From Clostridia bacterium (GTDB taxonomy: Bacteria; Bacillota; Clostridia; Christensenellales; Borkfalkiaceae): 64,000 nt of DNA. The translations under genes and the position numbers were made by a program. The stretch is from the NCBI GenBank assembly GCA_017616695.1, contig JAFZXN010000030.1, positions 1-64,000 of the forward strand. The letters run 5' to 3'. Each line of letters opens with the position of its first letter. Position 1 is the first letter of the stretch. This document shows positions 1-64,000 of the stretch, in pieces. The notes under the pieces were generated by a model, which saw nothing but the letters and a program-made list of their open reading frames with translations, made no database searches and was not told the DNA's origin.

Positions 1-43
1 CTAACGACTTTTTCTTGTGTCAGCAAGAAAAAGTGTTAATAAT
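1..43. repeat. Terminal hairpin of the 60-kb repeat family
   Basis: The first 40 bases match the end of the structured repeat units at 60182-60408: CTAACGACTTTTTCTTG, a short variable loop, then CAAGAAAAAGTGTTAAT. The loop here is TGTCAG, whereas the 60-kb copies have TGTTAA and CCGCG. The rest of the unit would lie left of the window. Confidence 0.8.
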
Positions 44-60
44 TTCTTTACGACCGCAGT

Positions 61-227
61 TTGCGCGAAATTTTCGCGCAATATCGTTTACCGCGTATGC
101 GGTAACATCGTTTGTCGGGAACAGCGTTTGGTCGGCAAACGCCCGACAACACCGTTTGCCGTTGTACGGCAACATCGTTTTACTTGCCGGCGGTACATCG
201 TTCTGCCAACGGCGGTCTGCGAATAAT
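61..227. repeat. Array of short hairpins with CGTTT...AACAT linkers
   Basis: Five to six back-to-back inverted repeats lie here. A palindrome at 61-81 is followed by units at 85-108, 109-152, 153-175 and 176-198, and a degenerate one from 199. Most begin CGTTT and end AACAT, AACAC or ACAT, with a different self-complementary stem between (for example TACCG/CGGTA, then TGCCG/CGGCA). The 109-152 unit is nested: an outer TGTCGGG/CCCGACA stem encloses GCGTTTG/CAAACGC. No credible gene overlaps. The remaining 228-368 shows nothing I can assign. Confidence 0.65.
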
Positions 228-368
228 TCCGTTCTTATTATAATCTCACCGACGATATTAGTCAATACGTAACGGACGAAAAAATTTTTTTTGAAATACG
301 ATATGAAATAATTGAGGAAAATTTGTGCAAATTTTCGCCGGCCGTTCACCGCTGACCGCTTTAGCGAC

Positions 369-418
369 AAAAAAAAGGGCCGAACGCAAATCGGTTTCCC
401 GACTTGCGTTCGGCCCTT
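369..418 (-). terminator. Intrinsic terminator of the CxxC lipoprotein gene
   Basis: On the minus strand an approximately 18-bp GC-rich stem (arms 377-394 and 399-416, loop TTTC) is followed by a run of T (A369-376 on the plus strand). It lies about 35 bases after the stop codon of the 453-4889 gene. Confidence 0.9.
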
Positions 419-452
419 ATGGTTGTTGTGGTTTTACGTTAAGATCGGATCA

Positions 453-3400
453 TCAATCCATAACGTAATTGAAAGCTTCGCCGTTGTAGTTGTCGACTAT
501 GGACACAACGAAGAAGTAGTCGTTGCCGTTTTCGTTGAGTTCCGCAAGCGTTTCGTTAAGATATTCCATATCGAACGATATCAGGTTGCGGTAATACGGA
601 GCGGGCATATCGTAGGAATAATCGTAATCGCTTTGGTAGTAGTTCCCGTATTGTTCGTATTCTTCAAGGAACTCAAGTTCGTTATCCTCGTTGTAGAAGG
701 CGATATGAGCTACTGCGTAATAGTTCCAACCGAAGTATGATACGTGCCTGTCGATATCGGTTTGCGCGAGCTGGTCGATACCGGGGAACGAATAGTACAT
801 AGGACGATAATAACTGTGTTCCATAGAGGCGTTATTGCTTCCCGGACGTCTTTCGGAATAGAAATAGTCCACACTGTTGTCGCCGATCGCCGCATAAGAG
901 AACCTGAAACCGAACGTGAGCTCGTCTTCTTCTTCGGCGAGCAATTCGAGATAAATTCTCGGCTTACCGTTTTCGGTGACGTAAGAGAAGCCGCAATCAC
1001 GGCAAACGGTCATATTACCGTCAACGTAAGTATCGGTATGTTCGCAGGCGGTCTGGAAGTAATACGTTCCGATAAGGCCGCATTTTTTGCACGTTTTCGT
1101 AACGGTGGTAACGCCGTACTGCGTCTGAGTATACGGTATAAGTTCTTCAAAGGTGAATTCGGACCAGTCGTGCTCCGTGCTCGTATAAGTGTAGTAACGA
1201 CCGCATACGGTGCAGTATTCGTAGTAATAAACGGTACAACCGGAATCGTCGCGATATTCTCCCGATTCCATGTGGTCCTCATCGTTCTTGCATTCATGAT
1301 AATCGAACGTGCCTACGAGTTTGCCGCCGATAGTCAAGGTATATCTCATCGCATAATACGTATCGTATTCGTTGAAGGATACGACTTTCATGGTCACGTT
1401 CCCGCACGTTAAAGTGTTATCCGAGTTATCGTCTATGTAGTTTTCAAAAAGCTTATCCGTATCGGCGTAATCATAGTCCAGATAGAAGGAGTCGCTCAGA
1501 TAATGACTATAGACTTCCGTGTCAACGTAAATGCCGATGTTGTCGCGACGATATTCCACGTTCGCGTAAGTGGCGTTATAATCGTTGTCGACGGGCGAAG
1601 CCATCGAAGTTGACCATATATTAGAGCCGCCGTAATATTCGGATAATTCTATACCGTCCTTTTCGTAACAGGTTATGTAATTATAAGTTACGAGATCGCC
1701 GTCGGTTATCTTATAATAACGATAAGTGCGGGTAGCGCCGAAAGTGGTTTCGAGATTGTTTGCATAATGATTACCGGAATCGTTTTCGGGATCGTATTTG
1801 CCTGCGGCAAGATAGGCTTCTCTCGTTATCTCTTCGACAACGGGGGAACCTGCGTTCGCCGTTCTGTAGTACGCTAAAGAGGTCTCGTTCGTAGCTTTGT
1901 TCCAACGCATATAAGCGCTGCTGCTGCCGCTGTTTATCTGGTAATAATAATCTTCTTCCGTTTCTTCATAGATTCTGAATTCTCTGTAGAAGTATTTCCA
2001 TACGACGTCGGGATCGCTGTCGTAAACGTATGCTTCTCTGTCGTACCAACCGCCGTTTCTGATGGTTACGGTCATATAACGGTTTATCGCATAGTCAAAG
2101 TATTCGTAATCTTCGTCGTAGGTGTAATAGTAGCTGGTCTCGCCGGCCTCACCGTTGTAGTTGTCGTAGTAGTATTTGTCATAATAGTAATCGTAATCCC
2201 AATCGGCTTCGGGGATAGATTCAACGATAACGTAATTATAATCGTTATCGGCTACGTCGTACTCTACGCGGTAGATCTTATATATCCACATACCTCTTTC
2301 TTCGTTTACCTGATATATATCCGAAACGAGGACTACTTCTCCGTTTTCTACGGTGTAGGTGAAGGGAACGTCGCATTTATTCGCGATATCTTCGATGGCG
2401 AACTGATAGTTGTCTTCGTTGATCTCAAACGCGGGCGCGTAGACGTAACCTTCTATCTCTTCTTTTGCGGCCGCTATGATCGCGAGATCTTCTTCGGGCA
2501 AAGTTTCGTAGAAGTTCAACGTAAGGTTATATACATCGTCTTCGTCATCTTCGTAATAGTCGTAATGGCTTACGTAATCAACGCTGAGCTCGTAGAGCTG
2601 ACCGTTTTCGGCAGTGTACATCGTTACGCCGAGAGATCTTACTCTGCCGCCGAACGCCATATTATAAATAAAGTCTGCGCCGAGCGTGTCGGGGATCTCT
2701 TCGAATACGTGGAGAACGTCGTTTAAAGTCATGGAAGCGTACTGTTCTACCATAGCTTTGATCTGTTCGTAGGTGATGCCTGCGGGTTCTTCTTCAACGG
2801 GCTGATCGTCCTGAATGCCTCTTGCGGGTCCGTCGGACAAGAGAAGGGATTCATTACTTTCGACGTAGACAGGCTCTTCTTTAACTTTTCCGCCGCCCAT
2901 CATGCCCGAGGACATAGCCATGTTGATAACGTCGAGCACCTTCATATCGCCGACTTGAGCGAGTACGGTCTCAACGGTCATCTGACTGCCGGTCATTTCC
3001 GCCAGATAGGAGTCGGCATATTCGATGATAGCGTCAACGTCTACGCCGTAAAGAATTTCAAGTCCGCCGAGGAGCGTGTTGACCGTGCTGTTGCAGGCAA
3101 AGTCCATAAACGACATAAGTCCGGAATAAGTGCCTTCGCCGAGAAGTATATCTACGTCGTCGGCTATCGTGTTGGAAAGAAGCGTGCGGAACGTTTCGGC
3201 AAGTTTATCGAGGTTTAAAGTAAGTACGTAGCCGTCGCTCGTTCTGGTAACGTCGAGCGCGTTGTCGGAGATAACGCCCCAGATAGTGTCGGTAAGATAC
3301 GCGGGAAGCAGATAATATACTTCTTCGATCATTCCGTAAACCATCATTGAATAGGTCATGGAGCTGCTGTAAGAATCGGAATCGTAGATCTCGTATTCGG

Positions 3401-4889
3401 TGTAGTCCTTGTAACGTCTCATTACGTATTCGCCGTCGGCGTCCATAATGGTTACGGAGTCGTCGGAGATGGTCGCGGTACATATCGTTCCGTCGTTATG
3501 GATGAGATAAACGACGCCTTGTTCGTCTTTGCCCATATCCATATTGCCGCTCATATCGGAGCGGAGAGCGCTCATCAGAAGATTTTCAAAGAAACCTTCG
3601 CCCGTTTCGCGCTTTAAGGGGAGCGGTTCGGAATAGGTGTTGCCGCATACCTGACATTCGTAATCTTTATGACCGCGAACGGTGGAGGTGGAGGCGACCG
3701 TCTTCACGAGCTTGTAGTCGTGGCCGGTGAGGGGGAGGGCTTTGGTCATGGTCTCGCCGCAACGACGGCAGAGGTAAGCTTCGTAACCTTGCGTGGAGCA
3801 GGTGCTCGCTTTCGTCGACGTGGTTACCCAGGTATGACCGTAAACTTTACAGGTGTCGGCTCTTGAAAGCCTTACTACCGTATAATAAGAGAAGTGGTTG
3901 GTCTCGAAAGTGACGAAACCGTTGGCGTAAGAGGCCTGAATGCTTTCGACGCTGTAGCCGTTGAGATACCAAACGACTATCGAGTCGGGATCTTCGTCTT
4001 CGCCGAGCGTATAGGGAACGGTTATCTTGACGTTGCCGCCAAGCTCCGAAACGGGCGTATCGTCGGCGGTGAGAGTAAAGTCGTAAACGGGGCTGTCGCC
4101 GATCTGAGCTTTAACTTCGTCGGAAGCGTAAACTTCGTCTGCGGTCTTGGTCTCTGCGGTTATGGAAACGTTGGTCGTTTCGTTGCCCGCGACGTTTTCG
4201 AGAACGCTCTGATCGAGTGCGATGGTCGCGTTCTTAAGCTCTATCGCGCCGACTCTCGAAAGGTCTTCCGCGGTGGTCGTGGCAACGGTAGCGTCCTTAT
4301 AGCTTATTACCTGATAGGAGTTGTCGCAGAACAAGCAGGTGTAAGTCGTAACGCCGTCCGCCGTAGCGCCCGTATTGTAAACGTGGGCGTCGGGGTTAGA
4401 GTAGGTGGTGGTGTAAGAATCGTCGCAACGCGTGCAGGTGTATACCTTCGTGCCGTCCGTCTTACAGGTGGCTTCGGTGGTGGAAGAAAGTTCGTAGTCG
4501 TGTTTTGCTACGGTCTGTTCTTCCAGAACAACGGATCGGCCGCAAAGTTTGCAGGCAGCGGAATAGGTCGTACGATACGAGCAGGTCGTGCCGTCTACGA
4601 GCTCTTCGGTCGCAGAGGCGTTACCCGTCTGGTGTTCGGCTTTTCCGACTATCTCTCCGCATTCTTCGCAAACGCGCCAGTGATAAGTGCCGTCGGTCTC
4701 GTAAGTAGCGGGGAGCGTATGTACGTGTTCCGCAGATTCGGTCGACGTGTCGGCTTGTTCCGTAGAAGATATCGTCGTTTCGGAATCACCGCCCAGAATA
4801 TCCTGCGGGATCTCTTCGCATGCCGCTACGCAAAGCGCAAGGCACGATACCATAAGTACGGAAAGCATAACGAGTAAAAGTTTTCTCAT
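453..4889 (-). CDS. Large secreted lipoprotein with CxxC knuckle repeats
   Basis: A 1478-residue predicted lipoprotein. The signal sequence ends in a lipobox (VAAC, Cys24), so it should be anchored on the outer face of the membrane. Residues about 54-195, 346-425 and 1230-1340 hold nine CxxC motifs (CEECG, CKLCG, CTRCD, CLFCD, CRRCG, CQVCG, CTVCG, CKKCG, CRDCG), each in a context of the form His-x-Trp/Tyr ... Thr-Cys ... Gly. These resemble the small cysteine-knuckle repeats common in secreted proteins of gut Firmicutes and may bind metal. The middle (about 430-1200) is very rich in Tyr, Asp and Glu and has no domain I recognise. The start is fixed by AGGAGG (4895-4900) five bases upstream. 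It appears monocistronic, with its own promoter and terminator. The function is unknown; adhesion or metal binding are guesses. Confidence 0.85.
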   Translation of the reverse strand: MRKLLLVMLSVLMVSCLALCVAACEEIPQDILGGDSETTISSTEQADTSTESAEHVHTLPATYETDGTYHWRVCEECGEIVGKAEHQTGNASATEELVDGTTCSYRTTYSAACKLCGRSVVLEEQTVAKHDYELSSTTEATCKTDGTKVYTCTRCDDSYTTTYSNPDAHVYNTGATADGVTTYTCLFCDNSYQVISYKDATVATTTAEDLSRVGAIELKNATIALDQSVLENVAGNETTNVSITAETKTADEVYASDEVKAQIGDSPVYDFTLTADDTPVSELGGNVKITVPYTLGEDEDPDSIVVWYLNGYSVESIQASYANGFVTFETNHFSYYTVVRLSRADTCKVYGHTWVTTSTKASTCSTQGYEAYLCRRCGETMTKALPLTGHDYKLVKTVASTSTVRGHKDYECQVCGNTYSEPLPLKRETGEGFFENLLMSALRSDMSGNMDMGKDEQGVVYLIHNDGTICTATISDDSVTIMDADGEYVMRRYKDYTEYEIYDSDSYSSSMTYSMMVYGMIEEVYYLLPAYLTDTIWGVISDNALDVTRTSDGYVLTLNLDKLAETFRTLLSNTIADDVDILLGEGTYSGLMSFMDFACNSTVNTLLGGLEILYGVDVDAIIEYADSYLAEMTGSQMTVETVLAQVGDMKVLDVINMAMSSGMMGGGKVKEEPVYVESNESLLLSDGPARGIQDDQPVEEEPAGITYEQIKAMVEQYASMTLNDVLHVFEEIPDTLGADFIYNMAFGGRVRSLGVTMYTAENGQLYELSVDYVSHYDYYEDDEDDVYNLTLNFYETLPEEDLAIIAAAKEEIEGYVYAPAFEINEDNYQFAIEDIANKCDVPFTYTVENGEVVLVSDIYQVNEERGMWIYKIYRVEYDVADNDYNYVIVESIPEADWDYDYYYDKYYYDNYNGEAGETSYYYTYDEDYEYFDYAINRYMTVTIRNGGWYDREAYVYDSDPDVVWKYFYREFRIYEETEEDYYYQINSGSSSAYMRWNKATNETSLAYYRTANAGSPVVEEITREAYLAAGKYDPENDSGNHYANNLETTFGATRTYRYYKITDGDLVTYNYITCYEKDGIELSEYYGGSNIWSTSMASPVDNDYNATYANVEYRRDNIGIYVDTEVYSHYLSDSFYLDYDYADTDKLFENYIDDNSDNTLTCGNVTMKVVSFNEYDTYYAMRYTLTIGGKLVGTFDYHECKNDEDHMESGEYRDDSGCTVYYYEYCTVCGRYYTYTSTEHDWSEFTFEELIPYTQTQYGVTTVTKTCKKCGLIGTYYFQTACEHTDTYVDGNMTVCRDCGFSYVTENGKPRIYLELLAEEEDELTFGFRFSYAAIGDNSVDYFYSERRPGSNNASMEHSYYRPMYYSFPGIDQLAQTDIDRHVSYFGWNYYAVAHIAFYNEDNELEFLEEYEQYGNYYQSDYDYSYDMPAPYYRNLISFDMEYLNETLAELNENGNDYFFVVSIVDNYNGEAFNYVMD

Positions 4890-5023
4890 TAGATCCTCCT
4901 TGGCCGCGGTACTGCATTTTTTTATGCCGCGGTGTGATTATTTCTTTATCGGAAAAACGCGGGTTTTCGGGTTCGCGCCGATACGGCGCCACCGTTTGAC
5001 GCATTTTACCGATTTGCCAATTT

Positions 5024-5052
5024 ATTATATAACATATTTTTTAATAAATCAA
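5024..5052 (-). promoter_or_regulatory. Sigma-A promoter for the CxxC lipoprotein
   Basis: On the minus strand, TTGATT (5047-5052) and TATAAT (5024-5029) are separated by 17 bases in AT-rich DNA. The predicted 5' leader to the ATG at 4889 is about 125 nt. Confidence 0.6.
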
Positions 5053-5368
5053 TATTTAAAATCAAAATATTTCAAAAAATTTTTACGTTTGGCGCAAAAG
5101 CTGTCCGTTTTCGGTGTGTTTTTACGAAAAAAAATGCCCGTCGCAACGTAAACCGCATATAATACCTGCCAAAAAGCGCGGCGATACTTTGTTTGACCGT
5201 TTTATATAAGCGTTTTCAAAAATCCCGCAAACTTTCGTCCGACTGAATAAAAACCGTTGATTTTTGTACGGATAATTGATATAATCGATACGGCGAAGTA
5301 AATAGCGGCGGGCGTCCGGACGTTCGTGAACGCGGCTCTTTAAGAGCACATCTTTTTGTGAAAAATTC

Positions 5369-5398
5369 AAAAAGTCTGCCTATAGGTCGATAAATCGC
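5369..5398 (+). repeat. Dispersed repeat, TATAGGTCGAT variant
   Basis: AAAAAGTCTGCC followed by TATAGGTCGATAAATCG. This is a diverged member of the family whose core is TATAAGTCGATTATC. It sits between the divergent genes at 4889 and 5563; the remainder of that gap holds the minus-strand promoter and the hairpin array at 5435-5511. Confidence 0.6.
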
Positions 5399-5434
5399 GT
5401 TTTTTGGTGTTGTCGAACGGATAATATAATACGA

Positions 5435-5511
5435 TGAACTGCGCCTTGCGGCGCGTGAATTGAGATTTCATCTCGTGAATCGACCTTTCGGTCATGAATT
5501 GCCTGACGGCA
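5435..5511. repeat. Tandem variable-stem hairpin array with TGAAT linkers
   Basis: Four consecutive units (5435-5455, 5456-5475, 5476-5494, 5495-5511) each start with TGAA[T/C] and then form a mini-hairpin: GCGCC-TTG-CGGCGC, GAGAT-TTC-ATCTC, GACC-TTT-CGGTC and GCC-TGA-CGGC. The linker is constant and the arms change in a complementary way. It lies 50 bases upstream of the epimerase start, so it would be in that leader if transcribed from the left. Confidence 0.75.
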
Positions 5512-5562
5512 TTGACCGACGGCGGTTGGAACGAATAAAAAATTTTAAGGTGCGGATAAATT

Positions 5563-6408
5563 ATGTTATACGAGATATCGAACGGGATACTTTCCGTAAA
5601 AATAAACGATCTGGGCGCGGAGATATCGAGCGTCGTTTATAACGGCGTTGAGCGTGTATGGCAGAACGACAACGGCTCCTGGAGCGGCAAAAGCCCCGTT
5701 CTTTTCCCCGTTTGCGGAAACAGAAAGGTCATCGTCGACGGCGTGGACAGAAAAATACCTTTCCACGGGTTTGCGAGAAGGAGCGTTTTCAAATGCGAAA
5801 GCGCAAAAAGCGACGTGTTGACCTTTTCTTTGAGATATAACGAGGACACTTTAAAAGTTTATCCGTATAAGTTCGAGCTGAAAATAACGTACGCGCTCAA
5901 AGAAAACGCCGTCGTGATAACGAACGCCGTAACCGACCTCGATGAAAAGCCAATGTATTTCGCGCTCGGTAGACACGATTCTTTCAATCTGCCCGTTCCC
6001 GTGGGCGAGTGCGCGCTGATATTCGATAAAGACGAAGTTTTTTCGTCGCAGCAAACGGACGAGACGGCAAGGCTTATAGATTCGTTCGTCGATTTCGGCA
6101 GCGGAAGAAAATTCGTGTTGCCCGAAAGCTTTCTGACCAACGGAAATACGGTCATTTTCGGGGGCGTGAACAGCGACCGCGTTTTCTTAAAAACGGTCGA
6201 TAACGAACCTATAGCCGAACTTTTCTTTGAAAACGTCAGAAACGTCCTTATATGGAGACCTGAAGGAGCGAAGATGGTCTGCGTGGAATTATGGTCGGCT
6301 CTTCCCGATAATTCGGGGGATAACAACGAGGTCTCGACCGATACGGGATTTATCCGACTTGAAGCGAAAGAGACCAAAGCGATATCGCTCGAAATAAAGT
6401 ATTATTGA
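5563..6408 (+). CDS. Aldose 1-epimerase family protein, LacX type
   Basis: A 281-residue cytoplasmic protein of the galactose-mutarotase fold, closest in pattern to the LacX/YihR-like branch. Visible features are the N-terminal NGVERVWQNDNGSWSGKSPVLFP segment beginning near residue 27, a GFAR motif near residue 69, and HDSFNLP near residue 146 in place of the usual HPAFN-type motif. The family interconverts alpha and beta anomers of sugars or handles related sugar phosphates; the substrate cannot be read from sequence. It stands alone between the hairpin array and a strong terminator, just before the fructan locus. A role in sugar anomer balance there is inference. Confidence 0.8.
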   Translation: MLYEISNGILSVKINDLGAEISSVVYNGVERVWQNDNGSWSGKSPVLFPVCGNRKVIVDGVDRKIPFHGFARRSVFKCESAKSDVLTFSLRYNEDTLKVYPYKFELKITYALKENAVVITNAVTDLDEKPMYFALGRHDSFNLPVPVGECALIFDKDEVFSSQQTDETARLIDSFVDFGSGRKFVLPESFLTNGNTVIFGGVNSDRVFLKTVDNEPIAELFFENVRNVLIWRPEGAKMVCVELWSALPDNSGDNNEVSTDTGFIRLEAKETKAISLEIKYY

Positions 6409-6471
6409 CATAAAGATCGACAAAATTTTATCATTATAAATATTCACGTCAAAAATTTTTGACAGCGGCGT

Positions 6472-6535
6472 AAAAAGCCCCGACAAAATGTGCGTTTAAT
6501 AGTTAAAGCGCAGTGAGTCGGGGCTTTATTTTATT
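6472..6535 (+). terminator. Intrinsic terminator after the epimerase
   Basis: AAAGCCCCGAC (6474-6484) pairs with GTCGGGGCTTT (6517-6527). A second inner stem (TGCGTTTAA/TTAAAGCGCA) makes a long rod, followed by TTTATTTTATT. A-rich flanks mean it could work on both strands. It separates the epimerase from the fructan operon. Confidence 0.85.
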
Positions 6536-6590
6536 GCAAAAAAGGATTTAAAACGCCGTCAAGAGGCGCCAAAAAACAAAAATTTTATTT

Positions 6591-6604
6591 TGGAAACGTT
6601 TCCA
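6591..6604. promoter_or_regulatory. LacI-family operator or cre site (TGGAAACGTTTCCA)
   Basis: A perfect 14-bp palindrome with the central CG typical of LacI/GalR-family operators. It lies six bases upstream of the -35 box of the fructan operon promoter. A LacI-family regulator gene (13739-14710) lies in the locus. The site also fits the loose CcpA cre consensus WTGNAANCGNWNNCW, so catabolite control is an alternative. Confidence 0.7.
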
Positions 6605-6610
6605 AATCAC

Positions 6611-6639
6611 TTGCAATCAAAAAAAGTGTGTGATATAAT
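6611..6639 (+). promoter_or_regulatory. Sigma-A promoter of the fructan utilisation operon
   Basis: TTGCAA (6611-6616), 17-base spacer, TATAAT (6634-6639). It is positioned to transcribe the ABC ATPase gene and possibly the genes downstream to about 14.7 kb. Confidence 0.8.
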
Positions 6640-6677
6640 GGTCACGTAAAAAATATTGTAACGCGAAGAGAGAGAAT

Positions 6678-8060
6678 ATGGCAGGTTTGAGTTTAAAGCA
6701 TATTTACAAAGAATATGTCGGGAAAAGCAAATCAAAGAAAGGTTCTTCAAATCAACGCTTTGGCGATTTTATGGCCGTCAAAGATTTTTCTTTGGAAATA
6801 GAAGACGGCGAATTTATCGTTTTCGTCGGGCCGTCGGGTTGCGGAAAATCGACCACTTTAAGAATGATAGCCGGTCTTGAAGAGATAACGAGCGGGCAGC
6901 TTTATATAGACGGAAAGCTCGTCAACGACGTTACCGCAAAAGACAGGGATATCGCCATGGTTTTCCAAAACTACGCTTTATATCCGCATCTTAACGCGTA
7001 CGATAACATTTCGTTCGGCCTTAAAATGAGAAAGATCGCCGTGGAAAAGACCAACGAAAACGGCGAACCCGTTCTCGAAATAGACCAAAAACGGGTAAAA
7101 GAGCTGCGCTCTAAAGTCAAAAACCTGAAAAGAACGCTCTCTTCGGCTACCGAAGAAGAAAAACCCGCTTTGGAAGAAATACTTGACGAGGCCGTAAAAG
7201 AGCTCGATTATTACAGCCTTACTCCCGTTCAGGCGTACACATACAGGCACATGACGAAGGCGGAGATAGACGAAAAGGTCAAATGGGCCGCCGATATACT
7301 CGGCATAAACGACTTATTGTTCGTCAAACCGTCGGAAATGTCGGGCGGGCAAAGACAGCGTATCGCGCTCGGCAGAGCCATGGTCAGAGGCCCGAAGGTG
7401 TTTTTGCTCGACGAACCTTTATCCAATCTTGACGCAAAGCTTCGCACGACGATGCGTTCGGAGATAGTCAAATTACATAAAAAGCTCAAAACGACGTTCA
7501 TATACGTCACGCACGATCAGATAGAGGCGATGACGATGGGTACGCGGATAGTCGTTATGAAAGACGGCGTTATCCAGCAGACCGACACCCCGACAGACCT
7601 GTTCGATTATCCCGAAAACAAGTTCGTGGCGGGCTTTATCGGAACGCCGCAGATGAACTTTTTCGACGTGACCGTTTCAAGCACTGCAAGCCGTCTTGTC
7701 GTAAAATTCCCCGACGGGCAGACGCAAAGTTATCCGCTTTCGGAATTTTCGCGCCTTGATAAAGAGTATCTCGACGGGAAAGAAAGGGAAGTCGTTTTGG
7801 GCGTTCGCGGAGAAAATATTTATTTCGGCGACGACGGCATCGAAGTCACGCTTTCCGTCAAAGAGGTGCTCGGAAACACCACGCAGCTGTTCGTGAAGAT
7901 GGATAACGACGAAAAAGATTACATAATCTGCGCGGCGGGCAGAAACTCCTACGAACAAGGCGACCTTCTTAAGATAAAGTTCGACGTATCGAAGATGTAC
8001 TTTTTCGACAAAGAGACGGAAAGATCGCTTTTAAAAAAGCCGACTTTTGACCGCGGATGA
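6678..8060 (+). CDS. Sugar ABC transporter ATPase (MsmK/UgpC type) with internal insertion
   Basis: A 460-residue ATP-binding subunit for an oligosaccharide importer. It shows Walker A GPSGCGKST (51-59), Q-loop FQNYALYPH (96-104), signature MSGGQ (221-225), Walker B VFLLDEP (241-247), the switch His (THD, about 279) and a C-terminal OB-type regulatory domain. Family members are about 370 residues. Here about 70 extra residues (about 121-192), rich in Lys/Glu and predicted helical or coiled coil, sit between the Q-loop region and the signature, in the helical subdomain that contacts the permeases. Start ATG follows GAGAGAGA. It should energise the permeases at 16239 and 17215; having this usually shared ATPase in the same locus is notable. 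Confidence 0.93.
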   Translation: MAGLSLKHIYKEYVGKSKSKKGSSNQRFGDFMAVKDFSLEIEDGEFIVFVGPSGCGKSTTLRMIAGLEEITSGQLYIDGKLVNDVTAKDRDIAMVFQNYALYPHLNAYDNISFGLKMRKIAVEKTNENGEPVLEIDQKRVKELRSKVKNLKRTLSSATEEEKPALEEILDEAVKELDYYSLTPVQAYTYRHMTKAEIDEKVKWAADILGINDLLFVKPSEMSGGQRQRIALGRAMVRGPKVFLLDEPLSNLDAKLRTTMRSEIVKLHKKLKTTFIYVTHDQIEAMTMGTRIVVMKDGVIQQTDTPTDLFDYPENKFVAGFIGTPQMNFFDVTVSSTASRLVVKFPDGQTQSYPLSEFSRLDKEYLDGKEREVVLGVRGENIYFGDDGIEVTLSVKEVLGNTTQLFVKMDNDEKDYIICAAGRNSYEQGDLLKIKFDVSKMYFFDKETERSLLKKPTFDRG

Positions 8061-8061
8061 T

Positions 8062-9342
8062 ATGGAAAAGTTAAAGATATTCGGACTCGGGTTTTTCTCC
8101 GACAAATACGCCGAAAAGGCGGTTAAAGGCGGGTTCGGACTGCTGACAATAAATATAATACTCGCGATAGTCGTTATATTTTTCGGCAGCGTTTTTACGG
8201 AGTTTCTGGCTTTTTATCCGCGATACGATTCCGCCGCCGACTTCAATAAGACGGTGAACAACTTGTTCCGACCCGCCGATAAGGATAACGAAATATCGCT
8301 TTTTATCGATGAAAACAAGTGCGTTACCGCAAGCCGCGGAGGAAGCGCTTACGAGGAAAAGATGCTCGTAAACACGTTCTTGAACGAAGCCGACCGCGCC
8401 GCGTATTCTTCAGGCGGATTCAACGTGGTGATAGACACGCGCGACGCTTACCTTTACGACGATTTCGAAACTTACTGCGAATCTGACGGCGGCGACGTGA
8501 TAACTTACGAAGAATACCTTACTTTAACCGAAACCGCCAAAAAGAATTACGATTTCAAAATAAGGTACACCCCGAACGAAGTCGACCTTTCCGACGAAAA
8601 GACGAACGAGCGCGAAGAATATCTTTTAAATAGCGCCGACTCAGCAAAAGATCTCGAAGAGCTTAAAACCAAGCTTTCGTCGGGAGAGACGAGCGACGCG
8701 GAATATAGAAACGAAGTCTGGGTGCTTTTCGTAAAAAGTTATTATCCCGATTTAAGCGGATACGAAACCGCGGCAAAAGCCCCGCTCGTAAGAAATTATT
8801 ACTACTATAATTACACGCTTAAAGGCGAAAACGACTACCTGTTCGTCTTCAGCGACTCGATAGTCGGTTCGTTCACCGCCGGCGGCGGAACGGAAGAGTT
8901 TTACGGATTTTTCTCGAAATTCCCGTATGGCAAGATAAATAGCGGCGAAGATCTCGTCAAAACGGCGTACTCGGCGAGCGTGGATCTTAATATCTACGTC
9001 GGGATAGTCAATATCATGCGGTTTTTGCCCGTATACGTACTGATGCCGCTCGTTGCCGTCCTCATTTCGTATCTCATCGTATATATCGGAGAGCGCGAAA
9101 AGGCGAGAAAGTTTTCCGAAGTTTTAAAGATCATAGCTACTTATATATTATGGTCGGCTGTATTTGCGGTCGTATCAGGGGCGATCCTGTCGTTTTTCAT
9201 TAAACGGGAAATGATATTTACCGCCGTTTCGGTGCTGTATTTCGTAGTGATGATGATAAGATCGATAATCCGGTTTACTATTGATATAGCAAAACGAAAA
9301 AAAGACGACGATAACGGCGAAATTAAAAGCGTTAAAAGCTGA
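8062..9342 (+). CDS. Polytopic membrane protein in the ABC operon (function unknown)
   Basis: A 427-residue membrane protein; the ATG at 8062 is one base after the stop of the ATPase gene, so co-translation is likely. One transmembrane helix near residues 18-40 is followed by a large extracytoplasmic region rich in Asp, Tyr and Glu (about 45-310), then three hydrophobic helices in the last 110 residues and a charged cytoplasmic tail. This layout recalls the DUF1189 membrane proteins found beside maltodextrin transporters, but I cannot confirm homology. The location suggests an accessory role in sugar uptake or sensing. Confidence 0.75.
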   Translation: MEKLKIFGLGFFSDKYAEKAVKGGFGLLTINIILAIVVIFFGSVFTEFLAFYPRYDSAADFNKTVNNLFRPADKDNEISLFIDENKCVTASRGGSAYEEKMLVNTFLNEADRAAYSSGGFNVVIDTRDAYLYDDFETYCESDGGDVITYEEYLTLTETAKKNYDFKIRYTPNEVDLSDEKTNEREEYLLNSADSAKDLEELKTKLSSGETSDAEYRNEVWVLFVKSYYPDLSGYETAAKAPLVRNYYYYNYTLKGENDYLFVFSDSIVGSFTAGGGTEEFYGFFSKFPYGKINSGEDLVKTAYSASVDLNIYVGIVNIMRFLPVYVLMPLVAVLISYLIVYIGEREKARKFSEVLKIIATYILWSAVFAVVSGAILSFFIKREMIFTAVSVLYFVVMMIRSIIRFTIDIAKRKKDDDNGEIKSVKS

Positions 9343-9355
9343 ACGGAGATAAAAA

Positions 9356-10261
9356 ATGATAGTTTGCGTGGGTGAGATACTCGCCGATATGATAGGCGAA
9401 GAAAAAAACGGCTGTATGCTTTACGAACAAAAAGCCGGCGGCGCGCCCTTCAACGTCGCCTGTGCGGCAAAAAAGTTCGGCGCGAAAGTCGCGTTCGTAG
9501 GTAGCGTCGGCGACGATATCGTAGGCAACAGGCTTATTGCTTTCGCAAAAGAACGCGGCTTCGACGGTCGTTATATAAATAGATCGAAAAGTAAGAACAC
9601 CACGCTCGCGTTCGTTTCGATAGACGCGTCGGGCGAAAGATCGTTCTGCTTTTTCAGAAAAAACACGGCGGACGCATTTATAAAAAATCCGTCCGAAAAA
9701 TTGTTAAAAAGTGCCGATATCGTGCATATAGGCTCACTTATGCTTTCAACGGAGCGCGGCGTAGCGTTCATTGAAAAGCTCGTTGAAAGGGCGAGAAAGT
9801 ATTCGGCGAAGATAAGTTTCGACGTTAATTTCCGTTCGGACGTATTCGCGTCCGAGAGCGAGGCGATAAAAACTTACAAAAAAGTTCTTCCTCTTATGGA
9901 TATCGTCAAGTTTTCGGAAGACGAAGTGGATATCTTCGGAAACGATTATATCGATAGTTCGCTCAAAGATAAGCTCGTGTTTATAACGCTCGGCTCGAAA
10001 GGCAGCCGCTGGCAATATAAAGGTAGGAGCGGCTGCGCCCCGACGGTCAAGGTCAGATGCGTCGACACCACGGGCGCGGGCGACGCCTTCTACGCGGGCG
10101 TACTGACGAAACTCGATAAAAAGGACTTGTCGAAATTTTCCGACGACGAATTTAACGGGATACTCCGTTTTGCCAACGTGTGCGGCGGCCTGAACACCCG
10201 CGGAAAGGGCGCGATAGATTGCCTGCCGACTATCGAAGAGATCGAAGCGCTTTTAAAGTAA
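9356..10261 (+). CDS. scrK: PfkB-family fructokinase
   Basis: A 301-residue ribokinase/PfkB-fold sugar kinase. It has the N-terminal GGAPFNVACAAKKFGA substrate/dimer motif (about 28-43) and the C-terminal DTTGAGDAFYAG signature (about 237-248), whose GAGD Asp is the catalytic base. The motif pattern and length fit bacterial fructokinases, which make fructose 6-phosphate from fructose and ATP. The start has GGAG eight to nine bases upstream. Within a locus of three GH32 enzymes and an importer, fructokinase is the natural last step. The gene name is by analogy; a closely related sugar kinase is possible. Confidence 0.88.
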   Translation: MIVCVGEILADMIGEEKNGCMLYEQKAGGAPFNVACAAKKFGAKVAFVGSVGDDIVGNRLIAFAKERGFDGRYINRSKSKNTTLAFVSIDASGERSFCFFRKNTADAFIKNPSEKLLKSADIVHIGSLMLSTERGVAFIEKLVERARKYSAKISFDVNFRSDVFASESEAIKTYKKVLPLMDIVKFSEDEVDIFGNDYIDSSLKDKLVFITLGSKGSRWQYKGRSGCAPTVKVRCVDTTGAGDAFYAGVLTKLDKKDLSKFSDDEFNGILRFANVCGGLNTRGKGAIDCLPTIEEIEALLK

Positions 10262-10314
10262 ATAAATAGCCGATAAAACAACTTCCATCAAAAAAAATCG
10301 ATAAGGAAACCGTT

Positions 10315-13300
10315 ATGAAAAAGTTATTTAAAAATGCGTTTTTAACAGTTTTATTTGCGATATTGGTCGCGTCGGTGGCGATATTTGCCGTCGGCAGCAC
10401 AGTAAAAGTAATTGCCGACGACGTTTTGCTCGAAAGCGGCGGCGACACTTTCTATCTTTCCGACGTGGAATACGGCGCAAGCGATAAATTCGTCTACACC
10501 GCCGTTGCCAATTTCGTGAGCGGAAACGCCGCAGGTCTCGTGTTCGGCGGAAAAGAGGGCGAAAGTTATTTCGTTTTCAACACCGACAGAAACGAGAACA
10601 GAGTTAAGCTCATCTATTTTTCCGTAAACGACGGCGTGACGACGGCGCACGAACTTCTTACCGATTATTTTATAGGTAACGACGAGATGACCGAAAGCGA
10701 ACGCAATTTCGTTTATCCGAAAGTAAGATCGGTCGAAAAAGTTCAGTTAAAGGTAGTCATAACGCCCGAAAACGGCAGCGTGTACGCCGAATTTTACGCC
10801 GACAACATTCGCAGGTTCGGCGTGGATAACGTTATCGATCTCAATACCTTCAAAGTTGATGGCGTTACCGGCAACTTGTACGACGGCGGCTATATAGGTT
10901 ATAACTGCTTTGCCGCAAAAGTGACGTTTACCGACGTTTATTACGGCGTGAGCGATTACTCCTATTACACGGAGATATACCGTCAGCAATATCATTTTTC
11001 TCAATACGCGCATTGGAACAACGATCCCAACGGCCTCGTCTATTACGACGGTTGGTATCATTTATATTATCAGCACCACCCCTTCTCCAACTATTGGAGC
11101 GATATGTATTGGGGGCACGCGAGAAGCCGCGACCTCGTTCATTGGGAACTTTTGCCGATATGCCTTTTCCCCGACTCGGAAATGGGCGAGGGAACGGGCC
11201 TTATGTGGTCGGGTTCCGCGTTCGTCTACCATAAAGGCGACAGCGCCTTAATAGACTCGTTCGATTGGTATCCCGAAGGCAAAGGCACGGGGCTTATAGC
11301 CTACTTTACCCGCGACGGCGGCAAGCAGGACCAAGTGATAATGTCGAGCGACGACGGCGGAATGACTTGGATAAAGAGAGAGACCATCTCCCAGCTCACG
11401 GCGACCGCTCACGACGGATATTACGGAAAAGTCGATTGCCGCGATCCGAAGATATTCACCGTTTTGTCGGAAAACGGCAAGACCACTTTGTGGGGCATGG
11501 TGCTTTCGGGAAAGACCGTGAACAAGATATGGTTTTTGAAATCTTCCGACCTTATCAACTGGGAATACGCCGGCGGATTTTCGGCAAGTCTGCCCGAATG
11601 TCCCGACCTCGTTCGTCTGACGGCGGACGACGGAACGCAACACACCGTTATGACCTTTACGGGGAGAACGTATATAGTCGGCGAACTTATCTACGATAAC
11701 GGAACGATATCCTTCGTAGACAAAAACGGCGGTCAGATAACGGACGACGATTTCCAAATCATGGACTACGGCCCCGACTCATACGCCACGCAGACTTATT
11801 ATATAGACGACGACGGCGGCGACTATTACGGCAAAACCGTTTCCGTAAGCTGGTTCGCGGGCGTACCCGACACGACCGACAGCGGCGTTTACGCGCTCGC
11901 AAGAAAAGTGTGGAACGGCGGCGGAATGACTATCCCCGTCGAATGGGGGCTCAAAACGAGCGGTAACGGTTATCTTCTGACGCAGAAGCCCATAACCGTA
12001 AGCTCGGACGATTTCGATAAGGAAACGGTGGTTTCCGTTAATAATAAGGCGCTTAATGCCGGCGGCGAAAATATTTTAAAGGATATCAACTGCCAGACTT
12101 ACGAGCTTTCCGCGACCTTTGAAAACCCGAGCCGTGAAGATATAGTCTTTACGCTCAACGCCGACGAAGATTATTATCTCGAAGTCGGTTGGAATAAGAC
12201 CGAAGGATATTACGTTTCGAGGAAAAACGCCTCGAGCGCGGGATTATATATCAAGGATTTCCCGTTCAAATACGTTTCCGGCGCGACCGCAGGCACCACG
12301 CAGACTTTCTATATCCTGTCGGATAACGGCGGCGTGGAAGTATTCTGCGACGACTTTTCCGTTCCGTTCTACGTTCTGACGTTAGCGTCTCCTTACGCGA
12401 CGAACAACGTTCTTTCCGTCGGCGGGCAGGTCACCGCGACCGTAAAGGTAAACACGATAGCCTCCGTATGGAGAAAAGACGTTGCGGCAAACGAGAGCGT
12501 TTTGTATCTCAACGAGAGTGAATTGTATCTCGATATGACCATAACAAAAGAAAGAAACGTTATGGCGTACTCCACTTCTTCTGCCGACGTCGAATGGTCG
12601 ATAGTCAGCGGCAGCGAAGTGGTAGGACTTAAAAAGAGCGCTTCGGGCGCCGTCGTTACCGCAAAAGCGGGCGGCGTGGCGGTCGTCGAGGCAAGGTGCG
12701 GCAACGCCGTTAAACAAGTTAAAGTTTCCGTCCATTCGGGAACGGCGGACAGCGATCTCAACTTCTCGTCCGACGATATCGTTTCGGGACAGTGGTACGT
12801 TACCGACGACGGGATAGTCGGGGAGATGGCGTCGGGCGACGGATATATCCTTTCCGACGAAACGGGAAGAGATTTTACCTTGTCGGCAACTTTCAGACTC
12901 GAGGCGGTAGCTGCGGCTATGATCTTAAGAGCAAACGGCGATATGAGCAATTATATCATCGTCAACTGCGATATCGAAGCAAGGCTCGTCAAAGTATGGT
13001 CGGCAAACGGTCAGATAGCCAGCGCGCCCGCAGGCAATATCGATACTTCTTCCATAACCATAAGGTCCAAACTTATCGGGGACGAACTTACCGTCTATCT
13101 TAACGGCGAACAGAAAATTTTCGTAGTTCTTTCCGAAAACGAGCCCAAAGAAGGCAAATTCGGCCTTAACGTTTTCAGCGGCAAAGCGTCGTTTGCTTCG
13201 ATAGCCTTCGTCAAAGAGGAATACGATTACGAAGGTGAAGATCTCGTCGCCGTCGGCGACGCCGATCAGGCGATACGTCAGCTTTACAACCTTACTTTGA

Positions 13301-13683
13301 GAAACGTAAAGATAAACCCCGAATATTATCGCAGCGAAGGCAGAAAGCTCATTATAAGCGAAAAATATTTCGAGAATTTACCCGTAGGCGTTTATACTTT
13401 CAAAGCGGTAGGCGGAAAAACGAGCTATTCGTTCACGGTGAACGTCGAAACGGTCGCCGAAACGGAAATACCCGACGTGAGAGTATCAAGCGGTCTTAAC
13501 GCTACGATATACGTCGGCAACGTCAACGTCGTAAGCGTTTCGGTAAACGGAAGGGAACTGACGTCCGATCAATACACCTGCAAAAACAAAGTTCTTTATA
13601 TAAATAAGGAAGTCCTTACCTCGGGCGAAAACGTCGTTTGCTTAAACGGCAACAGGACGGTAAAAGTGACCGTGGTAGGATAA
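10315..13683 (+). CDS. Secreted multidomain GH32 fructanase with CBM66-like modules
   Basis: A 1122-residue exoprotein with an N-terminal signal sequence (about 1-34). Domain order by eye: CBM66-like beta-sandwich (about 36-215), GH32 propeller plus C-terminal beta-sandwich (about 225-700), bacterial Ig-like domain (about 705-775), a second CBM66-like module (about 785-935, resembling the levan-binding tail of Bacillus SacC) and an X2/Ig-like module (about 940-1040) before a short C-terminal domain. Catalytic residues are intact: WNNDPNG with nucleophile Asp237, RDPK with Asp377, and ECPD with acid/base Glu428. GH32 enzymes release fructose from sucrose, inulin or levan; the CBM66-like parts favour levan. 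No LPXTG-type anchor is seen, so it is released or held by an uncleaved signal. Confidence 0.92.
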   Translation: MKKLFKNAFLTVLFAILVASVAIFAVGSTVKVIADDVLLESGGDTFYLSDVEYGASDKFVYTAVANFVSGNAAGLVFGGKEGESYFVFNTDRNENRVKLIYFSVNDGVTTAHELLTDYFIGNDEMTESERNFVYPKVRSVEKVQLKVVITPENGSVYAEFYADNIRRFGVDNVIDLNTFKVDGVTGNLYDGGYIGYNCFAAKVTFTDVYYGVSDYSYYTEIYRQQYHFSQYAHWNNDPNGLVYYDGWYHLYYQHHPFSNYWSDMYWGHARSRDLVHWELLPICLFPDSEMGEGTGLMWSGSAFVYHKGDSALIDSFDWYPEGKGTGLIAYFTRDGGKQDQVIMSSDDGGMTWIKRETISQLTATAHDGYYGKVDCRDPKIFTVLSENGKTTLWGMVLSGKTVNKIWFLKSSDLINWEYAGGFSASLPECPDLVRLTADDGTQHTVMTFTGRTYIVGELIYDNGTISFVDKNGGQITDDDFQIMDYGPDSYATQTYYIDDDGGDYYGKTVSVSWFAGVPDTTDSGVYALARKVWNGGGMTIPVEWGLKTSGNGYLLTQKPITVSSDDFDKETVVSVNNKALNAGGENILKDINCQTYELSATFENPSREDIVFTLNADEDYYLEVGWNKTEGYYVSRKNASSAGLYIKDFPFKYVSGATAGTTQTFYILSDNGGVEVFCDDFSVPFYVLTLASPYATNNVLSVGGQVTATVKVNTIASVWRKDVAANESVLYLNESELYLDMTITKERNVMAYSTSSADVEWSIVSGSEVVGLKKSASGAVVTAKAGGVAVVEARCGNAVKQVKVSVHSGTADSDLNFSSDDIVSGQWYVTDDGIVGEMASGDGYILSDETGRDFTLSATFRLEAVAAAMILRANGDMSNYIIVNCDIEARLVKVWSANGQIASAPAGNIDTSSITIRSKLIGDELTVYLNGEQKIFVVLSENEPKEGKFGLNVFSGKASFASIAFVKEEYDYEGEDLVAVGDADQAIRQLYNLTLRNVKINPEYYRSEGRKLIISEKYFENLPVGVYTFKAVGGKTSYSFTVNVETVAETEIPDVRVSSGLNATIYVGNVNVVSVSVNGRELTSDQYTCKNKVLYINKEVLTSGENVVCLNGNRTVKVTVVG

Positions 13684-13738
13684 ACCGAAGATAAAACGCC
13701 GTTAAAGGCGCTATCGTAAAGTAAAGGAGAAAAATTAT

Positions 13739-14710
13739 ATGGCTCCGACCATAAAAGATATCGCAAAATATGCGGGTGTCGGGCTCGGAACGGTTTCGAG
13801 AGTTTTGAACGGCAACGGTTCGGTCAGCCCGTCGAAGAGGGAAAAAGTCCTTTCGGCGGTAAACGCTCTTAATTATACTCCCAACAAAATGGCCTCAAAG
13901 CTGAGAAAAAACGAAACGAGAAACATTGCTCTTTTGGTCCCGATAATCAATCACCCGTTCTTTGCCGAGTTTTCATATTTCGTTGAAGACGAGGCGGACA
14001 AATTCGGCTATTCGGTCATACTCGTATCGTCGCAGCAAAGAGTGGAAAAGGAAGCCGATATCATTAACAGGATAAGGCGAAGAGAAGTCGACGGCGCGGT
14101 ATTCGTTACCCACTTCGCGCATAAAGAAGAAGAGCTGTTAGGCTGTCCGATAGTTTCTTTCGACCGTGTTTTCGAGGGCGGCATACCGTACGTCACGTCG
14201 GATAACTACGCGGCGACGAAAAAAGCCGTGAAATACCTTCTGGAACGCGGTTGCAAAAAGATAGGCTACATAGGCTCCAAACCGCTCGTCGAATCGGAAG
14301 TATCCGAAAGGGAACGCGCCTACGAAGACGTAATGGACGAAACGGGCAACGAAAAGCGGATAGTCAACGAAGTTATCCTGCACGGCAACGAGTTATCCGT
14401 TGCGGAAGAATTTTTCGATTCCTTCCCCGATATAGACGGCGTGTTCGTTTCGGGATACACGTTGACGCAGGTAGTTCTAAGCATCGCCGAAAAAAGGGGC
14501 AAACGGATACCCGAAGATATACAGATGATATCCTTCGACGGATCTTTCGGGGCGTGGAATCCCGGCGGCAAATGGACGTGTATCGAACAGCCAATCGAAA
14601 AAATGGCCCGTGCGGTCGTCGACGTGCTCGTTAAAAAGATACACGGCGAAGAGGTGGAAAAGAGAATGGAATTCCCGTCGGAGTTCATTATCGGAGACAC
14701 CACCCTGTAA
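13739..14710 (+). CDS. LacI-family transcriptional regulator of the fructan locus
   Basis: A 323-residue regulator. The N-terminal helix-turn-helix and hinge are clear (IKDIAKYAGVGLGTVSRVLN starting at residue 5, then YTPN and the hinge-helix region). The periplasmic-binding-protein-like sensor domain follows and ends normally. AAGGAGA lies nine bases before the ATG. Family members repress by binding a CG-centred palindrome and respond to a sugar or sugar phosphate. The site at 6591-6604 is the best candidate operator; no second copy was found before the substrate-binding protein gene. The effector is probably a fructan-derived sugar, by context only. Confidence 0.93.
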   Translation: MAPTIKDIAKYAGVGLGTVSRVLNGNGSVSPSKREKVLSAVNALNYTPNKMASKLRKNETRNIALLVPIINHPFFAEFSYFVEDEADKFGYSVILVSSQQRVEKEADIINRIRRREVDGAVFVTHFAHKEEELLGCPIVSFDRVFEGGIPYVTSDNYAATKKAVKYLLERGCKKIGYIGSKPLVESEVSERERAYEDVMDETGNEKRIVNEVILHGNELSVAEEFFDSFPDIDGVFVSGYTLTQVVLSIAEKRGKRIPEDIQMISFDGSFGAWNPGGKWTCIEQPIEKMARAVVDVLVKKIHGEEVEKRMEFPSEFIIGDTTL

Positions 14711-14753
14711 GCTTTGTCCGACAAATAAATAAAAATCGGTGGATAGCCGAGAT

Positions 14754-14811
14754 AAAAAAAACAACCCGTACGGGTTGTTTTGGGTTCGTTTTCAGTTACG
14801 AACCCAAAACA
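14754..14811 (+). terminator. Double hairpin after lacI-type gene
   Basis: AACAACCC-GTAC-GGGTTGTTTT (about 14760-14781) is preceded by a run of A and followed by T, so it can terminate on either strand. A second stem, TTTTGGGTTCGT/ACGAACCCAAAA, follows at once. A third small dyad (CAGGGC-GTAAAA-GCCCTG) lies near 14863-14878, before the next gene. Partial read-through would give different expression of the regulator half and transporter half. Confidence 0.75.
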
Positions 14812-14906
14812 AGAACTTTAACTGCCGATTATAAATAACGACTGTTGATAACCGAAACCACAGGGCGTAAAAGCCCTGAAAAATAAATAAATTTAAGAGG
14901 TTTGCT

Positions 14907-16226
14907 ATGAAAAGAATTTTCAACTTTCTGCTCGTTTTAACGCTTGCGTGCGTTATGGCATTATGTTCCGTCGCCTGCGATAACGGCGGCACGAACGATA
15001 CCGACGCCGGTGAAGTCGATACGGCTACGGGGAACACCATCGTCAAGATAATGTTCCACGTCGACGAAAAATCGACCGAGGGCCAGGCTTACAAAAAGAG
15101 GATAGAAGCTTTCAACACCGCTTATAAGGACAGAAAGATCAAAGCTTCCGCCACTTATAAGGCGAGGACGGTCGGCGCCGCCGGCTACGAAACGGAATTA
15201 CTTAACAATCAGGTAGAGGGAACTTTGGCCGACATAGTCACTTTCGACGCGCCCAATACCGCCGCTTACGCCGATTCCGAATTGTTGTACGACATAACCT
15301 CTTTGATCCCGCAGGACGTTCAGAACGATTTCTATTCGCTCAACACCTATAAAGGAAAACTTTACGGTCTTCCCATTCAGGAATCGAGCGCGGGCTTCTT
15401 CTACAATAAGAAGATATTCAGAGAACTCGGAATAGACGTTTCCGCGTACACCGTTGATAATCCCTGGACGTTCGATCAGTTCAAGGACGTTTGCGGCAGA
15501 CTTAAAAATGCCGGCGTTACTCCCGTCGATATGAGAATAGACGCCACCAAAGACGAGACGGCGACGTATCTTCTTTATCCCTTCATCTATGCGGCGGGCG
15601 GCGAATTTACTTCTCCCGACGGCTACACCGCTACCGGTTATTTCAATTCGGCTGCGACCGCAGACGGCTTCGGATTTATAAAGAGCCTTATAGACGCAGG
15701 TTATACTTCGTATAAGATAGGCGTTACCGACTTCTTCGACGGAAGAGTGGGAATGTATCTTTCTTCCGGTTGGACGATACCCGATCTCGATAACAAGTAT
15801 AAAGCCGTTTTCGCAAGCAGAGAAGATTGGGGGCTTTTGCCTTATCCCAAGTCGGTAAACGCGGCAAGCGCTACGGGCAGCTGGTCTTTCGGTATCACGA
15901 ACAATCACCACTCCGATAAGAGCGCCGCAAAAGAACTTCTCTTATGGCTCACGTCTGCCGAAAGCTCCGAGGCTATAACCACGGCTACCGGCATGATCCC
16001 CGCAAGAAAAGCGGTCAACACCGACTACGAAGCGGGTTCCCCCGAATACACGCTTTTAAAACAGCTTGAAACGAGCGGAAGACAGAGGCCCGTTACGGTC
16101 GCTTATCCGACTTTCTCGACTTGCTTTAACCAGGTCATAGCGGCGCTCGGCACGGGCAACGTTATGGAATTACTTAACACTCAGGCAAGTACTCTCCAGA
16201 GAGAGATGGACAATCTCAAAGGATAA
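14907..16226 (+). CDS. ABC transporter sugar-binding lipoprotein
   Basis: A 439-residue extracellular solute-binding protein (family 1 type). A signal peptide ends at a lipobox Cys24 (SVAC), followed by an Asn/Gly/Asp-rich linker. The mature part has typical cluster-B oligosaccharide-binder landmarks: the VKIMFHVDEKSTEG start near residue 47, DIVTFDAPN, YGLPIQESSAGFFYNKKIFRELGID, and a C-terminal GMIPARKAV segment. AAGAGG precedes the ATG. It is followed by two permease genes in the standard order. It should capture fructan fragments released at the cell surface; the substrate is inferred from neighbours. Confidence 0.93.
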   Translation: MKRIFNFLLVLTLACVMALCSVACDNGGTNDTDAGEVDTATGNTIVKIMFHVDEKSTEGQAYKKRIEAFNTAYKDRKIKASATYKARTVGAAGYETELLNNQVEGTLADIVTFDAPNTAAYADSELLYDITSLIPQDVQNDFYSLNTYKGKLYGLPIQESSAGFFYNKKIFRELGIDVSAYTVDNPWTFDQFKDVCGRLKNAGVTPVDMRIDATKDETATYLLYPFIYAAGGEFTSPDGYTATGYFNSAATADGFGFIKSLIDAGYTSYKIGVTDFFDGRVGMYLSSGWTIPDLDNKYKAVFASREDWGLLPYPKSVNAASATGSWSFGITNNHHSDKSAAKELLLWLTSAESSEAITTATGMIPARKAVNTDYEAGSPEYTLLKQLETSGRQRPVTVAYPTFSTCFNQVIAALGTGNVMELLNTQASTLQREMDNLKG

Positions 16227-16238
16227 CACGAGGTCGTT

Positions 16239-17213
16239 ATGACAGGCAGCGCATTGATAATCGCGGCGGTGTTCGTTGCGGGTTTCGTAGGTATAGCTAT
16301 CTACGATATCGCAACGAGCAGGCGGCGAAAAGAAAAATACAGATTCGGAACGGTAGCCACGGCGTATCTGATGCTTATTCCGGCGCTTGTACTCGCGTTC
16401 CTGTTCGTCCTGTTGCCGATACTGTATTCTCTCGGATATGCTTTCACCGATTATAACTTGTTGAAGCCCAACAATATAAAGTACGTCGGGTTCGATCAGT
16501 TTAAGAAGGTCTTTGAGGAGATAGGCGAAAAGGGAACGCTGTATCACGCATTGATAAATACGCTGGTATTCGTTGTCGGCGTCGTACCGCTTCAGATAGG
16601 GCTTGCACTACTTCTTGCGTTGTTCGTCAACAAACCGCTTAAAGGCTCGAAGATCTTTAAGGTCTGTTTTTTCGCCCCCGTAGTGATATCTCTGTCAGTA
16701 ACTTCGTTTTTGTGGCTGCAGATACTTTCTCCTTCCGAATCGGGATTACTTAATTCCCTGCTCGGGATATTCGGGGCGGAACCGCACGATTGGCTGCGCG
16801 ATCCCGCTACGGCTATGCCGTGCATAATCGTATTGAGCGCATGGCAGGGCTGCGGTTATCAGATGCTCATATTCCTTTCGGGGCTTACGAATATCAGACA
16901 GGAACTGTACGAGGCCGCCTCTCTTGACGGGGCGGGGGCGTGGAGAAAATTCACGCTCGTCACCTGGCCGGGGCTAAGATCGACTTTCATTTACATAATC
17001 ATCACCGTCTTTATAGGCGCTTGCAGGATACTTACGCAGCCTATGCTCATGACGGGGTATCAGAATCATACCGTCACGTTATCGTACTATATGTATCAAC
17101 AAGGGTATTCCTATCGCCACGTAGGTTATTCGTCGGCGGTGGCGCTTTTGATGACGATAGTCATCGGTACAGTAACGCTTATACAAAGAAGAGCTTTCAG
17201 GGAGAAGAACTGA
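16239..17213 (+). CDS. ABC sugar transporter permease (MalF/UgpA type)
   Basis: A 324-residue inner-membrane permease. An extra N-terminal hydrophobic helix (about 5-25) and a basic loop precede the six-helix binding-protein-dependent transport domain. The EAA loop that docks on the ATPase is visible as EAASLDGAGAWRKFTLVTWP (near residue 228). It begins 12 bases after the binding-protein stop and ends one base before the next permease, so the three genes are almost certainly co-transcribed. Confidence 0.93.
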   Translation: MTGSALIIAAVFVAGFVGIAIYDIATSRRRKEKYRFGTVATAYLMLIPALVLAFLFVLLPILYSLGYAFTDYNLLKPNNIKYVGFDQFKKVFEEIGEKGTLYHALINTLVFVVGVVPLQIGLALLLALFVNKPLKGSKIFKVCFFAPVVISLSVTSFLWLQILSPSESGLLNSLLGIFGAEPHDWLRDPATAMPCIIVLSAWQGCGYQMLIFLSGLTNIRQELYEAASLDGAGAWRKFTLVTWPGLRSTFIYIIITVFIGACRILTQPMLMTGYQNHTVTLSYYMYQQGYSYRHVGYSSAVALLMTIVIGTVTLIQRRAFREKN

Positions 17214-17214
17214 T

Positions 17215-18135
17215 ATGAAAAAGCAACTCTATGAAGATCTTCCGAATTTCAAAAGAAACAAAACGCCCGTTAAAAAGACGGTAGGGCAGATAATTTATAT
17301 TATCGTCGGCACGATATTATCTTTGATATTCCTGTTCCCGATAATCTATATGCTCGCGACTTCGACCAAAAGCGAATCGGCTTATGCGGCGAGCGCGGGA
17401 AGCTTGGCGATGTTCCTACCCGATTTTGCCAATCTCGGCGAGGCGGCAAAAAACTACGGCAACGTGTTTTCGAACTACGGTATATGGCGATACGCCGTCA
17501 ACAGCTTCACGTATGCGGCAATAGTCATCGTACTTAATATTTTGGTCAACGGGCTTGCCGGCTACGTTATGGCAAAACTGCGTTTCCCGGGAAAAAGATT
17601 TTTATCGTTTATGATAATCTTTTTGATAGTAGTTCCCGTCGAAACGTCGATAATCCCGCTGTATTCGATAGTCAAGATAATGCTCGGGCTGAAAAACACA
17701 ATGTCGGTCCTCGGCGTGATACTTCCGGCGACGATAAGCATATTCAACGTATTTCTGTTTATGCAGTTCTTCGGCAATATCCCGCAGGAGTACGAGGAGG
17801 CGGCAAGAATAGACGGAGCGAATACGTTAGGCGTATTCTTCAAAGTCATTCTTCCCTTATCCAAGCCTATAGTTGCCACCGTTGCGGTCTTCTGCTTCAT
17901 AGGCGTATGGAACGACTATCTCTGGCCGTCGATGATCTTGCCGTATGCGTCGGAAGGTCAATGGCCGCTATACCCGATACAATCCGCGCTCACGACTATT
18001 CAAAGCATACAAGGAATAACTACGGGCGAGATTATGGCGTCACTTATCGTTACGAGTATCCCGATCTTCGTGATATACGTTTTGGCTCAAAAGTATATCG
18101 TACAGGGTTTCGGAACGGCAGGACTTAAAATGTAG
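17215..18135 (+). CDS. ABC sugar transporter permease (MalG/UgpE type)
   Basis: A 306-residue partner permease with six predicted transmembrane helices. The EAA motif appears as EEAARIDGANTLGVFFKVIL (near residue 191). The C-terminus ends GFGTAGLKM, close to the GAVKG-like tails of this family. Its start is immediately after the previous stop, and the next GH32 gene starts nine bases downstream. It forms the transmembrane heterodimer with the 16239 product. Confidence 0.93.
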   Translation: MKKQLYEDLPNFKRNKTPVKKTVGQIIYIIVGTILSLIFLFPIIYMLATSTKSESAYAASAGSLAMFLPDFANLGEAAKNYGNVFSNYGIWRYAVNSFTYAAIVIVLNILVNGLAGYVMAKLRFPGKRFLSFMIIFLIVVPVETSIIPLYSIVKIMLGLKNTMSVLGVILPATISIFNVFLFMQFFGNIPQEYEEAARIDGANTLGVFFKVILPLSKPIVATVAVFCFIGVWNDYLWPSMILPYASEGQWPLYPIQSALTTIQSIQGITTGEIMASLIVTSIPIFVIYVLAQKYIVQGFGTAGLKM

Positions 18136-18143
18136 GAGGAAAA

Positions 18144-20684
18144 ATGAAACACAAGAATTTATTTTTAGCGGTACTCGTATCTGTAAGCTTGTTATTCTGT
18201 TCTTGTCTTTCGGCTTGTACCGAAGAAACGCAGAATAACGGCGGCTCGGGCAATAAAGACTCTCACGAAGACAAGAATACCGCAGCTACGGCATTATTAC
18301 ATTATTCTTTCGACGAAGACGGCGGATACAGCACCAAAGATTCGGTCAGCGGAGAAAGTTACAACATCAATTACGTTTTCTCTTATACGAACGCGGCCAA
18401 TCTTTTCAAAGAACCGTCCGAACCGCTGCGTAAAGCGGGCGTGAAAGGCCATTCTTTATATATGGACGGCTTTTCGACCTATCTTACCGACGTCGATTTC
18501 GAAACTCCGAAGTCTGCTATAACGCTTTCCGCGTGGGTAGCGCCGAGAGTTTTCGAGAACCTCGTCAATTACGGTGACGGATCGGAAGCCGCCGGCCACC
18601 CCAGAATGACGGCAGTCATCAATAAAGGCGACATCGAAATGTGCGAAGGCTTTTTATTGGGTTACGGAAGGCTCGGACTTTGGGGCGTACAGCTTGCGTT
18701 GTACAACACGGAAGTCGACGAATATTTCGTAGTGGGATTTTACGATCCCATCAACGCTTTGCCGCTGTACGAATGGTCGCATATAGCCGCCGTGTTCGAC
18801 GGTGAAAGCGGATATATCGCTCTGTTTTATAACGGCGAAAGAGCTTACGAAGCGTACGTTCCCGAATTATCTTCGTGCAGGATAGTCGATTCCGAAGAAC
18901 CTCTTTATATCGGAAAATACGTCAATCCGCAGGTCGAGTTCGGTATATCGCGTCAGAGGATATCCGGACTATTGGACGAAGTAAGCATCTATTCGGGCGC
19001 GTTGACTCCCAAGGATATCAATAACGTCTATTCGGACACCGATTATTCCGGCCACCCGACGCTTGATTTCAGCGAGATAGAGCTTGACTCTTCCGTTTAT
19101 GCGGGCGACAGATATCGTCCTCAATATCACGCGATACCGCCGGCGGTATGGATGAACGAACCCCATTCTCCTTTCTATTATAAAGGAAGATACCACGTCT
19201 TCTATCAGCATAACCCCGCAGGGCCTTACTGGTCGCAGATACGCTGGGCGCATATAGTAAGCGACGATATGGTACATTGGGAATACGTTAAGGACGCCGT
19301 AGTTCCTACTCCCGAGATATGCCCCGAAGGCGTATGGACGGGCGGCGCGGTGATAGGCCCCGACGGCAAACCGTGGCTTGCCATAACCGCGGGCACGAAC
19401 ACGACCACCTGGTCTATCCAGCACGTTGCGTTCGCTCACGCGGTCGATCCCGACGATCCCGACCTTACCGATTGGGTAGTCGAAGACACGGTAACGCTCC
19501 CGCACCCCAACGACGATTCGCAGGGCGAGATAAATCAGTTCCGCGATCCTTTCGTTTGGTATGACGACGGAGTTTACTATATGATGGTCTCCACGTCTAT
19601 CCCCAACGCGGGCGGCTCGGCAAATATCTACACCTCGACCAATATGCACGAATGGGAATACCGCGGATATCTGTATCAGTGCGATTACGGCCGTTATCCG
19701 CAGCAGGGCGCGCATTGGGAATGCGTGGTAATGTTTCCCATCACGACCAAAGACGGCACCGTTACCAAGTACGTGTTGTTCGACTGTCCGCAATACACGG
19801 TCGACGGCTACGTCGTAGATTGCTACTACTGGATAGGCACTTTCGATAAGAACACCTGCAGATTTATAGCCGACAACGACGAGCCGCAGCTGTTCGACCT
19901 CGGAAGAGGCGTGTTCACCGGTCAGAACGGGTACTGCTATCTCACCGAAGAGGATATTGCGTCGGGCAAGACCTCTTACGAACAAGGAAGAACTATCCTT
20001 TACGCGATAGCACAGGGTAAAGACGCCGGCACGGCGCAGAACTACACCGCCGGTTGGGCGCACAACTTCGCGATACCTCTCGAACTGTGGCTCAGCGACG
20101 ACGGCAGACAGATCATAAGAGAACCTATAAAAGAAGCTCAGTCGTTAAGAAGAAACGTCTTGTACGATAACCAAGGCGAAGTCAAGACCGCCGCCGAAGT
20201 AAACGCGGCGATAAGCGAGATACGCGGCGACCTTTTGGAGATAAGAGCGACCATATCTCTCGATCCGACGGCGGCTGCGTATTCCGGCGGGATAAGCTTA
20301 AGATACAACAAAAACGTCGTCAACTCGCAGACGGAAAGAACGGATATAGTCTTCTCCAACGAAGGCGTTTACGTTGAGAGAGCGCAATCTTCGCTCCTCG
20401 ATTACGTCAGCAAGCAACCGAGCAGACTGTATCCGAGCGTCAAGACCGAGTACGACGTGGTGATTCTTCTCGACCGCTCGATGCTCGAAGTCTACGTGGA
20501 CGGATTGTCAAGTTTCACTTTGAGGATATATCCGAAGTATTCCGATTCCGATTATTTGCGTATTTTCGACGACAATGCCGGAGTAACTTTTAAATCGTTG
20601 CAGATATACGAGATGGGCAGCGCGTATTCCGATACGGTCGTGCCCGCCTATTACGGCAACGTCGGCAGTCTTGGAGGTTCGTGA
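18144..20684 (+). CDS. GH32 lipoprotein with Asp-to-Glu change at nucleophile motif
   Basis: An 846-residue surface lipoprotein (lipobox LSAC, Cys25). A LamG/concanavalin-like module occupies about 50-300 and the GH32 catalytic domain follows from about 325. The usual WMNDPNG is replaced by WMNEPHSP (336-343), so the nucleophile position is Glu339. The stabiliser RDP (467-469, Asp468) and a plausible acid/base Glu526 in HWECVVMFP are retained. The C-terminal beta-sandwich ends near 820. A carboxylate is kept, so it may remain active, perhaps with altered linkage or product specificity. I recall similar NEPH forms in other Firmicutes GH32 proteins but cannot check. It is part of the transporter operon and its stop overlaps the next start (TGATG). 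Confidence 0.9.
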   Translation: MKHKNLFLAVLVSVSLLFCSCLSACTEETQNNGGSGNKDSHEDKNTAATALLHYSFDEDGGYSTKDSVSGESYNINYVFSYTNAANLFKEPSEPLRKAGVKGHSLYMDGFSTYLTDVDFETPKSAITLSAWVAPRVFENLVNYGDGSEAAGHPRMTAVINKGDIEMCEGFLLGYGRLGLWGVQLALYNTEVDEYFVVGFYDPINALPLYEWSHIAAVFDGESGYIALFYNGERAYEAYVPELSSCRIVDSEEPLYIGKYVNPQVEFGISRQRISGLLDEVSIYSGALTPKDINNVYSDTDYSGHPTLDFSEIELDSSVYAGDRYRPQYHAIPPAVWMNEPHSPFYYKGRYHVFYQHNPAGPYWSQIRWAHIVSDDMVHWEYVKDAVVPTPEICPEGVWTGGAVIGPDGKPWLAITAGTNTTTWSIQHVAFAHAVDPDDPDLTDWVVEDTVTLPHPNDDSQGEINQFRDPFVWYDDGVYYMMVSTSIPNAGGSANIYTSTNMHEWEYRGYLYQCDYGRYPQQGAHWECVVMFPITTKDGTVTKYVLFDCPQYTVDGYVVDCYYWIGTFDKNTCRFIADNDEPQLFDLGRGVFTGQNGYCYLTEEDIASGKTSYEQGRTILYAIAQGKDAGTAQNYTAGWAHNFAIPLELWLSDDGRQIIREPIKEAQSLRRNVLYDNQGEVKTAAEVNAAISEIRGDLLEIRATISLDPTAAAYSGGISLRYNKNVVNSQTERTDIVFSNEGVYVERAQSSLLDYVSKQPSRLYPSVKTEYDVVILLDRSMLEVYVDGLSSFTLRIYPKYSDSDYLRIFDDNAGVTFKSLQIYEMGSAYSDTVVPAYYGNVGSLGGS

Positions 20685-23233
20685 TGAAAAAACTATTGAA
20701 AATAACGGCATTGGCGTTAGGCGCCGTTATATCGTTCGCGGCGTTTTACGGCTGTGAGCCCGAAAATATCTTCGGAAACAGCAGCACGGGAAACGGCGGT
20801 AATACCGACGTAACGCCGACCGCCTCGTCCAAGGTACTTAACGGCGGCTTTGAAACGGCTACCATCGAAGGCTGGACGGTCGAATACGGCGACGCGTTCA
20901 ACGACGACTGCGTTTCGTCAAACACCTTTTTCACGTTTGCCGACGACGCCAACGACAACAGACTTCCGATAAATCAGACGGGCAACTGGTATCTGACGGG
21001 CAAGGGTTTCCACGGCGACTTCTCGTGCGCGAGGACGGGCGCTATCCGCTCGAATGAGTTCGTTATCCCCGCCGACGGAGTTATGTCCGTCAAACTTGCG
21101 GGCGGCGCGCTCACGGTGGGTAAAGGCGAAAACGCGCCTTTGAAATCTCTGGAAAAGTTATGCTATCTCGGCGTATACACCGTCGAAGACGACAAACTTA
21201 TCGCCATTCAGCATAACGATTACTTCCACGAGCACACCGAAGATTACGTCAACCCAGCAAGGTACGCGGCAGGCGTATACAACACCGATAACTTTTACGA
21301 ATACACCCTCGACCTTTCCGAGTATGCGGGTAAAAGCGCTTATATAAGGATAGTCGATAACGATAAGAGTTGGTATTACGGCTATTTTGCGGTCGACGAT
21401 ATCCGCCTCGGGGAATACGCCGATCCGCAGGAAGAAGGAACGTTCTTCGTAAAGGATAAAAATTACGTTCAGGACGCGACGGCTCCGAGTATTTACGAGA
21501 TAGCCAACGGCGATTTCGAGCTCGGCTCGCTCGCGGGGTGGACGGTCGTATCGGGAGAAGCCTTCTCCGACGACGGCGTCAATTCCGAAAGCGTCTGGTG
21601 GAATGAAAATATCACTTATAACCGCGACGGAAATTATCATTACGGTCATTACAGACCGTCCGCAACGGGCGTTATGCGCTCGAGCGAGTTCATTCTCGGC
21701 GGCAGCGGTTATATAACCTTCAAATTGGGCGGTTGCGCCGATAACGGTCGTACTTATCTCAGAATAATGATGAAAACGGCCGACGGCCCCGTAGAGGTCG
21801 CAAGATATTCCAACACCAAGTATTGGAACTTCCAGTTCCCGTACGTTGCCAACGGAATGCGGCTTTTGAACATGGTACAGTATTACGCAGATCTTTCCCG
21901 TTATATCGGCGAAACGATGTATATCGAAGTCGTCGACGATAACGATTCTTCGGACGATCTCGACTGCATGACGCTCGACAGCATTATGACCTATCACGAG
22001 ACCAAACCCGTTTGGTACGACAAAAACTTCTATCTCGCCGTAAGTAACAGCGACGTTATGGTAGAAAGCGAATATCAGGTCGTAAACGGCGGTTTCGAGA
22101 CGGGCGATCTCACCGGCTGGACGCTTGACGGCGACATCGGCGAAGTGACCGACGCAAGCGGTTGGTGGAACGAAAACCTGCCGTATAACAAGAAAGGCAG
22201 ATATCTTTTCAGCGGTATCGCCAAAGAAGGCGGCACGGGCACGTTGACGAGTTCGGCGTTCACGCTCGGCGGCTGCGGCTATATCACCTATTTGTTGGGC
22301 GGCGGCGGAAACGGCAGACTTTGCTACGTATCCGTTATCGACGCGAACACGGGCGAAGAGCTTGCGCGTTACCATAACAGATATTTCAACGACCGCGGCA
22401 CAGGAACTATCAACAGCGGCAGCAACCTTGCAAACATGGTCTTGTATAAAGCCGACCTTTCCGAATATCTCGGCAGATCGCTTAAGATACGCATAGTCGA
22501 TAACGCCACGTCGTATTGGGGACTTATGACCTGCGACAGCTTCGTTACCTGCTATAACTCCATCGAAGGCGTTCCGACCGACGCGAAGACGGCGAAGGAT
22601 ATCAAGCCCTCGCAAAGCGTTCTCGGCGAAAACGACACGTATCAGGTCTTAAACGGCGACTTCGAGACGGGCGATCTCACCGGTTGGTCGCTTATGAGAA
22701 GAATGGACGGCAGTATCGATATAGGTTACGTTTCCATGCGTGAAGTTTACTGGAAGGATCTTACCAAGCAGTACGGAATGAGCGGAACTTATCTGTTCAG
22801 CGGCATCGAGGACGACGTACAAGACGTGACCGACAAAAAAGTTAATAGCGCCATCGGTGAAAAGACGATAGAAAGCGATAACGGCAGATTCGAAGCCGGT
22901 ATGGGTATTCTCGAAAGTTCGGCGTTCACCGTCGGCGGCTGCGGGTATATCACCTTCAAGCTGGGCGGCGGCAGAAACGCAAACTGCTATATCGAGATAA
23001 TCGATATGGCGACCGAAACGGCTATCGCACGCTATCATAACGACAATATGAGCGAAGGCAAACTCATTCAGTTCAAAGCCGACCTTACGGCGTTTATGGG
23101 CAGAAGCGTCAAGATCCGCGTCGTAGACAACGCGACGAACGATTGGGGCTGCCTTGCCGTGGACGACTTTATAACCCACTACGAGTCGATCGATCTGTTG
23201 CCGACGGCAATTTTGATCGATAATGAATTATAA
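20684..23233 (+). CDS. Surface lipoprotein with four FETGDLTGW carbohydrate-binding-like modules
   Basis: About 849 residues. The signal sequence ends in FYGC, so it is a likely lipoprotein. Four tandem modules of about 170-200 residues start near residues 50, 270, 465 and 650. Each opens with [N]GGFETGDLTGWT or a close variant, has a central GYITFKLGG segment, and closes with KIRIVDNATSxWGxxxxDxF. The layout suggests a jelly-roll fold of the galactose-binding/CBM type. No catalytic domain is seen. GGAGG at 20673-20677 fixes the ATG at 20684, overlapping the GH32 stop; a GTG three bases earlier is less likely. Probably a fructan-binding scaffold; the ligand is inference. Confidence 0.85.
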   Translation: MKKLLKITALALGAVISFAAFYGCEPENIFGNSSTGNGGNTDVTPTASSKVLNGGFETATIEGWTVEYGDAFNDDCVSSNTFFTFADDANDNRLPINQTGNWYLTGKGFHGDFSCARTGAIRSNEFVIPADGVMSVKLAGGALTVGKGENAPLKSLEKLCYLGVYTVEDDKLIAIQHNDYFHEHTEDYVNPARYAAGVYNTDNFYEYTLDLSEYAGKSAYIRIVDNDKSWYYGYFAVDDIRLGEYADPQEEGTFFVKDKNYVQDATAPSIYEIANGDFELGSLAGWTVVSGEAFSDDGVNSESVWWNENITYNRDGNYHYGHYRPSATGVMRSSEFILGGSGYITFKLGGCADNGRTYLRIMMKTADGPVEVARYSNTKYWNFQFPYVANGMRLLNMVQYYADLSRYIGETMYIEVVDDNDSSDDLDCMTLDSIMTYHETKPVWYDKNFYLAVSNSDVMVESEYQVVNGGFETGDLTGWTLDGDIGEVTDASGWWNENLPYNKKGRYLFSGIAKEGGTGTLTSSAFTLGGCGYITYLLGGGGNGRLCYVSVIDANTGEELARYHNRYFNDRGTGTINSGSNLANMVLYKADLSEYLGRSLKIRIVDNATSYWGLMTCDSFVTCYNSIEGVPTDAKTAKDIKPSQSVLGENDTYQVLNGDFETGDLTGWSLMRRMDGSIDIGYVSMREVYWKDLTKQYGMSGTYLFSGIEDDVQDVTDKKVNSAIGEKTIESDNGRFEAGMGILESSAFTVGGCGYITFKLGGGRNANCYIEIIDMATETAIARYHNDNMSEGKLIQFKADLTAFMGRSVKIRVVDNATNDWGCLAVDDFITHYESIDLLPTAILIDNEL

Positions 23234-23252
23234 TAAAGGTCAGGAGGCAAAA

Positions 23253-23402
23253 ATGACTGAAAAAGAAGTTAAGAAAAAACTATTTATTGAAGTCGACGTC
23301 GACGTGCTATTATTTCCGAGCGAAATGATATTGTTGACTTCGGTACCCGAAGGCGTTTACGACGAATTCGATGATTGGGGAGGCTTAAACGAAATATGGT
23401 AA
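23253..23402 (+). CDS. 49-residue acidic peptide of unknown function
   Basis: A short gene with a near-perfect ribosome site, AGGAGG (23242-23247), five bases before ATG. The product starts MTEKEVKKKL, has a hydrophobic/acidic middle and ends in an Asp/Trp/Gly-rich tail (DEFDDWGGLNEIW). It has no signal sequence and no cysteine. The stop overlaps the start of the following lipoprotein gene, implying translational coupling. It could be a small regulator or chaperone for the next lipoprotein, or a modified-peptide precursor; no modifying enzyme is near, so the latter is weak. I do not recognise a family with confidence. Confidence 0.7.
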   Translation: MTEKEVKKKLFIEVDVDVLLFPSEMILLTSVPEGVYDEFDDWGGLNEIW

Positions 23403-23791
23403 AATTAAGCGGTTCTATCAAACTACTCGTCGTTTTATTGGCTGTTTGTTTCACTTTGGTCGTGATGATCGCGTGTAACAGTCAATCTAACGACGACCAA
23501 AAGCAAAGTACGGCAAAGTCTGTCGATTCGTCAGTCGGAGTTTCTTCCGTGAACGGATCGGACGAACATTCGTCCGAGCAATCGTTCGTTCAATCTTCGG
23601 AGCAGACTTCGGAACAATCGACGGAACAAACTTCGGAAGTATCTTCGGATGAAACTTCGGAGCAATCGACCGAAGACAGTTCGACCGAGCAGCAATCGGA
23701 TAGCTCTACCGAAGAAGGGGAACAATCGTCGGAGCCGACGGTCAATCCCCCGAGCAATCCCATTGAAGACAGCACTTATTTAGCGCATTGA
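23396..23791 (+). CDS. Small Ser/Thr/Glu/Gln-rich lipoprotein
   Basis: 131 residues from the ATG at 23396, which overlaps the stop of the 49-residue gene; GGGGAGG lies about 12 bases upstream. A signal helix (about 7-26) ends in a lipobox (MIAC, Cys27). The rest is low-complexity, dominated by SSEQ, TSEQ and STEQ repeats, and ends with a Pro/Asn segment. This looks like a flexible wall-spanning stalk or spacer without a globular domain. It may tether or space a partner among the neighbouring surface proteins. Confidence 0.8.
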   Translation: MVKLSGSIKLLVVLLAVCFTLVVMIACNSQSNDDQKQSTAKSVDSSVGVSSVNGSDEHSSEQSFVQSSEQTSEQSTEQTSEVSSDETSEQSTEDSSTEQQSDSSTEEGEQSSEPTVNPPSNPIEDSTYLAH

Positions 23792-23802
23792 AAGGAGTTA
23801 TT

Positions 23803-26800
23803 ATGAACAGGATTTCAAGTAAAAAGATCAATTTTATAATCGTTTTGGTCGCAATTTTCGCAGCTTTTGCGATCATCTCTTCGCTTTCCGTTATGAAAAG
23901 CGACAATAACGGACGTAATAACGTCGTCTATGCTACCGGTGAAGATATAACTCTTCTCGAAACTAAAGCAAAAGTGTCCGTCGACGAGAAATATCTTCTT
24001 CTCGTCACCGGTTTCGATCCCACCAACCTGAAAAACGACGGTTACTATTATATGGGCTATAAGTACACGGTCGGCGGCGAAAACGTCGATACGGCGCGTG
24101 CTTTGGGCGCTCAGGCGGCAAGATATTACGCTTCCGTCACTTTAAGGACCGATCTCGAAGATCCTTCCAAGACTCACGTCGTTATGCCCGAAGATATTTA
24201 CGGCGAGGGTTACGAAGGCTATAAGCTGCTCGTATACGAAATTGAGTTTACCGAGTCCGTATACGACGAAATAGCCGATTACTCGAATATCTGCGCGTAT
24301 ATAGACGAAGTGGAAAAGGTCGATGAAGAATGGGAGGTCGCAAACTCGAACGTAGGAACGTCTTTCACCTTCAAGAGCAAATACTTCCCCGCAAATAACG
24401 ATTTCGAAACGGGTACTTTGACCGGCTGGGAAAGAGCCGATATCTCTTTGCAGAACGACAAGCATTTTGCCGGCATCTCCGACGCCGAGACTTTCTGGGG
24501 CGAAGGCTATACGATGAACAGCAAGGGCTATTACCTGTCGTCTTACGCGGGTGACGCCGACGAGGCCGCTACCGGTACGCTTACGTCCGGTTCCTTCACG
24601 CTCGGCGGTTGCGGTTACGTAACTTATATGCTCGGCGGCGCAGGCAATCCCCTTTGCTATATCACCGTTGAAAAATACGAAGCTTCCGAGTGGTCGGTGG
24701 TCGCCGTGTACAGGAACACCGCTTTTACCGACTTCCCCGCAGGCGAATATACTCTCGAAGAAAAGCGCGCTATGATAGGCGATACGGTATTCCTTGCAAA
24801 CTTCGTGACGTTCAAAGCAGACCTTCGCTCGTATATAGGCGACACTTTGAGATTCGTTATTCACGACGAGGCCGTAAACGCCTGGGGCGTCGTGTATTTC
24901 GACGATCTCGTCACTTACTATTCCAAAGTTGAAAAACTGCCCGATGGCGCCGTTGCGGCGGTCAACGAACTTGCCGACAAATCGGCTCTTCAGACGGCTA
25001 TAGCGGGCGCTATCGGCTCGCAGGGCGACTATACCGACGATAGCTATGCGGCGTATACTTCGGCGCTTTCTTCGGCTAATACCGTCAACGATTACGTTGC
25101 TTCCACGCAAGCTGCCGTAGACTCCGCCGTTTCGGCGCTCGCTACCGCGACTTCGGGCTTAACGTACAGACTTCCCGCGACGACGTCGGAATCTTCCGCA
25201 AGAAGTTTCGTCCTCGCTCCTTTGGGAACGCAGTCGGTTACTATATCCGATCACGTTGACGAAAACAGCCTTTCGTCCATAACTTACGAGGTCGCTTCCG
25301 GCGATACCGGCGTCGCGACCGTATCGGCTATATCGGAAGGCGCCTTCACGATCACCGCGGTCGACGACGGTGAAACTACCGTCACGTTGACCGTCAAACA
25401 CCTCGGCGAAAGCGTTCACACCGTGACGTTTGCAGTCGACGTTTCGACCGTTCCTACCCTTTTGAATGAGTCGGTATCCGTCGATCTCGACCTCTATGAA
25501 CTCGTCAACAAGACCAATTACACGGCCGATTTCACTGCCAACGTCTCGAATCTCGGCGGTTTGGACCTGACGTACAGCGCGACTATGAAAGTCGGAAACG
25601 GCTCTGCAAGCGCTATAAGTCTGACGAACAACGGCTACACTTACGCTTACGCAGGTCCTTATAACGATACCGCAGTGGTCGTGACCTTTGCCGTTACCGT
25701 ATCTTACGAACACAACGGATCGCAGTCTCTCAACTATAATTACGTTCTCAATATCACCGATTCCACCGCTTATCGGTTAGCTAACGGCGACTTCGAAACG
25801 GGCGATTTGACCGGTTGGACGCTTTCCAATGCGGCTCTCGGTGACGTTATCGAAAATGGCGCGTATTGGGATAACAAGCCTTTCAATCGTGACGGAACGC
25901 ATCTGTTCAGCGCATATACCGTTCTTAACGGAAGCGGCTATGCTCAAAGCGGTAACGAAGGCGCAAAAGGTACTCTCACGAGCTCTACTTTCGTTGTCGG
26001 CGGTTCGGGTTATATAACTTATAAACTCGGCGCGGCAAAGAACGCCGACGGCGTTTGGATAGACGTTATCGATAACTCCAACGGCAATATTCTCGGCCGT
26101 TATTATAACGACTGCTGGGACAACAGCGATTGTACGCTCATACCTTACAAAGTCGATCTGTCGTCACATAAAGGCAAGACAGTCTATCTGCGCGTCGTCG
26201 ACAACGCGACCTCCGATTACGGTCTGTTCTTCCTCGACAGCGTGACCACTTATTACGCTTCCGCTCCTACCGGCGATTTCAATACGGCTGCTGCCGTGGC
26301 TAATGTTCCCGCGAACATTTATTCGCTTTACAACGGCGGCTTTGAGACGGGTAATCTCAGCGGTTGGGCATTCTCTACGCAATACGGTGATTTCGGTCAC
26401 GTAACGGCTGCGGATAACTTCTTCAGCGGCAATACGTACAACAAAGACGGCACCTATCTCTTCTCCGGTATAGAAGATCAGGGCGCGGGCAACGGCGTAG
26501 AAGGCGGCCAAGGTACTTTGACGAGCGCTCCGTTCGTTATCGGCGGTGCCGACTACATCACCTTCAAACTCGGCGGCGGCATTAATCCGGCGTGCTATAT
26601 CGAGGTCCTTGAACTTGAAACGGGCGCTTTGCTTGCGAGATATCACCACGACTCTCCTTCAAGCTCCGGTGCTAACCCCGAAGGCGTTATGGTCCGATAC
26701 AAAGCCTATCTCGGTTCCGGAAACGCCGGCAAGACTGCCGTGATCCGCGTTTGCGACTATGCTTGGCACGCTTGGGGCTGTATGGCTGTCGACAGCTTCG

Positions 26801-27381
26801 TGACCTATTATACGGGCGACGAAGATATCCTCGATGAATGCACGTCCGCTACCGATCATAAGTACGAGGTTGTAAACTGCAGCTTTGAAACCGGTGCTCT
26901 TGAAGGTTGGACTATGGACGGCGACCTCGGTGCGGTCGTTAATAGCGAAAAACCTGAAGACTGGTATCAGACCAACGACGGCAGAAAGGACGGTGATTGG
27001 TTGTTTACCTTCTACGGATACGATCTTCCGAACAAAGAAGGCGGCACGGGCTACTTGAGATCCAAAGATTTCGTTCTCGGAGCAAACGGCATTATATCCT
27101 TCCGTTTGGGCGCGGCTCTTAACACTGACGATCAGGTATACGTCACTGTCCGCCGTGCGTCCGACGGCGCCGTTTTGGCGAAGTTCTTCAACAGATCTAA
27201 CGTCGATGCGACCGGAATGGTGTACTATTATTATCAGTTCGATAACGCCGAAGAGATTCAGTGTTACTTTGAAGTCGACGACTATGCGACCGGCAACTAT
27301 TACGGCTGTTTCGTAGTAGACGACTTCCGCGTCAATCTTAACAGTACTCCCGCCGGTGTGGCAGCGACTGATGAAAAATAA
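23803..27381 (+). CDS. Giant secreted protein with FETGDLTGW modules, FIVAR and Ig-like domains
   Basis: 1192 residues from the ATG at 23803 (AAAGGAG about seven bases upstream). An N-terminal signal or anchor helix (about 8-30) is followed by a unique domain, then a first FETGTLTGWE module (about 200-380), a FIVAR-like helical segment (about 390-455, ADKSALQTAI ... VDSAVSALATAT), an Ig-like stretch (about 465-650) and three further modules beginning LANGDFETGDLTGWT, LYNGGFETGNLSGWA and VVNCSFETGALEGWT. The modules match those of the 20684 lipoprotein, so the two genes share a recently duplicated building block. No enzyme domain or LPXTG motif is visible. Probably a multivalent glycan-binding surface protein. 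Confidence 0.85.
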   Translation: MNRISSKKINFIIVLVAIFAAFAIISSLSVMKSDNNGRNNVVYATGEDITLLETKAKVSVDEKYLLLVTGFDPTNLKNDGYYYMGYKYTVGGENVDTARALGAQAARYYASVTLRTDLEDPSKTHVVMPEDIYGEGYEGYKLLVYEIEFTESVYDEIADYSNICAYIDEVEKVDEEWEVANSNVGTSFTFKSKYFPANNDFETGTLTGWERADISLQNDKHFAGISDAETFWGEGYTMNSKGYYLSSYAGDADEAATGTLTSGSFTLGGCGYVTYMLGGAGNPLCYITVEKYEASEWSVVAVYRNTAFTDFPAGEYTLEEKRAMIGDTVFLANFVTFKADLRSYIGDTLRFVIHDEAVNAWGVVYFDDLVTYYSKVEKLPDGAVAAVNELADKSALQTAIAGAIGSQGDYTDDSYAAYTSALSSANTVNDYVASTQAAVDSAVSALATATSGLTYRLPATTSESSARSFVLAPLGTQSVTISDHVDENSLSSITYEVASGDTGVATVSAISEGAFTITAVDDGETTVTLTVKHLGESVHTVTFAVDVSTVPTLLNESVSVDLDLYELVNKTNYTADFTANVSNLGGLDLTYSATMKVGNGSASAISLTNNGYTYAYAGPYNDTAVVVTFAVTVSYEHNGSQSLNYNYVLNITDSTAYRLANGDFETGDLTGWTLSNAALGDVIENGAYWDNKPFNRDGTHLFSAYTVLNGSGYAQSGNEGAKGTLTSSTFVVGGSGYITYKLGAAKNADGVWIDVIDNSNGNILGRYYNDCWDNSDCTLIPYKVDLSSHKGKTVYLRVVDNATSDYGLFFLDSVTTYYASAPTGDFNTAAAVANVPANIYSLYNGGFETGNLSGWAFSTQYGDFGHVTAADNFFSGNTYNKDGTYLFSGIEDQGAGNGVEGGQGTLTSAPFVIGGADYITFKLGGGINPACYIEVLELETGALLARYHHDSPSSSGANPEGVMVRYKAYLGSGNAGKTAVIRVCDYAWHAWGCMAVDSFVTYYTGDEDILDECTSATDHKYEVVNCSFETGALEGWTMDGDLGAVVNSEKPEDWYQTNDGRKDGDWLFTFYGYDLPNKEGGTGYLRSKDFVLGANGIISFRLGAALNTDDQVYVTVRRASDGAVLAKFFNRSNVDATGMVYYYYQFDNAEEIQCYFEVDDYATGNYYGCFVVDDFRVNLNSTPAGVAATDEK

Positions 27382-27403
27382 TAACACGATTTCTTGATCA
27401 TCG

Positions 27404-27435
27404 ATGCGTGCGCCGCATTATGTGCGGCGCACGCA
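27404..27435 (+). other. Strong intergenic stem-loop between surface protein and GH32 genes
   Basis: TGCGTGCGCCGCA pairs with TGTGCGGCGCACGCA across a TTA loop. There is no T-run, so it is more likely an mRNA processing or stability element than a terminator. It overlaps an apparent ATG at 27404 that I reject as the gene start. Confidence 0.7.
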
Positions 27436-27469
27436 CGAATATCTTCTCTATCAAAAAAGGATAATGGTT

Positions 27470-28846
27470 ATGACTGATAATGATTTACACGTCAACGATC
27501 TTCCCGCTTTTCATATAACGGGCGGAACGGGTTGGATAAACGATCCGAACGGGCTTGTGTATTTTAACGGAGAATATCACGTTTTTTACCAATATTATCC
27601 ATACGACACGAAGTGGGGCCCCATGCATTGGGGGCACGCGGTCTCTTTTGACCTGACAAATTGGAAACGCCTTCCCATAGCCCTCGCTCCCGGCGGAGAA
27701 GGGGATAAGGACGGGTGCTTTTCCGGCACCGCCATCGTCGCTTTTAACAAGCTCTATCTTATGTACACGGGCTTTGAAGAAAACGGCGGCGGCGAAAACG
27801 TCCGTCAGGTCCAATGTCTTGCCGAAAGCGAGGACGGCGTGAACTTTTTTAAGCGCGGCGTCGTTATCGGTTCCGACGACCTTCCCGAAGACTTTATGCC
27901 TTGCGATTTCCGCGATCCGCACGTCTTTTGCCACGACGGGATATTTTACTGTCTCGTCGCCGCAAAGAAAAAGGGCGGCAGGGGAAGGCTTTTATTGTAC
28001 CGCTCCGACGACCTGTTTAAGTGGACGTTTTTATCCGACGCGCTCGGATTTGACAGCGACGGCATAATGTTCGAGTGCCCGAATTATATCGAAAAACTCG
28101 GTCTTATTATCGTCGGCGATCAGCTGCCGCCGCCAAAAGCGGACGGGTGTTTGAACGTTCACTCGACGAGATATTTTATCGGCAAAATGGACTTTACCGC
28201 AGGAAAGTTTATCGTCGAAAGCGAGGGTATCCTCGATCACGGGTTCGATTATTACGCGCCGCAAAGCTTTGCGTGTTGCCCCGAGAAAATTCTTATCGGC
28301 TGGCTCAATATGTGGGACAGAAACGTTCCTTCCGCCAAATACGGCTTTGCGGGCATGCTTACCGTGCCGAGAAAGTTGAGCGTAAATTGCGGCCGTCTTT
28401 ACCAGACTCCCGTCGTAAAAACGAGTAAGGTCTACGAGACTTCGGTCGGGAAAAAGTTGGCCGATAACGCGATTATCGGCGTTATCGAGATAAAAGCCGA
28501 CGATCTTGAAAGCTTTGAAATAAAGCTGAGACAGGGGAATGAAAACTTCACTTTAATAAGCCTTGTCGACGGTTTCTGGGTGTTCGATCGCTCAAAGTCG
28601 GGCGAGGCCATAGTCGGCGCGGAAAAGGACGAATTGAGTTTGGCGGGTATCCGCAAAATGCCGCTCGGCGCCGAAAAACACACTTCGATATCCATCGTTC
28701 TCGATAAATATTCGATAGAATTTTTCGAGGGCGGCAGAGTTATGTCGTCGACCGTCTATCCCCCCGATAACGCCGACAAAATAGAATTGACGGTAAAAGC
28801 AAGTAAATGCACCTACACCCGCTACAAGGTCGAAAATCGATCGTGA
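27470..28846 (+). CDS. Cytoplasmic GH32 beta-fructosidase (sucrose/fructo-oligosaccharide hydrolase)
   Basis: 458 residues from ATG 27470, which has AAAAGGA eight bases upstream; ATG 27464 is too close to that site. There is no signal sequence, so it acts inside the cell. All three GH32 acidic residues are standard: WINDPNG with Asp25, FRDP with Asp149, and FECPN with Glu202. The length is typical of sucrose-6-phosphate hydrolase or intracellular fructosidase. With an ABC importer rather than a PTS, unphosphorylated oligofructose or sucrose is the likely substrate, giving fructose for the kinase at 9356. It is the last gene of the locus and is followed by a terminator. Confidence 0.92.
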   Translation: MTDNDLHVNDLPAFHITGGTGWINDPNGLVYFNGEYHVFYQYYPYDTKWGPMHWGHAVSFDLTNWKRLPIALAPGGEGDKDGCFSGTAIVAFNKLYLMYTGFEENGGGENVRQVQCLAESEDGVNFFKRGVVIGSDDLPEDFMPCDFRDPHVFCHDGIFYCLVAAKKKGGRGRLLLYRSDDLFKWTFLSDALGFDSDGIMFECPNYIEKLGLIIVGDQLPPPKADGCLNVHSTRYFIGKMDFTAGKFIVESEGILDHGFDYYAPQSFACCPEKILIGWLNMWDRNVPSAKYGFAGMLTVPRKLSVNCGRLYQTPVVKTSKVYETSVGKKLADNAIIGVIEIKADDLESFEIKLRQGNENFTLISLVDGFWVFDRSKSGEAIVGAEKDELSLAGIRKMPLGAEKHTSISIVLDKYSIEFFEGGRVMSSTVYPPDNADKIELTVKASKCTYTRYKVENRS

Positions 28847-28885
28847 TAGTATCGTAAAAGAACGTTATTGACGTTCGCAACACGT

Positions 28886-28966
28886 AAAAAAGGACTGTCT
28901 TATGATATCCGCCCGAAAAGCTCGACGCTTTTATCGGGTAAATGTCCGTGACAGTCCTTTTTCTTT
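28886..28966 (+). terminator. Intrinsic terminator closing the fructan locus
   Basis: AAAAAAGGACTGTC (28886-28899) pairs with GACAGTCCTTTTT (28950-28962). The loop holds an inner stem CCCGA...TCGGG. It is followed by TTTTTCTTTG. It is A/T symmetrical and may serve both strands. Confidence 0.85.
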
Positions 28967-28990
28967 GTAAAATTTTCCTTCCCGCCCGAA

Positions 28991-29004
28991 TATAGGTCGA
29001 TTAA
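28991..29004 (+). repeat. Dispersed repeat, TATAGGTCGATTAA variant
   Basis: Same 14-base form as at 41474-41487. A second family member lies 110 bases downstream. Confidence 0.55.
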
Positions 29005-29101
29005 CGAGCAAAAGCACGTTATTAAGGCGGAAAGATAGAATGATAATGACGCGATGTGAGGCAATAGCGAAAATAATGCTTGGAAAAGTGTGCAAAACGG
29101 C

Positions 29102-29130
29102 AAAAAGTCAGCCTATAAGTCGATTATCGG
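29102..29130 (+). repeat. Dispersed repeat, full-length form
   Basis: AAAAAGTCAGCC followed by TATAAGTCGATTATCGG. It shares CCTATAAGTCGATTATCG with copies at 44525, 51892 and 59706. The rest of the 28967-29559 gap holds a promoter and an untranslated leader. Confidence 0.75.
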
Positions 29131-29271
29131 TGATTTTTTTATGATTATGACGTTTATTTGCGGCGAGCGGAAAAGTTGACGATAAGGGTTTGGGAGGCTC
29201 AACTCTCGCGTTGCAAAAACGTTTATTATTGCCGCTCAGCGATCGATTTATCTTCATAAACCGCAAAAAAC

Positions 29272-29300
29272 TTGACAAGGCGACGTTTCTAAAATATAAT
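29272..29300 (+). promoter_or_regulatory. Consensus sigma-A promoter for the two-component system
   Basis: TTGACA (29272-29277), 17-base spacer, TATAAT (29295-29300): an exact consensus. The leader to the kinase ATG is about 250 nt and contains no clear riboswitch. Confidence 0.8.
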
Positions 29301-29559
29301 TTCCTTATATAATAGTGTGGCAAACAAATAACAGAAATGAATATCGATCGATATGCTGTCGATATGTGTTTTACGATTTTTCATAAAAGTTCGGTTAATT
29401 TTTTGTTTTCATAAAAACGCATAGTAAACCTGAGTAGAGAGTAGAGCGTTGACAAAAGGTTTTCTACGCGCCACTGAAAAAACGATAATTTGATAATATA
29501 TTATCAGGCGGAAGCGTTGAAAAATGCGGAAAAGCGTTTGACAAAGGGGAAGGGAATTT

Positions 29560-30828
29560 ATGTCGAAAGAAGTCAGGTACGGAACGATAATATTTGCGAC
29601 GCTCATGGCGCTTATCGTGGGTCTTTTTGTTATGGTCATCCTCGACTCGTACACGAACAGAAAAAGAAAGAGGATCTACTTTGCGATCATTGCGCTCACG
29701 TTTGTGCTCGTAATGCAGAATTTTGTCGAATACTATCTCACCTGGCACATGAAAGCGTGGATGTTGAGGATCTTCGTATCCGTCCTCGGATATTCGATAA
29801 GACCCGCTATAATCGTGTTATTCGCATATTTATTCAAACCCGATATGAAGCATCTCGTTGCCTGGGGGCTTGTCGTTTTTAACGCGCTGATGCACTCCAC
29901 GGCGTTTTTCGCGAAAATAGTTTTTACTATCAGTCCAAAGAACGATTATGCAGGCGGCCCCCTTTGGGCGCTTTGTTACGTTATAAGTCTGATCCTTCTT
30001 ATCTACCTTGCGGGTCTTGGGTTCTGGAGTTACAAAGGTAAAAAATTCAACGTAAAAGAAGCCGTCTTCCATTTATTTTGGATAGTGATAATCATTCTGG
30101 GGATCGTTTCCGATTTTCTGTGGGGGTCGGACAGACAGTGGGTGGCATACGTCACCGTTTCCGTAGTCATAGCGGTCGTTTTCTCGTATATCTGGCTCCA
30201 TCAGCAGTTCGTCGCCGATTACGAGGCGAATTTTATGATAGAGCAGCGTATGAACATGATGATAACTCAGATACAACCGCACTTTATTTATAACTCGTTG
30301 TCCGCAATAGCCGAGATAGAGGGCGTACCCGAAACGGCGCAAAAAGCCATTTTGAATTTTTCCGATTATTTAAGGGAAAATCTCGACGCGATGACCACTG
30401 CGGAACTCGTTACTTTCGATAAAGAACTCGAGCATATCAAAAAATATATCGACCTTGAGATATTGCGTTTCGGCAAAAAGGTCAATATAGCGTACGATTT
30501 GGAATGCACGGACTTTTTGCTGCCTGCGCTTACGGTGCAGATGCTCGTTGAAAACGCCGTAAAGCACGGCATCACAAAGCGTTACGAGGGCGGAACGGTG
30601 ACCGTAAGCACAAAAAAGCGCGGCGGTTTCGTTTACGTAACGGTCAAAGACGACGGCGTCGGGTTCGACGCGAAAAAAGAGATCGGTGCGGGGCATTTCG
30701 GCATCAACAACATAAGAAAACGCCTTGAATACACGGTGGGCGGAACGCTTGAGATAGAAAGCGTTGAAAGGGTAAGTACGACCGCCACGATAATCTTACC
30801 CTATAAACAAAGAGGTGAGCAGTTATGA
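29560..30828 (+). CDS. LytS/YehU-type sensor histidine kinase
   Basis: A 422-residue membrane kinase. Residues about 8-215 form six to seven hydrophobic helices with short loops and no large external domain, so the signal is probably a small molecule or membrane state. The His_kinase block (QIQPHFIYNSL) carries phospho-acceptor His241. The ATPase part has the N-box LVENAVKHG and G-box DDGVGF, with GINNIRKRL near the end. AAGGGGAAGGG precedes the ATG. The stop overlaps the start of the response regulator, so the two form a co-translated pair. Such kinases usually pair with LytTR regulators; here the output domain differs. Confidence 0.93.
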   Translation: MSKEVRYGTIIFATLMALIVGLFVMVILDSYTNRKRKRIYFAIIALTFVLVMQNFVEYYLTWHMKAWMLRIFVSVLGYSIRPAIIVLFAYLFKPDMKHLVAWGLVVFNALMHSTAFFAKIVFTISPKNDYAGGPLWALCYVISLILLIYLAGLGFWSYKGKKFNVKEAVFHLFWIVIIILGIVSDFLWGSDRQWVAYVTVSVVIAVVFSYIWLHQQFVADYEANFMIEQRMNMMITQIQPHFIYNSLSAIAEIEGVPETAQKAILNFSDYLRENLDAMTTAELVTFDKELEHIKKYIDLEILRFGKKVNIAYDLECTDFLLPALTVQMLVENAVKHGITKRYEGGTVTVSTKKRGGFVYVTVKDDGVGFDAKKEIGAGHFGINNIRKRLEYTVGGTLEIESVERVSTTATIILPYKQRGEQL

Positions 30829-31580
30829 AAGTTATAGTTGTCGACGACGAGCAGCACGCAAGGATAAGATTAAAAAGATTGCTTGAAAATCTTACGATAA
30901 ACGACGTTGACGTTTTCGACAGAAGCGTATACGCTCTTGAGTTTGCGAGAAAGAACAGAGTGGACGTCGCTTTTTTGGATATAGAGATGCCGGAGATGAG
31001 CGGCGTCGAACTTGCAAAAGCATTAAAGTCCACCAATAAGTCGATCAACGTCATTTTTTGTACGGGGTATTCGCAGTATCTGCAGGACGCCATAGACTTA
31101 CACGCAAGCGGATATTTGCTTAAGCCCGCGGAACAAGCGTCCGTCAAAAAGGCGCTTGATAACCTTTTGCACCCGATAGAGTACGAGAAACAAAAATTTT
31201 ATGCAAAAACTTTCGGCAATTTCGATTTTCTTGTCGACGGCGTTCCGTTGCATTTTAAACGGAGCAAGTCAAAAGAAATGCTTGCATACCTTATAAGTAT
31301 TCGCGGCGCAAGCGCCAATCGTAAGGAACTTATCGCCGTGCTTTTCGGTGATAAATACGACAAACAGACGCAGGACTATCTGACCAAGATCTATAAAGAC
31401 CTTATAGAGTCGCTCGACAGCGTCGGTGCGGAAAAGATAGTCAGAAAGGGTTTCAACACCTACAGCGTGAACACCGCACTGTTTTCTTGCGACCTTTACG
31501 ATTACGACAAGGGCGACCCAAACGCGATAAACGCGTATAAGGGCGAGTTTATGAGTCAGTACGAGTGGGGTATTATTTGA
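30825..31580 (+). CDS. Response regulator with SARP-like winged-helix output domain
   Basis: 251 residues. The receiver domain (1-120) has acidic pocket DDE (7-9), phospho-acceptor Asp52 in FLDIEMPEMSG, and Lys100 in LLKPAE. The C-terminal part (about 128-225, FGNFDFLVDGVPLHFKRSKS onward) resembles the OmpR/SARP-type winged helix of BTAD-like activators (a beta platform, then KELIAVLFGDK and a recognition-helix region), not LytTR. SARP-type proteins bind direct heptamer repeats spaced 11 bp just upstream of a -10 box; exactly such a pair lies at 32055-32072 before the giant surface gene. Regulation of that gene is therefore the leading hypothesis. Confidence 0.88.
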   Translation: MKVIVVDDEQHARIRLKRLLENLTINDVDVFDRSVYALEFARKNRVDVAFLDIEMPEMSGVELAKALKSTNKSINVIFCTGYSQYLQDAIDLHASGYLLKPAEQASVKKALDNLLHPIEYEKQKFYAKTFGNFDFLVDGVPLHFKRSKSKEMLAYLISIRGASANRKELIAVLFGDKYDKQTQDYLTKIYKDLIESLDSVGAEKIVRKGFNTYSVNTALFSCDLYDYDKGDPNAINAYKGEFMSQYEWGII

Positions 31581-31702
31581 AAACGTCCGTTTTCAAATAA
31601 TACGTATTTTGCGAACGATGGCTTTGCGAAATATACGTAACGCACCCCGACAGGGGTGTACGTAACGCCACCGTGCGAGGCGGTACGAAGAGCGTTTGCA
31701 AA
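31573..31702. repeat. Palindrome plus TACGTAACGC hairpin array
   Basis: A perfect palindrome (31573-31602: ATTATTTGAAAACG and its complement) overlaps the regulator stop codon. Hairpins separated by TACGTAACGC-like linkers follow: CACCCC-GACA-GGGGTG (about 31643-31658) and GCCACCGTGCGAGGCGGT (31667-31684). The first may serve as a terminator for the two-component operon. The array resembles those at 61-227 and 5435-5511. Confidence 0.55.
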
Positions 31703-31817
31703 AAATGATGTATCTCGCCGAAGTACACGACGTTACGTATCGGCTACGACGTGAAAAAGCTTGACGAATAAAAACAATGCGGGCTGAAAGTCTGCGGCGT
31801 TTGGACTCAAAAACAAG

Positions 31818-31835
31818 TGATAATCGACTTATAGA
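31818..31835 (-). repeat. Dispersed repeat, minus orientation
   Basis: TGATAATCGACTTATAGA, the reverse complement of the TATAAGTCGATTATC core. Confidence 0.7.
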
Positions 31836-31858
31836 GACACTTATTAAAGTAAAAAGTT

Positions 31859-31893
31859 GAAAGTGGGAACGGGGTTTCCACTTTTTTTATTTT
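31859..31893 (+). terminator. Intrinsic terminator upstream of giant surface gene
   Basis: AAGTGGGAA-CGGGG-TTTCCACTT (nine pairs, one G-T) followed by TTTTTTATTTT. It would isolate the surface gene from the two-component operon. Confidence 0.75.
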
Positions 31894-32054
31894 GGTCAAA
31901 AAGTTTTGATTTGACGTTTTTATAAAATAATAAAACGGTGATTTGCGGGCGAAGGCTTGCAGCCCGAAAACAAATCGATCGACCGTAATTCCACTTTCCG
32001 CATTCCACATTTCACTTCAAAAAAAATTTGAATTTTTTTGAAAGAAGTGGCTCA

Positions 32055-32090
32055 TTTGTCCCTACTTTGTCCTATTCGGTGAGTTATAAT
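32055..32090 (+). promoter_or_regulatory. Candidate SARP-type promoter: two direct heptamers and a -10 box
   Basis: TTTGTCC occurs at 32055-32061 and 32066-32072 (11 bp start to start, both followed by TA after zero or one base). TATAAT follows at 32085-32090. No good -35 box lies 17 bp upstream of it, as expected for an activator-dependent promoter. The SARP-like regulator gene lies about 475 bp upstream. The ATG at 32190 has AAAAGGAG nearby. Confidence 0.55.
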
Positions 32091-32189
32091 AATTTCTGAA
32101 ATAATATTATATAATTATATAATATTGTCGTAGGCACGAAAGTTTTCGGCAAGATCATTTTAACACGGACTCGAAAAGGAGATCTACAT

Positions 32190-35100
32190 ATGGACAATAA
32201 GGTCAAATCAAGAATCAAACATATCATTACGGCGCTACTTTTGGCGGCGGCGTTTACGTTTGCGATATTAGGATTGACCACGGCGCTTAACGTAAAGATG
32301 CCTGCGGCAAGTGCCGAACCGGCTGTACATACGCACGAAGGTTGGACTGCGACAAGTAGTCTTCCCGATTCCGCGGGCAGTTATTATCTGACCGACGACG
32401 TGGCTATATCCGGCACCTGGAACGTGCCGAGCGGCACGACAAATTTGTGCTTAAACGGTCACGGCATAATCGGCAACAGCGGTAACTCCGTTATCTACGT
32501 GGGAAACGGCACCACGCTCAATATTTACGATTGCGGCACGACCGAACACAGATTTACAGTTTCAACCCCCAGAGACAACGGTTCCGGGGCGGCTACGGTC
32601 GACGACACGCTTACCGAGGGATACAAAACCTTTAAAGGCGGCTACGTAACGGGCGGAAAGTCCTCTTACGGTGCCGGCGTGAATATGTCCGGCGGGACTG
32701 TCAATTGGTATGGCGGGAACCTCATCGGCAACACCTCGCCCAAAGACGGGGGCGCCGTCCATATGGATGGCAACAGCGTCTTTACGATGTACGGCGGAAG
32801 CGTTCAATATAACTACGGCGATACGGGCGGCGGCTTCTTCGTCGAAAACGGCTCGGCGTTCACGCTCGAAGGCGGCACCATCGCATACAACACCAACGGC
32901 GCGCGCGGCGCCGCGATCTTTACGCGCGGTACCGTACGCATTCACGGCGGTGAGATCGTCGACAACTATAACTGGAGCGAGCAGACTTTCGCTTTGTGGG
33001 GCGGCACGATCGAGATCACAGGCGGCGTCATAAAGGGGAATCTGCATAACGCTTCCGGCGTTATGACACTGTCGACGCTTTCCCTCGGCGGGAACCCCGT
33101 CATCAAGGACAATAAGGACGGCAGTAACAATACAGCAAACCTGTACGTTAAAAGCGGCGGCATCATCACCATGGTCGACGCGCTGGCGGATAGCGTTAAG
33201 GATAACAAGATAGGCGTTACCATGCAGAGCGGCAAAGGTCAACTCACACAGGGCTGGGCAGACTATATGCCTGCGGACGCTGAACCCGCCGATTACTTTG
33301 TCAGTGAAAACGCGGATTACGAAATTTTGAGAATAAAGGGGGAAGCGAGACTCGTAAAAGAACCGTACACCCTTATCAACTTTGCCGGCGGCGACCAGAA
33401 CGCGACCGGCTTTATGGAAAAGGATATTTTAGAAGACGGTGAAACTTCTTTCACTCTGCCTACCGAAACCACTTTCAAACTTGCGGGAAAAGCTCTTTTC
33501 GGCTGGAGGCTCGGCGATATCGTTTACGCTCCAGGCGAGATCGTCACTCTCGGCAGCGATAACGTGACTTTCACGGCGGTATGGACAGACGGCTTTACCG
33601 TATCTTTCGACGCGAAAGGCGGAAACGAGTTCGAGTCGAAGTGTATTTTGCCGAATACCGCGGTCGCAAACCCCGGTAAGCCTAAAAAAGACGGTTATAC
33701 GTTCCTTTACTGGACTTTGAACGGCGAAGAATACGATTTTTCTGCGCCCGTTACCGAAGATATAACGCTCAAAGCTTTATGGGCGCAGGGCGTCAGCGTG
33801 GGTGAAAGTTTTGAAGGCGGTGTTCTTCCCGACGGCTGGATGACGAGCGGCGATTATCAGTTCGGAGTATCTACGGGTGCCTCAAACGGGGGCGAAGCTC
33901 ATCAGGGTGCCAAAAACGCATTGGCTTCAGTCGATAGTTACGGCGGCACAGCTTGGCTCATTATGCCCGAAACGGATCTTTCCAAAGTCGTTTCCGTTCC
34001 GATAAGCTTCTGGTACAAAAACCCGGATTGGGACGGTGATACCGACGTAGTAGGTCTTTATTATCGCATAAACGGCGGCGATTGGCAGGAGATATTCTCC
34101 GACGGCTCTTCGCACGGAGATTGGACAAAGTGGTCGGGTGAACTTCCCGAAGAGGCGCTCGTATCCGGCGTCGAGATCGCTTTCAAAGCAGAAAGTAATT
34201 ATGGTTACGGCGTCTGCATAGACGACGTCGTTATCGAAGCGATAACCCCGCATACCCACGATTGGACATACGCTGCCGACGGCAACGTTATCACCGCGAC
34301 CTGTTCGGGTATGGAAGACGGCACCTGCCTCTATGAGGCGCAGACAGTCACCATAACCGCCGAAGATAAAGAATACGACGGCGAGCCCGTTACGGCTACC
34401 GTAACGAAGAGCGCAAATTGGGACGCTTACAGTCTTGCCGAAATCGGCGAGGTAGTTTATTCGGGCAACACGACGGCAGGGGACTATACCGCAAGTATCA
34501 CCGCGGGCGGAGCGACCGCCGTCGCAAACTTTACCGTTGTTTCGGTAAACCAGCACGAACACGACGGCGTAACGTTTACTGCGTGGACTTCGACGACGAG
34601 CCTTCCCACCGAGGCGGGCAACTATTATCTGGCAAATGACGTGACGATATCTTCCACTTGGTCTGTGCCGAGCGGTACGACGAATTTGTGCCTTAACGGG
34701 TACGCTATTATCCGAACGAACGCAAGCGACACAACGGGAAGCGTAATTCAGGTCGGCAGCGGAGCAGCGCTCAATCTTTACGACTGCGGGGAAGAAACGA
34801 GATATTACGTCGTCGAAAACCCCTCCGTAAACGGCGCGGGTCTCGGCGTTGTCGTTGAAAAGGACGTCTATGACGCGGCTGACGAAAACGCGAGAGGCAC
34901 TTTCGTCGGCGGCTATATCACCGGCGGTGCGATCACGGGGGCGGCGGATAACGCGCACCTTATCGGCGGCGGCGTCAACGTGAACGGCGGCGCGTTTACA
35001 ATGAACGGCGGCACCATAATCGGCAATAAGGTCTGCATCAACGGCGGCGCGATCAAACTAAAGGGTGCGGGTGCGTCTTTCACAATGAACGGCGGGGCAC

Positions 35101-38000
35101 TGATCGCCAACTATAACGATTGTTACGGCGGCGCTATTTCCGTCGGTGACAATAACGGCAGCCGTTTATGTACCCTTACTATAAACGGCGGCACTATCGC
35201 GCGTAACTGGAGCGGAAGAAACGGCGGCGCCATACATTTCGACAATTATGCGCACACCTTCGTTCTTACGGGCGGCACTATCGTCAACAACTATACGAAC
35301 GGTAATTTCGAAAGTCTCGGTCGCAGCGGCGGCGGCATTCTGGTGGACGGGGCGACGTTGCAATTGTCGGGCGATCCCGTCGTCAAAAATAATATGCAGG
35401 GTGCGGGGCTTGACAATAACATTTATATCAGAACCAATTCAAAGATCATAAATCTCGGCAACGGTTTGAGCGCCGATGCCGACGTCGGAATTTGCACCAA
35501 AGAGGCGAGCGCTTCGACCGACGTCAAGATCGCCGTTAATGCAAGTACAGAAGACGTTAAGCGTTTGCATTTCGACGTTGAAAGCGACGGCTGTCTCGTG
35601 TTCTGCGACGGCGAAAACGATTGGATCTATGTAAACGGCGAGAAATTTAAACTTGGCGGGGCGCACCATACACACGAAGCAAATACCGTTTGGGCGTGCG
35701 TAGATCCCGTTGCCGTCGTTACGGCGGGCGAAGAAATTACATATTTCTGTTCGTTCGACGCGGCGCTTTCGGCTTGGTCGGACGGCGGCACGCTCAAACT
35801 TTTTAAAGACGTGAACGCGCGGATAACCGTGACCGACGGCAATAAAACGCTCGATCTGAACGATCACAGCATTACGTATACGAGCGGAACGGTAATAGTC
35901 GTTTCCGGCGGTTCACTGCGTATCACCGATCAAAGCGGTACGAAGACGACGCATTATTATACGCCGAACACCACGGGCGTTGCGACCTTGAGCAATACCG
36001 ATACGGGTTACAGTTTCGAGGGCGGCTTTATAACGGGCGGCGTGAATAACAACAATCGTGGTGGCGGTATAAGCGTTTCCGGGACAGGCAGCGTCTTATT
36101 CGACAGCGGCACGATATTTGCAAACCAAGCCGGTTGGGGCGGCGGTATCTGGACTTCCGGCACCGGCTCTCTTACGATAGAAGGCACGGCTGCGATCATA
36201 GGTAACTACAGCAGCGGCTCTTATACGAGCGGCGGCGGTATATTTATGGAAGGCAGTTGCGCCGTGACTATGACGGGCGGTTCTATCCGCCACAACTCCG
36301 CGCAATTCAGCGGCGGCGGCGTCAGAGACTGCATTCAGGAAAGTACGGGCGTCCGTTTCACGATGACGGGCGGCGAGATCACGGGCAACTATTCCGATAG
36401 CAATCAAGGAAATGGTTTCTGTTTCGATATGGCTACTACCTTCAATATCGGCGGCACGGCAAGAATCGTCGGAAATCAGGGTACGAACGATTTGTATTTA
36501 TATAACGAACGTTACCTGACCGTCGTGGCTCCGTTTGAAGAAGGCGCTATGATAGGCGTCACGCTCCAGAGCGGCACAGGCGTGTTCACGAACAGCTCAA
36601 ACGTCGCTTACAATGACCCGACCAAGTTCGTAAGCGATAACGCTTCCTATATAGTGGGCAAAAACGCGGCAGGGCAACTGCTTCTCGGTGCGCCATGTAC
36701 GCTTGCTTATAACGCAAACGGCGGAAGCGGCTCGATGGATAGCGCGGTTTATGCTTCCGGCAGCGAAGTTACGGTAGCCGAAAACGCGTTTACTTCAGAG
36801 GGCTTCACCTTCTTCGGTTGGAACACCGCTGCCGACGGTTCGGGCACCCCTTATGCGGCGGGCGATACGTTCGACATCTCGGCAAACGTCACGCTTTACG
36901 CGATGTGGGCGTTCACCCTTTTCGATGGCAAAGGCATGGAAGCGGAACCCTATCTTATTAAAACTTCCGACGATTGGGACACGTTAAGTAACTATATCAA
37001 CGAAGGCGGGACCGGTTTAAGCGGCAAGTATTTCAAACTTACCGACGATATAACCGTTACGACCATGCTCGGTTTCAGACCCGATACAAGCGACAGCAAC
37101 GACAGGGTGTTCAGCGGCGTATTCGACGGCGACGGACATACTCTGACGGTAAATATCGACACTTCCCTCGGGTTTGCGGCGCCCTTTGCGATAGTTCATA
37201 ACACGACTATCAAAAATCTGCACGTCGCGGGTAAAGTCAAATCAACGGGCGTTCACGCGTCCGGTCTTGTGGGCGCGACCAAGGCAAGCAATGTAAACGG
37301 CGACACTACTCTTACGGTTATAAACGTAATCGTCAGCGTCGACGTTACCGCAAGTTCGCACGTCGCGGGCGTCATAGGTCACGCGCATAAGGCGATCGCT
37401 TCCATGGAGAACGTCGTGTTCGACGGCAATATAAGCGCTTCTTCGATGCAGGGCGGCTTCGTCGGTTGGGGCGGCACGGGCAGCGGCGGAACATTCAAAC
37501 TTACTTTGAAAGACTGTCTGTTCCTCGGTACTTTTAGTGCGGGCGTTGCTTTCCACCCCGTGGCGTATGCGTCCGGTCAGGGAACGGTCTCGCTTTTGAA
37601 CGACTTTTATACTATGAGCCTCGGCAGCGGCGGCAGCCCCGTCGCGACCACCGGTGACGGCACCGTCAAACTCATCGTCGCTTCGGTGACGGCGGGCGAA
37701 AAGGAAACTTATTACGGCGATATCGCTTCCGCACTCACCGCGTGGGCGGACGGAACTACGCTCAAACTTTATCAGGACGTGGAAACGACGGCGGCGATAA
37801 GCCTTTCTACGGGCGAGTACACCCTTGACCTGAATGGTTACGGGATATTGATGACCGGTAACGACAGGGTAATTACGATTCTTATACAGAAACAACTTCC
37901 GCATTGCTTGAACAGTATGCTAGAATTAAACTATATCCAAACGGCGGAGAACTATTTGGTTATTCTTGGGGAAAGAAGCCTGAAAGCAATTAATATTTAA
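32190..38000 (+). pseudogene. Giant beta-helix surface protein, 3' end truncated by an inserted island
   Basis: A reading frame of 1936 codons. A signal sequence (about 1-40) is followed by four related modules, each starting LPxxAGxYYLxxDV...LCLNGxxI and continuing as Gly/Asn-rich right-handed beta-helix repeats (GGxxxNGGTIxxN). Modules begin near residues 50, 795 and 1180; the fourth (about 1840) is cut off. Listeria-Bacteroides repeats lie near 468-530 and 1505-1575, an MBG-like domain near 715-790, and a GLUG-like stretch near 1640. Genuine homology ends near nucleotide 37876. The last about 40 codons are frame-shifted foreign DNA, and no wall-sorting signal remains. Probably an adhesin that is now not wall-anchored, unless an upstream anchor exists. 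Regulation is discussed at 32055. Confidence 0.8.
37877..37993 (+). pseudogene. C-terminal remnant of an unidentified foreign gene
   Basis: In a frame different from the surface protein, 38 codons are open from the junction to a stop. They read as a convincing protein tail (DSYTETTSALLEQYARIKLY... to ...GKKPESN). Composition is suddenly AT-rich. It marks the left edge of the island at about 37876. I cannot name the parent gene. Confidence 0.5.
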
Positions 38001-38065
38001 TTGCAATGGTTCTTTATGGGGCTTTGGCAAAATGCAAAAACAAATCCTTTGATTGGAGTGTACAA

Positions 38066-39280
38066 ATGAACGAATTTGATCAAAACATAATGACAATAAG
38101 CGACAATATTTGCAAAAATATTGCATCGATACCCGATGGAGAACGAGGTTTTGTATCGCAAAACATATTAAGTAATTTGCGAAATCTTGTTGAAGCCGTT
38201 GATCAACGTATCTTTAGTGATGTAGAACCCATAGAACTTAATTGTTATACTGATATTGAAAAAGCGATAAAGTACGTTGCATCTCGTGGAAATCTGAAAT
38301 TTTTAAGCAGGTTTCATGATTATTTGCAGGCTTCGGTTTCGCATTATACACCTGATGAGGATAGTTCTATCAGGTTGATGTTGAAATATTATGAATGGTT
38401 GCTCAAAATTCGTGATTACTGCAAGACGGTTTTTTCCTTAGATGTTTTAGGCAATTTAGAGGATTATCCATTACAACAAGATGAATCGTTAAAAGAATAC
38501 TATGACAAAATTGCTTGTAAGTTGAAAACCACAAGATACTATATCTATAGAAATAAATATTCTGCAACTTTAGAAGATGGGACTATTTTTGCAAATGATT
38601 TAGAGGATAGGATTATTTTATGCTTAAACTATGATGGTTTATATGGAATAAATAATATAAATCGTTTTTTGCAAAGCGACAATCCTAATCCTCCAATCAC
38701 ATGGGATTCATGGATATACAAAGTCAATGATCCGATTCTATTTAATGAACATAATCGTTTTTACCCTACCCTTTACAACAATTTAAAAGGCTGGATTCGT
38801 GATATCAAAAAGGATGATTATTCTATAACTTTTACTGTTGAAATAGATATGCCGATCAATGGATTCGGCGCGGCTAACGCAGGTTTTGAGTTGTTAGAAT
38901 GTGATAATCCTGGGCATTCGATTATTAGGTTCACCGTGGGCAAATACGTTGATGACGATAGCAGAGAAAGAAAGCAAGAACAAGTGGTTCCTTTTCAAGT
39001 TGCTTATGCGGTATCAATACATAAAGCTCAAGGACTTGAATACGATTCCGTGAAAATCGTTGTAACAAATGAGATAGAAGAGTTAATCTCTCACAATATT
39101 TTTTATACTGCAATTACTCGCGCAAAGAGAAAATTGAAAATATATTGGCAACCCGAAACGCAACAGAAAATATTGTCTACCATAGAACCAATTTCCAACA
39201 AAAAAGATGCCTATATTATTGAAGCGAAATATGGGTTGAAGATATTGAATATGGTAAAACAAGTAAAAAGGACGATTTAA
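38066..39280 (+). CDS. Degenerate SF1 (UvrD/RecD-like) helicase lacking Walker A
   Basis: 404 residues from the ATG at 38066; an earlier in-frame start at 38006 is possible. The C-terminal third has the UvrD_C_2-type block: VAYAVSIHKAQGLEYDSVKIV, followed by FYTAITRAKRKLKIYW (motifs V-VI of SF1 helicases). The N-terminal about 150 residues are helical and of unknown family. The ATPase core between them, including any GxGKT Walker A and DE box motif, is absent, so an internal deletion of several hundred codons is likely. It is strongly AT-rich compared with the flanks. TAATG joins it to the cyclase-like gene. Probably inactive as a helicase; a non-enzymatic role is possible. Confidence 0.7.
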   Translation: MNEFDQNIMTISDNICKNIASIPDGERGFVSQNILSNLRNLVEAVDQRIFSDVEPIELNCYTDIEKAIKYVASRGNLKFLSRFHDYLQASVSHYTPDEDSSIRLMLKYYEWLLKIRDYCKTVFSLDVLGNLEDYPLQQDESLKEYYDKIACKLKTTRYYIYRNKYSATLEDGTIFANDLEDRIILCLNYDGLYGINNINRFLQSDNPNPPITWDSWIYKVNDPILFNEHNRFYPTLYNNLKGWIRDIKKDDYSITFTVEIDMPINGFGAANAGFELLECDNPGHSIIRFTVGKYVDDDSRERKQEQVVPFQVAYAVSIHKAQGLEYDSVKIVVTNEIEELISHNIFYTAITRAKRKLKIYWQPETQQKILSTIEPISNKKDAYIIEAKYGLKILNMVKQVKRTI

Positions 39281-40326
39281 TGACAGCGCAAATGAATAAA
39301 ACACAAAAATATTATATTGCATATATGGATATCTTGGGATATAAGGAGTATTTGAAAAATAATCCTGACAAAGCTCAAGAGTATTTAAATACAATTCTTG
39401 ATGCTGTTGAAAGAGCAAAAATAAGTGTGTCAAATTTTGAGAGTAAAACTATGCCCATGTATCAAATGGATGGCGGACTTCGGTTAAAGATTTTTTCGGA
39501 CAATATTTTGCTTTGTATGCCGGTTGGTAATGGTAAAGATGAAATTCGCCGTGCCATTGTTTTCTTGATTGCGGTAGCTTCTATTCAAAGAGGAATGGTG
39601 TTGCAGCATGGCTTGATTACACGTGGCGGTATTACTTTGGGTGAACTTTTTATAAATGAAGATATAGTTTTTGGGCAAGGATTAATCGACGCGGTTTCTT
39701 TGGAAGCTAAAGCAGAATATCCGTGTATAATAGTATCTGATGAGTTGCCTAAAAACTTACATAGCCTGTTGAGTGATGTAACAGAACAATACAATAAAAT
39801 AAAAACAATTATCCAAAAGCAAGAGCAGCATGTCGATTTTAGTTCTGAAGAAAAAAAGTATTTGGATGACAATTTGGTAAATGTTGTCAAAGAGGTTTAT
39901 TATTATCGCTCTTTGCAAGAATTGATGTTACATTTTGATAAAGAACCGGTTTTTTTAAATTATTTATTTGACTTATCTTTTACTAATCTTTTGGGAATTG
40001 CGTTTGAAAATTATGTTGCTCAAATTGCAAAAAATGAACCGAAAAAGTTTAAAGATTTGATCGGAACAAACGAAGATTATGCTGCTATATTATTAGCACA
40101 TAAAGACATTGTAATAAACAAAGTGGTGACGTATTGCCATTATCGTGATATTGATAAGTCGAATGCTTTGTTAATTGCGGCAAGGGAGAAAGTGATTCGC
40201 AAATACATTTGGATGCTTAGATTTCATATACATATGTGCGAGAGATTAAATTTTAAGCAAGGCATGTTTGCGTTTCGATTTGGTTGCGATCCAGATGTGT
40301 TGCGTCAAATTGTTGAAATTGTATAG
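39280..40326 (+). CDS. Class III nucleotidyl-cyclase-like protein in AT-rich island
   Basis: 348 residues. The N-terminal half matches the class III adenylate/guanylate cyclase pattern by eye: YIAYMDILGYKEYL (first metal Asp near 18), LKIFSDNILLC (second acidic site, Asp near 72), and RGGITLGELFINEDIVFGQGLIDAVSLEAKAEYPCIIVSDEL, equivalent to the RxGIxxG...G..VN.AaRLe region. Both metal-binding acids are therefore present. The C-terminal 170 residues are mostly helical with no named domain or membrane segment. The start overlaps the stop of the helicase gene, so the pair is coupled. Cyclases in such islands can act in anti-phage signalling (for example Pycsar); no effector gene is recognised here, so that role is speculative. 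Confidence 0.6.
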   Translation: MTAQMNKTQKYYIAYMDILGYKEYLKNNPDKAQEYLNTILDAVERAKISVSNFESKTMPMYQMDGGLRLKIFSDNILLCMPVGNGKDEIRRAIVFLIAVASIQRGMVLQHGLITRGGITLGELFINEDIVFGQGLIDAVSLEAKAEYPCIIVSDELPKNLHSLLSDVTEQYNKIKTIIQKQEQHVDFSSEEKKYLDDNLVNVVKEVYYYRSLQELMLHFDKEPVFLNYLFDLSFTNLLGIAFENYVAQIAKNEPKKFKDLIGTNEDYAAILLAHKDIVINKVVTYCHYRDIDKSNALLIAAREKVIRKYIWMLRFHIHMCERLNFKQGMFAFRFGCDPDVLRQIVEIV

Positions 40327-40332
40327 AATTAA

Positions 40333-40400
40333 AATCGGGTTTCCCGATTGTTCGGCGCGACGGTGGGCGCGCCACGAAATAGCAAGATTGTTGCTATTTC
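40333..40400. repeat. Three consecutive hairpins after the island operon
   Basis: AATCGGG-TTT-CCCGATT (40333-40349), GGCGCG...CGCGCC (40354-40373) and GAAATAGCAA-GATTG-TTGCTATTTC (40376-40400). The first may help terminate the operon, though no T-run follows. Confidence 0.6.
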
Positions 40401-40512
40401 CTTTACCTGCTTAGGCATCGGCGATAGCCAAAAAATGGTGCGTTTTAAAATCGTCAAAAAAATTATATAAATATGACTAAATCTGACAGGTAATATATTG
40501 TAGAATAGGGTT

Positions 40513-40623
40513 ATGGATAAATTAGCATATCATTACAACAAGAAAAAACTTCCTGCAAAGACGGAAAATATCTCTAATTATTTTTTACAACAGCAACGAC
40601 AGAGAGATAAAACGGCTGAATAA
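40513..40623 (+). CDS. Possible 36-residue ORF or gene fragment
   Basis: ATG to TAA giving a Lys/Gln-rich peptide (MDKLAYHYNKKKLPAK...). TAGGG lies seven to nine bases upstream. Codon use is AT-rich, like the island. A shifted frame continues open for a further 40 codons, so it may be a fragment of a decayed mobile-element gene. Nothing identifies its function. Confidence 0.25.
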   Translation: MDKLAYHYNKKKLPAKTENISNYFLQQQRQRDKTAE

Positions 40624-40712
40624 AAAGCAATTAAAGGAAATAGAAACCGCCGAAAATCTTGAAGGAATAAAAGAGAACTCGTCTGAACCTTGTGAGTTCA
40701 AACGAGTTGCTC

Positions 40713-40734
40713 TTGGCGGAGAAAGCGGGATTTG
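40713..40734. repeat. Duplicated 3' end of tRNA-Ser (att-like direct repeat)
   Basis: 22 bases identical to 40982-41003, the 3' terminus of the tRNA-Ser gene including its CCA and part of the T arm. Such copies arise when integrases use a tRNA 3' end as attB. It supports past integration here, although no integrase remains. DNA between the copies (40735-40981) holds nested hairpins near 40764-40816 and 40853-40874, and another T-arm-like scrap (GTTCAAATCCC) near 40920. Confidence 0.7.
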
Positions 40735-40950
40735 CTCCGCTCGGCTTTAACTGACCACTCGTAGAAACTATACAAAATCGATTTTTCGATTTTGATTACA
40801 ACTTCGTTATAGTTTTTGTTACCTCGCTATCACGCCCCTCAGGCAAACGCAACACTGTTGCGTTTGGTCGCCGACCATAGTGTAATATATAGGCTTTTAG
40901 GTCGCCGACTGCCCCTCAGTTCAAATCCCTTTTAAACTATTTTCAACCAA

Positions 40951-40982
40951 AAAACAGGACACCTGATGGTGTCCCGTTTTTT
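40951..40982 (-). terminator. Intrinsic terminator of tRNA-Ser
   Basis: CGGGACACC-ATCA-GGTGTCCTG followed by TTTT on the minus strand, immediately after the tRNA. A T-run on the plus side makes it bidirectional. Confidence 0.85.
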
Positions 40983-41074
40983 TGGCGGAGAAAGCGGGAT
41001 TTGAACCCGCGCTACGATCCACTCGTACTACTCCCTTAGCAGGGGAGCCCCTTCAGCCACTTGGGTACTTCTCC
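40983..41074 (-). tRNA. tRNA-Ser (anticodon GCU)
   Basis: A 92-nt gene including an encoded CCA end. The acceptor arm GGAGAAG pairs with CTTTCTCC across discriminator G. The D arm contains CCAAGTGGCTGAAGG, the anticodon loop is CTGCTAA (GCU, reads AGC/AGU), a long class II variable arm is present, and the T arm is GCGGGTTCAAATCCCGC. The long variable arm is diagnostic of serine. It lies at the right border of the AT-rich island. Confidence 0.97.
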
Positions 41075-41292
41075 GTAACTGAATTATAAACGTATTATTA
41101 AATATGGCAACCCGATAGTTGCTTATTAATAATATCACAATTATTTTTGTTTGTCAAAGTATTTGTGCAATTTTTTCGGTAAAAGTTGAAAAGTTTTACG
41201 ATCGACCGGACGCGATACTTAAAAAATCGGACTATGATATCGGTCGGCGAAAAGGAAAAACGGTTTTAACGTTCTTAGGTTTACGAACGCCG

Positions 41293-41322
41293 CCGACGCA
41301 CGTTGAAAAATGCGTGCGTCGG
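41293..41322. other. Strong 10-bp stem-loop downstream of ychF
   Basis: CCGACGCACG and CGTGCGTCGG flank a 10-base loop. It lies 160 bases after the ychF stop (minus strand). No clear T-run is present on either side, so terminator function is uncertain. The rest of 41075-41483 is otherwise empty apart from a dispersed repeat. Confidence 0.5.
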
Positions 41323-41462
41323 TAAGCGAAAAAAAGTCGTGATCGCCGTATAAATAAATACGGACATAAAGATAAGCGAGGCGTCGGCGGCAAGATAAGG
41401 CGGTTGGCGGCGGGCTTTTTACGTATCTTCGTGCGGCGCAACAAAAGGACGTTAAAAATCAA

Positions 41463-41490
41463 GAAAGTCGCGCTATAGGTCGATTAAACG
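41463..41490 (+). repeat. Dispersed repeat overlapping the ychF 3' end
   Basis: GAAAGTCGCGC followed by TATAGGTCGATTAAACG. It overlaps the last codons and stop of ychF on the opposite strand. Confidence 0.6.
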
Positions 41491-42578
41491 TTAAATCTGA
41501 ACAAAACGACGTCGCCGTCCTGCATAACGTAATCTTTACCTTCGGAACGGACTTTGCCCTTTTCCCTTGCCGCGGCGAGGCTGCCGCATTCGAGAAGAAT
41601 TTTATAATTGACGACTTCGGCACGGATGAATCCGCGTTCGAAATCGGAATGGATCTTTCCTGCGGCTTGCGGGGCTTTGGTGCCGATCTTGATAGTCCAG
41701 GCTCTCGTTTCGGGTTCGCCGGCGGTCAAAAAGCTCATAAGTCCGAGCAGTTTATACGAGGCTTTAACGAGCCTTTTCAGCCCGCTTTCTTTAAGCCCGA
41801 GCGCCTCTAAAAATTCGGCTTGTTCGTCTTCGGGAAGCTCGGATATCTCCTCTTCGGCTTTGGCGCAAATAACGAGCGTTTCGGCGTTTTCGTCAGCCGC
41901 GAACTGTTTGACTTTGGCAACGAGCGGAGAGTTTTCACCCGTTTCGATATCGGCCTCGGCGATATTTGCGGCGTATATCACGGGTTTTGAAGTGAGAAGG
42001 AACAGTCCCTTGACGTATTCCTGTTCGTCCTCCGAAAACTCAAGCGATCTCACGGGTTTTTCCGCGGCGAGACAGTCGTATATCCTTTGGAGCAATTCGG
42101 CTTCGACGTGATACTTTTTATCACCCGTTTTAAACATCGATTTAGCCTTGTCGAGCCGTTTTTCGACGGCCTCGATGTCGGAAAGGATGAGCTCGAGGTT
42201 GATTATGCCTATATCTCTGACGGGATCGACGGTATCTTCGACGTGCGTCACGTTCGCGTCTTCGAAGCAGCGGACGACGTGGACGATGGCGTCGACTTCT
42301 CTTATATGGGAGAGAAACTTGTTTCCGAGCCCTTCCCCGTGCGACGCACCGCGCACGAGCCCTGCGATATCGACGAATTCTATCGTTGCGGGAACGATCT
42401 TTTTGCTGTTATACAATGCGGCGAGCTTGTCAAGACGTTCGTCCGGCACGGCTACGATGCCCACGTTGGGTTCTATCGTGCAAAAAGGAAAGTTTGCCGC
42501 CATTGCACCGGCGTGCGTTATTGCGTTGAATAATGTCGATTTGCCTACGTTAGGTAATCCTACTACGCCTAATTTCAT
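41484..42578 (-). CDS. ychF: Redox-regulated ATPase/GTPase YchF
   Basis: 364 residues, the normal family length. The G1 loop is GLPNVGKSTLFN (7-18). The switch region DIAGLVRGASHGEGLGNKFL is characteristic of YchF/OLA1, and the C-terminal TGS domain is present (GTKAPQAAGKIHSDFERGFIRAEV...). YchF is a conserved ribosome-associated ATPase involved in stress and translation control. GGAG lies about seven bases before the ATG. It is divergent from argS, with promoter boxes almost back to back. Confidence 0.97.
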   Translation of the reverse strand: MKLGVVGLPNVGKSTLFNAITHAGAMAANFPFCTIEPNVGIVAVPDERLDKLAALYNSKKIVPATIEFVDIAGLVRGASHGEGLGNKFLSHIREVDAIVHVVRCFEDANVTHVEDTVDPVRDIGIINLELILSDIEAVEKRLDKAKSMFKTGDKKYHVEAELLQRIYDCLAAEKPVRSLEFSEDEQEYVKGLFLLTSKPVIYAANIAEADIETGENSPLVAKVKQFAADENAETLVICAKAEEEISELPEDEQAEFLEALGLKESGLKRLVKASYKLLGLMSFLTAGEPETRAWTIKIGTKAPQAAGKIHSDFERGFIRAEVVNYKILLECGSLAAAREKGKVRSEGKDYVMQDGDVVLFRFNV

Positions 42579-42704
42579 ATAAAGCTCCGTAAAAATAATG
42601 GTATCGACCGAGCGGCGGACGAGCCCTGTTGCGTGGAAAAAAGGTTTTTCCTTATCGAGGGCGCCGTCGTAAACGACACAAGGTATCGTATAAAGGTCAT
42701 AATA

Positions 42705-42733
42705 ATTATACTACTATTTCGATGAATTATCAA
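42705..42733 (-). promoter_or_regulatory. Sigma-A promoter for ychF
   Basis: On the minus strand, TTGATA (42728-42733), 17 bases, TATAAT (42705-42710). Confidence 0.7.
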
Positions 42734-42741
42734 ACTATTTG

Positions 42742-42770
42742 TTGAAATTTAATCCAATATGTGGTAAAAT
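42742..42770 (+). promoter_or_regulatory. Sigma-A promoter for argS
   Basis: TTGAAA (42742-42747), 17 bases, TAAAAT (42765-42770). Its -35 box is eight bases from that of ychF. No T-box-like leader fits in the about 55-nt 5' leader. Confidence 0.65.
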
Positions 42771-42831
42771 ATCGTTAAATAATCAATGCTGTCGGCGGTT
42801 TTTCGTATCGTAGGCAGAAAGCGGTGCGTAT

Positions 42832-44526
42832 ATGACTGATTACAAACAATACATTGCCGAAAAGATCGTGATAGAAGGCGTTTCGACGGAAGAGATAAAA
42901 AGCTATCTCGAGATCCCGCCTACGCCCGAAGTGGGCGATTACGCCCTGCCTTGTTTCAGGTTTTCACGAGTATTGCGTAAGCCACCCGTTCAGATAGCTC
43001 TTGAATTAAAGGAAAAATTCGTCTGCGACGACGTAGTTTCCGCAGTCGAGGCGGTAAACGGTTATCTTAATTTCAGGCTCGACCGCTTGTCGTTCGCGCT
43101 CGGCGCGGTAAAAAACGTTCTTGCGGCGGGTGAAAATTACGGAAATTCCGACGAGGGCGCGGGTAAGACCGTCTGCATAGATTATTCTTCCATAAATATA
43201 GCAAAGCCTTTTCATATCGGGCATTTATCGACTACGGTCATCGGCGCGGCGCTGTACAGGATATATAAGGCGCTCGGCTACAACGCCGTGGGCATCAACC
43301 ACCTCGGCGACTACGGCACGCAGTTCGGAAAGCTCATTTACGCCGTCAAGCATTGGGGCGATATCGAGACCGTAAGGAAAAAGGGCTTATCGGAGCTTAC
43401 CCGCTTATACGTTTACTACCACGAACAGGCGGAGCTTCACCCCGAAATGGACGACGAGGCCCGCGCGTATTTCAAAGCGATAGAAAATTGCGATAAAGAA
43501 TGCACGGAACTGTTCGAGTTTTTCAAGAGCGTCACGCTCGAGGAAACGCAAAAGATCTACGGGCTGTTGGACGTGACTTTCGATTCGTACGCGGGCGAAA
43601 GCTTTTATAACGACAAGATGGCGCCCGTAGTCGAAGAGCTTGAAAAGGACGGGCTTTTGGTGGAAAGTCAGGGCGCGAAAGTGGTCGATCTTTCAGCTTA
43701 CGATATGCCGCCTTGCATAATACTTCGTTCGGACGGCGCCAGCCTTTACGCCACGCGCGACCTTGCCGCCGCATTGTACCGTAAAAAGACTTACGATTTC
43801 TATAAGTGTCTATACGTCGTGGCCTATCAACAGAACCTTCACTTCAAACAGATATTCAAAGTTCTCGAGCTTATGGGCAAGCCTTGGTATAAGGATATGG
43901 TACACGTTTCGTACGGCATGGTCTCTTTGGAAGACGGCGCCATGAGTACGAGAAAGGGTAAAGTCGTCTTGCTCGCCGACGTTATCGACAAGACCATCGA
44001 AAAGGCGCTCGAAGTCATAAACGCCAAGAACCCCGACCTCGAAAACAAGGAGCAAACCGCAAAAGACGTGGGTACCGGTGCCGTTATCTTCGGCGCGCTC
44101 GCCAACGGAAAGATAAAGGATATAGTCTTCAGTTATGACAAAGTTTTAAACTTCGACGGCGAGACGGGCCCTTATTGCCAATACACCGTGGCGCGCTGCA
44201 ACAGCGTCATTTCAAAGGGCGAAGGCGTCGTTGACGAAGGCGCGGGTACGGTAAAGGAAATATCTCCCGAAGAATTCAACCTTGCCGTTTTGTTGGCGGA
44301 TCTTCCGCACGTTATAAAGGAAGCCGCCGAAAAGTACGAGCCGTCTTTCGTTACCCGTTACGCGGTGGACGTAGCCAAAGCTTTCAATAAATTCTACTTC
44401 GGGTATAAGATTGTTTCAGAAGACGCCGCCGTGACGAAGTTCAGGCTAGATCTTACGAAAGCGACGAGGATATGTTTGAAAAAGTCGTTGTCGCTACTTG
44501 GGATAAAAACGCCCGAAAGAATGTAA
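42832..44526 (+). CDS. argS: Arginyl-tRNA synthetase
   Basis: A 564-residue class I synthetase charging tRNA-Arg. It has an N-terminal additional domain typical of ArgRS (about 1-110), catalytic HIGH (128-131) in KPFHIGH, a KMSK-equivalent SxRKGKV (MSTRKGKV), and a C-terminal DALR helical anticodon-binding domain (about 450-564, including VARCNSVISKG and the final LLGIKTPERM). Length and motifs are complete. The ribosome site is weak. The stop codon directly abuts a dispersed repeat. Confidence 0.97.
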   Translation: MTDYKQYIAEKIVIEGVSTEEIKSYLEIPPTPEVGDYALPCFRFSRVLRKPPVQIALELKEKFVCDDVVSAVEAVNGYLNFRLDRLSFALGAVKNVLAAGENYGNSDEGAGKTVCIDYSSINIAKPFHIGHLSTTVIGAALYRIYKALGYNAVGINHLGDYGTQFGKLIYAVKHWGDIETVRKKGLSELTRLYVYYHEQAELHPEMDDEARAYFKAIENCDKECTELFEFFKSVTLEETQKIYGLLDVTFDSYAGESFYNDKMAPVVEELEKDGLLVESQGAKVVDLSAYDMPPCIILRSDGASLYATRDLAAALYRKKTYDFYKCLYVVAYQQNLHFKQIFKVLELMGKPWYKDMVHVSYGMVSLEDGAMSTRKGKVVLLADVIDKTIEKALEVINAKNPDLENKEQTAKDVGTGAVIFGALANGKIKDIVFSYDKVLNFDGETGPYCQYTVARCNSVISKGEGVVDEGAGTVKEISPEEFNLAVLLADLPHVIKEAAEKYEPSFVTRYAVDVAKAFNKFYFGYKIVSEDAAVTKFRLDLTKATRICLKKSLSLLGIKTPERM

Positions 44527-44551
44527 AAGTCGGCCTATAAGTCGATTATCG
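44525..44551 (+). repeat. Dispersed repeat, full-length form, after argS
   Basis: AAAAGTCGGCC followed by TATAAGTCGATTATCG, beginning in the argS stop codon. Confidence 0.8.
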
Positions 44552-44575
44552 ATATGTTTTTAGGGTTTAATTATT

Positions 44576-44603
44576 TTGAACGTTGTTTTTAAATTAATAT
44601 AAA
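44576..44603 (+). promoter_or_regulatory. Probable promoter for mscL
   Basis: TTGAAC (44576-44581), 16 bases, TATAAA (44598-44603), 20 bases before the AAGGAGA ribosome site. Confidence 0.5.
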
Positions 44604-44624
44604 CTAACGTTAAGGAGAGATTTT

Positions 44625-45173
44625 ATGAAGAAATTTGCAAAAGAATTCAAAGAATTCATTAACCGCGGAAACGTTATGGATCTTGCCGTAGGCATGATCA
44701 TCGGCGCCGCATTCACCGCCATTATCACGGCTGTGGTCAACGGCTTGTTAAAACCGCTCATCAACCTGATACCTATCAGCGAAACGGGTTTGCAGACCGT
44801 ATTGCGTCCTGCCGTAGTCGACGACGCCGGCAACGTGCTTACCGAGGCTCTCATTCTCGATTGGGGCGCTGTCATTTCCGCGATAATAACCTTCCTTTTG
44901 ACGGCTCTCGTGCTTTTCATCATTATAAAAGCTTTCAACAGCTTTAAGAAAAAAGCCGATCTCAACGCCAACATGAAGGCCAAATGCGAGGCCAAGATGA
45001 AAGCCGGCGAAGAACTCAGCAACGCCGAAAAGAAGTGGGTGGAACTTATGAAGAAGAAAAACCCCGAAATGGTACCCGTTCTTCCCGAACCCGCACCGGC
45101 ACCCGCTCCCGCCGAGCCGACCGCAACCGAAAAACTGCTTGCCGATATACTTGCCGAACTTAAAGCAAAATAA
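44625..45173 (+). CDS. mscL: Large-conductance mechanosensitive channel MscL
   Basis: 182 residues. The N-terminal amphipathic segment FAKEFKEFINRGNVMDLAVGMIIGAAFTAIITAVV is diagnostic for MscL and forms TM1; TM2 is near 85-105. It opens under high membrane tension to release solutes on osmotic downshock. Members are usually 120-150 residues. Here the C-terminus is extended by a charged helix and a Pro/Ala linker (PAPAPAPAEP) ending in a second short helix. AAGGAGA precedes the ATG. An MscS-type gene follows 32 bases downstream, so the two osmotic valves are probably co-expressed. Confidence 0.95.
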   Translation: MKKFAKEFKEFINRGNVMDLAVGMIIGAAFTAIITAVVNGLLKPLINLIPISETGLQTVLRPAVVDDAGNVLTEALILDWGAVISAIITFLLTALVLFIIIKAFNSFKKKADLNANMKAKCEAKMKAGEELSNAEKKWVELMKKKNPEMVPVLPEPAPAPAPAEPTATEKLLADILAELKAK

Positions 45174-45205
45174 GACGCATTTACCCGATAATTTTAGTGA
45201 TCGAT

Positions 45206-46042
45206 ATGGAATATTTGCAACAATTCTGGAACGGACTGGTAACGTGGTTTATAGATAACCGCGGCTGGGTGGAAGTTTTAAAGGTCGTTTTGTTTGCCGT
45301 TTTGGGGCTTATTGCCGTCAAGGTGGCGCTCCGCATAATGAGAAAGGCAAACGAAAAGAAGGCGATCTCAAAAAAGTCCTCCAAGCTTGCAAGAAGTTTT
45401 TTATATAACACTTTACGAGTCGTACTGTATTTTCTGTATTTTATAATGTTGTTCGGCCTGTTGGGGCTCGAACTGTCCAATCTCGTAACGATAATCTCGG
45501 CTTTGGGATTGGCGCTTTCTCTTGCAATGCAAAAGGTGGCGTCCAACTTTGCCAGCGGCATGATACTGGTCGCCAACAGGTCGTTTGAAGAGGGCGATTA
45601 CATTTCGGGCGCCGGAGCGGAAGGCACGGTAGTCGATATCGCCATTTTCTCGACCAAACTCTTAACGCCCGACAATAAGATCGCCGTAGTTCCCAACGCC
45701 TCTTTGGCGGACAATACCGTCACCAATTTTTCGGCGAAAGAGACGAGAAGAGTCGATCTTAACTTCTCCGTCGCTTACGGTACCGAGGTCGAGCTGGTAA
45801 GGAAAACGCTGGAGGAGATACTCGACGCTCACGAGCTTATCCGCCACGACGACGGATACAGTATAAGGCTTAAAGAGCACGGCGAAAGCGCCATAAAGTT
45901 CGTTTGCCGTTTTTGGGTGAATCGCGCGGATTATTGGACTTGCTATTTCGACGTTACCGAGCAGGCTTACAAGCGTTTCGGCGAGGTCGGCATAGTCATA
46001 CCGTACAACAAACTCGACGTCAACCTCATTTCCAAGCAGTAA
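45206..46042 (+). CDS. Small-conductance mechanosensitive channel (MscS family)
   Basis: 278 residues from ATG 45206; a GTG at 45197 is an alternative. Transmembrane helices lie near 18-40 and 65-85. The pore helix ALGLALSLAMQKVASNFASGMILV is followed by the MscS beta domain (RSFEEGDYISGAG, TVVDIAIFSTKLLTPDNKIAVVPNASL) and the alpha/beta C-terminal domain, giving a minimal MscS layout. It gates ions or osmolytes on membrane tension. Its partner is mscL immediately upstream. Confidence 0.93.
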   Translation: MEYLQQFWNGLVTWFIDNRGWVEVLKVVLFAVLGLIAVKVALRIMRKANEKKAISKKSSKLARSFLYNTLRVVLYFLYFIMLFGLLGLELSNLVTIISALGLALSLAMQKVASNFASGMILVANRSFEEGDYISGAGAEGTVVDIAIFSTKLLTPDNKIAVVPNASLADNTVTNFSAKETRRVDLNFSVAYGTEVELVRKTLEEILDAHELIRHDDGYSIRLKEHGESAIKFVCRFWVNRADYWTCYFDVTEQAYKRFGEVGIVIPYNKLDVNLISKQ

Positions 46043-46090
46043 GCTTATCGTTTCGTCGACGTACTTTAATTGCATTGATATGCTTTTTTC

Positions 46091-46133
46091 GGGGCTTTCC
46101 GTATGCTTTTTGCACGGGAAGCTCCGTTTTTTA
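46091..46133 (+). terminator. Intrinsic terminator after MscS gene
   Basis: GGGGCTTTCCGTATGC pairs with GCACGGGAAGCTCC around a TTTTT loop, followed by GTTTTTTAT. Nothing else is evident between here and 46419. Confidence 0.8.
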
Positions 46134-46419
46134 TGCCAAAATATATCGGTGTGGCGGCCTGTTCTTTTTGAATCGCCGTCTGTTTGCAGGGAACTTTTTT
46201 CGCATAAAACGATAAAAAAGTTTCCCAAAACCGATTTGATAAAGCTTTACGTTTACCAAAACGTTTGTAATCGGGTCGTTGTTTTCGCGTTCTATGCTAT
46301 AAAAAAATTTTAAATTATTTTTTAATAAGTGCCCTAAGATGTCAACTATTATGTGTTATCATTGCCTTGTAAAACCGAAAACGTTCAAAAAATGTCGGCA
46401 AAAAGGGAAGGATAAACAA

Positions 46420-46935
46420 ATGTTGGACAGAAAGATCTTGATCTCGGCGCAGGAAGGCGACGAAAACAGTATGCTGTCTCTTGCGCGCAGCTGCTTTGAC
46501 GAAGGCGCTTACCAAGAGGCGTTTTACTGGACGTATCTTGCGGCAAAGGCGGGTTTTGCCCCTGCATTTTTACCGCTCGGGAAGTTTTACGCCTCCGGCA
46601 AGGGCATTTCCATAGACGCGAAAAAGTGCAATTATTGGTACAAAAAGGCGGCTAAAAGCGGTTCGGTGAAGGCGCTCGTATATCTCGCGGACAATTTTTA
46701 CGACGGTTTCGGCGTGCGCACCGATTACGAGAAAGCCGTCCGATACTACAAAAAAGCCGCCGAACGCGGTGACAGTTACGCCGAATATCGCCTCGGCGTG
46801 TGTCTGTGTCTTGGAGTGGGCGTGCGCGAAAACAAAGAAAAAGCGCGGTATTATCTTTCGGTCTCGTCGTCGAAAGGGAACGTTTACGCCAAGCGCGAAC
46901 TTAAAGGGCTGGTCGCCGTTCCCGCCGCGTATTGA
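46420..46935 (+). CDS. Sel1-repeat (TPR-like) protein
   Basis: 171 residues from ATG 46420, which has GGGAAGG upstream; longer in-frame starts lack a ribosome site. It contains about four Sel1-type helical repeats (AxxGxxxAxxxLGxxYxxGxGxxxDxxKAxxWYxKAA), clearest at YEKAVRYYKKAAERGDSYAEYRLGVCLCLGVGV. No signal peptide, so cytoplasmic. Sel1 proteins serve as protein-interaction scaffolds; the partner is unknown. Confidence 0.85.
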   Translation: MLDRKILISAQEGDENSMLSLARSCFDEGAYQEAFYWTYLAAKAGFAPAFLPLGKFYASGKGISIDAKKCNYWYKKAAKSGSVKALVYLADNFYDGFGVRTDYEKAVRYYKKAAERGDSYAEYRLGVCLCLGVGVRENKEKARYYLSVSSSKGNVYAKRELKGLVAVPAAY

Positions 46936-47011
46936 ACTTAGCGCCGACTTTGAAAACGACCTTCCGAAAAAGCGTTTAGTCAAAGCATTCGGGCGCTATC
47001 TGATAAATCCG

Positions 47012-47039
47012 TTGACAAATTCATTTTTTATATTATAAT
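47012..47039 (+). promoter_or_regulatory. Sigma-A promoter for the FAD oxidoreductase
   Basis: TTGACA (47012-47017), 16 bases, TATAAT (47034-47039), 49 bases before the ATG. Confidence 0.75.
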
Positions 47040-47088
47040 TATAGTTGCGGCGGAAAGCGCCGCAAAACTATCTGAAACGGATACCGAT

Positions 47089-48255
47089 ATGAAACTTGAA
47101 CGGGAAACTATTATAAAAGACGGCTATGACGTTATCGTCGTAGGCGGTGGGATAGCCGGCGTTGCCGCTTCGGTCGCCGCGGCAAGATCGGGCGTTAAAG
47201 TGCTTTTGATAGAAAAGGCGGTCAATCTCGGCGGACTTGCGACGAACGGATTGATCTCCTGGTACGAACCGCTCTGCGACGGCAGGGGCAAACAGATGAT
47301 ATTCGGCTTGGCGGAAGAGCTAATACGCCTTTCGTGCAAGACGGGTTACGGCAGGCTCCCGAAAGCTTGGGGCGGAGACGGCTCGTCAACGTATACGAGG
47401 TTTGCCGCTGATTTTTCACCCACGGCTTTTATGCTCGAACTCGACCGTTTCGTCATTGAAAACGGTGTGAAACTGCGTTTCGATACGCTTGCGACTTACC
47501 CCGTGGTCGAAAACGGAATTGTGACGGGCGTGGTCTGCGAAAGCGTTTCGGGCTGCGAGCTGTTCCCCGCTAAAGCAGTCGTCGACGCGACGGGCAACGC
47601 CGCGGTTTTTAACGGGGCGGGAGCCGAGACGGTCGCGGGTAAAAATTATACGTCGTATATCGCGCACGGGTTCACCGTCGACGACGCCGCAAAACTTGCC
47701 GACGGGGATATTCGCGCTTTCAGGCGTTGGATCAATTCGGGCAGCGATATGCTCGGCAACGGTCAGCCGGAAAACGTGCCGCTTTGTGAAGGCGTTACCG
47801 CCGAGAGCGTCACGGAATTTGTCGTTTGCGGCAAGGCGCGTATTTTGAAACTGCTGTCCGAAAAGGAAAAAGGAAGTGCGGAGCTTATGGCGCTTCCGTT
47901 TATGCCGCAGCTGCGCACCGTAAGAAGAATAGTCGGTAACAGTGATTTTTGCGCCGAGAACGGGGTGACTTTTGTAGACGCTATCGCAAGTTGCGGCGAT
48001 TTCAGAATGAATAATATCGGCAATCACTACGAAATACCTTTCGGCGCATTGTGGAACGGGAAGATAAAAAATCTTCTTGCCGCGGGGCGCATCATATCTT
48101 CTCCGCAGGGCGACGGCTGGGAGGTCGCACGCGTGATACCCGTTTGCGCGCTGACCGGCGAGGCCGCGGGAAAGGCCGCCGCTTTGCTCGTTAAAGAAAA
48201 TAAAACTCTGAAAGATCTTTCCGCCGACGATATTAAAAAGATACGGGTTTGTTGA
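47089..48255 (+). CDS. FAD-dependent oxidoreductase (FAD_oxidored family)
   Basis: 388 residues, cytoplasmic. The N-terminal Rossmann motif VVGGGIAGVAA (17-27) and the acidic end of beta-2 (LLIEKA) bind FAD. Residues about 45-60 (LGGLATNGLISWYEP) and the C-terminal AGRIISSPQGDGWEVARVIPVCALTGEAAGKAA match the FAD_oxidored (PF12831-like) family, whose members oxidise varied small molecules. No neighbouring gene suggests the substrate. It stands alone between its own promoter and a dispersed repeat. Confidence 0.85.
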   Translation: MKLERETIIKDGYDVIVVGGGIAGVAASVAAARSGVKVLLIEKAVNLGGLATNGLISWYEPLCDGRGKQMIFGLAEELIRLSCKTGYGRLPKAWGGDGSSTYTRFAADFSPTAFMLELDRFVIENGVKLRFDTLATYPVVENGIVTGVVCESVSGCELFPAKAVVDATGNAAVFNGAGAETVAGKNYTSYIAHGFTVDDAAKLADGDIRAFRRWINSGSDMLGNGQPENVPLCEGVTAESVTEFVVCGKARILKLLSEKEKGSAELMALPFMPQLRTVRRIVGNSDFCAENGVTFVDAIASCGDFRMNNIGNHYEIPFGALWNGKIKNLLAAGRIISSPQGDGWEVARVIPVCALTGEAAGKAAALLVKENKTLKDLSADDIKKIRVC

Positions 48256-48264
48256 TAAAAATGC

Positions 48265-48293
48265 TTGATAATCGACTTATACGCGGGTTTTTG
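48265..48293 (-). repeat. Dispersed repeat, minus orientation; identical to a coding copy at 63206
   Basis: 29 bases identical to 63206-63234. The shared core is GATAATCGACTTATA, with CGCGGGTTTTTG attached. It lies ten bases after the FAD gene stop. Confidence 0.85.
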
Positions 48294-48394
48294 CATTTGT
48301 AAAAGCCCGCGTTTTTCTGCGTTTTGCAGCTTTTAAAATATATGAAAGTCGGAAAAACGGACAAAATCGGGTAAAAAATGGTTGGAAAAGCGGA

Positions 48395-48465
48395 TATAAT
48401 TGATAATGAAAAGAAAGGGAAAAGTATGTATATGGTATATAAGATAGATCTGTCGGGGCTATGAT
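48395..48465 (+). other. Possible tiny transcript with 12-codon ORF
   Basis: TATAAT at 48395-48400 (no good -35), AAAGGGA, then ATG TAT ATG ... TGA at 48427-48465 encoding MYMVYKIDLSGL. A strong hairpin follows at 48483-48521. It could be a leader-like element or chance. No other feature explains 48294-48480. Confidence 0.2.
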
Positions 48466-48474
48466 AAAAAAGGT

Positions 48475-48521
48475 AATTAAAAAGCGAGCCGAAGAAAGGT
48501 TTTTGACTTTTCTTCGGCTCG
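48475..48521 (-). terminator. Intrinsic terminator of the GtrA/GT2 operon
   Basis: GCGAGCCGAAGAAA (48483-48496) pairs with its complement (48508-48521). On the minus strand it is followed by TTTTTAATTA. It lies about 100 bases after the glycosyltransferase stop. Confidence 0.8.
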
Positions 48522-48624
48522 CGGTTGTTTTGTGGAAGTTTTTTTTGCGATTATCTGTTATTTTTTTCGTTTTTCGGCAGGTGTATTTTTAGTTATTTTC
48601 GATAGGTCGAAATATCGTTATAGA

Positions 48625-49548
48625 TCATTCGATGTTTTTCGTGTCGTCGATGATGTATTCGGGGCGGTTTTTGACTTCGTTATAGACGTTTGCAAGGTAT
48701 AAGTTGCTTATGCCGTTGAAAACGAAATTGCCGCTGAACAAAAGACATACCGTGGGTATCAGCCAGAACGATGCGTCGAAAGCCACGCCGTTTGCCGCTA
48801 AAATTATCAGCGCAACGAAGCCTAAAATCGACAAAAGTCCGCCTATAAGCCCGAATTTGAGCGATAACGACAGCGGCCAGTTGCTGTTTGAAAGTATTCC
48901 CGCTTTTGCGAGGTTGGTCATTTTTTTGAAAGAATAGTGCGTTTTGCCGGCGACGCGGCTCTTTCTTTCGAAGTCGACGAAAGTCTGCTTAAAGCCCACC
49001 CAGCTTTCAAGCCCGCGCAGGTATTTTTCGTGTTCGGGCATAGCGCACACGGCGTCGACCGCGCGGCGGGAAAGCAGCTTGAAATCGCCCGTGTCCTTGG
49101 GTATCTTGGTGGTGGAAATGCCGTGCAGAAACTTATAGTAAAGCGAGGCGGTGGCGCGCTTGAAGACCGATTCGTTTTTTCTTTTTATCCTTCTGCCGTG
49201 AACGACGTCGTAGCCTTCGAGGAACTTTTCGTACATTACGGGCAATAGGTCAACGGGGTCCTGCCCGTCGCAATCGAGCTCGGCAACGCAGTCGCCTTTT
49301 GAACTTCGGAATCCGCAGATTATCGCCGCCTGCTGACCGAAATTTTTGGAAAAGTTGATAACTTTTACGTTCTCGTCTTTTTCGGCGAGCGAATAAAGTT
49401 TTTCGCGCGTTTTATCGGCGGAGCCGTCGTTTACGAAGATCATTTCGTAATCTATGCCCATTCCCTTTAAAACGGGCAACGCGTCGGCGTAAAATTTTTC
49501 GACCGTCAATTCTTCATTAAAGCACGGTACAACAAGGCTTATTTTCAT
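48625..49548 (-). CDS. Family 2 glycosyltransferase, GtrB/DPM1-like, membrane anchored
   Basis: 307 residues. The N-terminal GT-A domain has VVPCFNEE (6-13), FVNDGSADKTRE and the DxD-type motif ELDCDGQDP, plus GRR...R and DTGDFKLLSRRAV near 160. Two C-terminal transmembrane helices (about 230-285) match GtrB-type polyprenyl-phosphate sugar transferases. The likely reaction is transfer of a hexose from UDP-sugar to undecaprenyl phosphate on the inner leaflet. The gene just upstream encodes a GtrA-like flippase partner, supporting a role in decorating teichoic acid or other wall glycans. Confidence 0.92.
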   Translation of the reverse strand: MKISLVVPCFNEELTVEKFYADALPVLKGMGIDYEMIFVNDGSADKTREKLYSLAEKDENVKVINFSKNFGQQAAIICGFRSSKGDCVAELDCDGQDPVDLLPVMYEKFLEGYDVVHGRRIKRKNESVFKRATASLYYKFLHGISTTKIPKDTGDFKLLSRRAVDAVCAMPEHEKYLRGLESWVGFKQTFVDFERKSRVAGKTHYSFKKMTNLAKAGILSNSNWPLSLSLKFGLIGGLLSILGFVALIILAANGVAFDASFWLIPTVCLLFSGNFVFNGISNLYLANVYNEVKNRPEYIIDDTKNIE

Positions 49549-49574
49549 AGTTTTTATCCGATTTGATTATTTAT

Positions 49575-50090
49575 TCAAGCGTCGAAAGACGATTGGGTTT
49601 CGGCGGGTGCCGACGCCTTTTTGAAAATGAGCAGTTTTCTCGTTACGAAGTTATATATAAGAACGATAAACGTAAGCAATATTTTGACCAGCCATTCGTT
49701 CCATAACAGCACGCCGTTAAACAGATACATTCCGACTTCGTGTATCCCGAGGCCTATCGCCGAAAAGAAGGCGAATACGAGAAAACCTTTTACCGATTTT
49801 GAGTTTCCCTTTTCGTTGAACACGAAAATTATCGACAAAACGTAGTTGGCGATAAGTCCGAAAATAAATCCTATCCCCGTGCCGAAGCAGGCGGCGATAA
49901 GCTCGGGTTTTTCCGTCGCGCCGTGAAACACGTTGAAAAACGACGGGTATTTATCGGGCGCGAAAAAATACAAGGTCACGCCCATCATGAAAAAATCCAC
50001 TACGGTCGCAAGCCCGCCGACGAGCAAAAATCTCACTATTTCGCCTAACAGCGTTTTTCCGTTGATAAAACGTCTTAGTTTGTCGAACAT
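49575..50090 (-). CDS. GtrA-like flippase protein
   Basis: 171 residues from ATG 50090 (MFDKLRRFINGK); an upstream in-frame ATG at 50159 has no ribosome site. It has four hydrophobic helices and the GtrA opening FLLVGGLATVVDFFMMG. GtrA proteins flip undecaprenyl-phosphate-linked sugars made by GtrB-like enzymes. The product works with the glycosyltransferase 26 bases downstream on the same strand. Confidence 0.88.
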   Translation of the reverse strand: MFDKLRRFINGKTLLGEIVRFLLVGGLATVVDFFMMGVTLYFFAPDKYPSFFNVFHGATEKPELIAACFGTGIGFIFGLIANYVLSIIFVFNEKGNSKSVKGFLVFAFFSAIGLGIHEVGMYLFNGVLLWNEWLVKILLTFIVLIYNFVTRKLLIFKKASAPAETQSSFDA

Positions 50091-50224
50091 GATACGGTAT
50101 CCGCGTAAAACACGCCAAACGACCGCCCTTTCGTTTATTTTGGCGGCAGTCGCATTCATAATATATCATAATATGCAAAAAATGTCAATACGCGGGCGTA
50201 AAATTATTCGTATTTACAGTGAAT

Positions 50225-51118
50225 TTACGGCGAATGATCGACGCTTACGTCGCAAACGATATCGTTTTCGGTCGAAATATCGACGTAGCGAACGTCTTTT
50301 CCTATAAGCGCGAAAGTGGAAGGGAAGTCCTTTTCCGTCGGCGGGATAACGTAATCGAATTCGCCCAAAAACTCCTTTATGACGTCGGCTTTATCGGCTA
50401 TCGCGGGGGATAAAAGACGCGAAAAGTCGCCGCCGTACGCCACCGATTCCAAAAAAGCAAGCTTTTTACCGAGCGTTGTTTTCGGCGCCCGTTTGTATTT
50501 CGGCGTAAGGCTTTTTGCCATCAGACTTACTTTATCGGTCACTTCGTAATGCTCTTGCAACAAATAGATATTGCTCCCCGTTATTAGTCTTTTTATCGTC
50601 AGCGTCTGCTTTGCAACGAGATCGACGCACGTCGTCGAAAATATTATTTTCATACTTTTTAATGAAAACAACACGACGTGTTTTAACCTTCCTTTTATCT
50701 CGATGAGCGCGCAGTCGGCCAAATTAGAAACGGCTACGTCCGCCGATGAAAAGGGTATCGAAACGGTGACTTGTCCGCCGTAAAAGAACACGTCGAGCTT
50801 GGGCGTGCCGTCGTCGTACACTCTTATTATCAGTTCCTTACCGTAAAACGCCGTTTTCGTTTCGTAGATCGTTTTATGGCTTTTGGGGATAGGGATAAAT
50901 TCGGGGATAAAGAGCTTTCCGTAATAAAACGGGTATTCGCGGGCGTTGACTTTAAGCCCTGCGCCCGAAACTACCGTCGGCAAAAAGTCGGGCGAAATAA
51001 TTTCAAAAGCGGCGCTCTCGTCGGCGTGAACGTATCTGACGTTGCGGGATATTTTCCCCAAAACGCTGTCGCCGCGCATTATAAACGCCGTGACGGGCGA
51101 GAAAAAATAGTATTTCAT
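50225..51118 (-). CDS. Conserved-looking protein of unknown function
   Basis: About 297 residues from ATG 51118 (MKYYFFSPVTAF); an earlier in-frame start at 51175 adds 19 residues. The first two thirds are beta-rich with no membrane helices or signal peptide. A Lys/Arg-rich linker (TPKYKRAPKTTLGKK) leads to a helical segment and an acidic end. I do not recognise a family. Good codon-use match to neighbours and length support a real gene. It may share a transcript with the GtrA/GT2 pair 135 bases downstream. Confidence 0.65.
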   Translation of the reverse strand: MKYYFFSPVTAFIMRGDSVLGKISRNVRYVHADESAAFEIISPDFLPTVVSGAGLKVNAREYPFYYGKLFIPEFIPIPKSHKTIYETKTAFYGKELIIRVYDDGTPKLDVFFYGGQVTVSIPFSSADVAVSNLADCALIEIKGRLKHVVLFSLKSMKIIFSTTCVDLVAKQTLTIKRLITGSNIYLLQEHYEVTDKVSLMAKSLTPKYKRAPKTTLGKKLAFLESVAYGGDFSRLLSPAIADKADVIKEFLGEFDYVIPPTEKDFPSTFALIGKDVRYVDISTENDIVCDVSVDHSP

Positions 51119-51255
51119 ACAGTAATTTATTGACGGATATTGAAAAATATGTATCGTATAATCAAAACTTGGCAATAATCGTAAACGAAAGCCCGCAAAA
51201 TTTATAAAAAACGGGCTTAAAAAACCGCGGAAGGCGGATAAAAAAGAGGTGCTTT

Positions 51256-51870
51256 ATGAAAGGTTACAGCGAAAAAGAGATAGAAAGCTTATTGATTTCG
51301 GCTTACGACGCGGCGAGAGTCGGGAAAAGTCTTACCCGCGTGTTCAAGGAATTTGCCGAAAAGACGGGCAGGGCAAAAGGCAGCGTGCGCAACTATTATT
51401 ATAAGTTTATAAAAGAGGTCGGCGGCGACGAAAAGCTTATGAAAAGGTATCCGCTCGCAAAGGATATGGCGGTGGGTAAAAACGTCGCGTTCACCAAAGA
51501 AGAGGAAGAAGACGTCTATCGCCGCATAACCGAACAGGTCAAAACGGGCAAAAGCGTAAGAAAAAGCGTGTATTATCTCGCGGGCGGCGACGAAAAGCTT
51601 GCGTTAAGGTATCAGAACAAGTATAGGAATATGAAAAAGATACGTTCGTCCGACTTTGAAGACGACGGAACGTATAAGCTGCTCAGCGAAAAGATAAATC
51701 TCCTCGTTGAAAGGATAGGGAAAAGCCTGCGCTCGGAAAACGAACGGCTCAAAAAGACCGTCGACATTTTGCGTGAAGAAAACAAGCGTTTAAGGTCGGT
51801 ATCAGATAGCGGCGCGATAATGGATTTCTTTTCGGAAGGTAGACCTGCGGACTTTGAAAAAAACGCGTGA
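51256..51870 (+). CDS. Myb/RsfA-like DNA-binding protein with coiled-coil tail
   Basis: 204 residues. Residues about 18-55 (RVGKSLTRVFKEFAEKTGRAKGSVRNYYYKF) and about 78-115 (EEDVYRRITEQVKTGKSVRKSVYYLAGGDEKLALRYQNKYRN) look like two Myb/SANT-type helix-turn-helix repeats, as in the RsfA prespore regulators. A leucine-rich coiled coil follows (about 140-180, ERLKKTVDILREENKRL). AAGAGG lies six bases upstream. Position beside yabP-yabQ supports a sporulation role, but the family assignment is by eye. Confidence 0.65.
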   Translation: MKGYSEKEIESLLISAYDAARVGKSLTRVFKEFAEKTGRAKGSVRNYYYKFIKEVGGDEKLMKRYPLAKDMAVGKNVAFTKEEEEDVYRRITEQVKTGKSVRKSVYYLAGGDEKLALRYQNKYRNMKKIRSSDFEDDGTYKLLSEKINLLVERIGKSLRSENERLKKTVDILREENKRLRSVSDSGAIMDFFSEGRPADFEKNA

Positions 51871-51891
51871 CAGGTTTTTTTACGCGATAGT

Positions 51892-51918
51892 AAAAGTCGG
51901 CCTATAAGTCGATTATCG
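51892..51918 (+). repeat. Dispersed repeat, full-length form
   Basis: AAAAGTCGGCC followed by TATAAGTCGATTATCGCG, 22 bases after the Myb-like gene stop. Confidence 0.8.
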
Positions 51919-51951
51919 CGCGTTTTTAACTTAAATAAAAGGATCGTCGGT

Positions 51952-51979
51952 TCATTTTTTCAAGATGCGGGCATATATT
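51952..51979 (+). promoter_or_regulatory. Possible sigma-E-type sporulation promoter for yabP
   Basis: TCATTTT and CATATATT (51972-51979) are spaced about 13 bp, close to the mother-cell sigma-E pattern. yabP is a sigma-E gene in Bacillus. The match is modest. Confidence 0.3.
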
Positions 51980-51998
51980 ATACCGAACGGGTATAAGT

Positions 51999-52244
51999 AT
52001 GCATTCGTTAAGTATCGAAGAGAGAAAAAGCTTTACCGCCACCGAAATAAAGGAAGTGGCGGCGTTCTCGGATAAGGAAGTAAAGCTCGTAGCCAAAAAC
52101 GACAGTACGATTATAATTACGGGCGACGGGCTCAAGATAAACGGATTTTCAAAGGATAACGGTTCGTTTTCTCTTACCGGTAACGTTCGTTCCGTAAGGT
52201 ACGGGGCGTCTTCCGAAAGCTTATTCAAGCGGATATTCAGATAA
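51999..52244 (+). CDS. yabP: Sporulation protein YabP
   Basis: 81 residues. It shows the YabP/YqfC pattern: an early Glu-Arg, then a TEIKEVAAFSDKEVKLVAKNDSTIIITGDGLKI block, and a closing LTGNVRSVRYG. YabP is needed for spore coat or cortex formation in the mother cell. The stop overlaps the yabQ start (TAATG). The order yabP-yabQ-divIC is conserved in Firmicutes, which strengthens the call for this short protein. Confidence 0.88.
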   Translation: MHSLSIEERKSFTATEIKEVAAFSDKEVKLVAKNDSTIIITGDGLKINGFSKDNGSFSLTGNVRSVRYGASSESLFKRIFR

Positions 52245-52780
52245 TGTTCGTAAGCGACAATCAATTAAAATACGCTTGCGTAACGTTTGCGGCGGGATTT
52301 TTTTGCGCGCTTGCCGCCGATATCCGCTATTATCTTTGCGCCCTGATAATAGGAAAGCGATTTGCCAAATATACGTTCATCATTTACGCCGCCGAAGCAA
52401 CGGCGACTTTTTTGTACGTTTTTATTCAGATGAAGATGCCGTCTCTTCGAGCGTACATGCCGATATGTTTTTTGCTCGGAGCGGTCGGCTATATGAAAAG
52501 TTTGCATAAAGCGCTTGCAATTATATATAAATACTGTTATAATATAATAAATAAATTCAAGGCGAAACTGCGATCGGCATTCGGGCGTTTTTACGCCAAG
52601 CTCGATAAACGAAGGAGAAAACATGGACGAGCAGAAGAAAAAACGTATTTATTCAGCCGCCGTTGTCATAGGGGTAATGTTTTTGAGCATACTTCTGTCG
52701 TTTATGGTGTATCAGATGTTCGCGATCGGCGCAAAAAAACGTCGGATAGACGCGCTCGACGCGCAGATAGCCGTGCTTGA
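52244..52780 (+). CDS. yabQ: Sporulation membrane protein YabQ (3' end overlaps divIC)
   Basis: The frame is open for 178 codons. Hydrophobic segments near 8-35, 45-65 and 72-90, with the FAAGFFCALAADIRYYL pattern typical of YabQ. The last about 52 codons run in another frame through the divIC gene and look like an Arg-rich nonsense tail. A TAA just before the divIC ribosome site is one frame away (52609-52611 region), so either a real long overlap or a frameshift (natural or sequencing) has removed the proper stop. Assignment rests on position and the N-terminal membrane pattern. Confidence 0.75.
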   Translation: MFVSDNQLKYACVTFAAGFFCALAADIRYYLCALIIGKRFAKYTFIIYAAEATATFLYVFIQMKMPSLRAYMPICFLLGAVGYMKSLHKALAIIYKYCYNIINKFKAKLRSAFGRFYAKLDKRRRKHGRAEEKTYLFSRRCHRGNVFEHTSVVYGVSDVRDRRKKTSDRRARRADSRA

Positions 52781-52886
52781 AAAGGAAAAAGAGGAAACAA
52801 GCGACAGTATAGAAGTGTGGCTCAGCAAATGGAAGATAGAGGAAGCCGCCCGCGAAAAGGGTTGGTATTACAGTACAGATAAATAA
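52623..52886 (+). CDS. divIC: Septum formation initiator, DivIC/FtsB family
   Basis: 87 residues: a short cytoplasmic N-terminus, one transmembrane helix (about 10-30), and an extracytoplasmic coiled coil (RRIDALDAQIAVLEKEKEETSDSI), then a family-like end with EEAAREKGWYY. DivIC recruits and stabilises the divisome with FtsL and DivIB. GAAGGAG lies five bases before the ATG. Position after yabQ matches the conserved order. Confidence 0.88.
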   Translation: MDEQKKKRIYSAAVVIGVMFLSILLSFMVYQMFAIGAKKRRIDALDAQIAVLEKEKEETSDSIEVWLSKWKIEEAAREKGWYYSTDK

Positions 52887-52964
52887 CGGGTTTCTATCAA
52901 TAAGTCCCGCTATATGCGCGTTAACGCCGCATTTTGGATAAACGGGTAAGCTTTTCGGAGAAGT

Positions 52965-53834
52965 ATGAAAGCAATAATAGATACAGGTTCCAATTCCGTC
53001 CGCCTCGCTGTGTTTGCGGACGGACAAATTGTTTTTAAGAGAAAATTTATCACCAGGCTCGGGAAAGGTCTTTTTTCAAGCGGCCTGCTCGACATAACGG
53101 GCAAACAAAAGACGCTTGAAGCTTTGGTTTCATTGACGGATATTGCCGAGAAAATGGGCGTGGAGAAAAAAGATATATATATTTTTGCGACCGCCGCGGT
53201 GCGCCGTGCGAAAAACGGCGGCGAATTTGTCGACGAAGCGTACAAGCTTATAGGTATAAAGATCGACGTCGTGAGCGAAGAAGAGGAAGCCGAACTTGCG
53301 CTGATGGGCGCGCTCGGCAACGACGACGGGTGCGTACTCGATATCGGCGGCGCATCGAGCGAACTTATCGTCAGAAACGGCGGAAAGATAGTTTACAAAC
53401 ATTCTCTGCCGCTCGGCGCGGTCGTCGTGACCGATATGTTCCAAAAGGACGAAAGAGCTGCCGACGAGCATATCAAGACCGCCGTCAAAGAATACGAAAA
53501 AGTGCCGATAACGGGCTTATTGACGGGGATCGGGGGTACTGCGTCCTGCTGTGCGCGCGTTATGACGCGTATAAAAGGGGCGGACTACGACGGCACCGAT
53601 AACAAGACCGTCACGTTAAAAGAGCTTATTTCTTTGGAAAAAGTTTTTTACTCTTCGAGCGACGAAGAATTGGAAAGAATGGGAGTGGAGCCGCAACGGA
53701 CTTGTATTATTGCCGGCGGCGTTACGCTTTTAAGAAATATCCTCGAATACCTTGATCGGGATAAATACGTCTGTTCGGAAAACGATAATCTTTTGGGCTA
53801 TTACAGACTGAAAGCGGGAGGTGAACGGCGATGA
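52965..53834 (+). CDS. Exopolyphosphatase/pppGpp phosphohydrolase family protein
   Basis: 289 residues of the Ppx/GppA ASKHA fold. Motifs: IDTGSNSVRL (5-14, usual form DIGSNS), ATAAVRRAKNG, a DIGGASSELIV phosphate-binding motif (about 125-135), SLPLGAVVVTDMF, and GIGGTASCCAR. It hydrolyses polyphosphate or pppGpp. It is shorter than two-domain Ppx (about 500) and corresponds to the N-terminal catalytic unit. CGGAG precedes the ATG. Its stop overlaps the protease start (ATGA). Confidence 0.92.
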   Translation: MKAIIDTGSNSVRLAVFADGQIVFKRKFITRLGKGLFSSGLLDITGKQKTLEALVSLTDIAEKMGVEKKDIYIFATAAVRRAKNGGEFVDEAYKLIGIKIDVVSEEEEAELALMGALGNDDGCVLDIGGASSELIVRNGGKIVYKHSLPLGAVVVTDMFQKDERAADEHIKTAVKEYEKVPITGLLTGIGGTASCCARVMTRIKGADYDGTDNKTVTLKELISLEKVFYSSSDEELERMGVEPQRTCIIAGGVTLLRNILEYLDRDKYVCSENDNLLGYYRLKAGGERR

Positions 53835-54877
53835 ACTCTAAAAAAAGCTATTTTTCAGCCTTGGTGACGCTCGTTCCCGTCACCGCGCTTGCCGCGTTTT
53901 TGTTTGCCGTCGGCCTTAAATTATCGCCCGACGGCACTGCGGCGATACCAAAGGCTTTGGCGCTGACGTTTATTGCGCTCCTATCCTGGTATCTCGTCCA
54001 TAACGTGCTGCACGAAACGGGGCACGCAGTCGCGGCAAAGATAAGCGGCGCGAAGATACTTGAATTTTCCGTATTTTTCCTCGATTTTTATCGCGTAGGT
54101 AACAAAACGAAATTTAAATTAAGCGTTAAGTCGGCATACGCGGGCTGGGTGAGTTTCGTATGTTACGATCCGGATTCTTCCGAAAGATCGCTCCGCTTAT
54201 CTCTTATAGGCGGGCTTATCGGCACTTTGACGACGCTTGTAATAATCGGCGTAACGTTTGCGATATTCCGCACGTTTACGGCGTATTACCTCGTGCTTAT
54301 GGGCGCGTTTTCCGTAGCGTATATGGTCGTAATCAACTACGTATGCCGCTTTTACGGGACGGACGGCGCGCTGCTTTTCGACGAAAAGGGAAGATCGGCG
54401 GCTTTCAAGCGTTCCGCAAGGATATTAAAAGCCGAAAGCGCCATGTATCTCGGCAAGGAGCTTTCCGAAGTTTTCGGCGGCAGCGTTCCCGAAACGGAGC
54501 TTATTTATTACGACATTCTCGCGGCTTTATCAAAAGGCAGAACGACCGTCGCCGAAGAGGTGGCAAAAAGCCTTGAGAAAATGCAAAATATGAGCGATAA
54601 CGAACTTATAGCCGTACTTTTTGAAAAATTCTTTATCGCGTGCGTACTTAACGACGAAGAAAAGATAGCCATTTTAAAAGACGATTTTTTATACGCCGAA
54701 GGCACTTTGCCCGCCGCCTTGCGCGCTCACGCGAAATACAGGTATCTTACGGGTGAGACCGAATGGGCGAAAAGTCTTGAAAAAAGCTATTTGAGATCGC
54801 TTGAAGACCTGCCGCTTTCGGGGTACGTTTCGACCGAGAGAGCCGTCTACGAAAGGTATTTTGACGGCGAGACCTGA
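53831..54877 (+). CDS. Membrane zinc metalloprotease, M50-like
   Basis: 348 residues. A transmembrane region contains HETGH (His-Glu-x-x-His zinc site) within VLHETGHAVAAKISGAKILEF (near residue 60), as in site-2-type proteases and their relatives. Further hydrophobic helices lie near 10-30, 38-55, 125-150 and 155-175. A helical cytoplasmic domain of about 160 residues follows. M50 proteases cleave membrane proteins; the SpoIVFB member activates sigma-K in sporulation. Here the target is unknown. It overlaps ppx by four bases, so the genes are co-translated. Confidence 0.78.
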   Translation: MNSKKSYFSALVTLVPVTALAAFLFAVGLKLSPDGTAAIPKALALTFIALLSWYLVHNVLHETGHAVAAKISGAKILEFSVFFLDFYRVGNKTKFKLSVKSAYAGWVSFVCYDPDSSERSLRLSLIGGLIGTLTTLVIIGVTFAIFRTFTAYYLVLMGAFSVAYMVVINYVCRFYGTDGALLFDEKGRSAAFKRSARILKAESAMYLGKELSEVFGGSVPETELIYYDILAALSKGRTTVAEEVAKSLEKMQNMSDNELIAVLFEKFFIACVLNDEEKIAILKDDFLYAEGTLPAALRAHAKYRYLTGETEWAKSLEKSYLRSLEDLPLSGYVSTERAVYERYFDGET

Positions 54878-54964
54878 TTTTAACGCGCTGTAACGCGAAA
54901 CGGCGTTTTAAACGACGTTTATATAAGGCGTTTTGAAAGCCTTTTTGACAAAAAAAGTCGATAA

Positions 54965-55000
54965 GTCGGTTACGAAAACTGCGTAGCCGACCGTTTTTTT
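54965..55000 (+). terminator. Intrinsic terminator before gyrB
   Basis: GTCGGTTACG-AAAACT-GCGTAGCCGAC followed by CGTTTTTTT. It lies about 90 bases after the protease stop. A diverged dispersed repeat (GTCGATAAGTCGGTTACG) makes up its left arm. A plausible gyrB promoter (TTGAAA at 55063-55068, TATATT near 55084) lies in the AT-rich stretch that follows. Confidence 0.8.
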
Positions 55001-55162
55001 GCCCGAAAATCGCCTTTTGAACGATTTTAAAGCAATTTTTGAAAAAATTATCGACGATTTTGTTGAAAACGCTTTACTTATTATATATTTTAATATATAA
55101 TAAATATATCAATTTAATATATAATATATAAAATTTATATTAAAAAATATAGTAAGAGGTAA

Positions 55163-57073
<1,911 letters not shown>

Positions 57074-57085
57074 GGAGGAGTTATC

Positions 57086-59650
57086 ATGGCAAAGAAACCT
57101 TCAAGCCCCGAGCTTACACAGGAATTCAAGAAAACTCTCGAGCAGACCAAGCTTATAAATATCGAGGTCGATAACGAAATGAAACGCTCGTTCATAGCCT
57201 ACGCTATGGCGGTCAACGTTTCGAGGGCTATCCCCGACGTTCGCGACGGTCTTAAACCCGTTCACAGAAGAATTCTGTATTCGATGAACGAACTCGGTCT
57301 GACTCCCGACAAAGCCTACAAAAAGTGCGCCACCATCGTCGGTGACGTGCTCGGTAAATATCACCCCCACGGCGACAGCTCGGTCTACGACGCGCTCGTT
57401 CGTATGGCGCAGGACTTTTCCATAAACCTGCCGCTCGTGGACGGGCACGGCAACTTCGGCTCCGTCGACGGCGATCCGCCCGCGGCTTACCGTTACACCG
57501 AAGCCCGTATGAGCAAGCTTGCGCTCGAAATGCTCCGCGATATCGATAAGGAAACGGTCGATTTTTATCCCAACTTCGACGATACGCGTATGCAGCCGAC
57601 CGTGCTCCCGTCAAGGTATCCTAACCTTCTCGTCAACGGTTCGGACGGTATAGCCGTCGGTATGGCGACCAATATCCCGCCGCATAACCTTACCGAAGTC
57701 ATCAACGGCGCGGTAGCGGTCCTTGATAATCCCGACATCACGATAGAAGAGCTTATGGAATATATTCCCGCGCCCGACTATCCTACGGGGGCGATACTTT
57801 TGGGTAGAGCCGGCATCAAGCAGGCGTATCTGACGGGGCGCGGCAGTTATATCCTCCGCTCAAAGTGCGAGATTGAAGAATTTAACGGCGGCACGAGAAG
57901 CAGGATAGTCGTTTCCGAACTACCCTATCAGGTCAACAAACAAAAACTCATCGAGACCATAGCCGATATGGTCAAGAATAAAAAGCTCGACGGGATCTCC
58001 AACGTCAACGACGAGTCCGACAGAACGGGTATGCGCGTCGTTATCGATATTAAAAAGGACGCCAACCCGCAAGTCGTTCTGAACACCTTATATAAACACA
58101 CGCAGCTCCAGACGAGCGACGGCATAACGCTTTTGGCTCTCGTCGACGGCGAACCCAAGATACTTAACCTTAAACAGATACTCGTCGAATACGTCAAGCA
58201 CCAGATAGACGTTACCGAGAGAAAGACGCGTTTCGACTTGAGCAAAACGCAGGAACGCGAACATATCGTAAAAGGCCTCGTTATAGCCCTTGCCGATATC
58301 GACGAAGTTATCGCCATAATCAAACGTTCCAAGGATAGATACGAGGCAGCCGCCAACCTGATGGAGCGTTTCCTGCTCGACGAAAAGCAGGCTAACGCCA
58401 TTTTGGAAATGCGCTTGCAAAGACTTACTTCTTTGGAAGTCGAAAAGCTCCGTCAGGAACTCGAAGAACTCGACGCGACGATAGCCGACCTTAAAGATAT
58501 CCTCGCAAAACCCGAAAGAGTTCGTCAGATAATAAAAGACGACCTTATCGGCATTCGCGACAAGTACAATTGCCAACGCCAGACCGAATTGTCGTACGAT
58601 CCTTCGAGCATCGAAGACGCCGACCTTATCGCAAGAGAAGACGTGGTAATTTCGATGACGCACTTCGGCTACATAAAGAGGTTGCCGACAGCCGAATATC
58701 AGGCGCAGCACCGCGGCGGTAAGGGTATAACCGCGCATAAGCCCAAAGAAGAAGACTTTATCGAAAAACTGTTTATCTGCTCCACGCACGACAGGATACT
58801 CTTCTTTACCAACTTCGGCAAGGTGTACGCGGCTGTCGCGTTCACTATCCCCGAGGCGCAGAGGACGGCAAGAGGAAGAGCCGTCGTCAACCTCTTGCAG
58901 CTTTCCGACGGCGAGAGAGTTACTGCTATGCTCGTAGCCAACGAGGACGCAGAAGGCTATATCGTTATGGCGACCAAGAACGGCTTGATCAAAAAGACGG
59001 CTATTTCCGAGTTCTCCAACATCAGAAAGACGGGTAAGATAGCGGTCAACCTCATCGAGGGCGACGAGCTTATCGAAGTTGAGATCTCCAACGGCGAAGA
59101 CGAGATTATCGTCGCTTCTCGCCGCGGCAAGTGCATAAGATTCTCCGAAAACGACGTCAGAGCCACCGGCAGAGATACGCAGGGCGTTAAGAGCATAGAG
59201 CTCGACGACGGCGACTACGTTGTCGATATGGCTATACTTAAAGAGGGGCTGGATATACTTACCGTTTCTTCAAAAGGCTACGGCAAACGCACCGATCCCG
59301 AAGATTATCGCTTGCAGTCGCGCGGCGGCAAGGGTATAAAAGCCGGTAACTTCAACGAAAAGACGGGCTTGCTCGTCAATATGAAACTCGTTTCCGAAGA
59401 CGACGACGCTATGATGATTACCGAAACGGGTACTATCATAAGGATAAGAACGAGCGAGATCTCCAAGATCGGCAGAGATACGCAGGGCGTAATAATAATG
59501 CGCCTTGACGACGGCGAGATCGCTACCGTTTCCGTTACCCCGCACGGCGACGAGGAAGACGAGGACGAAGACTTCGAAGGCGCCGAAGGCGAAGAAGCTC
59601 TCGATACCGAAGCTTCGGAAGGCGGCTCACCCGAAGAACCTACCGAATAA
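57086..59650 (+). CDS. gyrA: DNA gyrase subunit A
   Basis: 854 residues. The breakage-reunion domain carries [30 protein letters not shown] (QRDR with Ser and Asp at the E. coli 83 and 87 positions, the sensitive state) and AAYRYTEAR with the catalytic Tyr. The C-terminal beta-pinwheel has the GyrA box QHRGGKG (canonical QRRGGKG), which marks gyrase rather than ParC. The C-terminus ends in an unusually acidic tail ([11 protein letters not shown]...), of the kind that can tune supercoiling. GGAGG precedes the ATG. Co-transcribed with gyrB. Confidence 0.97.
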
Positions 59651-59667
59651 TTTTATAGTCAAGCTAT

Positions 59668-59701
59668 GCGACCGAAGCGAAAACGCCTCGGTCGCTTTTT
59701 C
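59668..59701 (+). terminator. Intrinsic terminator after gyrA
   Basis: GCGACCGA (59668-59675) pairs with TCGGTCGC (59688-59695), followed by TTTTTCG. Confidence 0.85.
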
Positions 59702-59705
59702 GTGC

Positions 59706-59731
59706 AAAGTCGGCCTATAAGTCGATTATCG
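59706..59731 (+). repeat. Dispersed repeat, full-length form, after gyrA
   Basis: AAAGTCGGCC followed by TATAAGTCGATTATCGG, five bases beyond the terminator. No gene is seen from here to the promoter at 59872. Confidence 0.8.
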
Positions 59732-59871
59732 GCTGTTTTTAAGTGGCAAAGCAAAGTAAAAAACGATTTCGGTAATATAGACCGAGTAGGCAAATTTGAG
59801 TGGTAAAATTATCAGATACCGATAAAAATCGGGGCGATCCGACCTTCTTTTTGTATGTTTACGTTTCTTTA

Positions 59872-59900
59872 TTGACAAAATCACGGAAAACGGGTATAAT
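59872..59900 (+). promoter_or_regulatory. Consensus sigma-A promoter for the 6S RNA candidate
   Basis: TTGACA (59872-59877), 17 bases, TATAAT (59895-59900): an exact consensus, as expected for an abundant structural RNA. Confidence 0.85.
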
Positions 59901-59906
59901 ATAATT

Positions 59907-60159
59907 GCCAAATTCGGGAGTTCGGCTTTGCCGCGCTCTTCACTTCAAAAAACTTTTATAAAAGGGGTATTATAGATAATAAAATTAGCTACGCTATTAG
60001 CAGATAGAAACATAATCTATCGTGTTTACAATAGTGTTGGCGTATTTTGTTATTTATAATACTCTCAATATTTGAAGTGAACGAGTTTGGCGACTTATAC
60101 GATAGACGTGTGTTTTCTATATTTGCCGTCTTCGTATGAGGGCGGCATCTTATTTTTTT
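59907..60159 (+). ncRNA. ssrS: Candidate 6S RNA (RNA polymerase regulator)
   Basis: No open reading frame fits, yet a perfect promoter and terminator bracket about 250 nt. The transcript folds as a rod. The closing stem pairs 59939-59949 with 60071-60081 (11 perfect pairs, extended by CTC/GAG). A 20-bp upper helix pairs 59966-59985 with 60043-60062 using only three G-U pairs. Between them is an open bubble of about 16 nt (5' side) and 8 nt (3' side). A smaller apical arm (GATAG/CTATC at 60003-60007/60017-60021) caps it. Rod plus central bubble is the 6S RNA architecture that mimics an open promoter and binds sigma-A holoenzyme. The assignment is by structure only. Confidence 0.6.
60124..60159 (+). 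terminator. Intrinsic terminator of the 6S RNA candidate
   Basis: TGCCGTCTTC-GTAT-GAGGGCGGCA (ten pairs including G-U) followed by TCTTATTTTTTT. The T-run merges into the left arm of the first repeat hairpin. Confidence 0.85.
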
Positions 60160-60181
60160 GCCACGCAAGAAAAAACATTGA
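60153..60181. repeat. Terminal hairpin of a partial structured repeat unit
   Basis: TTTTTTTG-CCACG-CAAGAAAAAACATTGA is a diverged copy of the last hairpin in the units that follow. Confidence 0.65.
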
Positions 60182-60295
60182 TCTAAATTATATAATTAAG
60201 CCGAGAGCGGCAGCGGGGATTGATTTCCCGCGTTAAGCCGCTCACGACTTACAGATCTAACGACTTTTTCTTGTGTTAACAAGAAAAAGTGTTAA
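60182..60295. repeat. Structured repeat unit 1 (114 bp)
   Basis: Order: TCTAAATTATATAATT, scaffold stem GAGCGG...CCGCTC (60205-60210 and 60237-60242) enclosing an inner 7-bp hairpin (60213-60219/60225-60231, loop TTGAT), then ACGACTTACAGATCTAACGA and the terminal hairpin CTTTTTCTTG-TGTTAA-CAAGAAAAAG. Compare unit 2. Confidence 0.85.
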
Positions 60296-60408
60296 TCTAA
60301 ATCATATAATTGAGCCGAGAGCGGTAGACAAGATTGATTCTTGTCGTTAAGCCGCTCACGACTTACAGATCTAACGACTTTTTCTTGCCGCGCAAGAAAA
60401 AGTGTTAA
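60296..60408. repeat. Structured repeat unit 2 (113 bp)
   Basis: Same scaffold and same TTGAT inner loop as unit 1, but the inner 7-bp stem is GACAAGA/TCTTGTC (60327-60333/60339-60345) instead of GCGGGGA/TTCCCGC. All but one or two positions differ while pairing is kept. The terminal hairpin loop is CCGCG. It ends at the upstream side of the SLOG gene. Confidence 0.85.
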
Positions 60409-60440
60409 TTAGACAAATGCCGCTTTATTTTGGTCGCTGT

Positions 60441-60992
60441 ATGGACTATATTAATAAGAAAACGGCATTTATCGGACATAGAAACGTATATTACGAGGGC
60501 AAAGTATTAAAACGCCTCGAAGCGGCTGTCGGAGAACAGATAAAAAACGGCTGCAAAAGTTTTATTATGGGAACGCACGGCGATTTCGACGCGCTGGCGC
60601 TTTCCGTTTGCAAGAAGGCGCGCAAAACTTACCGCGATATCTATATCGAAGTCGTGCTTACGAGCTATCATACCGTCGAGCAAAAAGACGAGCTTCACTC
60701 TATGCCGTATGCAGACGTCGAAACGTTTATGTACGACGTGGATAACACGCACTTCAAAAGGCGGATAATCGTCAGTAATCGCAAGATGATCGACGAATGT
60801 GATACGCTTATTTGTTACGTCGACGAACGGCAGTACCGCAGCGGCGCAAAAAAGGCGATGAACTACGCCAAACGAAACGGCGTGAAAATAATTAATATAT
60901 TTCGGGCGGACGATTTTCCCACCTTCGGCATGACCGGATCCGAACGCAAAGCTTATTGGGCAGCCTTGACCGCCCCCCGCCCCGATAAATAA
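60441..60992 (+). CDS. SLOG-domain protein (YpsA/DprA-like Rossmann fold)
   Basis: 183 residues from ATG 60441 (MDYINKKTAFIGHRN); starts at 60417 or GTG 60402 would add residues encoded by the repeat edge. Motifs: FIGHRN (near 9), IMGTHGDFDALALSVCKKA with the Gly-rich nucleotide-binding loop, and CDTLICYVDERQYRSGAKKAMNYAKRNGVKIINI, the SLOG C-terminal pattern. SLOG proteins bind nucleotides or nucleotide-derived ligands, and some act in nucleotide-sensing conflict systems. The ribosome site is poor. Confidence 0.75.
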   Translation: MDYINKKTAFIGHRNVYYEGKVLKRLEAAVGEQIKNGCKSFIMGTHGDFDALALSVCKKARKTYRDIYIEVVLTSYHTVEQKDELHSMPYADVETFMYDVDNTHFKRRIIVSNRKMIDECDTLICYVDERQYRSGAKKAMNYAKRNGVKIINIFRADDFPTFGMTGSERKAYWAALTAPRPDK

Positions 60993-61145
60993 TTTTTTTC
61001 TTATCCCGATTTGTGACGGTACGCGGTATGTAACGTATCAAATAGGCGACGGGCATTGCTTTTATGAAGGTAATATAAGTGAAAACAAATGCTCGTTTTT
61101 TTGATCGAAAAGTGATATAACGTTAAATAAACTCTTTTAATACAC

Positions 61146-61174
61146 TTGACAAACGGCAAAAATTAGATTAAAAT
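61146..61174 (+). promoter_or_regulatory. Sigma-A promoter for the DUF4143 ATPase
   Basis: TTGACA (61146-61151), 17 bases, TAAAAT (61169-61174). Confidence 0.65.
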
Positions 61175-61216
61175 AAAATCGCACTTTAGAATTATCTAAA
61201 AAAGGCGGTGTGTTTT

Positions 61217-62443
61217 ATGTATATCAAAAGACATTTGGAAGAGCAGGTATTAAAAGCTTCGGAATATTATCCCGTAGTTATGGTGTGCGGGCAGAGGCAG
61301 GTGGGCAAGTCCACAATGCTTTATCATATCAAAGAGGAAGACAGAAAATACGTTACGCTCGACGATATCAACGCACGCCGACTTGCCGAAAAAGACGTGG
61401 GGCTTTTTTTTGAAACGTACGGCTATAAGCTCATTATCGATGAATTTCAGCGTGTTCCGACGATAATGCTCGAAATAAAAAAGATAGTGGACGAGCGCGC
61501 ATTAAAGGGTGAAAAAAACAGCGGTATGTTCTGGCTTACGGGCTCGCAGAAATTCCGGATGATGAAGGACGTTTCCGAAAGTCTTGCGGGGCGCGTTGCC
61601 GTGTTCGATATGTCGGGACTTACGAGAGCCGAGATAGACGGCGAGCCGTATCAAGCTTTTTCTCCCGATATTTCCGCTTTAAAAGAAAAGGCTGACTGCA
61701 TTAAACCGAGATCGGTCCACGAGATATACGAAAATATTTTTCGCGGCGGCCTGCCAAAGCTTCTGACGAGTGATATAGATCGTGAAAGGTATTATGCGGA
61801 CTACGTCAACACTTATCTTGAAAGGGACGTTAAAGACCTTGCACGGGTGGGTAAGATCAATGAATTTTATGATTTTCTCGTTTTTTTGGCGGCAAGAACG
61901 GCGCAGGAACTCAAATACGACGAAGTTGCAAAAGCAATCGGCGTTTCCGCACCGACCGTGAAAACGTGGACGACCGTTTTGGAGCGCTCGGGAATAATCG
62001 CGCTCGTAAGACCTTATGCTTCGAATTTATCGAAAGCTATTGTAAAAACTCCGAAAATCTATTTTTTGGATACGGGGCTTTGCGCTTTCTTGTGCCGTTG
62101 GAAAAGCAGTGAAACTTTGGAAAACGGCGCGATGGACGGGGCGATATTAGAGACTTACGTCGTTTCGGAGCTTATCAAAAACCGCTATAACGGCGGGGCT
62201 ATACCCGATCTGTATTATTACAGAGATATCGATAAAAAAGAAGTGGACGTTATTATTCCCGATGGGAACGGGATATATCCCATAGAGATAAAAAAGAGCA
62301 AGAATCCGTCGCGCCCGACCAAAAATTTCGACGCGCTGTCAAAACTTAAAAAGGAAGTTTATACGGGGCTTATTATTTGTCTGAGCGACGAATTGGTGCC
62401 TTTCGATAGGTCTGCTTGGTATTGCCCGGTAAGTCTTATTTAA
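61217..62443 (+). CDS. AAA_14/DUF4143 ATP-binding protein
   Basis: 408 residues from ATG 61217 (AAAGGCGG eight bases upstream). Walker A is GQRQVGKST (near 27), Walker B LIIDEFQ (near 80), sensor-1-like WLTGSQKF, and ERDVKDLARVGK, which begins the linker to the C-terminal DUF4143 domain with a winged-helix-like part (DEVAKAIGVSAPTVKTWTTVLERSGII) and a restriction-nuclease-like end (YYYRDIDKKEVDVII...YPIEIKKSKNPS). This family is common and accessory in gut bacteria; its function is unknown, though the PD-(D/E)xK-like end suggests nucleic acid contact. Confidence 0.88.
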   Translation: MYIKRHLEEQVLKASEYYPVVMVCGQRQVGKSTMLYHIKEEDRKYVTLDDINARRLAEKDVGLFFETYGYKLIIDEFQRVPTIMLEIKKIVDERALKGEKNSGMFWLTGSQKFRMMKDVSESLAGRVAVFDMSGLTRAEIDGEPYQAFSPDISALKEKADCIKPRSVHEIYENIFRGGLPKLLTSDIDRERYYADYVNTYLERDVKDLARVGKINEFYDFLVFLAARTAQELKYDEVAKAIGVSAPTVKTWTTVLERSGIIALVRPYASNLSKAIVKTPKIYFLDTGLCAFLCRWKSSETLENGAMDGAILETYVVSELIKNRYNGGAIPDLYYYRDIDKKEVDVIIPDGNGIYPIEIKKSKNPSRPTKNFDALSKLKKEVYTGLIICLSDELVPFDRSAWYCPVSLI

Positions 62444-62530
62444 AAACAAACGATAAACGGCGTTGTGTTTTATATAAAACGTTTATATCGTTTATAAAGA
62501 GCGGTTCAGAAAGAATGGCCGATGAGCGTA

Positions 62531-62612
62531 AAAACGCTTTATGCACCTTGAACGAAAACGGAAAATTTATATCACGTTTTTTTCAAAATCGGCATAAAGC
62601 GTTTTGTTTTTT
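62531..62612 (+). terminator. Intrinsic terminator after the DUF4143 gene
   Basis: AAAACGCTTTATGC (62531-62544) pairs with GCATAAAGCGTTTT (62592-62605) over a long loop, followed by GTTTTTT. Confidence 0.75.
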
Positions 62613-62688
62613 AATATTATTCTGTTAAAATAGAAATGAGAAAAGTTTAAGGCGCGAAGTTTTAAGGCGCGTCCGGCGGAGGGGTATT

Positions 62689-64000
62689 GTGGGCAATCTG
62701 GTCATAGTCGGCGGCGGAGTTGCCGGTCTGTCGACGGGTATATACGCGCAAATGCGTGGCTATAACGCGATAATTCTCGAAAAACACAATATCACGGGCG
62801 GCAACCTTACCGGTTGGGATCGCAAAGGCTATCATATTGATAACTGCGTGCATTGGCTTATCGGCACCAACCCAAATACCAAGCATTACAAAATGTGGAA
62901 GGACCTCGGCGCGCTCGGCGAAACGGGCGTGTATCAGAGCGATCATTTTTACGTTTACGACAGCGGCGACTTCAAAATAAGCGCCGATAAAGACCTCGAT
63001 AAGATGCGCGCTCAGCTCGTTTCCATTGCTCCCGAAGACGAAAAGGAAATAGATTCTTTGATAAAAGCGATGAAACTCGTTCAAGGAATCTACGGCGTTG
63101 CGGGCGAAAAAAAGAACAAGCGCCACAACCTTTTTAAACTGCTTATTAACTTTCCATCATTGATAAAATATTACAACTTAACGCTCGGAGAATTGGCAAA
63201 AAAGTTTGATAATCGACTTATACGCGGGTTTTTGACGTGTTTGTTTACGGAAGAATTCTCGTCGCTCATACTCGTTTTCTTCTTTGCGCTCTTTGCGGGC
63301 GGGAATGCGGCGCTACCCGAAGGCGGCTCCTTACCCATGGCGCGGCGCATGACGGAAAGGTTTATAAACCTCGGCGGAACGGTGATGACCGGCTGCGCCG
63401 CCGAAAAGATAAACGTCAAAAACGGCAAGGCGTATTCCGTGACCGTTTCGGGCGGAGAGACCATTCAAGCCGACGCCGTGGTGATCGCCGCGGACCCTGA
63501 AGCGGTCTTCGGCAAGATGATAGATCTTCCTATGCCGCCGCAGCTTGAAAAAATGTATTCGAGCAATAAAACGAGCAGGTTTTCGAGTTTTCAATGCGCT
63601 TTCGCCTGTGACAACGCCGACGTTCCGTTTAAGGGCGAAGTGGTTTTCGACTTAAAAAAAAGCGCCGCGAAAGAGCTTAGCGGCAAAACTATGCTGTTAA
63701 GAGAGTTCTCGCACGAAAAAGACAACGCGCCGATAGGCAAAAACGTCATTCAGAGCATGGTGTTTTTCAAGGAAAAAATAGCCGAAAAGTTTATAAAACT
63801 GCGTGAAGACCGAGAGAAATACGTCAAAGAAAAGAAACGCCTTACTGAGACAGTCGTTAAAGCCATTGGCGATAAGTACAGGTCGCTCAAAGATAAATTG
63901 ACGTTTCTCGATTGCTGGACGCCAGCGACATACAAGCGTTTTACTTCGAGCCCGAGCGGTTCGTATATGTCGTTCGCTTTTTCAAAAAAGTTTATACCTT
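62689..64000 (+). CDS. Phytoene-dehydrogenase-like FAD/NAD(P) oxidoreductase (truncated by window end)
   Basis: 437 codons are visible from GTG 62689; GGAGGGG (62678-62684) is four bases upstream. The FAD motif is VIVGGGVAGLSTGIYAQ (near 5), then ITGGNLTGWDRKGYHIDNCVHWL, and the central AGGNAALPEGGSLPMARRMTERFINLGG, which matches the CrtI/all-trans-retinol dehydrogenase-like family. Such proteins reduce or isomerise carotenoid-like or other lipophilic polyenes; the substrate here is unknown. Residues about 173-183 (FDNRLIRGFLT) are encoded by a 29-base stretch identical to an intergenic repeat at 48265-48293. The C-terminus lies outside the window. Confidence 0.88.
   Translation, partial: MGNLVIVGGGVAGLSTGIYAQMRGYNAIILEKHNITGGNLTGWDRKGYHIDNCVHWLIGTNPNTKHYKMWKDLGALGETGVYQSDHFYVYDSGDFKISADKDLDKMRAQLVSIAPEDEKEIDSLIKAMKLVQGIYGVAGEKKNKRHNLFKLLINFPSLIKYYNLTLGELAKKFDNRLIRGFLTCLFTEEFSSLILVFFFALFAGGNAALPEGGSLPMARRMTERFINLGGTVMTGCAAEKINVKNGKAYSVTVSGGETIQADAVVIAADPEAVFGKMIDLPMPPQLEKMYSSNKTSRFSSFQCAFACDNADVPFKGEVVFDLKKSAAKELSGKTMLLREFSHEKDNAPIGKNVIQSMVFFKEKIAEKFIKLREDREKYVKEKKRLTETVVKAIGDKYRSLKDKLTFLDCWTPATYKRFTSSPSGSYMSFAFSKKFIP
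63206..63234 (-). repeat. Dispersed repeat copy inside a coding sequence
   Basis: Identical over 29 bases to 48265-48293 and containing the GATAATCGACTTATA core. It is read in frame in the oxidoreductase gene. Confidence 0.85.

Follow-up and report, generated by a model that had tools for sequence, protein, structure and literature searches.

The BOX elements of Streptococcus pneumoniae are characterized in PMC3049150 as interspersed, folded and modular sequences with tandem inner boxB modules in a Gram-positive genome of about 2 Mb; the paper considers repeat families of this sort likely to be non-autonomous. REPs are palindromes of 20-40 bp, tagged GTAG or CGTC, which occur both in tandem and dispersed; those of the CGTC type are stated to have no dedicated transposase (PMC3733652; also PMC3116915 and PMC8266576). 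The attC sites are, according to PMC2727003, recognized by their folded structure, the stem sequence being variable and one strand favored. Members of the IS200/IS605 family possess subterminal secondary structures at their ends, which are recognized by a single-strand transposase, and IS608 and ISDra2 target the lagging strand template (PMC6006769).

The repeat family described here is filed as a small non-autonomous interspersed repeat of a known general kind, its nearest counterparts being BOX, REP and, in recognition logic, attC. Like BOX, it is interspersed, folded and built of tandem modules. It differs from BOX, in a comparison made by description and not by sequence, in that the tandem module is the entire two-hairpin unit, that stems are swapped without loss of pairing, and that a coding boundary often lies directly at one of the ends.

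Repeat units in the window

The window, by which we mean the whole 64,000-nucleotide stretch of DNA that was analyzed, contains two tandem units, 114 bp apart from start to start and 85% identical over 108 nt. A unit generally measures about 105 bp; its left end is AT-rich, and hairpin 1 and hairpin 2 follow, separated by a spacer. Hairpin 1 is made up of two stacked stems with an internal loop between them and a TTGAT loop; hairpin 2 consists of TAAC, a bulged G, a long stem and GTTA. The features are as follows.

1..40, + strand: hairpin 2 (3′ part) of another unit, cut by the window edge (nhmmer 34.3 bits; sequence)
41..185 (end approximate), + strand: element II, a second repeat family of short hairpins joined by AACATCGTTT-like linkers, found after units here and at other loci (sequence; same sequence past units elsewhere)
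60153..60180 (end approximate), + strand: remnant of a preceding unit, a degenerate hairpin 2 (3′ part) (91% identity over 22 nt, 60153-60174, to 60380-60401)
60191..60296, + strand: unit 1, with AT-rich left end, hairpin 1, spacer, hairpin 2 and GTTAAT (nhmmer 108.2 bits; covariance model R1 120.3 bits, unit 1 itself being part of the model alignment)
60202..60246, + strand: hairpin 1 of unit 1, with outer stem of the AGCGG/CCGCT type, inner stem GCGGGGA/TTCCCGC (60213-60219/60225-60231) and TTGAT loop (sequence; RNAalifold consensus)
60258..60294, + strand: hairpin 2 of unit 1, with TAAC, bulged G (60262), 12-bp arms (60263-60274/60279-60290) and GTTA (sequence; repeat search; RNAalifold)
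60305..60409, + strand: unit 2, with the scaffold of unit 1 and another inner stem (nhmmer 90.5 bits)
60316..60360, + strand: hairpin 1 of unit 2, with inner stem GACAAGA/TCTTGTC (60327-60333/60339-60345) and TTGAT loop (sequence; inner-stem typing)
60372..60407, + strand: hairpin 2 of unit 2, with TAAC, bulged G (60376), arms 60377-60388/60392-60403 and GTTA (sequence; repeat search)
60417..60992, + strand: gene abutted by the array, its ATG 7 bp past unit 2 (open reading frame list; Pfam YpsA SLOG family 23.8 bits, below the cut-off of 27.7)

A first-pass annotation, made from this stretch alone, had described two tandem units with a common scaffold and inner stems that are swapped yet paired, and this description is borne out, both stems pairing around TTGAT. 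The third, partial unit that it placed upstream corresponds to the hairpin-2 remnant at 60153-60174, and the fourth, opening the window, to the hairpin 2 at 1-40. The unit length of 113-114 bp given there holds at this array (114) but not as a genome norm, the matches to neighboring units mostly starting about 102-109 bp apart, so that the period here is long for the genome. Similarly, the almost complete replacement of the inner stem is true of these two units but not of all copies, among which a few main types recur (see below).

The unit region folds far better than its own shuffles, with z-scores of −9.6 on the + strand and −12.0 on the − strand. A promoter scan of the TATAAT-like linker revealed one 9-of-12 match within the array (60276-60305) and four in the region versus 2.0 expected, which is nothing clear. 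Downstream of the SLOG-like gene lies an AAA_14/DUF4143 ATPase gene (61208-62443, + strand).

Copy number and distribution

BLAST reveals 62 matches in the 2.07-Mb genome of the organism, some of them overlapping or antisense matches to hairpin 2; together with the folding z-scores these rule out a chance origin of the units. In the fetched parts of this genome the HMM detects 83 non-overlapping matches of 30 bits or more, whole or partial (loci L001-L046 and the window), so that there are at least 83, of which 59 are near-complete and alignable. The family is therefore not limited to a few copies, a prospect that the first-pass annotation had raised against its own reading. Among 61 genomes compared by DNA, units occur in three of the seven genomes of the genus, namely the present one and two of its six genus-mates (G001 and G003). 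A hairpin-2-like match alone, with the same bulged G, is found in G016 (L050) and G033 (L051), both of one other genus; one of these lone hairpins lies just 5′ of an ATG and the other directly past a TGA stop.

Copies in the genome and its relatives were also sought with a covariance model, as had been proposed. In the family, nine of 151 genomes, from three genera, contain units. Of 396 genomes of the order that were searched, six gave matches: the present one and five that belong to a single further genus within the family. None came from outside the family. These genome-wide searches scored at most 26 (family) or nine (order) candidates per genome, so the copy counts per genome are lower bounds. 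By comparison, the two units of the window match no phage or plasmid, and the corrected exact pattern for hairpin 1 has no match among viral contigs; as far as searched, carriage by phages or plasmids has no support. Judged by DnaE, the relatives are Clostridia metagenome-assembled genomes, for instance one from goat cecum with 78% identity.

A search of the whole window against Rfam 15 reveals only a tRNA. For L001, L083 and L069, searched at E values up to 5, the best match over a unit is GadY, with 20.8 bits versus the 45 required, and membership of an Rfam family was rejected on the curated gathering threshold. Nor was the repeat family found described in the literature searched, the nearest being the papers on REP and BOX, in agreement with the initial statement that no described family fits.

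Covariation and conserved nucleotides

Alignment A2 comprises 95 units of three species, i.e., 59 of the 83 matches in the present genome and 36 of the 49 in the loci of its relatives; it leaves out partial units, one unit with an insert, and units of relatives in which hairpin 2 or the end is not recognizable. In these 95 units, 98.6% of the 2840 stem cells are paired versus 81.3% in shuffles, 418 cells carry double changes versus 113, and the covariation score of 0.474 compares with 0.163 for shuffles and no more than 0.135 when partners are slid. The pair types, 42 versus 41.5 in shuffles, show no excess. For the present genome alone the covariation score is 0.291 versus 0.118 in the control, and the pairs with double changes (11 versus 9.5 in shuffles; 53 of 500) are not clearly above it. 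Selection on structure with the sequence free to vary, which had been proposed from two units, is supported by covariation scores that are above the controls in both sets, and far above them over the 95 units.

The unpaired letters are strongly conserved: the bulged G is kept in 94 of the 95 units, and the loop T, T and A and the internal-loop A in all 95 each. Single-copy changes are rarer in the stems (5 over 60 columns) than in the unpaired positions (13 over 42 columns; p = 0.007), a difference that might reflect a cis function of every copy.

Four main inner-stem types recur in the present genome. The GGTCG type is combined with both outer-stem types (nine and three units), and each of the three common inner types is found with several hairpin-2 types. 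The possibility that the inner stems of other copies would not pair did not materialize, the two arms being of matching type in 57 of the 59 near-complete units and of two different types in the remaining two. Because the types recur across outer-stem and hairpin-2 types with arms that mostly match, the inner stems appear to be exchanged as blocks between a few fixed types within the genome; between species, change appears to proceed pair by pair. Locus L033 (2605-3150; G000:C77:14206-14746) contains five copies of hairpin 1 at a spacing of about 120 bp, most of them followed by a different second half (TACGTCGCAAGACGTA), from which it can be seen that hairpin 1 also occurs without hairpin 2.

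Stems that change as blocks, and the two units with inner arms of two types, are also what one would expect of a mutational artefact, with stems held in pairing not by selection but by template switching that corrects palindromes, and with copies spreading by recombination only. Such switching should, however, erase bulges and wobbles, whereas the bulged G and more than 150 G-T cells of hairpin 1 persist; the one-sided abutment to coding boundaries described below would be left unexplained as well. We regard this explanation as highly improbable.

The distribution of wobble pairs indicates which strand folds. Hairpin 1 contains 157 G-T cells versus six A-C cells, 143 of the 157 coming from three pairs, and this excess argues that pairing is maintained on the + strand, with the caveat that source copies may have passed on the bias and that the cells are not independent. 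Hairpin 2 exhibits no strand preference (six G-T versus ten A-C). For hairpin 1 the G-T to A-C ratio is alike where the + strand is antisense to the neighboring gene (47:0 in 26 units) and where it is sense (36:0 in 20 units), a split that was assigned by hand and covers 46 of the 59 units. There is no bias with respect to replication, 12 arrays lying with and 12 against the GC skew in stretches where the skew is clear; relative to the coding strand the counts are 13 and 11.

The boxes of attC sites read RYYYAAC/GTTRRRY. The imperfect hairpins, with a conserved extrahelical base beside a CTAAC/GTTA pair, presumably resemble these sites, as do the conservation of the fold with variable stem sequence and the favoring of one strand. 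Unlike attC, the core boxes differ between species: G003 and most of the units seen in another genus (g8) have TCAC/GTGA in place of TAAC/GTTA, and GTTAAT is found in most units of the present genome. Furthermore, the named abutted genes are mostly housekeeping genes and not cassettes. Membership of the attC class was rejected on the core boxes, judged against that consensus.

Position relative to genes

Beyond the single window it becomes apparent that the hairpin-2 (right) end of the arrays often abuts a coding boundary and that the other end does not. The right end lies within 10 bp of a called boundary in 33 of the 64 arrays assessed (31 after correction by eye), versus none of 74 left ends (p = 2e-14 on the raw count); within 25, 50 and 100 bp there are two, four and 16 of the 74 left ends, respectively. 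From a total of 85 arrays, the right-end count omits 16 in which the HMM match stops short of the hairpin-2 end and five in which element II comes next, and the left-end count omits 11 at contig edges. The raw right-end counts are 18 of 33 in the present genome, 8 of 14 in G001, 6 of 11 in G003 and 1 of 6 at loci of other genera. For 20 of the 64 right ends no boundary was called within 100 bp, and other repeats follow some of these. This one-sided abutment is not what random intergenic insertion predicts.

The boundary caller was crude, overcalling in some places and missing boundaries in others. Five of its START calls (at −8 or −6) are start-like triplets inside hairpin 2, the first ATG lying 6-13 bp past the unit in four cases and about 60 bp past it in L002, hence the corrected figure; conversely, near ATGs in L071, L083 and L198 were missed, as judged by eye. 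The stop codons are independent of start choice, and their offsets are tight, with 22 of 28 STOP calls at 7 bp or less. For units of genus g8, the hairpin-2 end overlaps or adjoins the ribosome-binding site of genes with matches to dihydrofolate reductase, HslU, ClpX and L36, and it is found 0-4 bp from the stops of genes matching GuaA, IMP dehydrogenase, LepA, DnaK and L1. The GuaA, LepA and L1 genes stop where their family profiles end or no more than nine residues away, so these boundaries are real.

Several starts abutted by hairpin 2 lack an obvious ribosome-binding site and often have T-rich sequence ahead of the ATG (L011, L013, L018 and L041 in the present genome; L069 and L077 in G001; L079, L084 and L085 in G003). 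Units or their parts also adjoin apparent ribosomal protein genes of the rpsL-rpsG region, named by eye, in two genera (L177 in G068, L178 in G030, L193 in G173). As to the suggestion that copies might flank one specific gene family, the nine similar flank pairs found within one genome proved to be six overlapping fetches of one place and three weak pairs. In 21 stretches that were picked for holding arrays, two of which overlap by 4 kb, the unit-bearing gaps are long (median 583 bp in 24 gaps versus 88 bp in 264 others) and only one of the 24 separates divergent genes, versus 34 of the 264.

The groEL locus displays a filled and an empty state of one site. Past the groEL stop of the present genome come 5 bp and then two units, of which the far one lacks its left end; approximately 30 bp further on stands a terminator hairpin that has a T run. 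From stop to terminator the distance is approximately 245 bp versus 20-30 bp in the relatives, the terminator being kept beyond the units. All five relatives giving a locus (G001, G002, G004, G005 and G006) have no units at this site, a comparison that concerns one insertion with flanks not aligned letter by letter, and in which G003 gave no groEL match. The gap before dnaE, with the same upstream gene, measures approximately 640 bp versus 60-90 bp in two public relatives. A site before nrdG is common to the present genome and G001 and is the sole one shared among the array flanks compared between species. The first-pass annotation had offered a family of structured RNAs, a protein-bound hairpin array or a non-autonomous mobile element; the patchy occurrence among sister species, the single shared site and the empty groEL site favor the last of these.

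The main rival to a mobile unit is a cis-acting element of mRNA ends, in which hairpin 2, a hairpin on both strands, would protect the 5′-end of the following gene or the 3′-end of the preceding one, with selection keeping the copies and deletion bias removing the DNA in between. It would account for units that abut starts as well as stops, for a hairpin 2 without strand preference that in genus g8 reaches the ribosome-binding sites named above, for the scarcity of single-copy changes in stems relative to unpaired columns, and for the nrdG site common to two species. It is at odds with the patchiness among sister species, with just one shared site among the flanks compared, and with the absence of units at groEL in five of five relatives. 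Moreover, hairpin 1 pairs on the + strand whether this is sense or antisense to the gene, and two to five tandem copies would be unneeded for the protection of an end. We consider an mRNA-end element rather improbable.

Associated elements

Element II has changing stems and lies between or after units; it is also seen at L003, L010, L011, L012, L029 and L036, and by eye G001 contains a similar chain with AGTTATATT-like linkers. The left flanks of arrays carry heptamer-like tandem repeats and then hairpins, the repeats being CAATTCG-like in the present genome (L036, L029) and AAAGTTG-like in G003 (L081, L083, L087). A composite element may span the whole gap.

Positions 59872-60160 of the window (+ strand) comprise a perfect TTGACA-17-TATAAT promoter, a long bulged hairpin of about 220 nt and a terminator-like hairpin. 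The fold of 59905-60162 has a z-score of −11.5, and by eye the candidate transcript looks like a 6S-type RNA. The region has no match in Rfam, and 89 nt of it recur in G001 at 81% identity.

Search for a mobilizing enzyme

The present genome has no intact gene for a Y1 transposase (PF01797); one fragment of 82 amino acids was found, which is IS200-like by eye. Elsewhere, two intact Y1 genes are present in G003, one in the unit-free G002, and four matches in G030 and G068, with none in G001, G080, G098, G127 and G173; Y1 thus occurs in two of the six unit-bearing genomes outside the genus. Reverse transcriptase is matched in three of the nine unit-bearing genomes, and in the present one there is no match. 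Covariance model R1 detects no unit in eight Y1 loci, nor does any lie in the 12 loci examined when the reverse transcriptase matches are counted in. Neither enzyme is matched in G080, a 97% complete genome with at least ten unit matches. A Y1/RAYT protein as the mover is therefore not supported, given the lone fragment here, its absence from several unit-bearing genomes and the want of adjacent units, and a reverse transcriptase was rejected on its presence in only three of nine genomes and never beside units. The present genome encodes one tyrosine recombinase with generic Pfam domains, and at the level of such domains no integron integrase (IntI) was identified in it; in eight relatives there are 0-13 matches each to PF00589, of no assigned recombinase type.

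Target duplications are suggestive in L087 and L181, among a few G003 arrays, and over 30 multi-unit arrays they are not significant (p = 0.22). By eye in A1 and A2, the left end (TATAATTA-like) and the right end (GTTAAT or GTGAAC) are not inverted copies of each other, and a MITE with terminal inverted repeats was rejected on this feature.

As with REP, BIME and REPIN sequences, the family comprises numerous imperfect palindromes between genes, their stems variable and their unpaired letters conserved. The present unit differs in its length of about 105 bp, its two different hairpins and the lack of a terminal GTAG or CGTC tag in A1 and A2, and no RAYT-like gene was found beside units; REP/RAYT membership was rejected, neither the palindrome size and tag nor a repeat-flanked Y1 gene being observed. 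It likewise differs from IS200/IS605 in that the genome is without an intact Y1 gene and the arrays show no strand bias versus GC skew, and membership of that type was rejected on the lack of insertion bias for one replication strand (12:12).

A broader explanation is that the unit is a folded single-strand site of the REP/RAYT, IS200/IS605 or attC type, the Y1 enzyme or tyrosine recombinase being missing from the assemblies or acting from another element. The imperfect hairpins with their extrahelical base beside CTAAC/GTTA are attC-like, G003 possesses two intact Y1 genes, and relatives have up to 13 tyrosine-recombinase matches, all of which would fit. The palindromes are also both tandem and dispersed, as REPs are (PMC3733652). 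On the other side stand the lack of an intact Y1 gene in the present genome and of any match in the five genomes named above, the absence of units beside the Y1 genes found, the occurrence here of one tyrosine recombinase only, and the TCAC/GTGA boxes of G003 and most g8 units seen, unlike the attC core. The even distribution over the replication strands differs, too, from the use of the lagging strand template by IS608 and ISDra2 (PMC6006769). We judge a site of this kind to be distinctly improbable.

Proposed mechanism

On balance we lean towards the view that the unit is a mobile repeat, non-autonomous and dependent on its fold, which is moved by a putative host enzyme and comes to rest at the edges of genes. 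This enzyme would recognize the unit by its fold and not by the letters of its stems, the folded + strand presumably being the form that is read. A folded + strand copy, as DNA or RNA, would insert into untranslated sequence directly bordering the translated region, with its hairpin-2 end facing the gene; insertions within coding sequence would not persist. The shared TTGAT-type loop would allow copies to trade their inner stems as blocks. The copies would move themselves, and not arise by duplication and gene conversion alone; arrays of two to five units would probably grow by repeated insertion or by unequal exchange at one place.

A more specific proposal is that the mobile element targets the edge of the translated region itself, its hairpin-2 end to the gene, via a folded single strand whose stems are re-invented and traded; the target might be, for instance, DNA exposed by RNA-DNA hybrids just before the ribosome-binding site or after the stop. 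This we consider unlikely.

Conclusions

Dozens of copies in several diverged species constitute a natural experiment that separates structure from sequence, and thereby the candidate recognized letters can be read, i.e., the bulge, the TTxA loop and the internal loop. The folded repeats sit at the ends of core genes, including groEL, dnaE, guaA, lepA and others, and may affect their expression. Should the abutment be a product of targeting, a mobile element would be capable of sensing where translation ends.
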